NCBI GenBank assembly: GCA_025964155.1
Contig: JAOPZJ010000294.1
Span: forward strand, 1 to 33,796
DNA length: 33,796 nucleotides
Direction of reading: 5' to 3'
DNA from: Solirubrobacterales bacterium
GTDB lineage: Bacteria; Actinomycetota; Thermoleophilia; Solirubrobacterales; Solirubrobacteraceae
Shown here: positions 1 through 33,796 of the stretch, in pieces
Layout of the letters: each line of letters begins with the position of its first letter
Position numbering within the stretch: the first letter of the stretch is position 1
Translations under genes and position numbers: made by a program
Notes under the pieces: model-generated
The model's database searches: none
What the model was told of the DNA's origin: nothing
Seen by the model: the letters and a program-made list of their open reading frames with translations, nothing else

Positions 1-832
1 CGGACCCGCCGGCCCCGAGGCCGATCAGCTTGGCGAACAGGCCCCACGGCCCGGCCGCCGGGTTCAGCGCGCCCAGCCCCTCGGTGATCCCCTTCAAGGT
101 CGTGCGATACCCGGCACAGCCCGGGCACTCCCGGGCGTGACGCCGCGCGCGGCCGCTGGCACGCACGCCGCGGTCGTGGGCGGCCGTGATGTCCTCGCGG
201 ATCTGCAGGCAGGGTGTGTCGCGGGCCTGCTGGGACTCCACGAGCCCCATGCGGGCGCGAACGAGGAGCGACTTGACGGCCGGCACGGTGACGCTCAGCG
301 CGGCGGCGAGCTCCTGATAGCTGAGGCCCTCCATCTCCCGCATGAGCAGCGCCGAGCGCTGCTGCTCGGGCAAGGCCCGCACGTCGACCACGAGCCGGCG
401 CAGATCCTCGCGCCGCTCGGCGGCCAGGATCGGGTCGCCCGTGGTGGCGGGCAGCGGACGCGTGTCCTCCGACAGCTCGACCATCGGCTGGGAGGCCGGA
501 CGCCGCAGGTGGTCGATGCAGCGGTTGTGGGCCACCCGGTACAGCCAGGCCCGCAGGGTGACGGGACGGTCGTCGGCTCGCAGGGCAGCGTAGGCGCGCA
601 GGAAGACGTCCTGCATCGCGTCGTCCGCGTCGGTCATCGACCCGCCGAGCATCTGCCGCGCGTACGCCGTGAGGCGCTGACGGTAGCGGTCGTGGATGAG
701 GCGGAAGGCTTCCTCGTTGCCCTGACGGAAGAGCGCCACGAGCTGCTCGTCGCTGCGCAGTCGCAGCAGCATCCCGCTTCCGGGCCGCCGGGTGGCGATT
801 CCTGCGGGGGCTCTGAGTGCCGAGGCTTCCAT
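1..832 (-). CDS. ECF RNA polymerase sigma factor with C-terminal zf-HC2-like extension (3' end truncated by window edge)
   Basis: Minus-strand translation MEASALRAPAG...LRSDEQLVALFRQGNEEAFRLIHDRYRQRLTAYARQM...DADDAMQDVFLRAYAAL...SYQELAAALSVTVPAVKSLLVRAR gives sigma region 2 and 4 signatures; tail contains ARRHARECPGC. ATG at 832 or in-frame ATG at 772. Confidence 0.88.
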   Translation of the reverse strand, partial: MEASALRAPAGIATRRPGSGMLLRLRSDEQLVALFRQGNEEAFRLIHDRYRQRLTAYARQMLGGSMTDADDAMQDVFLRAYAALRADDRPVTLRAWLYRVAHNRCIDHLRRPASQPMVELSEDTRPLPATTGDPILAAERREDLRRLVVDVRALPEQQRSALLMREMEGLSYQELAAALSVTVPAVKSLLVRARMGLVESQQARDTPCLQIREDITAAHDRGVRASGRARRHARECPGCAGYRTTLKGITEGLGALNPAAGPWGLFAKLIGLGAGGS

Positions 833-1004
833 CCCTGTACGCCGACTGTAACGGTGGCAGTGGCCAGAAGTTCCGGCTGGCGCGGGGGATCTTCCTGCAC
901 CGCACCCGCGCCCCCAGAACCTGGACCATCCGTCGACCACGTCACCCGGGGCTATTTGACCTCGCGCCGGAGCAGACGTACCACGCCGATGGTGAACGGC
1001 AGGG

Positions 1005-1049
1005 TCCGTGCGACCTAGTGCTCGCTATGCGAGCAGTAGGTCGCACGGA
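1005..1049. repeat. 45-nt near-perfect inverted repeat/hairpin
   Basis: TCCGTGCGACCTA-g-TGCTCGC-tat-GCGAGCA-g-TAGGTCGCACGGA: 13+7 bp perfect arms with one G/G mismatch, 17 bp past the aldehyde dehydrogenase stop. Confidence 0.85.
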
Positions 1050-1065
1050 TGGCTCGCGCCCAGGC

Positions 1066-2505
1066 CTACGCCTCGATGTTCGACATCACATGCTTGATGC
1101 GCGTGTAGTCCTCGAAGCCGTACATCGAAAGGTCCTTGCCGTAACCGGACTGCTTGAAGCCGCCGTGGGGCATCTCGGCGACGAGTGGGATGTGGGTGTT
1201 GATCCACACGCAGCCGAAGTCCAGGTGCTTGGCCATGCGCATCGCGCGCCCGTGGTCCTTCGTCCACACGCTGGACGCGAGCCCGTACTTCACGCCGTTG
1301 GCCCAGGCGAGCGCCTGCGCCTCGTCGGAGAACTGCTGCACCGTGATGACGGGACCGAAGATCTCATCTTGGATCATCTCGTCGTCCTGCCTGAGGCCGT
1401 CGATGACCGTCGGCTCGAAGAAGTAGCCCTGTTCGCCGGAGGGGTTGCCGCCGGTCGTCACCCGCGCGTGCGATGGCGCGCGCTCGACGAAGCCGGCGAC
1501 CCGTTCGCGCTGGACCTGGCTGATGACCGGGCCCATGTACGTGTTCTCGTCGAGTGGGTCACCGAAGACCGTGCCCTTGGCCTGCTCGGTGAGCGCCTCC
1601 ACGAACGCGTCGTGGATCCCGGGGCCGGCGATGACCCGTGTGGCGGCCGTGCAGTCCTGGCCGGCGTTGAAGTAGCCGGTACCGGCGATCATCTCCGCGG
1701 CGGCCTCCACGTCGGCGTCGTCGAACACGACGACCGGTGCCTTGCCGCCGAGCTCCAGGTGCACGCGCTTGAGCGAGTCCGCCGCCCCCGCGGCGACGGC
1801 TTTGCCCGCGCGCACGCTGCCGGTGATCGAGACCATGTCGACGCCCTCGTGGCGCACGAGCGCCGCGCCCGCGTCCCCCTTGCCGAGCAGCACGTTGAAC
1901 ACCCCCTCGGGGAGATGCTTCTGCATCAGCTCGGCCATCCACAGCGTGGAGGTCGGCGTGTTCTCCGACGGCTTGAGGATCATCGCGTTGCCGGCCGCGA
2001 GGGCCGGGCCAAACTTCCACACGGCCATCATGAACGGGTAATTCCACGGGGTGATGCCGCCGCAGACCCCGATCGGCTCGCGCCGGATGGACGACGTATG
2101 GCCGGCCATGTACTCGCCGGACGACAGGCCGCTCAGGTTCCGCGCGGCGCCCGCGAAGAAGCGAATCTGGTCGACGGCCGGCGGGACCTCCTCGCTGAGC
2201 ACGAGCGCCAGCGGCTTGCCGGTGTTCTCGGTCTCCAGCTGCGCGAGCTCGCCGGCGCGCTCCTCGATCTCGTCGGCGATGCGCAGCATCGCGAGGCTGC
2301 GCTCCGCGGGCGTGGCCTGGCTCCACTCCGCAAAGCCCGCCCGCGCCGCCTGCACCGCCGCGTCGACGTCCGCGGCGCCGGACACGCCCATCTGCGCGAT
2401 GACCTCCCCGGTCGCGGCGTTGTGCACGTCGTGCGCGTCGTTCCCGCTCGTGGGGACGCTCTTGCCGCCGATGAAGTTCTGGAGGGTCGTGGTCTGGAGG
2501 CTCAT
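1066..2505 (-). CDS. NAD(P)-dependent aldehyde dehydrogenase (aminobutyraldehyde/betaine-aldehyde dehydrogenase-like)
   Basis: MSLQTTTLQNFIGGKSV...GVCGGITPWNYPFMMAVWKFGPALAAGNAMILKPSENTP...LELGGKAPVVVFDDAD...FNAGQDCTAATRV; catalytic Cys and Glu motifs present. Confidence 0.93.
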   Translation of the reverse strand: MSLQTTTLQNFIGGKSVPTSGNDAHDVHNAATGEVIAQMGVSGAADVDAAVQAARAGFAEWSQATPAERSLAMLRIADEIEERAGELAQLETENTGKPLALVLSEEVPPAVDQIRFFAGAARNLSGLSSGEYMAGHTSSIRREPIGVCGGITPWNYPFMMAVWKFGPALAAGNAMILKPSENTPTSTLWMAELMQKHLPEGVFNVLLGKGDAGAALVRHEGVDMVSITGSVRAGKAVAAGAADSLKRVHLELGGKAPVVVFDDADVEAAAEMIAGTGYFNAGQDCTAATRVIAGPGIHDAFVEALTEQAKGTVFGDPLDENTYMGPVISQVQRERVAGFVERAPSHARVTTGGNPSGEQGYFFEPTVIDGLRQDDEMIQDEIFGPVITVQQFSDEAQALAWANGVKYGLASSVWTKDHGRAMRMAKHLDFGCVWINTHIPLVAEMPHGGFKQSGYGKDLSMYGFEDYTRIKHVMSNIEA

Positions 2506-2633
2506 GGTCCGACGGTACCAGCGGCCCATGCGCCCGTTGGCACAAAAGCGGGGCCGCCGCGGCACAGGTGTGTACTAGCGCGGTCGCGGCAGGCGGGCGG
2601 CGGCTCGGAGGGTCCTTCAATACCCTCCCGGCC

Positions 2634-3824
2634 ATGACCAACGTCGTCATCACCTCTGCCGCCCGTACGGCGATCGGCTCCTACGGCAAGTCCCTGAAGG
2701 ACGTGCCGCCGACCGAGCTGGGCACCATCGCCGCCAAGAGCGCGATCGAGCGCTCCGGGATCACCGGCGATGCCGTCGAGCACGTCGTGTTCGGCAACGT
2801 CATCCATACCCAGTCGGCGGACATGTACATGGCGCGCGTGGTGGGAATCCAGGCGGGTGTGCCGAAGGAGACCCCGGCGTTCACGGTCAACCGCCTCTGC
2901 GGCACCGGTGTGCAGGCGATCGTCTCCGCCACCCAGGCCGTGCAGACCGGCGATGCGGCCGTCGCGCTGGCCGGCGGCGCGGAGTCCATGAGCCGCGGCC
3001 CCTACTGGATGCCCGAGGCGCGGTGGGGTTCCAAGATGGGCCCCGCGAAGCTCGTGGACCCGGTGATGGGCGGGCTGACGGACCCCTTCAACGACATCCT
3101 CATGGGTGTCACGGCCGAGAATCTCGTCGACAAGTACGGCATCTCCCGTGAGCGCCAGGACGCCTTCGCGGTCATGTCCCACGCGCGCGCGTCCGCGGCG
3201 CAGGAGGCCGGCAGGTTCGACGACCAGATCGTCGGCGTTCCGGTGAAGGTCAAGCGCGAGACGGTCGACTTCCTCAAGGACGAGCACATCCGGCACGGCG
3301 CAGACGCCGCGTCGATGGGCAAGCTGGCCGCGGTCTTCAAGAAGGAAGGCGGCACCGTCACCGCCGGCAATGCGTCCGGCATGAACGACGCCGGCGCGGC
3401 CGTGGTCCTCATGGACGCGGACAAGGCCAAGGAGCTCGGAGCGCCGGTGCGCGCGCGGATCCTCGGCTACGCGTCCTGCGGCGTGGACCCGGCGATCATG
3501 GGCATCGGCCCGGTCCCGGCGATCCACAAGACGCTCGAGCGCGCCGGGCGCAAGCTCGCGGACGTCGGCGTGATCGAGCTGAACGAGGCGTTCGCCGCCC
3601 AGGCGATCGCGGTCCTGATCGAGCTCGGCCTCGACGACGAGGACCCGAGGGTCAACCCGAACGGCGGCGCGATCGCCCTCGGGCACCCGATCGGCGCGTC
3701 GGGGGCCATCATCACCGCCAAGTGCCTGGACGAGATGGAACGGGGCGACCATGAGCTCGGGCTCGTGACGCTGTGCATCGGTGGTGGCCAGGGCATCGCC
3801 CTGCTGCTCGGACGGGAGAACTAG
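2634..3824 (+). CDS. acetyl-CoA C-acyltransferase (thiolase)
   Basis: MTNVVITSAARTAIGSYGKSL...NRLCGTGVQAIVSATQAVQTGDAAVALAGGAESMS...NPNGGAIALGHPIGASGA...LCIGGGQGIALLLG. Confidence 0.95.
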   Translation: MTNVVITSAARTAIGSYGKSLKDVPPTELGTIAAKSAIERSGITGDAVEHVVFGNVIHTQSADMYMARVVGIQAGVPKETPAFTVNRLCGTGVQAIVSATQAVQTGDAAVALAGGAESMSRGPYWMPEARWGSKMGPAKLVDPVMGGLTDPFNDILMGVTAENLVDKYGISRERQDAFAVMSHARASAAQEAGRFDDQIVGVPVKVKRETVDFLKDEHIRHGADAASMGKLAAVFKKEGGTVTAGNASGMNDAGAAVVLMDADKAKELGAPVRARILGYASCGVDPAIMGIGPVPAIHKTLERAGRKLADVGVIELNEAFAAQAIAVLIELGLDDEDPRVNPNGGAIALGHPIGASGAIITAKCLDEMERGDHELGLVTLCIGGGQGIALLLGREN

Positions 3825-3827
3825 ACC

Positions 3828-4691
3828 ATGGCCCTTTTCACCGACGAGGCGGCGGTCTACGGCGCGTTCGGCAAGCTGTTCTCCGACATCATCGCCGACG
3901 AGAAGACCGTCGGCGTGCTCGTGCGGACGAACACGATCCTCCAGCTCCAGCTGAAGGATCCCCGGTCCACCGTGACCGTCGCCGTCCGCCAGGGGCAGGA
4001 ACCGCTCATCTACTTCGGGCAGACGACGCGTCGCCCTGAGGTCTTCCTGCAGATGGACGCGGACACCGCCCACGGCTGGCTGCTCGGGGAGATCAACCCG
4101 ACCGTCGCGTTCGGCGACAACCGCATCAAGAGCCGTGGGCCGTCCTCCCAGATCCTCGCCGTCCTGGCCTGGGCCAAGGTCCTGACGCCGCGCTACAAGG
4201 TGATCATCGAGGAGAACGGTGGCGAGTTGCCCCCGCCGCTGGCGCCGCCCGCGCCCAAGCCCGAGCCCGAGGCCAAGCCGGAGGTCGCCGCTCCGGCCGA
4301 GGCGGCTGCGCCTGTTGAGGAGGCGGCTGCGCCTGTTGAAGAGGCGACTGCGCCTGTTGAAGAGGCGACTGCGCCTGGTGAGGAGGCGCGTCCGGCCGCA
4401 GAGGCACCCGCACCCGCCGCGGAGGAGCCCGCACCCGCCGTGGAGGAGCCCGCACCCGCGGTGGAGGAGCCGGTCGCCGACCCGGCGCCCGCGGAGGAGG
4501 TCCCAGTCCCCGTCGAGGAGACGCCGGAGCAGCCCGCTCCCTCTGCCGAAGAGACGCCGGAGCAGCCCGCTCCCGCCGCCGAGGACGCCCCGGCGGCCCC
4601 CGCCGAGGAGCCCGCCCCTCCGGCCGACGCCACGGCCACCCCTGAGCGCGCACCGGACCCCGCTCCGGAGGACGAGGCTCCCACGACCTAG
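3828..4691 (+). CDS. SCP2 sterol-binding-like protein with long Pro/Ala/Glu-rich C-terminal tail
   Basis: N-terminal ~130 aa (MALFTDEAAVYGAFGKLFSDI...VTVAVRQGQEPLIYFG...LLGEINPTVAFGDNRIKSRGPSSQILAVLAWAK) resembles SCP2-type domains; remainder is PAE repeats. Confidence 0.72.
   Translation: MALFTDEAAVYGAFGKLFSDIIADEKTVGVLVRTNTILQLQLKDPRSTVTVAVRQGQEPLIYFGQTTRRPEVFLQMDADTAHGWLLGEINPTVAFGDNRIKSRGPSSQILAVLAWAKVLTPRYKVIIEENGGELPPPLAPPAPKPEPEAKPEVAAPAEAAAPVEEAAAPVEEATAPVEEATAPGEEARPAAEAPAPAAEEPAPAVEEPAPAVEEPVADPAPAEEVPVPVEETPEQPAPSAEETPEQPAPAAEDAPAAPAEEPAPPADATATPERAPDPAPEDEAPTT
4308..4583 (+). repeat. in-frame minisatellite-like tandem repeats (21-bp x4, 21-bp x3, 33-bp x2) in the SCP2-like gene
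   Basis: gcgcctgttgaRgaggcgRct-type units at 4308-4391; cccgcacccgccgYggaggag units at 4407-4469; gagacgccggagcagcccgctccc... 33-bp units at 4518-4583. Confidence 0.85.
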
Positions 4692-4789
4692 GCACGTTCC
4701 GGCTTGGACCGCTGACGGGCACGCTTGACGACGCGCCGGCATCGGCGCACACTCGGTGTGTCCCCAGCACTCCGAGAGAGGAGTCCCAC

Positions 4790-5014
4790 ATGGAACGTGT
4801 CATGGCCGACTGCCGCCGCTTCGAGAGCGACAGCAACTGCCAGATCACCATCATCGGACCGGTCGACGACGTCGTCGCGGCGGCAGCCCAGCACGCGGAG
4901 GCCAGCCACGGGCACCAGGACACACCGGAGCTGCGCGAGCAGCTGCGCCAGATGCTCGAGCCGGAGGCCGCCTACAAGCCGGGCGAGCGGCAGCCCGAGC
5001 CTTTCCCTGCCTGA
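4790..5014 (+). CDS. small DUF1059-like protein
   Basis: MERVMADCRRFESDSNCQITIIGPVDDVVAAAAQHAEASHGHQDTPELREQLRQML...; good Shine-Dalgarno (gagaggagtcccacATG). Confidence 0.7.
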   Translation: MERVMADCRRFESDSNCQITIIGPVDDVVAAAAQHAEASHGHQDTPELREQLRQMLEPEAAYKPGERQPEPFPA

Positions 5015-5063
5015 ACGCCGCCGATCGCAGCCCGTGGCCGGGGCGGCGGGCTGCAGATTGCCA

Positions 5064-6074
5064 TCACGCCCCCTCCAGGTCTCGCCTGGCACCCGCGACG
5101 GTTTCGCGTAGCGTGTCCAGCGCGTCGTGCGCCGGACGCCAGCGGAGCGCCTTGCGCGCCTTCGCCGTGTCCATCAGCACCGGGGTGCGCAGCGCCTCGA
5201 TCCATGACGCTTCCGCCGGCAGGAACGGGAGGAGCGAGACGATGTGGGCGGCCGCGTCGACGGCGAGCTCGGGCAGCGGGATGGAGGAGTACCCCAGCGC
5301 GTCGGCCACGTCCTTCATCGTGATCTCGCCGGCACCCGCGAGGTTGTAGACGCCCGGCTGACCACGACCCAGGACCCCGGCGCGCAGCGCTGTGGCCACG
5401 TCGTCGTGGTGCACGAGCTGCAGCTGCACGCCCGGGTCCGGGAGGACGGGCTTGAGGATCGGGACCTGGTGCAAGAGCGCGCGGACCGCGGCCGGCAGCA
5501 TGCCGCCCAGGCGCACGTACGGGATCTGGTCGATGAGCAGCGGTGCCTCCGGGCCGGCGACGATGCACGGCCGGAAGACCCACGCCTCGGTGCCTGTGCC
5601 GGCGAGCGACTGCGCGAGCACCTGCTCCACCGCGGCCTTCTGCGCGGAATACGGGTGTGCTTCCGTCCCGCGCGCGGGTACGTCCTCGGTGAGCAGCGCC
5701 GGGTTGTCCTCGTGGAAGCCGTAGGCCGCAACCGATGATGCGTAGACGAGCCGGGCCACGCCTGCTGCGGCCGCCGCGTCGAAGACGTTGCGCGAGCCCT
5801 CCAGGTTCACCGCGCGGGTCTCCTCGCCCGCCGCCATGATGATGAACGCCAGATGCACCACGACGTCCGCGCCGGCGACGAGCGCATCCACGGAATCGCG
5901 GTCCAGCACGTCCCCCTGCCGGTACTCGGTCTTCTTCCACCCGTGGGCGGCCGCGTCGAAGGGGCGCCGCGCCATGCCGACGATCCTCGTCACGTCCCGG
6001 CTGCGCTCCAGTGCGCGGATGAAGGGCTTGCCGATCTCCCCGGTGGGGCCGGTGACGGCGACGGTGAGGCCCAT
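5064..6074 (-). CDS. NAD-dependent epimerase/dehydratase (extended SDR)
   Basis: MGLTVAVTGPTGEIGKPFIRALERS...GDVLDRDSVDALVAGADVVVHLAF...VNLEGSRNVFDAAAAAGVARLVYASSVAAYG. Confidence 0.92.
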   Translation of the reverse strand: MGLTVAVTGPTGEIGKPFIRALERSRDVTRIVGMARRPFDAAAHGWKKTEYRQGDVLDRDSVDALVAGADVVVHLAFIIMAAGEETRAVNLEGSRNVFDAAAAAGVARLVYASSVAAYGFHEDNPALLTEDVPARGTEAHPYSAQKAAVEQVLAQSLAGTGTEAWVFRPCIVAGPEAPLLIDQIPYVRLGGMLPAAVRALLHQVPILKPVLPDPGVQLQLVHHDDVATALRAGVLGRGQPGVYNLAGAGEITMKDVADALGYSSIPLPELAVDAAAHIVSLLPFLPAEASWIEALRTPVLMDTAKARKALRWRPAHDALDTLRETVAGARRDLEGA

Positions 6075-6120
6075 GTCACGACGCTACCTGCCGGCCGGCG
6101 CGCCCGGGGAAAACCGTGGG

Positions 6121-6762
6121 TCAGTCGTCGTATCCGGGCTCGCCGGGCAGCAGCACGCGCGCGGTCTCCCCGGTGACGACCACTCGCGGCTGCACGGCCA
6201 CGACCTCGCGGCCGGTGGCGTACGCCAGCAGCTCGTCGGCGCTGGCGAATCCGCTGAGCTGCTCCAGGTGCTTGATCGTCGGGAAGACGAGCAGGATCTC
6301 GCCGGCGGCGTGGGCGTCCAGCGCCGCCTGCGGGGCAAACCACCCGAAGTCCACGCACTCCTCGCCGTCGATGACCACGACCGCGTCCTCGGGGGAGGGG
6401 GCGAGGAAGAAGTGCGTGTCGAAGCGGATCTTGACCTCCGCGGGCGTGATCCACCGCGAGAACTTCACGAGGTCCGCTCCCGTCGGGTCAGCCAGCGCCA
6501 CGCCGGCCTCCTCGACGAGCTCACGGGCCGCGGCCCGGCGGTGCGCTGCGTCGCCCTCGCCTTCGTGCACGTCCACGCCACCGCCGGGGAAGACCCAGAC
6601 GCCGCCCATGAAGCGGGCCTTCTCGGTCCGCTTGACGAGCAGCAGCTCGAGCGTCTGCGCTCCGCCGCGCAGGAGGATGACCGACGCCGCCTGTCGCGGG
6701 ACGGTCTCGGTCCCGTTCGCGTTCAGCTCTTCGCCGGGGGCAGGGCGGTCGATCTCCTCCAT
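6121..6762 (-). CDS. NUDIX hydrolase
   Basis: Nudix-box-like GGGVDVHEGEGDAAHRRAAARELVEEAGV; start MEEIDRPAPG with TAGGTT 8 nt upstream. Confidence 0.88.
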   Translation of the reverse strand: MEEIDRPAPGEELNANGTETVPRQAASVILLRGGAQTLELLLVKRTEKARFMGGVWVFPGGGVDVHEGEGDAAHRRAAARELVEEAGVALADPTGADLVKFSRWITPAEVKIRFDTHFFLAPSPEDAVVVIDGEECVDFGWFAPQAALDAHAAGEILLVFPTIKHLEQLSGFASADELLAYATGREVVAVQPRVVVTGETARVLLPGEPGYDD

Positions 6763-6861
6763 GGCCACCAAACCTAACACCGTGACGACGACCCGTGACC
6801 GCCGCGCCGGCCTTCCCGGGCGGGCGACTTGACACCACGTCGACGGGTAGGGTTCCCGACG

Positions 6862-7041
6862 ATGAGCACCACCGAGACCGAGCGCTGGATCTGTGAGTCC
6901 TGCGGCTTCATCTACGACCAGGCCGACGGCGATCCCGATGGGGGCATTCCGCCCGGCACGGCCTTCGGGGACATCCCGGACACCTGGTTCTGCCCCGTGT
7001 GCGGCGCCCGCAAGAAGGACTTCGTCCGGTACGAGGACTGA
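6862..7041 (+). CDS. rubredoxin
   Basis: MSTTETERWICESCGFIYDQADGDPDGGIPPGTAFGDIPDTWFCPVCGARKKDFVRYED; two CxxC(G) Fe-binding motifs. Confidence 0.97.
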   Translation: MSTTETERWICESCGFIYDQADGDPDGGIPPGTAFGDIPDTWFCPVCGARKKDFVRYED

Positions 7042-7055
7042 TCGCGCCGACCGCC

Positions 7056-7571
7056 GTGGCCAAGGGCAAGAAGCTCAAGCAGGGCCGCAAGGCGCCGGTC
7101 ACCGAGCCAGAGCCCGCATCTGCGCCGTCGCCGACCGCGGTGCAGCCGCCGGCCGCGGCGTTCCCGCCCGCCTTGGACGAAGGCCGCGTGAGCTTCGGCC
7201 TCACGCGCTTTGCCAACGCCCTCGGCGGCGCCGCGCTGTGCTACGGCGAGCCCGTCCACGTCGGTGAGCGCGTCGTCATCCCGGTCGCCCGCGTGCGCGG
7301 CGCCGGCGGGGGCGGATTCGGCCGGGGCGGCAAGCCGGGTGAGGACATGGGGGACGGTGGCGGCGGTGGCGGCGCCCTCGAGGCCACGCCGGCCGGCTTC
7401 ATCGACATCACGCCGGACGGCGTGCGCTACGAGGCGATCCCGGACCCGATCACGACCGCCCGCGCCATCAGCACCGGCGCGTCCGCGCTGACGCTGCTCG
7501 TCAGCGCCGTCCTCGGTGTGCGCCGGTTGACGCGCAAGCGGTCGGCCGGGCTGCTGCCGCGACCTCGCTGA
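7056..7571 (+). CDS. GerW/YtfJ-family-like protein
   Basis: GTG start; ...CYGEPVHVGERVVIPVARVRGAGGGGFGRGG...GGGGGGALEATPAGFIDITPDGVRYEAIPDP; Gly-rich GerW-type core and a terminal hydrophobic segment. Confidence 0.7.
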   Translation: MAKGKKLKQGRKAPVTEPEPASAPSPTAVQPPAAAFPPALDEGRVSFGLTRFANALGGAALCYGEPVHVGERVVIPVARVRGAGGGGFGRGGKPGEDMGDGGGGGGALEATPAGFIDITPDGVRYEAIPDPITTARAISTGASALTLLVSAVLGVRRLTRKRSAGLLPRPR

Positions 7572-7599
7572 TCGGTCGCGCGCCAGGCCACGGACTTGG

Positions 7600-7631
7600 T
7601 AGGATCGTTGCGCAAACAACGAATTCGCAAC
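7600..7631 (+). promoter_or_regulatory. candidate promoter (TAGGAT) overlapping inverted repeat GTTGCG-N13-CGCAAC
   Basis: TAGGAT at 7600-7605, then GTTGCG (7607-7612) and CGCAAC (7626-7631), with nested palindrome TTGCGCAA (7608-7615), ~20-45 nt upstream of the GST gene. Confidence 0.4.
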
Positions 7632-7651
7632 CGCCGCTGCGCAGGAGAGAC

Positions 7652-8602
7652 ATGAGTTCCGAGACCGCCCCGTTCCCGAAGGAATCCGGCGCCGGCGGCG
7701 CCTTCGTCCGGCAGGAGAGCCGCTTCCGCGATCGCGTCACGGCCGACGGCTCGTCGGGCTTCCCTGCCGCCGCCGGTCGCTATCACCTGTACGTGTCGCT
7801 CGCCTGTCCGTGGGCCCACCGCGCCGTCATCGTTTGCGAGCTCAAGGGGCTGCAGGACGTCATCGCGACGACCGTCGTGGACCCGATCCGGACGGAGGAG
7901 ACGGGCTGGCGCTTCTTCGACGAGGATCCTGATCCCCTCCATGGCTGGGAGTACCTCAGCGAGGGCTACCGGCTCAGTGATCCGTCCTACGCGGGTCGCG
8001 TGACGGTGCCGGTCCTGTGGGACGCCGAGACGAACACGATCGTCAGCAACGAGTCCTCCGAGATCATCGAGATGCTGAACGGCGAGTTCGACGCGTTCGC
8101 CGGCAATCCCGATCTGGACCTGTATCCGGCCGCGCAGCGCTCGGGGATCGACGCCGTGAACGACCGGATCTACGACACGCTGAACAACGGCGTCTACCGC
8201 TCCGGCTTCGCCGCGTCCCAGGCGGCGTACGAGGAGGCCGTCGTCCCGGTGTTCGCGACCCTCGACGAGCTTGAGGACCGCCTGGGGACCAGTCGCTTCC
8301 TGTTCGGCGCCGAGCAGACCCTCGCGGACTGGCGGCTCTTCACGACGCTCGTGCGCTTTGACGCCGTGTACCACGGGCATTTCAAGTGCAACCTGCGCAA
8401 GATCGCCGAGTACCCCAGCCTCTTCGGCTATCTGCGCGACCTCTACCAGACCCCCGGTGTGGCAGCGACGGTGGACATGGACCAGATCAAGCGCCACTAC
8501 TACGCGACGCACCGCTCCATCAACCCGACCGGCATCGTCCCCTTGGGACCGGTACAGGACCTCGGCGCGCCCCACGGACGCGAGTCGCTCAGCCCCTGGT
8601 GA
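7652..8602 (+). CDS. glutathione S-transferase family, glutathionyl-hydroquinone reductase-like (YqjG/ECM4 type)
   Basis: RYHLYVSLACPWAHRAVIVCELKGL...GWEYLSEGY...TVPVLWDAETNTIVSNESSEIIEMLN...YRSGFAASQAAYEEAV...FNLR-like KCNLRKI; catalytic CPWAHR. Confidence 0.92.
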   Translation: MSSETAPFPKESGAGGAFVRQESRFRDRVTADGSSGFPAAAGRYHLYVSLACPWAHRAVIVCELKGLQDVIATTVVDPIRTEETGWRFFDEDPDPLHGWEYLSEGYRLSDPSYAGRVTVPVLWDAETNTIVSNESSEIIEMLNGEFDAFAGNPDLDLYPAAQRSGIDAVNDRIYDTLNNGVYRSGFAASQAAYEEAVVPVFATLDELEDRLGTSRFLFGAEQTLADWRLFTTLVRFDAVYHGHFKCNLRKIAEYPSLFGYLRDLYQTPGVAATVDMDQIKRHYYATHRSINPTGIVPLGPVQDLGAPHGRESLSPW

Positions 8603-8683
8603 GGGGCTTCACCACGGCACACCCGCACCGGTCCGGCGTGGGCCGAGCGCAACTTCCCAGGCGCTCGGACTACCCTCCGATCG

Positions 8684-10234
8684 GTGCTCCAGGAGATCGA
8701 CCTGCCCGTTCCGACGGCGCCGCGACGCTCGCTCGTCAGCATCGAGGTGCTCGCGTTCGTCGTCGGCGCCGCGTCGCTCGGCGCCGAGATCGCCGCCGCA
8801 CGCCTTATGGCACCGTGGTTCGGGGCGTCCACCATCGTGTGGGCGAACACGATCGCGACCGTGCTCGTGGCCCTCAGCGTCGGCTACTTCGTGGGTGGGC
8901 GCCTCGCCGACCGGGACCCCACCCCGGCCGGGCTGTCGAAGGTCGTCCTGGTCGCTGCCGTCCTGCTGGCGATCGTCCCGTTCGTCGCAGGCCCCTTCCT
9001 GCGCATCAGCGTCGACGCGCTCGACAGCGTCAGCGCCGGCGCGTTCGTGGGCTCGCTCGTCGGGGTGCTCGTGCTCATCGCGGTCCCCGTGATGCTGCTC
9101 GGGGCCGTGGCCCCCTACGCCGTCCGCCTGAGCGTCACGACCGTCGAGGAGGCCGGCCGCGTCGCCGGGCGCCTGTATGCGATCTCGACCCTCGGTTCGC
9201 TGGCCGGGGTGTTCCTCGCGGCGCTCGTCCTCGTGCCCTTCGCCGGTACACGCCGGACGTTCCTGTGCTTCGCCGTCGCGCTGGCCCTCGTCGCGGCGCT
9301 CGGCCTGGGGCGGCGCTGGGTGATCGTGATGCCGTTGGTGCTGGCGTCGCTCATCGCGATTCCCGTCGGCACGCTGAAGGCCACGGGCGGCGGCAAGGTC
9401 ATCTGGGAGCGCGAGACCGAGTACCAGTACGCCCGCGTCGTCCAGGACCCCAGCGGCGAGCGGCGCCTGGAGCTCAACGAGGGCCAGGCCGTCCACAGCG
9501 TGTACACGCCCGGGCAGTGGCTCACCGGCAACTACTGGGACGAGATGCTCGTCCTCCCGTTCGCCGCGCAGCCGACGCGGGCGCCGCGCTCCGTGGCGAT
9601 CCTCGGCAACGCCGCCGGCACGACCGCGCGCGCGTACGGCCATTTCTTCCCCGGGACGCGGGTGGACGGAGTGGAGATCGACGGCGAGCTCAGCACGGTC
9701 GGCCGTGAGCTCTTCGACCTGCGCGGTCCGGACCTGCACCTGCACACCGCCGACGCCCGTCCCTTCCTGCGCCAGGCCAAGCGCCGCTGGGACGTCATCA
9801 TCGTCGACGCCTACCGTCAGCCGTACATCCCGTTCTACCTGTCGACGACGGAGTTCTTCTCGCTCGTGCGCAAGCGCCTGAATCCCGGCGGCACGGTCAT
9901 CGTCAACGTGGGCCACCCCGAGAAGTCCGACCGCCTGGAGAAGGTGCTGTCGGCGACGATGTCGCGGGTGTTCAAGACCGTCCTGCGCGACCCGTCGCAG
10001 CAGGTCAACACGATGCTCGTCGGGACGAGCGCCCCGGCGTCCGCGACGGTGCTCGCCGCGGCCGCGGGTCCGGACGGGGCGCTGCCACCCCTGCTGCGCG
10101 CCACGGCGCAGGCCACCGTGTCGCGTCTGGCCCCGCGGCTGCGTGGCGGCCGGGTGTACACCGACGACGTGGCGCCGGTCGAGTGGCTCATCGACGCGTC
10201 GATCGTCCAGGTCGCGGCCGACGGCGGGAGGTAG
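8684..10234 (+). CDS. fused multi-spanning membrane / spermidine synthase-like methyltransferase-fold protein
   Basis: GTG start (VLQEIDLPVPTAP...); N-terminal transmembrane helices, then LGNAAGTTARAYGHFFPGTRVDGVEIDGELSTVGRELFDL...VIIVDAYRQPYIPFYL, typical of aminopropyltransferase folds. Confidence 0.88.
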   Translation: MLQEIDLPVPTAPRRSLVSIEVLAFVVGAASLGAEIAAARLMAPWFGASTIVWANTIATVLVALSVGYFVGGRLADRDPTPAGLSKVVLVAAVLLAIVPFVAGPFLRISVDALDSVSAGAFVGSLVGVLVLIAVPVMLLGAVAPYAVRLSVTTVEEAGRVAGRLYAISTLGSLAGVFLAALVLVPFAGTRRTFLCFAVALALVAALGLGRRWVIVMPLVLASLIAIPVGTLKATGGGKVIWERETEYQYARVVQDPSGERRLELNEGQAVHSVYTPGQWLTGNYWDEMLVLPFAAQPTRAPRSVAILGNAAGTTARAYGHFFPGTRVDGVEIDGELSTVGRELFDLRGPDLHLHTADARPFLRQAKRRWDVIIVDAYRQPYIPFYLSTTEFFSLVRKRLNPGGTVIVNVGHPEKSDRLEKVLSATMSRVFKTVLRDPSQQVNTMLVGTSAPASATVLAAAAGPDGALPPLLRATAQATVSRLAPRLRGGRVYTDDVAPVEWLIDASIVQVAADGGR

Positions 10235-10237
10235 CCC

Positions 10238-10519
10238 ATGGCCATCCTGTACGTCGTGCTCTACACCTCGGCGCCTGATGTCCTGACCAAGGCTCCCGCG
10301 CATTTCCCGGCGCACAAGGAGCGCCTCGACGCGTTTCGCGCTCGCGGCGACCTGCTGCTGGTCGGCACGTTCGGTGATCCCCAGCAGCAGGGCTCGATGG
10401 CGATCTTCGCGTCCCGCGAGGCCGCCGAGGAGTTCGTCGCCGGGGACCCGTTCGTCCTTCACGGCGTCGTGGCCTCCCATGAGCTGCGCGAGTGGAACGA
10501 GCTCTACGGCGTGGCCTGA
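10238..10519 (+). CDS. YciI family protein
   Basis: MAILYVVLYTSAPDVLTKAPAHFPAHKERLDAFRARGDLLLVGTFGDPQQQGSMAIFASREAAEEFVAGDPFVLHGVVASHELREW. Confidence 0.88.
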   Translation: MAILYVVLYTSAPDVLTKAPAHFPAHKERLDAFRARGDLLLVGTFGDPQQQGSMAIFASREAAEEFVAGDPFVLHGVVASHELREWNELYGVA

Positions 10520-10538
10520 CCCATCGGCGGCGCCCCGC

Positions 10539-10901
10539 TCAGGCCGCCACGAGCCCGCCGACGCGGTCGACCATGCGCTCGACGTCGGTCTTGTCGATCA
10601 GCTCGAGGCCCAGCTCCTGCGCGGCGGCCGCCACGGCGGGGTCCGCGTACGCGGTGTAGAGCACGATCGGCGTGGGCACGCCGCCGCTCCGCAACGCCTG
10701 CGCGACCTCCAGTCCCGTCATGCCGGGCATCCGAAAGTCCAGCACGACCGCCGCGAAGTCCGCCCCTGGCGCCTGCAGGAGGCGCAGCGCCTGGGGCCCG
10801 GACGCGGCCTCGTCGACGTCGAGGCCCGCCTCCTCGAGGGAGAGGCGCTCGTAGAAGCGCACGGACGGCTCGTCGTCGACGACGAGGACCCGTCCACGCA
10901 T
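10539..10901 (-). CDS. single-domain response regulator receiver (CheY-like)
   Basis: MRGRVLVVDDEPSVRFYERLSLEEAGLDVDEAASGPQALRLL...AAVVLDFRMPGMTGLEVAQALR...PIVLYTAYAD...ELIDKTD; DD, D, T/Y and K positions conserved. ATG overlaps the upstream stop (ATGA). Confidence 0.93.
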   Translation of the reverse strand: MRGRVLVVDDEPSVRFYERLSLEEAGLDVDEAASGPQALRLLQAPGADFAAVVLDFRMPGMTGLEVAQALRSGGVPTPIVLYTAYADPAVAAAAQELGLELIDKTDVERMVDRVGGLVAA

Positions 10902-11521
10902 CAGCGGTTCTTCCAGGGGTCGACGTAGATGTCGTCGACGGACCACGTGCCGGCGCCTTGCGGGGTGAAGCGGAAGGCGACGGGGGTCGTGTTGGGCGGC
11001 AGCAGCGGCAGGAGGTTGGCGACCACGAGGTACGGGAGCGTCGGCGACCACGACGAGCTGGGCAGCGCCACGCCGATCGGCAGGCTCCGGAGGCCGAGCA
11101 CGCCCTGGAAGAGCACGTCCACCCGGAGGGAGGACAGCAGCCCGGTGCCCTGCGAGCGCGTGAAGAAGCGGAGTGTCGGGTGGCCGAGGCCGACGCAGAT
11201 GGCCCCCGTCGTGGCGCTGGACCCGGAGGGCAGACTCAGGCTGCTCGAGTCGGAGGCCGCTCCGACCTGCCACGGCTCGTTGCCGGGGACGATGGCAGCG
11301 TCGCCGGTCAGCTGCAGGGCGTCTTCGGACTCGGCGTCACCGCCGGGAGCCGGCGTGTAGTTCGCCACGTCCGCCCAGGGCAGGAAGACCTGGCTGAGGG
11401 ACTGCGTGGCACAGGACTCGGGATCGACGACGAGGAGACCGGCGTGCGCGGCGCCGGGCGCCAGCGCGAGGCCGACGACGGCACCGACCGCCACACGGAC
11501 CAGTCGAGAAAACTGCAACAT
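10901..11521 (-). CDS. secreted hypothetical protein (signal peptide), coupled to the response regulator
   Basis: MLQFSRLVRVAVGAVVGLALAPGAAHAGLLVVDPESCATQSLSQVFLPWADVANY...TLRFFTRSQGTGLLSSLRVDVLFQGVLG...SVDDIYVDPWKNR; clear signal peptide. Confidence 0.82.
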   Translation of the reverse strand: MLQFSRLVRVAVGAVVGLALAPGAAHAGLLVVDPESCATQSLSQVFLPWADVANYTPAPGGDAESEDALQLTGDAAIVPGNEPWQVGAASDSSSLSLPSGSSATTGAICVGLGHPTLRFFTRSQGTGLLSSLRVDVLFQGVLGLRSLPIGVALPSSSWSPTLPYLVVANLLPLLPPNTTPVAFRFTPQGAGTWSVDDIYVDPWKNR

Positions 11522-11581
11522 TGCGCTCGTGCCTTTCGGGCGTTCGTGGTCGAACCGACAGTCGCATATCGGTCGGCGACG

Positions 11582-11597
11582 CCGATCCACGGATCGG
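11582..11597. promoter_or_regulatory. palindromic site CCGATCC-AC-GGATCGG in the divergent intergenic region
   Basis: Perfect 7-bp arms, 2-nt spacer, between the secreted-protein start (11521) and the kinase start (11648). Confidence 0.45.
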
Positions 11598-11647
11598 ACA
11601 TCTGTCCAGTGCTTGCGTTGCGTCCCCTATAGCCCGAAGATGGCCGC

Positions 11648-13144
11648 GTGGCCGTCGCACCGGCTGGCGTCGAGCCGGAGACCAATCCTGAAGTCGCGCG
11701 TCTGTTGCGGGAGCAGCGGGTCGAGCTCTCCGAGCGCATGTCCCGGCGCGAGCGGCTGGCCGAGCTGTGGGTCGGTCTGGCGTTCCTCGTCGCCGCCGCC
11801 GGCGTGCTGGTGGTGGGCGACACCAGTGGCTTTGACCCCGTCGCGGCGCTCGTCCTGCTGGTCGCGTACGTCGGCGCCGGTCGCGTGCGCTTCGAGATCG
11901 GTGGGGGCGCGACGGATCCGACGCTGCTCGTGCTGATCCCGGCCCTGTTTGTCGAGCCGCCGGCGACGGTGCCGCTGCTCGTCGCCGCCGGCTGCGTGCT
12001 GGCGCGCGTGCCCGACTACCTCAGCGGGGCCGCGCACCCGGAAGGGGCGCTGGCCGCCCTGGGGAACTCATGGCACGCCATCGGGCCGGCGCTCGTGCTG
12101 TCGCTCGCCGTCGACGCGACTGACCCTCGCTTCGCGGACGCCGGCTGGTACCTGCTCGCGTTCGCGACGTACATGGCGGGTGACGCGGTCTCAGGCCTGA
12201 CGCGCCAGTGGGCGGCCCACGGGGTGCGCCCGCAGCTCCAGCTGCGCATGCTGGCCCGTGTGTACGCGCTCGACGCGCTGCTGGCGCCGGCCGGGTTGCT
12301 GGCGGCGCTCGCCACGGCGCGGGAGCCGTACGCCTTCCTGCTCGCGGTGCCGCTGGTGGTGGCGCTCGGCGTTCTGTCCCGCGAGCGCGGCAAGCGCCTG
12401 GATAACGCCCTCGCACTGAGTGAGACCCGGGCGCAGGTCCTCGAGGCCGAGCTCGAGGCCACCCGAGCGCGCGTGGAGGTCCTCGGTGCCGTGTCGCACG
12501 GCCTGCAGACCCCCGTCGCCGGCATCGTGGCGATCTCCGGCGTCCTGGCCCGGGGCGGTCCCGGCATGTCCGGCGAGGCCGTGGCGCAGGCCGCAGGTCG
12601 CCTGGAGGGGGACGCGCTTGCGCTGCGTCAGCTCGTGCGTCAGGCGTTGGACTACGTGCGCCTCGTGGACGGCGAGCCGTTGGGGCTGCGCGTGGAGGAC
12701 GTCGACGTCGCCGCCGTCGCCGGCGAGCTCGCCGATCGCTTGGCGATCCCGCCGGTCATCGCGCTTGGGCCGGGGCCGGCGCTCGCCCGCGCGGACGCGG
12801 TCCGCGTGCACCAGCTGCTTGCGTGCCTTCTGGCGCGGGCGCTGGCCGTCAGCGCGCAGCCGGGCGAGGTCCGCGTGACGGTGCAGCCGCTGGACACGGC
12901 GATCGAGGTGACCGTCGCGGAGGGCGGTCCGGCGCTGGACACGGTTGCGCTCGCCGTGCTGCTGCGGGCACCGCAAGGGGCGCTCGGCGCCATGGAGAAC
13001 CAGGGGACGGGCATCGACCTGTACGTCGCCGCCGAGCTGGCGGGGGCGATGGGCGGAACGCTGGCTGCGGTCGGTGGCGCCGACGCCGGCGGTGCCGGCG
13101 GCAACCGATGGGTCGTTCGGCTGCCGGCCGCCCGTAGCGTCTAG
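11648..13144 (+). CDS. membrane sensor histidine kinase-like protein with degenerate catalytic boxes
   Basis: N-terminal multi-TM region; DHp-like VLGAVSHGLQTPVAGIVAISGVLARGG; C-terminal GTGIDLYVAAELAGAMGGTLAAVGG...RWVVRLPAA. GTG start. Confidence 0.85.
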   Translation: MAVAPAGVEPETNPEVARLLREQRVELSERMSRRERLAELWVGLAFLVAAAGVLVVGDTSGFDPVAALVLLVAYVGAGRVRFEIGGGATDPTLLVLIPALFVEPPATVPLLVAAGCVLARVPDYLSGAAHPEGALAALGNSWHAIGPALVLSLAVDATDPRFADAGWYLLAFATYMAGDAVSGLTRQWAAHGVRPQLQLRMLARVYALDALLAPAGLLAALATAREPYAFLLAVPLVVALGVLSRERGKRLDNALALSETRAQVLEAELEATRARVEVLGAVSHGLQTPVAGIVAISGVLARGGPGMSGEAVAQAAGRLEGDALALRQLVRQALDYVRLVDGEPLGLRVEDVDVAAVAGELADRLAIPPVIALGPGPALARADAVRVHQLLACLLARALAVSAQPGEVRVTVQPLDTAIEVTVAEGGPALDTVALAVLLRAPQGALGAMENQGTGIDLYVAAELAGAMGGTLAAVGGADAGGAGGNRWVVRLPAARSV

Positions 13145-13857
13145 GCGATCCAGTCCCCGATCGGCCACGCGGCGGCGGCGGCCGCGAGGGCGTCGGGCGT
13201 CAGCCCCACGACCTGCGCCAGCGTCCACACGCGCACGCCGGTCAGCGCCGCGATCGTCCGCGCGTTGTCGCGCTCCATCGCCGTCGGGGCCGGCGGCCAG
13301 GGGTTCAGCACGATCCCGCGCACCCGCAAGCCGGCGGCGCGGGCCACGGTGACGGTGAGGCACGTGTGGTTGATCGTGCCCAGGCCGGGGCGGGCGACGA
13401 CGACGAGCGGCAGGCCGAGGGCGGCGGCGTAGTCGCAGACCGACCACTGCGGCGTGAGGGGGACGAGCAGCCCGCCGACCCCTTCGGCGACGAGCACGTC
13501 GGCGGTGGCGGCCACGGCCCGGGCGTTCTGAAGCAGCGCGTCCGGATCCAGCGGCGTGCCGGCGTCCGCGGCGGCGAGGTGCGGGGACACGGCGGCGCCG
13601 AAGGTTGCCGCGGTGACGTCGCCCGGGGTCTGACCCGTGCACGCCGCGAGCAGTTCGTGATCGGCCGGGGCGCCGGAGGGATCGGGCTCGTCGACCCCGG
13701 TGACCACCGGCTTGCACGCCGCCACGCGCACGCCGTCCGCGCGCAGGGCCGCCGCGATTGCCGCGGCCACGATCGTCTTGCCGACGCCGGTGTCGGTGCC
13801 GGTCACGAGGCAGCCGCGGAGCGGGGGCGGCTCGCGGTCCGTGGGCGTCGGCGGCAC
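13141..13857 (-). CDS. bioD: dethiobiotin synthase
   Basis: CLVTGTDTGVGKTIVAAAIAAALRADGVRVAACKPVVTGVDE...VLVAEGVGGLLVPLTPQWSVCDYAAALGLPLVVVARPGLGTINHT; GTG start VPPTPTDREPPPLRG. Confidence 0.93.
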   Translation of the reverse strand: MPPTPTDREPPPLRGCLVTGTDTGVGKTIVAAAIAAALRADGVRVAACKPVVTGVDEPDPSGAPADHELLAACTGQTPGDVTAATFGAAVSPHLAAADAGTPLDPDALLQNARAVAATADVLVAEGVGGLLVPLTPQWSVCDYAAALGLPLVVVARPGLGTINHTCLTVTVARAAGLRVRGIVLNPWPPAPTAMERDNARTIAALTGVRVWTLAQVVGLTPDALAAAAAAWPIGDWIA

Positions 13858-13868
13858 GGCGCGCCGCC

Positions 13869-15107
13869 TCAGGCGACGCGGACGGCGCGCGGCGAGCGCG
13901 CGGGTTGGGCGGCGGCGACGGGCACACCGGCGCCGGGTCGGAAGCCGGCCTGCAGAGCCGCGCGGCCGAGCACGCGGGCGGCCTCGCGCAGCTCCGCCTT
14001 GCTGTGTGACGCCATGACCGCCAGGCGCAGGCGCGAGGTGCCGTCCGGGACGGTCGGGGGACGGATGGCCTGGGCGAAGACCCCGCCCATGATCGCCTGC
14101 TCGCAGATGCGCATCGCCAGCGCGGCGTCGCCCACGATGAGCGGCACGATCTGCGTGGTCGATCCGGCGACCTCGAAGCCCTCGCGCGCCAGGCCATCGC
14201 GCAGGGCGTCGGCGTTGGCCTGGAGCCGGTCCACGCGCCCGGGCTCCTCGATGAGAAGCTCCAGCGCGGCGAGCGCGGCGGCGACGGCCGGCGGGGGCGG
14301 TGCCGTCGAGAAGATCAGCGGGCGCGACGTGTTCGTGAGGAAGTCGGTCATCGTCCGGGAGCACGCGGCAAAGGCGCCGTACGCCCCCAGGGCCTTGCCG
14401 AGCGTCCCCACAACGACGTCGACGACGCCGTCCAGGCCGGCGTCGGCGACGGATCCCCGACCGCCCGGCCCGCTGCATCCGGTGCCGTGGGCCTCGTCGA
14501 CCACGAGGCGGGCGCCGAACCGCTGGGCCAGTTCGGCGATCTCGCCGAGCGGGGCCACGTCGCCGTCCATCGAGAACACGCTGTCGGTGACGATGACGGC
14601 CGGGCGGCCGGCGTGCTGCTCCAGGCACCAGCGCAGGTGCTCGACGTCGCAGTGGTCGTACACGACGGTCTGCGCCCGGGCCAGGCGGCACCCGTCCACG
14701 ATCGAGGCGTGGTTGAGCGCGTCGGAGAAGACGACCGTGTCCGGCCCGCCCGCGGCGGCCAGCGCGCTCACGACGCCGATGTTCGCCAGGTAGCCCGACC
14801 CGAAGAGCACCGTGCTTTCGGTGCCCTTGAACTCCGCCAGGCGTGCTTCGAGCCTGCGGTGGATCGTCATCGTGCCCGACACCAGGCGGGAGGCGCCGGC
14901 GCCGGCGCCCCAGCGCATCGCCGCGTCCGCGGCCGCCTCGCGGACACGCTGGTGGTCGGCGAGCCCGAGGTAGTTGTTCGAGCACAGCAGCAGCACGCCC
15001 TTGCCGTCCAGGACCACGCGCGGGCCCTGGGGCCCTGAGACCAGGCGCATGCGCCGGCGCAGCCCCTGATCGTCGAGGTCCGCCAGGCGCTGCTCCAGGT
15101 CGCTCAT
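13869..15107 (-). CDS. bioF: 8-amino-7-oxononanoate synthase
   Basis: MSDLEQRLADLDDQGLRRRMRLVSG...LLCSNNYLGLADHQRVREAA...WGAGAGASRLVSGTMTIHRRLEARLAEFKGTESTVLFGSGYLANIG...VDEAHGTGCSGPGGRG...GTLGKALGAYGAF. Confidence 0.96.
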   Translation of the reverse strand: MSDLEQRLADLDDQGLRRRMRLVSGPQGPRVVLDGKGVLLLCSNNYLGLADHQRVREAAADAAMRWGAGAGASRLVSGTMTIHRRLEARLAEFKGTESTVLFGSGYLANIGVVSALAAAGGPDTVVFSDALNHASIVDGCRLARAQTVVYDHCDVEHLRWCLEQHAGRPAVIVTDSVFSMDGDVAPLGEIAELAQRFGARLVVDEAHGTGCSGPGGRGSVADAGLDGVVDVVVGTLGKALGAYGAFAACSRTMTDFLTNTSRPLIFSTAPPPPAVAAALAALELLIEEPGRVDRLQANADALRDGLAREGFEVAGSTTQIVPLIVGDAALAMRICEQAIMGGVFAQAIRPPTVPDGTSRLRLAVMASHSKAELREAARVLGRAALQAGFRPGAGVPVAAAQPARSPRAVRVA

Positions 15108-15126
15108 CGCGCGCTGCTCGCCCGCC

Positions 15127-16332
15127 CTACAGGCCGTGCGGCAGGCCGCTGCTGACCGGTTCGGCCTCCGCCGGCGCGGGCCATCGGTTGGTCGCCCCGT
15201 CCGGGCGCGGCGGGATGACCTTCTCCTTCTTGGCGAAGCGCAGCTGCGCGGCGGGGTCCCACAGCTTGATCTCGATGCCGGCAGCCTCTGCTTCGGCCCG
15301 CGTGTCGACGTAGGTCTCGATGATGTCCGGTGTCTCGCCCTGAAGCCAGCCGGAGCGGTTGTCCGGGCGCGGGTTGGCGCCGTTGTCGTCCTGGCGCGCG
15401 ATGTTCAGCCCCAGGTCCTCGAACATCTTGCGGTCCTGCTCGGGCGTGTTGCCGAGCGTCGTGAGGAAGTTGCCCATCATCACGCCGTTGAGCCCGGCCT
15501 TGACCGCCAGGGGCTGCAGGTCGCCGATGTTCTCCACGCGGCCCCCGCACAACCGGAAGAGCGCCTCGGGCAGGATCAGCCGGAAGATCGCGATCCACTT
15601 GACCGCCGCCCCCGGATCGAGGTAGTCACGATCGCCGAACTTCGTGCCCGGGCGTGGGTTCAGGAGGTTGATCGGGACCGACGTGGGGTTGATGGAGGCC
15701 AGTTCGAACGCCATCTCCACGCGCTGCTCGTCGGACTCGCCGAGGTTCAGGATCCCGCCGACGCAGGTCTCCAGGCCCGCTTCGCGGACGGCGTCGATGG
15801 TGCGCAGGCGCCCCTCGTACCGGACGGTGGACGAGACCTCGGGGTAGTAGGACTGCGCGGTCTCCACGTTGTGGTGCACGCGCTGGATGCCGGCGTCCTT
15901 CAGCGACTTGGCCCGCTCCACGCTCATGTGTCCGACCGACGCGCAGCGTTTGAGGTTCGTGTGCTCGGCGACGAGCCGGGCGCCGTCCAGGATCTTCTGG
16001 AAGTCGCGCTTGGAGAGTCCCTGGCCCTGCGTGACCATGCAGAACCGATGCGCCCCGGCGGCCTCGGCGGCCTTCGCGTGCTCGAGGATCTGCTCGGGCT
16101 CCATCATCGCGTGCATCGGCGTCTCGGCCTCGGCGAAGCGCGACTGCGCGCAGAAGCCGCAGTCCTCGGCGCAGCCGCCGGACTTCGCGTTCACGAGCGA
16201 GCAGAGGTCGGTCGCGTCGCCGAACGTCGCGACCCGGGCGTCCCACGCGCGCTGGACGAGCACCTCGATGTCGGCATGATCGGTCAGGGCGCCCAGATGC
16301 AGAGCTTCGTCACGGGTGATCAGCGGCGGCAT
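15127..16332 (-). CDS. bioB: biotin synthase (radical SAM) with extended C-terminus
   Basis: LCSLVNAKSGGCAEDCGFCAQSRFAEAETPMH...HRFCMVTQGQGLSKRDF...HNVETAQSYYPEVSST...VGGILNLGESDEQRVEMAFELA...MMGNFLTTLGNTPEQDRKM; CX3CX2C motif. Confidence 0.96.
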   Translation of the reverse strand: MPPLITRDEALHLGALTDHADIEVLVQRAWDARVATFGDATDLCSLVNAKSGGCAEDCGFCAQSRFAEAETPMHAMMEPEQILEHAKAAEAAGAHRFCMVTQGQGLSKRDFQKILDGARLVAEHTNLKRCASVGHMSVERAKSLKDAGIQRVHHNVETAQSYYPEVSSTVRYEGRLRTIDAVREAGLETCVGGILNLGESDEQRVEMAFELASINPTSVPINLLNPRPGTKFGDRDYLDPGAAVKWIAIFRLILPEALFRLCGGRVENIGDLQPLAVKAGLNGVMMGNFLTTLGNTPEQDRKMFEDLGLNIARQDDNGANPRPDNRSGWLQGETPDIIETYVDTRAEAEAAGIEIKLWDPAAQLRFAKKEKVIPPRPDGATNRWPAPAEAEPVSSGLPHGL

Positions 16333-16338
16333 GGACGC

Positions 16339-16344
16339 AGATTA
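16339..16344 (-). promoter_or_regulatory. candidate leaderless -10 box TAATCT for bioB
   Basis: TAATCT-gcgtcc-ATG on the minus strand; 6-nt spacing puts the start site at or next to the ATG. Confidence 0.55.
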
Positions 16345-16415
16345 GGCGGATTGGCGGACGGCGCGTCGTGTGACCACCCGCCTGGGGGGTACCGGGTCTG
16401 GGGCGGTCGCCCCGG

Positions 16416-17192
16416 TCACCAGCGCGCGACGAGCGGCGCGTGGTCGGAGGGCTTGAGGCCCTTGCGGTAGTCGCGCTCGATGTGCACGTCGCCCAGCGAC
16501 GCGGCGATGTCGTCGCTGGCGAGGATGAGGTCGATGCGCAGGCCGAGCCCCTTGTGGAAGTGGCCGGCGCGGTAGTCCCACCAGGTGAACTGCTGCTCGG
16601 GCTCGGGGTGCACGACCCGATAGGCGTCCCGTAGGTTGCCGGCGTGGACGACCTGCGCCAGCGCCCCGCGCTCCTCGTCCGTCACGTGCGTGGCACCCAC
16701 GAAGGCGGCGGGATCGTAGACGTCGGCATCGGTCGGGCACACGTTCATGTCCCCGGCGATGACGAGCGGGGTCCCGGTGGCGCGCAACTGGGCGGCACGC
16801 GTCGCCATCGCGTCCAGGAAGGCGAGCTTCTCCGCGAACGGCTCGGTGCCGACGGCCTGCCCGTTGACGACGTAGGCGCTCGCGACGCGGATGCCATCCA
16901 CCGACGCCTCCACCCAGCGCGCCTCGTCGGCCTGCGCCTCACCGGGCAGCCCGCACACCACGTCGCTGACCCGCAGCCCCGCGCGCGCGAGGACCGCGAC
17001 GCCGGCCCAGCGGCCGCCGGAGTGGTGAGCGGCCTCATAGCCGGCGTCCCGCAGTTCGGCCTCGGGGAAGGCGTCGGCCGTGCACTTGGTCTCCTGCAGG
17101 CAGACGACGTCCGGGGCGTGCTCGCCCAGGTACTCCAGCACTCGGGGGAGGCGCGCCTTGAGCGAGTTGACGTTCCAGGTGACGAGCTGCAC
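16416..17192 (-). CDS. xthA: exodeoxyribonuclease III (AP endonuclease, XthA family)
   Basis: MQLVTWNVNSLKARLPRVLEYLGEHAPDVVCLQETKCTADAFPEAELRDAGYEAAHHSGGRWAGVAVLARAGL...VIAGDMNVCPTDADVYDP...LRIDLILASDDIAASL...KPSDHAPLVARW; GTG start. Confidence 0.95.
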   Translation of the reverse strand: MQLVTWNVNSLKARLPRVLEYLGEHAPDVVCLQETKCTADAFPEAELRDAGYEAAHHSGGRWAGVAVLARAGLRVSDVVCGLPGEAQADEARWVEASVDGIRVASAYVVNGQAVGTEPFAEKLAFLDAMATRAAQLRATGTPLVIAGDMNVCPTDADVYDPAAFVGATHVTDEERGALAQVVHAGNLRDAYRVVHPEPEQQFTWWDYRAGHFHKGLGLRIDLILASDDIAASLGDVHIERDYRKGLKPSDHAPLVARW

Positions 17193-17359
17193 GCCACCAG
17201 TCTTACCGCATCGCCTCCGGGAAGCCGGTCAGGGCAAGGAGAAATGGACGTCGGTCGTGGGGTTCGCTCTGGACGTTTGTGCCTCTGGCCTTTCGCGCGG
17301 ACGCGTGCGAACCCATCGGCGATTGACGTCGTGGCGACCAACACGCGGTCACCGCCGGA

Positions 17360-17842
17360 TCATCGGCAACCGTCCACTGCCCCCCGCAGTGCCTCGACGT
17401 CGGCCATCAGGCGATCGTCGGGCATCGGCCCTGGGTCGGGGTCGGGGAACGGGAACGGCCAGCCGGGCCGCGGGTCGTCGGCGAAGCGCGGGACGATGTG
17501 GGTGTGCAGATGCGGGACCGTGTTCCCGAGCACGTCGTAGTTGAGCTTGACGGGCTGCAGGACCGCTTCCAGCGCGCGGCCGACCGCGAGCACCTCGCGG
17601 CCGTAGGCGGCCGCCTCGGCGTCGGTGAGCTCGGTCGGCTCGGCGACGTGGCGCCCGCGCCAGACGACCATGGACAGGCCGCGCTGGATGTCGGCGCGCA
17701 CGAGGTAGGCGTCGGAGACCGCGCCCGAGAAGAAGCGCACGCCGCCGGGCGTGGCGTCGGGCCGGCCCTCTTCGCACGCCGGGCACCCATGGCCGGCGCG
17801 CCACGCGTAGAACTGCTCAGGCCACTGCACCACACGAGACAT
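17360..17842 (-). CDS. HIT family protein
   Basis: MSRVVQWPEQFYAWRAGHGCPACEEGRPD...VLGNTVPHLHTHIVPRFADDPRPGWPFPFPDP; HxHxH motif plus CxxC. Confidence 0.92.
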   Translation of the reverse strand: MSRVVQWPEQFYAWRAGHGCPACEEGRPDATPGGVRFFSGAVSDAYLVRADIQRGLSMVVWRGRHVAEPTELTDAEAAAYGREVLAVGRALEAVLQPVKLNYDVLGNTVPHLHTHIVPRFADDPRPGWPFPFPDPDPGPMPDDRLMADVEALRGAVDGCR

Positions 17843-17865
17843 TACCGAGGGCAGGATCGCGGCCC

Positions 17866-18281
17866 ATGCCCGAGAATGCCCAGGAGATCCACGCCCGCGC
17901 GGTCAACGCCCTGCGCACCCCGCCGGTCCAGGAGTGGCCCACGTGGCCGTTCGACGGGCCGGTGCGACCACAATCCTGATCCTCGAGCCGCGCGCCCACC
18001 ACGACGGTCCCGCCGACTTCCTGACGACGCGCGAGCAGGGGATCATGCTCGGCCGCGTCGAGCGTGCCGTGCTCGGTGTCGGCGAGATCGGACGGGTCCA
18101 CATCGGCCGCTGGGGCGAGGGCGCCGCGCACCTGCACTGGTGGTTCATCGCGCGGCCCGCGGGCCTGCCGCAGCTGGCGAGCAGCATGGCCGAGATCTGG
18201 GATGAGGTGCTGCCGCCGACGCCCCTCCAGGTCTGGCGCGAGAACGTCGCGCGCGTCGCCGACGCGATGCGGAGCGGCTGA
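17866..18281 (+). pseudogene. probable decayed HIT-like gene (out-of-frame N- and C-terminal parts)
   Basis: Frame 1 from ATG 17866: MPENAQEIHARAVNALRTPPVQEWPTWPFDGPVRPQS* (stop 17977-17979). Another frame (17934-18281) continues TTILILEPRAHHDG...RVHIGRWGEGAAHLHWWFIARPAGLPQLASSMAEIWDEVLPPTPLQVWRENVARVADAM. Confidence 0.6.
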
Positions 18282-18288
18282 GGGGGCG

Positions 18289-19179
18289 TCAGTCGTCGAG
18301 GACGGTCAGGTCGAGCTCACGTAGGCGCGCGGGATCGGCGAGCAGGTCGATCTCGACGATCCGCCCGCCAGCAACGGTGAAGCCGGCCACCGTGAGCGGT
18401 CGCCCATGCGCAGCCACGACGAATCCCGCGGCACCGTTGACGAGCGCCGGCCGTGCGAACCGGCCAAGCCGCGCGAAGGTGAGCGCCTGTGAGGCCACGG
18501 CCGCTGCACCCCGGACCTCCCTCGACGCGCCCGCAGGCACCGCACCCCGATCGACTCGGAGCACGACATCCGGGTCGAGTACGGCGAGGAGGGCGTCGAA
18601 GTCACCGGCGCGCGCGGCAGCGAGGAAGGCGTCGACCACCTCGCGCTGGCGTGCGAGATCCACGTCGGGCGCCGGGGTGCCTCCCCGTACGCGGCGTCGC
18701 GCGCGGCTCGCGAGCTGCCGCGCCGCGGCCGGGGAGCGGCCGACGATCGGGGCGATCTCGTCAAACGGCACCGCGAACATGTCGTGCAACACGAACGCGA
18801 GCCGTTCGGCCGGACCAAGCGTCTCGAGCACCACGAGCAGCGCGAGACCGACCGAATCGGCCAGCAGCGCCTCCTGCTCGGGGTCGAGCCCGTCCTGGTG
18901 GCTGACGATCGGGTCGGGCAGATGCGCGCCCAGCGGCTCCTCGCGGCGCGAGGTGCGCGAGCGCAGCATGTCCAGGCACACGCGCGCCACGACCGTCGTG
19001 AGCCACGCTCGCAGGTTCTCGACGTCGTCGGTCCCGGCGCGGCTGAGGCGCAGCCAGGACTCCTGCACGGCGTCGTCGGCCTCGCTCATCGAGCCGAGCA
19101 TCCGGTAGGCCACCGCCCGCAGGTGCGATCGGTTGGCCTCGAAGCGGTCTGCCATCCAGTCGTTCTCGTCCACGGTCAC
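18289..19179 (-). CDS. ECF41-like sigma factor with C-terminal SnoaL-like domain
   Basis: GTG 19179 (or ATG 19155); DRFEANRSHLRAVAYRMLGSMSEADDAVQESWLRL...RLAFVLHDMFAVPFDEIAPIVGRSPAAARQLASRARRRV, then VDAFLAAARAGDFDALLAVLDPDVVLRVD...GFTVAGGRIVEIDLLADPARL. Confidence 0.88.
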   Translation of the reverse strand: MTVDENDWMADRFEANRSHLRAVAYRMLGSMSEADDAVQESWLRLSRAGTDDVENLRAWLTTVVARVCLDMLRSRTSRREEPLGAHLPDPIVSHQDGLDPEQEALLADSVGLALLVVLETLGPAERLAFVLHDMFAVPFDEIAPIVGRSPAAARQLASRARRRVRGGTPAPDVDLARQREVVDAFLAAARAGDFDALLAVLDPDVVLRVDRGAVPAGASREVRGAAAVASQALTFARLGRFARPALVNGAAGFVVAAHGRPLTVAGFTVAGGRIVEIDLLADPARLRELDLTVLDD

Positions 19180-19200
19180 ATTCTTTCGTCGTGTTCCGTC
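19174..19200 (+). promoter_or_regulatory. candidate ECF41-type promoter (GGTCACA-N16-CGTC) toward the MFS gene
   Basis: ggtcaca at 19174-19180, 16 nt, cgtc at 19197-19200. Confidence 0.65.
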
Positions 19201-19209
19201 TGTAGGGGT

Positions 19210-19236
19210 GACGAACCAAACCCAGCCGATGTGACA
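19210..19236 (-). promoter_or_regulatory. candidate ECF41-type promoter (TGTCACA-N16-CGTC) toward the sigma gene
   Basis: Minus strand TGTCACA (19236-19230), 16 nt, CGTC (19213-19210). Confidence 0.72.
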
Positions 19237-19248
19237 AGGAGATCGACC

Positions 19249-20730
19249 GTGCCGCGAGGACCTGACCCTTCCGCAGCCCCTAATCATGACCGCCGGTGGC
19301 TCATCCTCGGCGTGATCGGCATCGCCCAGCTGATGATCGTGCTCGACGTGACCATCGCGAACATCGCGCTGCCGTCCGCCCAGAAGGATCTCGGCTTCTC
19401 CGCCGACGACCGTCAGTGGGTGATCACGGCGTACGCGCTGGCGTTCGGCAGCCTGGTGCTGCTCGGCGGCCGCATCGCCGACCTGTTCGGCCGCAAGTGG
19501 ACATTCGTCGTCGGCCTGCTCGGCTTCGCCGGCGCGTCGGCCCTCGGCGGCGCCTCTCAGAGCTTCGGCCTGCTCGTCGCGGCCCGCGCGCTGCAGGGCG
19601 TCTTCGGCGCGTTGCTTGCGCCCACCGCGCTCTCGCTCCTGACGACGACCTTCACGGACCCCGTCGAGCGCGGCAAGGCGTTCGGCATCTACGCCGGGAT
19701 CGCCGGCATGGGCGGAGCCATCGGCCTACTGCTCGGCGGCACGCTGACCGAGCTGCTCGACTGGCGCTGGTGCCTGTACGTGTCGATCGCCTTCGCGGTC
19801 CCGGCGGCGATCGCCGGCGCGCGCCTGCTGCACCACGTTCCCGTTCCGGCCCGGCCGCAGCTCGACGTCCCCGGCACGCTCACCGCGTCGGCGGGCCTGT
19901 TCTCGCTCGTGTTCGGCCTGGCGCGCGCGCAGTCCGACGGCTGGGGCGATCCCGTCACCGTCGGGTTTTTGATCGGCAGCGCCGTCCTGCTGGTCGCGTT
20001 CGTCGCACTCCAGCGCCGTGTCGCGCGCCCGCTGCTGCCGCTGTCGGTCGTCGCCGACCGCAACCGCGGCGCCTCGTTCCTGGCAATCGGGACGGCAAGC
20101 GCGGGCATCTTCGGCATCTTTCTGTTCCTCACGTTCTACCTGCAGAACACCAAGGGCATGACGCCGCTCGAAACCGGGCTCGCGTTCCTGCCGATGAGCT
20201 TCTCGATCGCGCCCACGGTGGCGATCGTCAGCACGCGCGTGCTTCCCCGAACCGGCCCGCGCCCGCTCGTTCCCGCCGGCATGACCATCGCCGCCCTGGG
20301 GATGGTGCTCCTGACGCGCATCGGCGTCGACACGGCGTACGCCTCGCATGTCCTGCCGTCGCTGGTCCTGATCGGCATCGGCTTCGGGCTGACCGTCGCG
20401 CCGTCCTTCGCGACCGCCACCGTCGGCGTGCCGGCGCAGGACAGCGGCGTCGCCTCCGCGATGGTCAACACGTCGCAGCAGGTCGGCGGCTCGATCGGGA
20501 CCGCGCTGCTCAGCACGCTCGCCGCGTCCGCCGCGACCGACTTCCTGACGGCTCGCGGGCCGGCCCCCGAGGTGCTGCGCCAGGCGGCCGTCGAGGGGTA
20601 CGTCACCGCCTTCTGGTGGGCGGCAGGCATCTTCGCCGTCGGCGCGCTGATCTGCGGAAGCCTCCTGCGCCCCGGCGTGCGCGCCGCACCGGCCCACGGT
20701 GCGGCGGAGCCCGCGGTGGACGTGGCCTGA
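19249..20730 (+). CDS. MFS transporter, DHA2/EmrB-QacA-type drug exporter
   Basis: GTG start with AAGGAG; DRRWLILGVIGIAQLMIVLDVTIANIALPSAQKDLGFSADDRQWVITAYALAFGSLVLLGGRIADLFGRKWTF...; many TM segments. Confidence 0.93.
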   Translation: MPRGPDPSAAPNHDRRWLILGVIGIAQLMIVLDVTIANIALPSAQKDLGFSADDRQWVITAYALAFGSLVLLGGRIADLFGRKWTFVVGLLGFAGASALGGASQSFGLLVAARALQGVFGALLAPTALSLLTTTFTDPVERGKAFGIYAGIAGMGGAIGLLLGGTLTELLDWRWCLYVSIAFAVPAAIAGARLLHHVPVPARPQLDVPGTLTASAGLFSLVFGLARAQSDGWGDPVTVGFLIGSAVLLVAFVALQRRVARPLLPLSVVADRNRGASFLAIGTASAGIFGIFLFLTFYLQNTKGMTPLETGLAFLPMSFSIAPTVAIVSTRVLPRTGPRPLVPAGMTIAALGMVLLTRIGVDTAYASHVLPSLVLIGIGFGLTVAPSFATATVGVPAQDSGVASAMVNTSQQVGGSIGTALLSTLAASAATDFLTARGPAPEVLRQAAVEGYVTAFWWAAGIFAVGALICGSLLRPGVRAAPAHGAAEPAVDVA

Positions 20731-20863
20731 GCGCGAATCCAGGTCGGCGAGTGAGCCGGGCGTCGGCGTCGCACGTCTGTCGCGCCTGAGCCGACGAATG
20801 TGCGGAGCCGCCGGGCCTCGTGCCCTGCTCCTCCTCCCGCGGGCGAGCGACTACCGTGGCGCC

Positions 20864-21922
20864 ATGCTACGCAGCGAGGACGTCAAGCCCCAGACCTGGG
20901 CCATCGTGGGTGGGCGACCGGACGGTAATCCGGGCGCTCCACTCAACACGCCGCTCGTGCCGGCGTCCGCCTTCGTGCTCGGGGGCGAGCGCATCTACAG
21001 CCGCAACGAGGCGACCGAGGGTTGGGAGTCGTTCGAGGCGCTGGTCGGGGGTCTGGAGGGCGGCAGCGCCGTCGCGTTCGCCTCTGGCATGGCCGCGTGC
21101 GCGGCAGTCCTCGGCCGGCTGCCCAGCGGTGCACATCTCGTCCTCGGCGACGACTGCTACCAGGGGGTGGCAGGGTTGGCGCAGGCCGGTGCCCGTGACC
21201 ACGGATGGCGGGTGGAGCGGCTGCCGGTGGCGGATCCGGGCTGGGTCGCGAAGGCCGCGGAGGCTGACCTGCTGTGGGTCGAGTCACCGTCGAACCCCTT
21301 GCTCGACGTTGCCGACGTCGCCGCGATCTGCGGCGCGCCACGCCGGCCGGGCACGCGTGTGGTCGTCGACAACACCTTCGCCACGCCGCTGGGCCAGCAG
21401 CCGCTCGTGCTGGGCGCCGACGTCGTGGTGCACTCGGCCACCAAGTTCATCGGCGGGCACTCGGATCTGCTGCTCGGCGTGGCCGTCACCGCCGACCCCG
21501 ACGAGCTGGCCCTCCTACGGACCGCGCGCGGACTCAACGGGGCGACGCCCGGGACGCTCGAGTGCTTCCTCGCGCTGCGGGGCGCCCGCACGCTGCCGCT
21601 GCGATTGGCGCAGGCGTCGGCCAGTGCCGCGCAGCTCGTGCAGCGCCTCGGCGAGCACCCGGCGGTCCACCGCGTCCGCTATCCGGGCTTCGGCGGGGTC
21701 GTGAGCTTCGAGCTCGCGGATGCCGCGGCCGCGGACCGGGCCTGCCGCTCCGTCACCGTCATCCGGCATGCGACGAGCCTCGGCGGGGTCGAGACGACCA
21801 TGGAGCGTCGCAACGCCCAGCCCGGTCAGGAGCACATCCCGGCGGGCCTCATCCGCATGAGCGTCGGGTGCGAGGACATCGAGGACGTGTGGCGCGATCT
21901 CGAGGGCGCTCTCCGTCCCTAG
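20864..21922 (+). CDS. Cys/Met metabolism PLP-dependent enzyme (cystathionine gamma-synthase/lyase-like)
   Basis: IYSRNEATEGWESFEALVGGLEGGSAVAFASGMAA...VESPSNPLLDVADVAAIC...VVVDNTFATPLGQQPLVLGADVVVHSATKFIGGHSDLLLGV...VETTMERRNAQ...LIRMSVGCEDIEDV. Confidence 0.92.
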   Translation: MLRSEDVKPQTWAIVGGRPDGNPGAPLNTPLVPASAFVLGGERIYSRNEATEGWESFEALVGGLEGGSAVAFASGMAACAAVLGRLPSGAHLVLGDDCYQGVAGLAQAGARDHGWRVERLPVADPGWVAKAAEADLLWVESPSNPLLDVADVAAICGAPRRPGTRVVVDNTFATPLGQQPLVLGADVVVHSATKFIGGHSDLLLGVAVTADPDELALLRTARGLNGATPGTLECFLALRGARTLPLRLAQASASAAQLVQRLGEHPAVHRVRYPGFGGVVSFELADAAAADRACRSVTVIRHATSLGGVETTMERRNAQPGQEHIPAGLIRMSVGCEDIEDVWRDLEGALRP

Positions 21923-21993
21923 AAGTCGTCTCCATACCCGTACGTGGTCTGCGGCGGTTGCCCCAGGCCGCGCGAGGTGTTTGAGACGGCTTC
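21922..21993. terminator. bidirectional hairpin filling the gap between convergent genes
   Basis: GAAGTCGTCTC (21922-21932) pairs with GAGACGGCTTC (21983-21993) through 11 pairs including one G-U; inner GCGGC/GCCGC. Flanked on each side by stop codons. Confidence 0.6.
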
Positions 21994-22512
21994 CTAGGCC
22001 GCGTCGGTGGCCGGCATCGAGAAGGTGAACATACGGTCTGGCGCGATGCGCGCGTACACCGGGCCGGAGTCGAGGAACTCCTCCCATTCCGGGCCGTAGC
22101 GGGGCACGTAGATGTCGAGCAGCGTCCGCCGAAACCCCGCGGCAGCCTCGTCGCGGACATCGATCGGGATCGCGCGTCCGTGCACGGTGACGGCGAGTTC
22201 CTCGCCCGGAAGATAGGTGGCGCTGACCGATGGCCGGGAACCGATGTGCCGGAATCGCAGAGAGTCCGGCGCTGAGCCGAAGTGGAACGCGCCGCGGTAG
22301 AAGATCCCGTCGACAGGCCCGACGACGGGACGGCCATCGGACGCGACGGTGGCCAGCGCGAGCAGGCACATGCCATCGAGCCGCTGGACGACCTGCTCGG
22401 CGCGCAGGCGGCGCTCGGGCGTGTGGATCCTGAGCAGATGCGGGCCTGCGGCCGCGTAGCTGCGGTCAAGCAGCTCCTGCAACGCCAGGACGTCGCCTTC
22501 TGTCTCGTTCAC
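21994..22512 (-). CDS. pyridoxamine 5'-phosphate oxidase-like FMN-binding split-barrel protein
   Basis: VVQRLDGMCLLALATVASDGRPVVGPVDGIFYRGAFHFGSAPDSLRFRHIGSRPSVSATYLPGEELAVTVHGRA; GTG start. Confidence 0.82.
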   Translation of the reverse strand: MNETEGDVLALQELLDRSYAAAGPHLLRIHTPERRLRAEQVVQRLDGMCLLALATVASDGRPVVGPVDGIFYRGAFHFGSAPDSLRFRHIGSRPSVSATYLPGEELAVTVHGRAIPIDVRDEAAAGFRRTLLDIYVPRYGPEWEEFLDSGPVYARIAPDRMFTFSMPATDAA

Positions 22513-22524
22513 GGAGTGTCGAAC

Positions 22525-23325
22525 CTATGCGCGGGCCGTCGCGATGTGCGTGACCATGGGCGCGACGACGGGCTCGCCGAAGCGCTCGCGGACGTTCATG
22601 GCGATGTCGCGTGCCAGCGCGTCGCGCTGCTCCTGAGGCACGTCGGCCATCGCGATGGCCATCGGCGAGCCTTCCATGAACGAACGCGAGAAGTCCTCAG
22701 GTGACGAGAAGCGCGCGGTCCCCGCGACGCGCTCCACGTCGACGTCGCCGAAGCCGGCCTCGTGGAGCAAGCTCCGAAGCTCGTCGGCGCTCGACAGCGA
22801 GAACGGGACCCGGGCCACCGGCTCACGATCGGGAAAGTGCTGACGCAGTGCGTCAGTCAGCGCCTGATGCGCCGGCGCCGTCTCAACGTCACACCAACAC
22901 GCGACGACGGCGCGGCCGCCGGGGGCCAGAACGCGACGGAACTCGCGCAAGGCCTGCTCGCGCGCCGGAAAGAACTGCAGGCCCTGCTGGCAGGTCACAA
23001 GATCAAACGCGGCGTCCTCGAACGGGAGCGAGGCGGCGTCGCCCTCGACGTACTCGATGTCGAGTCCCTCCGACTTTTCGCGTGCGACCGCCAGCATGCC
23101 CGCGGTCAGGTCCAAGCCCACCGCCCGAGCCAGGCTCGGGCAGCGGACGCGCGCGCGACGCAGCACGATGCCGGTCCCCGTCGCGACGTCGAGCATGCTC
23201 TCGCGGTCGCGCGGCTGGCCGCGGTCCAGCATCTCGTCGGCGAACGCCGTAAAGAACCCGGGGACAAGCAGCTCCTCATAGACAGCAGGAAATCGAGCCG
23301 GCGTACCCCACTGCATCGTGCTCAT
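22525..23325 (-). CDS. class I SAM-dependent methyltransferase
   Basis: MSTMQWGTPARFPAVYEELLVPGFFTAFADEML...MLDVATGTGIVLRRARVRCPSLARAVGLDLTAGMLAVAREK...YVEGDAASLPFEDAAFDLVTCQQGLQFF. Confidence 0.92.
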   Translation of the reverse strand: MSTMQWGTPARFPAVYEELLVPGFFTAFADEMLDRGQPRDRESMLDVATGTGIVLRRARVRCPSLARAVGLDLTAGMLAVAREKSEGLDIEYVEGDAASLPFEDAAFDLVTCQQGLQFFPAREQALREFRRVLAPGGRAVVACWCDVETAPAHQALTDALRQHFPDREPVARVPFSLSSADELRSLLHEAGFGDVDVERVAGTARFSSPEDFSRSFMEGSPMAIAMADVPQEQRDALARDIAMNVRERFGEPVVAPMVTHIATARA

Positions 23326-23396
23326 CGCCTACCTCCGTCTCTGATCGATATCGCCGAGAACGGTACACCCGGCGACGCCCACGTCACCTTCGCTGC

Positions 23397-24188
23397 CTAA
23401 CGACCCCGCCACACGGGGCGGCGCTTCTCCGCGAACGCGAGCACGCCCTCGCGAAAATCATCACTCCCGAAGCACGCCTCCCGCAGCGCGATCAGCTCCT
23501 GCGTGACCTCCGGCGTGAGCTCGCCTTCCGCGCGCACCAGCGCCCGTATGACCTGCTTGTTGCCGCGGATGCTCAAGGGGGCGTTGCCGGCCAGGGTCGT
23601 GGCCCAGTCCAGCGCGGTGGCCGCCAGGTCGTCCGCGGCGACCGCGTGGTTGACGAGCCCCCAGCGTTCGGCGTGCGGGGCATCGATGTAGCGCCCGAGC
23701 AGGAAGAGCTCGTTCGTGCGGGGGACACCGATGGCGTCGATGAAGCGCCGCAATCCGGTGTGGGAATAGACGAGGCCGAGCTTGGCGGGCGGCATGCCGA
23801 GCTTGATGTCCGCGGCCGCGATCCGCAGGTCGCACCCCAGCGCGAGCTCCAGGCCGCCGCCGATCGTGTGGCCCGTGAGCGCGGCGACGATCGGCAGGTC
23901 ACAGGCGTCGAGGGCGTCGAGCGCGCTGGTGAAGGGGTGGGCGACGAGCTTCTCCGCCTCGTGGGGAAACACGTCCGCCGGGATGTCGCCGATGTCGTAC
24001 CCAGAGGAGAACATCCCATCCTCGCCCGTGAGGATCAGGGTCCGGATCCCGTCGCCGGCGGCCTCGGTGACCTGCACCGCGATCGCGTCGAGGATCGGAT
24101 GGTCCAGCGCGTTGCGCTTGGCGGGGTTGGAGATGGTCAGGCGGCGGACCCCATCCGCCGGCTCGTCGACCTTCAGCTGTCCGGGCAT
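23397..24188 (-). CDS. enoyl-CoA hydratase/isomerase family protein
   Basis: MPGQLKVDEPADGVRRLTISNPAKRNALDHPILDAIAVQV...LILTGEDGMFSSGYDIGDI...ALTGHTIGGGLELALGCDLRIAAADIKLGMPPAKLGLVYS. Confidence 0.94.
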   Translation of the reverse strand: MPGQLKVDEPADGVRRLTISNPAKRNALDHPILDAIAVQVTEAAGDGIRTLILTGEDGMFSSGYDIGDIPADVFPHEAEKLVAHPFTSALDALDACDLPIVAALTGHTIGGGLELALGCDLRIAAADIKLGMPPAKLGLVYSHTGLRRFIDAIGVPRTNELFLLGRYIDAPHAERWGLVNHAVAADDLAATALDWATTLAGNAPLSIRGNKQVIRALVRAEGELTPEVTQELIALREACFGSDDFREGVLAFAEKRRPVWRGR

Positions 24189-24252
24189 GGCCGGACCGTA
24201 TCCCGGGTGTGCCTGTCGTGGCGTGACGGAGGCGCGACCTGCCCGCTGAGGA

Positions 24253-24464
24253 CTAGTCCAGGACGACGAGCGTGTCGCCCTCGTTCACGGCCTGGCCTTC
24301 CTCGCACAGGATCTCCTTGACCACCCCTTCGTCCTCGGCTTCGACGGGCATCTCCATCTTCATGGACTCAAGGATCACGACCGTGTCGCCCTCGGCGATC
24401 GTGTCACCGACCTTGCACTGCACCTTCCACACCGTGCCCGTATGTGGGCCTCGACGTCGGGCAT
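24253..24464 (-). pseudogene. biotinyl/lipoyl attachment carrier protein (ACC biotin carrier-like) with a -1 frameshift near 24441/24442
   Basis: ATG at 24464 preceded by gaggag: MPDVEAH-(frameshift)-TGTVWKVQCKVGDTIAEGDTVVILESMKMEMPVEAEDEGVVKEILCEEGQAVNEGDTLVVLD*. Span is 212 nt (not a multiple of 3). Confidence 0.82.
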
Positions 24465-24530
24465 CGCTTGCGTCTCCTCTTGCTGTGTCTGGACGTACCG
24501 GGTGCTGCTGCTGCGACGATAGCCGCGCTT

Positions 24531-25220
24531 ATGGACGCCACGCCCGACGTCATCGTCATCGTCACCGCCTACAACGAGGGTGACCGCCTGACCGCCACGG
24601 TCGCCGCGCTGCGCGACGCCTTCCCCGGCGCGCGCATCCTCGTCGCGGACGATCACTCCACCGACGACACGCCCCAGGTCGCCGCCGCGGCCGGCGTCGA
24701 GCTCGTGCGGGCGCCGAAGAACATCGGCAAGGGCGGTGCGGCCACGCTGGCGGCGCGGCGTGTCCTGCCTGCCGTTCTCGTCGACCATCCGCCGGTCGTC
24801 GTCCTGTGCGACGGGGACCTCGCCGGCACCGCGCATCAGCTGCCGGAGCTCGTCGCCGCGGTGCGCCGGGGTGACTGCGACCTGGCGGTGGCCTCATTCG
24901 CCCGCCGCGTGGGCGGGGGCTTCGGCCTTGCCGTCGGGTACGCGCACGGGGCGATCAAGCGGCTGTGTGGCCTGGAGCTGCAGGCGCCGATCAGCGGTCA
25001 GCGCGCGATGCGCGGGGCCGTGCTGCCGGTCGTCGTCCCCTTCGCGCCGCGTTTCGGGATGGAGATCGGCATGACCGTCGACGCGGCGCGCGCGGGTTTC
25101 ACGGTCGGCGAGGTGCAGCTCGATCTGACCCACCGCGCGACCGGCCGGACGCTCGACGGGTTCCTGCACCGCGGCAGGCAGCTGAAGGACTTCGTCCTGG
25201 TGGAGCTCAGCCGGCGGTAG
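24531..25220 (+). CDS. family 2-like glycosyltransferase
   Basis: DVIVIVTAYNEGDRLTATVAALRDAFPGARILVADDHSTDDTPQVAAAAGVELVRAPKNIGKGGAATLAA...VVLCDGDLAGTAHQL. Confidence 0.87.
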   Translation: MDATPDVIVIVTAYNEGDRLTATVAALRDAFPGARILVADDHSTDDTPQVAAAAGVELVRAPKNIGKGGAATLAARRVLPAVLVDHPPVVVLCDGDLAGTAHQLPELVAAVRRGDCDLAVASFARRVGGGFGLAVGYAHGAIKRLCGLELQAPISGQRAMRGAVLPVVVPFAPRFGMEIGMTVDAARAGFTVGEVQLDLTHRATGRTLDGFLHRGRQLKDFVLVELSRR

Positions 25221-25343
25221 GCCGCCGCGCGCGACCTAGCAACGACCTCGTCGGATCCGTTCGACCGCTGGGCGAAAAGGGATGCCCATGTTCCGACCGG
25301 CTGTCGATGGGGCCGGAGGGCCCCTGCCCCTACATTTCCCCTC

Positions 25344-25643
25344 ATGTTCTGCACGACTACACAGCGGGGAGCCAACAGTGTCTCCTCCTGCGACGCAGCG
25401 GCCTCCCGTGTCGTGCAGATCCGTCGCCCGAGTGCCTTGACCCAGTGCTCGAGCGACATGGCGGTCCAACCTCTGGTTGGGCGTGTTTCTCCCGCGTGTG
25501 ACACCGCCATTTCGGTAGGGAAGGCCGGGGCCTGAGGGGAGCTGTTGACGCGGACGGGACAGCCGCGTCAGCGACCATGGCCCCGGCCAACCCACCTGTC
25601 GTGACCCGAAGGCCCCGTTGACCCCGGGGCCTTCGGTCTTTAA
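25344..25643 (+). ncRNA. candidate structured ncRNA or glpK leader RNA
   Basis: Apparently ORF-less region with four successive strong helices (25348/25419, 25423/25457, 25458/25510, 25514/25596) and an intrinsic terminator; possible -10 TACATT at 25331-25336. No known family motif recognised. Confidence 0.55.
25606..25643 (+). terminator. Rho-independent terminator
   Basis: CCGAAGGCCCC (25606-25616), 9-nt loop, GGGGCCTTCGG (25626-25636), then TCTTTAA; 11-bp perfect stem. Confidence 0.87.
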
Positions 25644-25700
25644 GCACCGCGTCGCGTGACGCCGGGCCCCGGGCGGTCCGCCGGGTAGGCTCGCGCCCCG

Positions 25701-27179
25701 ATGATCCTCGCCATCGACCAGGGCACCACCGGCACGACGTGCCTCGTGTTCGACTCCGAGGGTGAGCTCTGCGGCCGCGCCTACCGCGAGTTCACCCAGC
25801 ACTTCCCGCATCCGGGCTGGGTCGAGCACGACGCTGCGGAGATCTGGACCGTCACGCAGGCCGTGGCGGGCGAGGCGCTGGACGACGCCGGCTGCGGCCC
25901 GGGGATGTTGCAGGCCGTGGGCATCACGAACCAGCGCGAGACGGTGTGCGTCTGGGATCCCTCGACGGGCGAGCCGCTGCACCGCGCGCTCGTGTGGCAG
26001 GACCGTCGCACCGCCGCCCGCTGCGACGAGCTGCGCGTCCAGGGGCACGAGTCCATGGTCCGCACGCGCACGGGCCTCGTCCTTGACCCGTACTTCTCCG
26101 GGACGAAGATCGAATGGCTGCTCCAGAACGTCGACGGCCTCGCCCAGCGCGCCGCCGAGGGGCGCGCCGTCTTCGGGACGATCGACAGCTGGCTGACGTT
26201 CAAGCTCACCGGGGAGCACGTCACCGACCAGTCCAACGCGTCCCGCACGCTCCTGTACGACATCGCCGAGGGCGTCTGGGATGACGGGCTGTGCGCGATG
26301 TTCGGCGTGCCGCAGCGGTCGCTGCCGCAGGTGCGCCCGTCGATCGGTGAGTTCGGCGTCACGCGCGCCGACGCCTTGCACGGCCACACGGTGCCGGTGG
26401 CCGGGATCGCCGGGGACCAGCAGGCCGCGCTCTACGGGCAGGCCTGCCTGGACCCGGGGCAGGGCAAGAACACCTACGGGACAGGGTCGTTCGTGCTGCT
26501 CAACTCCGGGGCGGCGCCGCCGCTGGCGCCGCCCGGGCTGCTGACGACGGTCGCGTGGGGGATCGGTCAACGCACGGTCTACGCGCTCGAGGCGGCGATC
26601 TTCGTCACCGGTGCCGCCGTGCAGTGGCTGCGCGATGGGCTGGGCATCATCGAGCAGGCCTCCGACACCGAGGCGCTCGCGGGCAGCCTGGACGGCAACG
26701 ACGGCGTGTACCTCGTGCCCGCGCTCACGGGCCTGGGCTCCCCGCATTGGGATCCTTACGCCCGCGGCATGATCATCGGCCTCACGCGTGGCAGCACCCG
26801 CGCGCATCTGGCGCGTGCGACGCTCGAGGCGATCGCCTACCAGACGGTCGACGCGGTCCGGGCGATGGAGGCTGCATCGGGGACCCCGCTGCGGGAGCTC
26901 AAGGCCGACGGCGGCGCGACGGCCAACGCGTGGCTCATGCAGTTCCAGGCCGACGTCCTGGGCGTGCCGGTCGTCGTGCCCGAGGTCCGGGAGACGACCG
27001 CCCTCGGCGCCGCGTCGCTGGCCGGGGTAGGGGCCGGCGTCTTCTCCCAGGATCAGGTGGTTCGCAACTGGCGCGAGCGCTCGCGGTACGAACCGCGGAT
27101 GGGCGACGACGAGCGGGCCGGGTTGTTGGCGCAGTGGCGGCGCGCGGTCGCACGTTCTCGCGGGTGGGCCCACGGGTAA
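25701..27179 (+). CDS. glpK: glycerol kinase
   Basis: MILAIDQGTTGTTCLVFDSEGELCGRAYREFTQHFPHPGWVEHDAAEIW...AVGITNQRETVCVWDPSTGEPLHRALVWQDRRTA...FSGTKIEWLL...GIAGDQQAALYGQACLDPGQGKNTYGTGSFVLLN. Confidence 0.97.
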   Translation: MILAIDQGTTGTTCLVFDSEGELCGRAYREFTQHFPHPGWVEHDAAEIWTVTQAVAGEALDDAGCGPGMLQAVGITNQRETVCVWDPSTGEPLHRALVWQDRRTAARCDELRVQGHESMVRTRTGLVLDPYFSGTKIEWLLQNVDGLAQRAAEGRAVFGTIDSWLTFKLTGEHVTDQSNASRTLLYDIAEGVWDDGLCAMFGVPQRSLPQVRPSIGEFGVTRADALHGHTVPVAGIAGDQQAALYGQACLDPGQGKNTYGTGSFVLLNSGAAPPLAPPGLLTTVAWGIGQRTVYALEAAIFVTGAAVQWLRDGLGIIEQASDTEALAGSLDGNDGVYLVPALTGLGSPHWDPYARGMIIGLTRGSTRAHLARATLEAIAYQTVDAVRAMEAASGTPLRELKADGGATANAWLMQFQADVLGVPVVVPEVRETTALGAASLAGVGAGVFSQDQVVRNWRERSRYEPRMGDDERAGLLAQWRRAVARSRGWAHG

Positions 27180-27188
27180 TCTTTTGGC

Positions 27189-27977
27189 ATGGAGGACGAA
27201 AAGCTCGTGAAGATGAAGGACCAGGTCTACCGCGACCCGCGTCCCAAGGAGTTCTTCGACCGCTACCACGAGCGTTCACGCAACGAGCAGCCCAACTGGG
27301 TCTACGAGCTCGTCCGCCTCGTCACCTCGTTCTACGCGTACGTCTTCCTGCGGGCACGGTCCATCGGCACCGACAACATCCCGCAGTCCGGGCCGGTGAT
27401 CATCGCGCCCAACCACTTCTCGTTCATGGACCACTTCCTCTGCGGCGCGTTCACGCGGCGCAAGCTGCGCTTCATGGCCAAGTCGCAGCTGTTCACGCCG
27501 CCGATGGTCTACATCTACTCCCCCGGCGGGGTCTTCCCCGTGCGCCGCGGCGCGCAGGACGAGGAGGCGTTCATCACGGCCGGGAAGATCCTCGAGGACG
27601 GTGGCGTCGTCTGCATGTACTGCGAGGGCGGACGGTCGCGCACCGGGCAGCTCGCGACCAACGCCAAGCCCGGCATCGGCCGCCTGGCGCTGGAGACGGG
27701 CGCGACGATCGTCCCCGTGGCGATCCACGGCTCGGCGAAGGTCCGCAACTGGAAGCGCCTGCAGTTCCCGAAGATCATCGTGCAGTACGGCGAGCCGTTC
27801 CGCTTCGACAAGGTGCAGGCGCCGGCGCGCAGCCAGCACCAGGCCGTCGCCGACCAGATCTTCGCGGAGATCACCGCGCTCTACAGCCGCCTCGATGCCG
27901 AGGGGGCCGACGCCGTCGCACAGACCGTGCGGGCGCAGCGGCGCGCCCGGCGCTCGTCACGGACCGCCGCCGTGTGA
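27189..27977 (+). CDS. 1-acyl-sn-glycerol-3-phosphate acyltransferase family (PlsC-like)
   Basis: SGPVIIAPNHFSFMDHFLCGAFTRRKLRFMAKSQLF...GVFPVRRGAQDEEAFITAGKILEDGGVVCMYCEGGRSRTGQL; HX4D and EGGRSR motifs. Confidence 0.92.
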   Translation: MEDEKLVKMKDQVYRDPRPKEFFDRYHERSRNEQPNWVYELVRLVTSFYAYVFLRARSIGTDNIPQSGPVIIAPNHFSFMDHFLCGAFTRRKLRFMAKSQLFTPPMVYIYSPGGVFPVRRGAQDEEAFITAGKILEDGGVVCMYCEGGRSRTGQLATNAKPGIGRLALETGATIVPVAIHGSAKVRNWKRLQFPKIIVQYGEPFRFDKVQAPARSQHQAVADQIFAEITALYSRLDAEGADAVAQTVRAQRRARRSSRTAAV

Positions 27978-29572
27978 TGCGGGCGCGGCGCGCGCTTGTC
28001 GTCGCGCTGCTGGTCAGCCCATACGTGGCCGCGCCGAGCCCCGCGGCGGACGCCGCGGTGCAGCTCGTGCAGGTGGGGACCGCATCGAGCCCGGTGTCGA
28101 TCGCGGCCGCGCCGGGCGACACGTCGCGCCTGTACGTCGCCGAGCAGCGCGGTGTCATCAAGGCCATCAAGGGCGGGGTCGCGTCGACGTTCCTGGACCT
28201 GTCGCAGCGGATCACCGCGGCCGCGCAGGGGGACTACGGCGAACGTGGGTTGCTCGGCCTGGCCTTCGCCCCGGACTTTGCGACGAGCCGCCGGTTCTAC
28301 GTGTACTTCACCGCCCGCTCGACGAACGCCGTCACGATCGCGCGGTACACGGCCACGAGCCCGGACACGGCGCCGGACACATCGTTCGAGGCGCTGCTGT
28401 CGATCCCGCACGACCAGCAGGCCAACCACAACGGCGGTGAGCTGCAGTTCGGGCCCGACGGGATGCTGTACGCCGGGACGGGGGACGGCGGGAGTGCCGG
28501 CGACCCGGCGGGCAACGGACCGAACCTCACGTCCAGCACGCCGCCCGTCGTGCGGAGCGTCAACCACGACCCGCGCCTGGGGAAGCTGCTGCGGCTCGAC
28601 GTCTCGCCGCCCGTGGGCTACGCACAGCCGGCCGACAACCCGTTCCCGGCGCCGGCGCAGGACGTGTGGGCGTTCGGGCTGCGCAACCCGTTCCGCTTCT
28701 CGTTCGACCGGGGGAGCGGTGACCTGCTCATCGGCGACGTCGGGCAGAACGCCTTCGAGGAGATCGATGCGGTCCCCGGGACGGGCAGGGGCCTGAACTA
28801 CGGCTGGGGCCGGTTCGAGGGCCGGCACACCTACCCCGCCGGCCAGGCGGTCGCGGCCCCGCCGGCTGACGTGACCTTCCCCGTGATCGAGCAGACTCAC
28901 GACGACGGCTGGTGCTCGATCATCGGCGGCTACTTCGTGCGCGACGCGACGGTGCCCGACCTGCTCGGCCGGTACGTCTACTCCGACTACTGCCACAACG
29001 AGATCCACTCGGTCGCGATCACCGGCGGTGTGGCCTCGGGCGATGCCGCCGTTCCCGGCCTCGCCCCGATGCTGTCGCGCACCACGACGTTCGGCGAGGA
29101 CGCGGCCGGACGTGTGTACGTCGCCTCCCAGGACGGCCCGATCTACCGGATCGAGCAGGTCCCCGGGACGGGGTCGCCGCCGGGCGCGGGTGGGCCTGGA
29201 GGGACGCCCGGCCCCGGCGGCCCCGACCGCCAACCGCCGTCGGTGACGCTCGCCAAGAGCCACCTGCAGCACCCGGCGCGCACCGGTCGGGTGTTCACCG
29301 ACGTGACCTGCTCCGAGCGCTGCACGGTCAGCCTGCGCGGGCGGCTCGTCGTCGATGGCCGGACCCGGAAGGGTGAGCTGCGCGGGCGGGAGCGGACCCT
29401 GGATGCGGGGGTCAAGGCGCGCCTGGTGGTCACCGTCACGGCGCGCGGGCGCCGGGCCATCACTCGGGCGCTGCGCGACGGGCGGCGCGTCCAGATCCGG
29501 TTGAAGGTCAGCGCCACCGACGCGGCCGGCAACCGGAGGGACCGCGTCCAGACGGTGCTGGCCCGGCGGTAG
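27977..29572 (+). CDS. secreted PQQ-dependent sugar (glucose/sorbosone) dehydrogenase-like protein with Gly/Pro linker and C-terminal domain
   Basis: Signal peptide MRARRALVVALLVSPYVAAPSPAADA; GERGLLGLAFAPDFATSRRFYVYFTARS...HNGGELQFGPDGMLYAGTGDGG...DVWAFGLRNPFRFSFDRGSGDLLIGDVGQNAFEEID; ATG overlaps the plsC-like stop (TGATG). Confidence 0.92.
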   Translation: MRARRALVVALLVSPYVAAPSPAADAAVQLVQVGTASSPVSIAAAPGDTSRLYVAEQRGVIKAIKGGVASTFLDLSQRITAAAQGDYGERGLLGLAFAPDFATSRRFYVYFTARSTNAVTIARYTATSPDTAPDTSFEALLSIPHDQQANHNGGELQFGPDGMLYAGTGDGGSAGDPAGNGPNLTSSTPPVVRSVNHDPRLGKLLRLDVSPPVGYAQPADNPFPAPAQDVWAFGLRNPFRFSFDRGSGDLLIGDVGQNAFEEIDAVPGTGRGLNYGWGRFEGRHTYPAGQAVAAPPADVTFPVIEQTHDDGWCSIIGGYFVRDATVPDLLGRYVYSDYCHNEIHSVAITGGVASGDAAVPGLAPMLSRTTTFGEDAAGRVYVASQDGPIYRIEQVPGTGSPPGAGGPGGTPGPGGPDRQPPSVTLAKSHLQHPARTGRVFTDVTCSERCTVSLRGRLVVDGRTRKGELRGRERTLDAGVKARLVVTVTARGRRAITRALRDGRRVQIRLKVSATDAAGNRRDRVQTVLARR

Positions 29573-29634
29573 GGGCGGGGCGTTGGAGGTGAACGTCGAT
29601 GGGCGCGGGCTTGTAGCGCTGACGCGATTGAGCA

Positions 29635-29694
29635 CGCCACAGGCGCCTCGCGCGCCGGCGTCAGCGCCACAGGCGCCTCGCGCGCTGGCGTCAC
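29635..29694. repeat. two tandem copies of a 30-bp repeat
   Basis: cgccacaggcgcctcgcgcgYcggcgtcaS-type unit at 29635-29664 and 29665-29694, differing at two positions; each contains the palindrome AGGCGCCT. Confidence 0.85.
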
Positions 29695-30062
29695 CCCGCC
29701 CAGGTCACCTCGACCGAGTCCTCCGTCGCGGCGTTGCGCGCGACGACGTACTCGGCGGGCTCGTCGGGGGAGAGGTTGTGGAGGATGTGCGTCTCCCGCG
29801 GCGGAACGTACGCCATGTCCCCGACGGCGAGCGTGCTCGTGTTCTCGAGCTCGTCGCCCCACTGCACTTCCAGCGCGCCGCGGAGCATGTAGACCGCCGA
29901 CTCGCAGGACGCGTGGTAGTGCGGCCGGGAACGGGCGCCTGCCTCGACTCGGAAGATGCCCAGGTAGATGGATCGGGCGCCCGCGGTGCTCTCGGAGACC
30001 TCGGCACCACCGACGACCCCGCGCGGCATCTCGTGGTCGGGGGCTGGCTTGATGACCTTCAC
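29691..30062 (-). CDS. cupin domain protein
   Basis: VEAGARSRPHYHASCESAVYMLRGALEVQWGDELENTSTLAVGDMAYVPPRETHILHNLSPDEPAEYVVARN; GTG start with AGAGGAG. Confidence 0.9.
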   Translation of the reverse strand: MKVIKPAPDHEMPRGVVGGAEVSESTAGARSIYLGIFRVEAGARSRPHYHASCESAVYMLRGALEVQWGDELENTSTLAVGDMAYVPPRETHILHNLSPDEPAEYVVARNAATEDSVEVTWAG

Positions 30063-30102
30063 GGTGGGCTCCTCTGGCGACGGGGCGGGCTTCGTCAGCC
30101 CT

Positions 30103-30573
30103 TCAGACCGTCAGATCGTAGTCCAGCCATTCGGAGCGCTGTCCACCGACGCGGTCGTAGACCCTCTGGGCGCGGAGGTTGTCCAGGGCGGTGGACCAGG
30201 ACAGCCGCGCGGCGCCGTGCTTGCGTGCCTCGTCCTGGCAGGCGGCGATGAGCGCGTCGGCCAGGCCCGTGCCCCGGGCCGCCGGGGCGACGTAGAGGTC
30301 GTTCATCGTCGCCACGCGAGCGGCGCTCAGGGTGGACCAGGTCCAGAAGATCGACGCAAAGCCGAGCGGGGTGCCGTCCTCGTCCGACCACGCGATGAGC
30401 TGGACCCCCTCGCGCTCGGGGTCGGCGAGCAGCGCGCGCGACAGGGCCAGCAGCGCTTCGTCGGAGGGTTGGGCGATGCCCGCCGACTCCTCGTAGAACG
30501 CGCAGTAGCCGCGCATGAGGTCCAGCAGCTCCGGCAGGTCTCCTTCGGCGGTACGGGCGATGGTGAAGCTCAT
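30103..30573 (-). CDS. GNAT family N-acetyltransferase
   Basis: MSFTIARTAEGDLPELLDLMRGYCAFYEES...FASIFWTWSTLSAARVATMNDLYVAPAARGTGLADALIAACQDEARKHGAARLSWSTALDNLRAQRVYDRVGG. Confidence 0.92.
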   Translation of the reverse strand: MSFTIARTAEGDLPELLDLMRGYCAFYEESAGIAQPSDEALLALSRALLADPEREGVQLIAWSDEDGTPLGFASIFWTWSTLSAARVATMNDLYVAPAARGTGLADALIAACQDEARKHGAARLSWSTALDNLRAQRVYDRVGGQRSEWLDYDLTV

Positions 30574-30623
30574 GGGCCTCACCTTTGCACGAGGGTCCTA
30601 CGCCAAGACGGAAGACAACCTAC

Positions 30624-30654
30624 CGCGGCAATGGCCCTCTGGGCCATTGCCGCG
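30624..30654 (-). terminator. 14-bp perfect hairpin downstream of the SDR gene
   Basis: CGCGGCAATGGCCC-TCT-GGGCCATTGCCGCG; a second hairpin (about 30657-30685) overlaps the SDR stop codon region. Confidence 0.7.
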
Positions 30655-30683
30655 ATGAGAGCGGGCCCCCCTGGGGGCCGTTC

Positions 30684-31511
30684 TCACGACATCATCCCGG
30701 AGAACACGCCCCCGGAGACGTTCAGCACTTGGCCGTGCACGTAGTTCGACCACGGCGAGCACAGGTAGAAGATGCCGCCGGCGGCCTCCTCGGGCGTGGC
30801 CGGGCGGCCGAGCGGGATGAGCATGGAGGCCATCGAGCGCATCTGGTCCGGGATGCCGAGCTGGACCTTCTCGCCGTCGATCTCCATGACGTTGTCGTCG
30901 ACCTTGGACTGCGTCAGGCGGGTGTCGACGAAGCCGAAGGCCACGGCGTTGCAGTTGATCTTGAACTGCCCCCACTCCTTCGCGACGGTCTTCGTCAGTC
31001 CGACGACGCCGTTCTTCGCCGCGGAGTAGTTGGCCTGACCGGCGTTGCCCATCGTGCCGGAGATCGAGGCGACGTTGACGATCTTGCGGAAGACCTCGAC
31101 GCCCTCCTCCTTCTCCTTCTTGGCCGGCTCGCGCAGGTGCGGCGCGGCGGCACGCAGGACCTTGAAGGGAACGGTCGTGTGGATCGCGATCATCCGGTCC
31201 CACCAGTCGTCGCTCATCTTGTGGATGGGCGCGTCCAGCGTGTAACCGGCGTTGTTGACGATGATGTCGAGCTTGCCCCAGCTGTCGATCGCGGTCTGGA
31301 CGAGCTGGTCCGGGGCGTCGCCCTTGGTCAGATCGCCGGAGAAGACGGCGGTCTCACCGGCGATCTCCGACGCGGTCTGCTGCGCGACATCGCCGTCCAG
31401 ATCGTTGATGACGACCTTGGCGCCGTGCTCGCTGAGCAGTTCTGCGGTTGCCCGACCGATACCGCGGGCGCTGCCGGTGACGATGGCCACCTTGCCGTCG
31501 AGGACTCCCAT
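30684..31511 (-). CDS. short-chain dehydrogenase/reductase (3-oxoacyl-ACP reductase FabG-like)
   Basis: MGVLDGKVAIVTGSARGIGRATAELLSEHGAKVVINDL...LDIIVNNAGYTLDAPIHKMSDDWWDRMIAIHTTVPFKVLRAA...VNVASISGTMGNAGQANYSAAKNGVVGLTKTVAKEWG; SD aaggag. Confidence 0.95.
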   Translation of the reverse strand: MGVLDGKVAIVTGSARGIGRATAELLSEHGAKVVINDLDGDVAQQTASEIAGETAVFSGDLTKGDAPDQLVQTAIDSWGKLDIIVNNAGYTLDAPIHKMSDDWWDRMIAIHTTVPFKVLRAAAPHLREPAKKEKEEGVEVFRKIVNVASISGTMGNAGQANYSAAKNGVVGLTKTVAKEWGQFKINCNAVAFGFVDTRLTQSKVDDNVMEIDGEKVQLGIPDQMRSMASMLIPLGRPATPEEAAGGIFYLCSPWSNYVHGQVLNVSGGVFSGMMS

Positions 31512-31549
31512 GCGCTTCTCCTTGTCGTGAACTGAATGCTGAATCCTAT

Positions 31550-33499
31550 TCAGCCCCGCAGGGGCTTGCGGACCAGCACGTCCAGGGTGCGCGCCTTGGA
31601 GACGTTGCGTGCGTAGTCGGTCACGGTGACCGACAGGCGCAGGCGCCCCGCCTGCATGAATCGATTGCCGAGCTTCGGGCCGATGGCGGCCCGCACCACG
31701 CCGGCCTGCACGGGCGCCACCGCGGTGGCGACGACGACGTACCGCAGGCAGATCCGGGCCTTGGCCCGGCGCAGCAGCGAGGTCGAGGCGACACACGTCC
31801 CGGCCTTGTTGCGCCGTCCTGCGCGCGGGCGGTTGGCGGTCAGGCGCATGGTGCCCGCTTCGCCGAGGGTGAAGCCCACGCGGGTGCTGCGCCCCACGCG
31901 CCAGACCCGCGGGTTGAGCGACAGCGAACCGACGGTCGGGGCCAGGCGGTCCTGGTAGGTGAGCTTGAGCGTCGCCTGCGTCGCGTTGCCGGCGGCGTCG
32001 GTGGCCACCGCGGTGATCGTGTTCGCGCCCTTCACGACGTCCAGGGCGACGCTGAAGCGCCCGTCGGACCGGGGGGTGACGGGCTTGCCGCCCACGGTCA
32101 GCGAGGCGACGCCCCGGTTGTCGGCGGTCGTGCCGGTGACGGTGACCTTCGGCGTGAGGACGATCGCCCCGGCCTTCGGGGTGCTGAAGCTCACCGTCGG
32201 CGGCACGAGCGCATCCTCGCGGGCCAGGGCGGCGGCGTTCACCTGGGCGACCGTGCGGGCGATGACGTACGTGCTCGTGACGAGGGCGGCGCGCCCGCCC
32301 GCGGGAACGGCGACGTCACCGAAGCGGACGAGCAGATCGGTGGGTGCGTTGACGCGAACGCTGGCGGGTGGCCGGTCGAACGTCACCGCGCCCTGCGCGT
32401 AGACCGGGTCCCCGTCGGGAGCGGCGGCGTTGGCGCCGACGTAGACCGTCGCCGGCCCCGATGCGGGGCCCGCGACCGTGGTCCCGGTCGCGCGCGGGCC
32501 CGCGACGTCGCCCGCCACCCAGCCGAAGCGCAGCGCCGGGCTGACCGTCGCGTCGACGAGGAAGTTCTGCCCGAGGTAGGCGGACACGGTGTGGGCCTTG
32601 CCGTCGGTCGACGCGAGGGTGTCGCGCTGCTCGACGACCGTGCCGTCAGCCGACACCGTGCTCGTGCGCTCGTAGCGCACGCCGGTGTCGAGGAATGCGG
32701 TGCAGGCGTCAGCGGGCGGGAAGGCGTCGGTGTTGCAGCGGGCGATCGGGTCGGACTCCACGACGGAGGCGGTGCCACCGCCGGCGTCGCGCGTGGTCGT
32801 CCGCGTGATCGACGGCAGCCCCGGGGCCTCGGTGGTGATCTGGGCGGCGCGCGCGGGCGGGTACGCGTTGGCGCCGTCGACCTGCAGGTAGGAGCGGGTC
32901 CCGGTGGTCGCCCCGATCCAGCCGCCGGCGTTGAAGACCGGCTCGGTGTTCCGGCGGGCGACGGCGTCAAAGAGGCGGGACCCGCACAGGCCGAACGAGC
33001 CGATCGAGCACAGGCCCACCCCGGCGGAGGACTGCTGCAGCCAATCGCTCACGTCGCGCGTCTTGCCGTCGTTGCCGCCGCCGGCGACCGTCGTGGCGCG
33101 CTGGGCCTCGACGGTGACGAGCGGCCCGAGGAACGGCCCGGGGTCGCCGGTCTCGGAGGTGAACGCGCCCGGCAGCGCCCGCAGCACGCACGGGCCGCGC
33201 AGTCCGGCGAGGAAGGCGTTGCCGGTGAAGGCGCCGGCCGGGTCGTCGACCGTTGCGGTGCCGACCGAGGTCGCCTTGCCGGGACGCAGGTAGCACGCAA
33301 GCGACAGCGGCTCGGCGACGGCACCCCCGGCCGACGTGCCGGCGACGGCGACCGCGGTGGTGGCGTCCGTGCTCGTGACGCGCAGGCCGTCGGCGGGGGC
33401 GGTGACCTGCGACGAGCTGATCGCGGCCGCGGCGGGCGACGCGCCGGCCGCGATCGCGCCGGCGGCGAGGAGCAGGACAGCGGTCAGCGTGCGACGCAT
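31550..33499 (-). CDS. secreted multi-domain protein with C-terminal Ig-like repeat region
   Basis: MRRTLTAVLLLAAGAIAAGASPAAAAISSSQV... signal peptide; ...PPTVSFSTPKAGAIVLTPKVTVTGTTADNRGVASLTVGGKPVTPRSDGRFSVALDVVKGANTITAVATDAAGNATQATLKLTY is a bacterial Ig-like domain pattern. Confidence 0.85.
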   Translation of the reverse strand: MRRTLTAVLLLAAGAIAAGASPAAAAISSSQVTAPADGLRVTSTDATTAVAVAGTSAGGAVAEPLSLACYLRPGKATSVGTATVDDPAGAFTGNAFLAGLRGPCVLRALPGAFTSETGDPGPFLGPLVTVEAQRATTVAGGGNDGKTRDVSDWLQQSSAGVGLCSIGSFGLCGSRLFDAVARRNTEPVFNAGGWIGATTGTRSYLQVDGANAYPPARAAQITTEAPGLPSITRTTTRDAGGGTASVVESDPIARCNTDAFPPADACTAFLDTGVRYERTSTVSADGTVVEQRDTLASTDGKAHTVSAYLGQNFLVDATVSPALRFGWVAGDVAGPRATGTTVAGPASGPATVYVGANAAAPDGDPVYAQGAVTFDRPPASVRVNAPTDLLVRFGDVAVPAGGRAALVTSTYVIARTVAQVNAAALAREDALVPPTVSFSTPKAGAIVLTPKVTVTGTTADNRGVASLTVGGKPVTPRSDGRFSVALDVVKGANTITAVATDAAGNATQATLKLTYQDRLAPTVGSLSLNPRVWRVGRSTRVGFTLGEAGTMRLTANRPRAGRRNKAGTCVASTSLLRRAKARICLRYVVVATAVAPVQAGVVRAAIGPKLGNRFMQAGRLRLSVTVTDYARNVSKARTLDVLVRKPLRG

Positions 33500-33591
33500 C
33501 GTCGCGGGACTGTACCGGTGGTGTGGGCCGGAATCCGGGCGATTCATGTCGGTCATGCAACCCGGCCGGGCGCCCTTCGGACCGCTCTCGC

Positions 33592-33795
33592 CTAAACCTG
33601 CCGTGGTTGTGCCTTGAGCCAGATCGTCGCCGCTTCGACCCGGTTGGACGCCCCGAGCTTTCGCAGGATCCGCTTGACGTGGGACTTGGCGGTCTCCTCG
33701 CTGATGAACAGCCGCGCCGCGATCTGCGCGTTGGATGCGCCGCCGCCGACAAGGGCGAGCACCTCCAGCTCGCGCTTGGAGAGGTTGCCGGCGAT
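33592..33795 (-). CDS. LuxR/NarL-type response regulator, C-terminal HTH (5' end truncated by window edge)
   Basis: ...IAGNLSKRELEVLALVGGGASNAQIAARLFISEETAKSHVKRILRKLGASNRVEAATIWLKAQPRQV*; GerE HTH pattern. Confidence 0.93.
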   Translation of the reverse strand: MAGNLSKRELEVLALVGGGASNAQIAARLFISEETAKSHVKRILRKLGASNRVEAATIWLKAQPRQV

Positions 33796-33796
33796 C

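What the first reader, a model, noticed from the sequence alone, without database searches (positions are those of the whole stretch)
11648..13144. Histidine kinase with degenerate H, N and D boxes (possible pseudokinase)
The DHp motif is SHGLQTPV instead of SHELRTPL-like: His is retained but the following acidic residue is lost. The N-box region DAVRVHQLLACLLARALAVS lacks the Mg-binding Asn of NLLxNAxK. The DxGxG box appears replaced by AEGGPA, although GTGIDL (G2-like) remains. The protein still has a multi-TM sensor region and sits next to a canonical receiver. It may be a phosphatase, scaffold or ligand-gated non-kinase.
Basis: seen in the sequence. Interest (0 to 1): 0.62.

Follow-up and report, generated by a model that had tools for sequence, protein, structure and literature searches.

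The report
Kinase-dead membrane sensor histidine kinase
This bacterial membrane sensor looks like an ordinary signalling kinase but has lost three features the kinase reaction needs while keeping its docking and dephosphorylating surface, so it probably switches a small partner protein off (or relays its phosphate) instead of phosphorylating it.

Summary
Window 11648-13141 (+) encodes a 498-aa membrane histidine kinase. At the exact aligned positions, H+1 is Gly (SHGLQTP), the N-box Asn is Arg397 and the G1 Asp is Glu425. His284, the H+4 Thr288 and the G2 box remain. 38 background kinases are canonical at these positions. Only three orthologues exist among 232 genomes of the order. The same-genus one (66%) shares all three losses. 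The other-genus one (47%) has SHGLQTP but intact N and G1 boxes, so H+1 was lost first and the ATP site later, in one genus. The frame is intact and the phosphoacceptor domain well conserved (77-81%), so this is not a dying gene. In the lab kinase CrdS, E-to-G at H+1 kills kinase but not phosphatase activity, and N-to-K in the N box kills kinase activity. Best reading: a kinase-dead sensor acting as phosphatase (or phosphotransferase) on a stand-alone receiver. The receiver gene overlaps the stop of an exported-protein gene; that pair occurs in exactly the three genomes (of 61) with this kinase. The membrane module is a class-wide sensor, usually fused to c-di-GMP enzymes. A new variant of a known kind (pseudo-histidine kinase). 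Activity is untested.

The parts
11648..13144 (+). Membrane sensor histidine kinase homologue with degenerate ATP site (498 aa)
11648..12430 (+). N-terminal multi-TM sensor module (residues 1-261, about 6-8 hydrophobic segments, short extracellular loops), shared class-wide with HD-GYP, GGDEF, SpoIIE-type phosphatase and hybrid kinase proteins
12413..12667 (+). DHp (phosphoacceptor) domain, residues 256-340; H284 and T288 kept, H+1 = G285
12494..12514 (+). H box SHGLQTP (H+1 acid replaced by Gly; H+4 Thr kept)
12788..13141 (+). CA (ATPase-like) domain, residues 381-498
12815..12844 (+). N-box position LLACLLARAL; Asn replaced by Arg397
12914..12940 (+). G1 box VAEGGPALD; Asp replaced by Glu425, second Gly by Ala429
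13001..13024 (+). G2 box QGTGIDLY, kept in all three orthologues
10901..11521 (-). Exported protein (signal peptide, 206 aa, no Pfam/NCBIfam/PHROG family), divergent from the kinase
10539..10901 (-). Stand-alone receiver (120 aa), start codon overlaps the stop of the exported-protein gene (TGATG); acceptor Asp, DD pair, Thr and Lys present
11593..11608 (-). Palindromic element TGGACAGATGTCCGAT in the 126-bp divergent promoter region; conserved upstream of related exported-protein genes

Best explanation
A kinase-dead transmembrane sensor. The membrane module receives an extracellular cue, probably through the exported protein encoded next door. The DHp domain docks the stand-alone receiver and, using Thr288, dephosphorylates it after another kinase or a small phosphodonor has phosphorylated it. 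The former ATP-binding domain no longer binds Mg-ATP productively and serves as a structural part that moves with the signal. Shown by sequence: loss of the H+1 acid, N-box Asn and G1 Asp; retention of His, H+4 Thr and the DHp domain; gene order and co-occurrence with the exported protein and receiver. Inferred: no kinase activity, phosphatase activity, partner identity, role of the exported protein.
For: Three losses at aligned positions against 38/38 canonical kinases; both same-genus orthologues share N-to-R and D-to-E, and the other-genus orthologue has the same H box with an intact ATP site. In CrdS, H+1 E-to-G abolishes kinase but leaves full phosphatase activity, N-box N482K abolishes kinase, the H+4 Asn/Thr is required only for phosphatase (CrdS N375T is partly active), and the paper notes that the isolated DHp domains of EnvZ and NtrB are phosphatases (PMC3510030). 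DHp is 77-81% and CA 50-51% identical between the two species; the CA/DHp ratio (0.66) is the lowest of 16 orthologous kinase pairs. The model fits HK853 in complexes with RR468, including the BeF3 complexes, at TM 0.74-0.78, and also DivL. The exported protein + receiver pair occurs in exactly the three of 61 genomes that have this kinase, even where it is unlinked.
Against: No activity measured. The CA/DHp ratio is lowest but not far outside the controls (next 0.69). His284 is kept, which also fits phosphotransfer. No kinase for the receiver is identified. Five other kinases in these two genomes have Gln at H+1 with an intact N box, so H+1 alone is not proof. Only three orthologues are known.
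Confidence: 0.5

Rival explanations
1. Phosphotransferase: His284 accepts a phosphate from the stand-alone receiver (or another receiver) and passes it on, as in PhyT, Spo0B or ChpT, so the protein is a signal-gated relay step.
For: His kept in all three orthologues, degenerate CA domain, membrane anchor and a stand-alone receiver partner, as in PhyT, which moves phosphate from the single-domain receiver SdrG to PhyR (PMC5898713).
Against: No second receiver with an output domain is linked. The H box is of HisKA type with H+4 Thr, as in phosphatases. The distant orthologue still keeps its ATP-site residues.
Confidence: 0.22
2. Scaffold or phospho-sensor (DivL-like): it binds the phosphorylated receiver and reports this to another kinase, without catalysis.
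For: Fold match to DivL; DivL lacks kinase and phosphatase activity and binds DivK~P (PMC4211667).
Against: DivL keeps its N, G1 and G2 boxes and loses the His; here the opposite pattern is seen. No partner kinase is known.
Confidence: 0.14
3. An unusual but working kinase that binds ATP in another way.
For: HATPase_c still scores above its Pfam cut-off; G2 and lid residues are conserved; D-to-E is a mild change.
Against: N-to-R removes the Mg ligand and no other Asn lies in that helix; H+1 Gly and N-box Lys are each kinase-null in CrdS (PMC3510030).
Confidence: 0.06
4. A decaying gene without function.
For: CA domain diverges fastest; rare, 3 of 232 genomes of the order.
Against: Intact frame in two species at 66% identity with the same altered residues, pN/pS 0.44 overall and 0.28 in DHp, conserved neighbours and promoter element.
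Confidence: 0.04

Closest known systems
HisKA-family histidine kinases (T. maritima HK853, M. xanthus CrdS)
   Same: DHp + CA fold, phosphoacceptor His, H+4 Thr/Asn, G2 box
   Different: H+1 acid, N-box Asn and G1 Asp are lost; CrdS mutants with the first change are phosphatase-only (PMC3510030)
PhyT/PhyP (Sphingomonas melonis)
   Same: Membrane-anchored kinase homologue with degenerate ATPase domain, kept His, working with a single-domain receiver (PMC5898713)
   Different: PhyT has the HRxxN (HWE/HisKA_2) motif, a periplasmic domain and a PhyR partner; none seen here
DivL (Caulobacter)
   Same: Kinase fold without kinase activity, works with a stand-alone receiver (PMC4211667)
   Different: DivL lost the His (Tyr) but kept N, G1 and G2; here the His is kept and the ATP site is lost
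Spo0B / ChpT phosphotransferases
   Same: DHp-like with non-functional ATPase-like domain
   Different: Those are soluble, not membrane sensors (own knowledge); sequence relation not tested here

Membership tests
HisKA histidine kinase (as a fold family) | HisKA DHp followed by HATPase_c domain | tested here: met
   Pfam HATPase_c above cut-off, HisKA below cut-off but aligned; profile and fold match to HK853
HisKA histidine kinase (as an active kinase) | H-E/D-x-x-T/N H box | tested here: not met
   H-G-L-Q-T; H+1 acid absent in all three orthologues, H+4 Thr present
HisKA histidine kinase (as an active kinase) | N-box Asn (Mg ligand) | tested here: not met
   Arg397; Arg also in G007; Asn in G014
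HisKA histidine kinase (as an active kinase) | G1 DxGxG | tested here: not met
   E425-G-G-P-A429
HisKA histidine kinase (as an active kinase) | ATP binding and autophosphorylation | not testable with these tools
   needs purified protein
Phosphatase-only HisKA protein | H+4 Thr/Asn with kinase-null residues | tested here: met
   T288 with G285 and R397; criterion from PMC3510030
Phosphatase-only HisKA protein | Dephosphorylates a receiver | not testable with these tools
   needs biochemistry
PhyT-type phosphotransferase | HRxxN motif and PhyR/NepR partners | tested here: not met
   HGLQT motif; no PhyR-like gene among the ORFs read beside it
DivL pseudo-kinase | His replaced by Tyr, ATP boxes kept | tested here: not met
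   His284 kept, N and G1 lost

The most novel reading that the evidence does not exclude
A kinase-free transmembrane signalling unit: exported protein as input, a class-wide membrane sensor module (elsewhere fused to c-di-GMP enzymes) joined to a transmitter that evolved into a phosphatase-only output, and a stand-alone receiver as its target, with the stepwise loss (H+1 first, ATP site second) still visible among living relatives.
Probability: 0.35. Interest if true: 0.65.

Novelty: new variant of a known kind. Interest (0 to 1): 0.47.

Why it matters
The pseudo-histidine kinases I found described, such as DivL and PhyT, come from alphaproteobacteria. This case shows an order of loss: the kinase-specific residue next to the His went first, and the ATP site decayed only afterwards in one genus, as expected if the protein had become phosphatase-only. 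The intermediate orthologue allows a direct test of whether ATP-site residues matter in a kinase-dead sensor. It also exposes a widespread pair of a membrane sensor module and an exported protein without a named family, linked to c-di-GMP signalling.

Tried and rejected
Shifted N or G1 residues: rejected by ungapped orthologue alignment and the absence of any other Asn in that helix. Frameshift or decaying gene: rejected. More orthologues: family, order and class searches gave only three, and the genome-contig scan gave only ordinary kinases. The DNA pattern for SHGLQTP was badly built (it needed a spacer, so it missed the window itself); apart from G014 its hits are chance, not kinases. The fast-CA argument: only lowest of 16, so used as weak support. 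AlphaFold of the exported protein alone failed (pLDDT 36). No solved structure resembles the membrane module by sequence. No riboswitch in the window's own divergent region. Paper searches for natural phosphatase-only kinases and for this kind of protein in Solirubrobacter gave nothing.

Full report
What is there. Window 11648-13144 (+) is one intact 498-aa frame starting at GTG, with third-position GC of 0.78-0.97 along its length. Residues 1-261 are a hydrophobic module with about 6-8 segments and short loops. Residues 256-340 are a HisKA-like DHp domain and 381-498 a HATPase_c-like CA domain.

The altered boxes are real. In a profile alignment with 38 other histidine kinases, all 38 have the N-box Asn and the G1 Asp and all 37 readable ones have Glu or Asp at H+1. 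Here H+1 is Gly285, the N-box residue is Arg397, the G1 Asp is Glu425 and the second G1 Gly is Ala429. His284, Thr288 (H+4), Pro289, the first G1 Gly and the G2 box are kept. The only Asn residues after position 340 are 451 and 486, so no shifted Asn can serve. Its best solved matches are HK853, mostly in complexes with its receiver, and DivL is also among them.

Orthologues and order of loss. Full-length orthologues exist in only three of 232 genomes of the order, and no further one turned up among 399 sampled genomes of the class. G007 (same genus, 66%) has the same H box, Arg in the N box and Glu in G1. G014 (another genus, 47%) has the same H box SHGLQTP but VDNAR and DTGPG intact. By parsimony the H+1 change is older and the ATP-site change younger, within one genus. 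This rests on three sequences.

Function kept. pN/pS between G000 and G007 is 0.28 in DHp, 0.36 in the membrane module and 0.67 in CA. As a control, 16 reciprocal kinase pairs of the same two genomes were compared: this pair has the lowest CA/DHp identity ratio (0.66; others 0.69-1.05), so the relaxation of CA is suggestive only. Of 49 kinases readable at the N box in these genomes only this one and its orthologue lack the Asn. Five others have Gln at H+1 with an intact N box, so H+1 alone would not prove kinase death.

What the losses mean. Mutagenesis of CrdS showed that the H+1 acid is required only for kinase activity. E372G in particular is kinase-dead and fully phosphatase-competent. The H+4 Asn/Thr is required for phosphatase activity, with Thr partly replacing Asn, and N482K in the N box is kinase-dead. 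The same paper notes that the DHp domains of EnvZ and NtrB alone act as phosphatases (PMC3510030). The protein here combines close equivalents of both kinase-null changes with the phosphatase residue kept. Phosphatase-only is therefore the best reading. Phosphotransfer, as in membrane-anchored PhyT with its degenerate ATPase domain and single-domain receiver partner (PMC5898713), is the main rival, and a DivL-like scaffold (PMC4211667) the next.

Partners. On the other strand, the stop codon of an exported-protein gene (10901-11521) overlaps the start codon of a stand-alone receiver (10539-10901) as TGATG. The receiver has the phosphorylation residues. In G007 the three genes are in the same order. 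In G014 the exported protein + receiver pair is intact but lies about 965 kb from the kinase. The pair is found in exactly the three of 61 relatives that carry this kinase, which supports a functional set; two of the three are the same genus, though the six other species of that genus that were searched lack both.

The membrane module. Residues 9-260 match proteins across the class whose C-termini are HD-GYP-type, GGDEF, SpoIIE-type phosphatase or hybrid kinase domains. In 32 of 54 fetched module loci a homologue of the exported protein lies within 1.5 kb. Two of those exported-protein genes follow c-di-GMP-I riboswitches above Rfam's cut-off. A palindrome, TGGACRGATGTCCGAT, sits in the window's divergent promoter region (11593-11608) and upstream of several related genes. 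In 33 upstream regions there are 2 exact and 4 one-mismatch sites against 0.26 expected from shuffles, and there are 13 sites in four genomes against none for the reversed pattern. The exported protein may be the module's extracellular partner; this is inference.

Verdict. A kinase-dead HisKA homologue, very likely functional, most likely a signal-controlled phosphatase of a stand-alone receiver. It is not a member of the active kinases (three defining residues tested and not met), nor of the DivL or PhyT types (tested and not met), though it may work like the latter.

Noticed in passing
window 10901-11521 (-); L007, L043-L047, L049, L051 and others: An exported protein family without a Pfam, NCBIfam or PHROG match sits next to the multi-TM module genes in 32 of 54 loci, whatever the output domain (HD-GYP, GGDEF, kinase).
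   Followed up: partly
L047:2449-2527 (+), L051:1243-1324 (-): c-di-GMP-I riboswitches directly upstream of the exported-protein genes in two relatives, tying the pair to c-di-GMP.
   Followed up: partly
window 11593-11608; L041:8422; L063, L149-L153; L179; L186: Rare palindrome TGGACRGATGTCCGAT upstream of exported-protein genes, also 60 bp before a PilM-like gene in G014 (L179, named by eye) and before another exported protein in G007 (L186); possible small regulon.
   Followed up: partly
L148, L158 (same genome): Two other kinases with a canonical H box and N-box Asn have Asn in place of the G1 Asp (VVNSGPTIA, VENTGEKLT).
   Followed up: no
L142, L162, L163, L169, L171: Five otherwise ordinary kinases in the two genomes have Gln at H+1 (SHQLRTP/SHQMRTP).
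   Followed up: no
L010/L027, L055, L030: Tandem copies of the TM-module protein genes side by side in some relatives.
   Followed up: no
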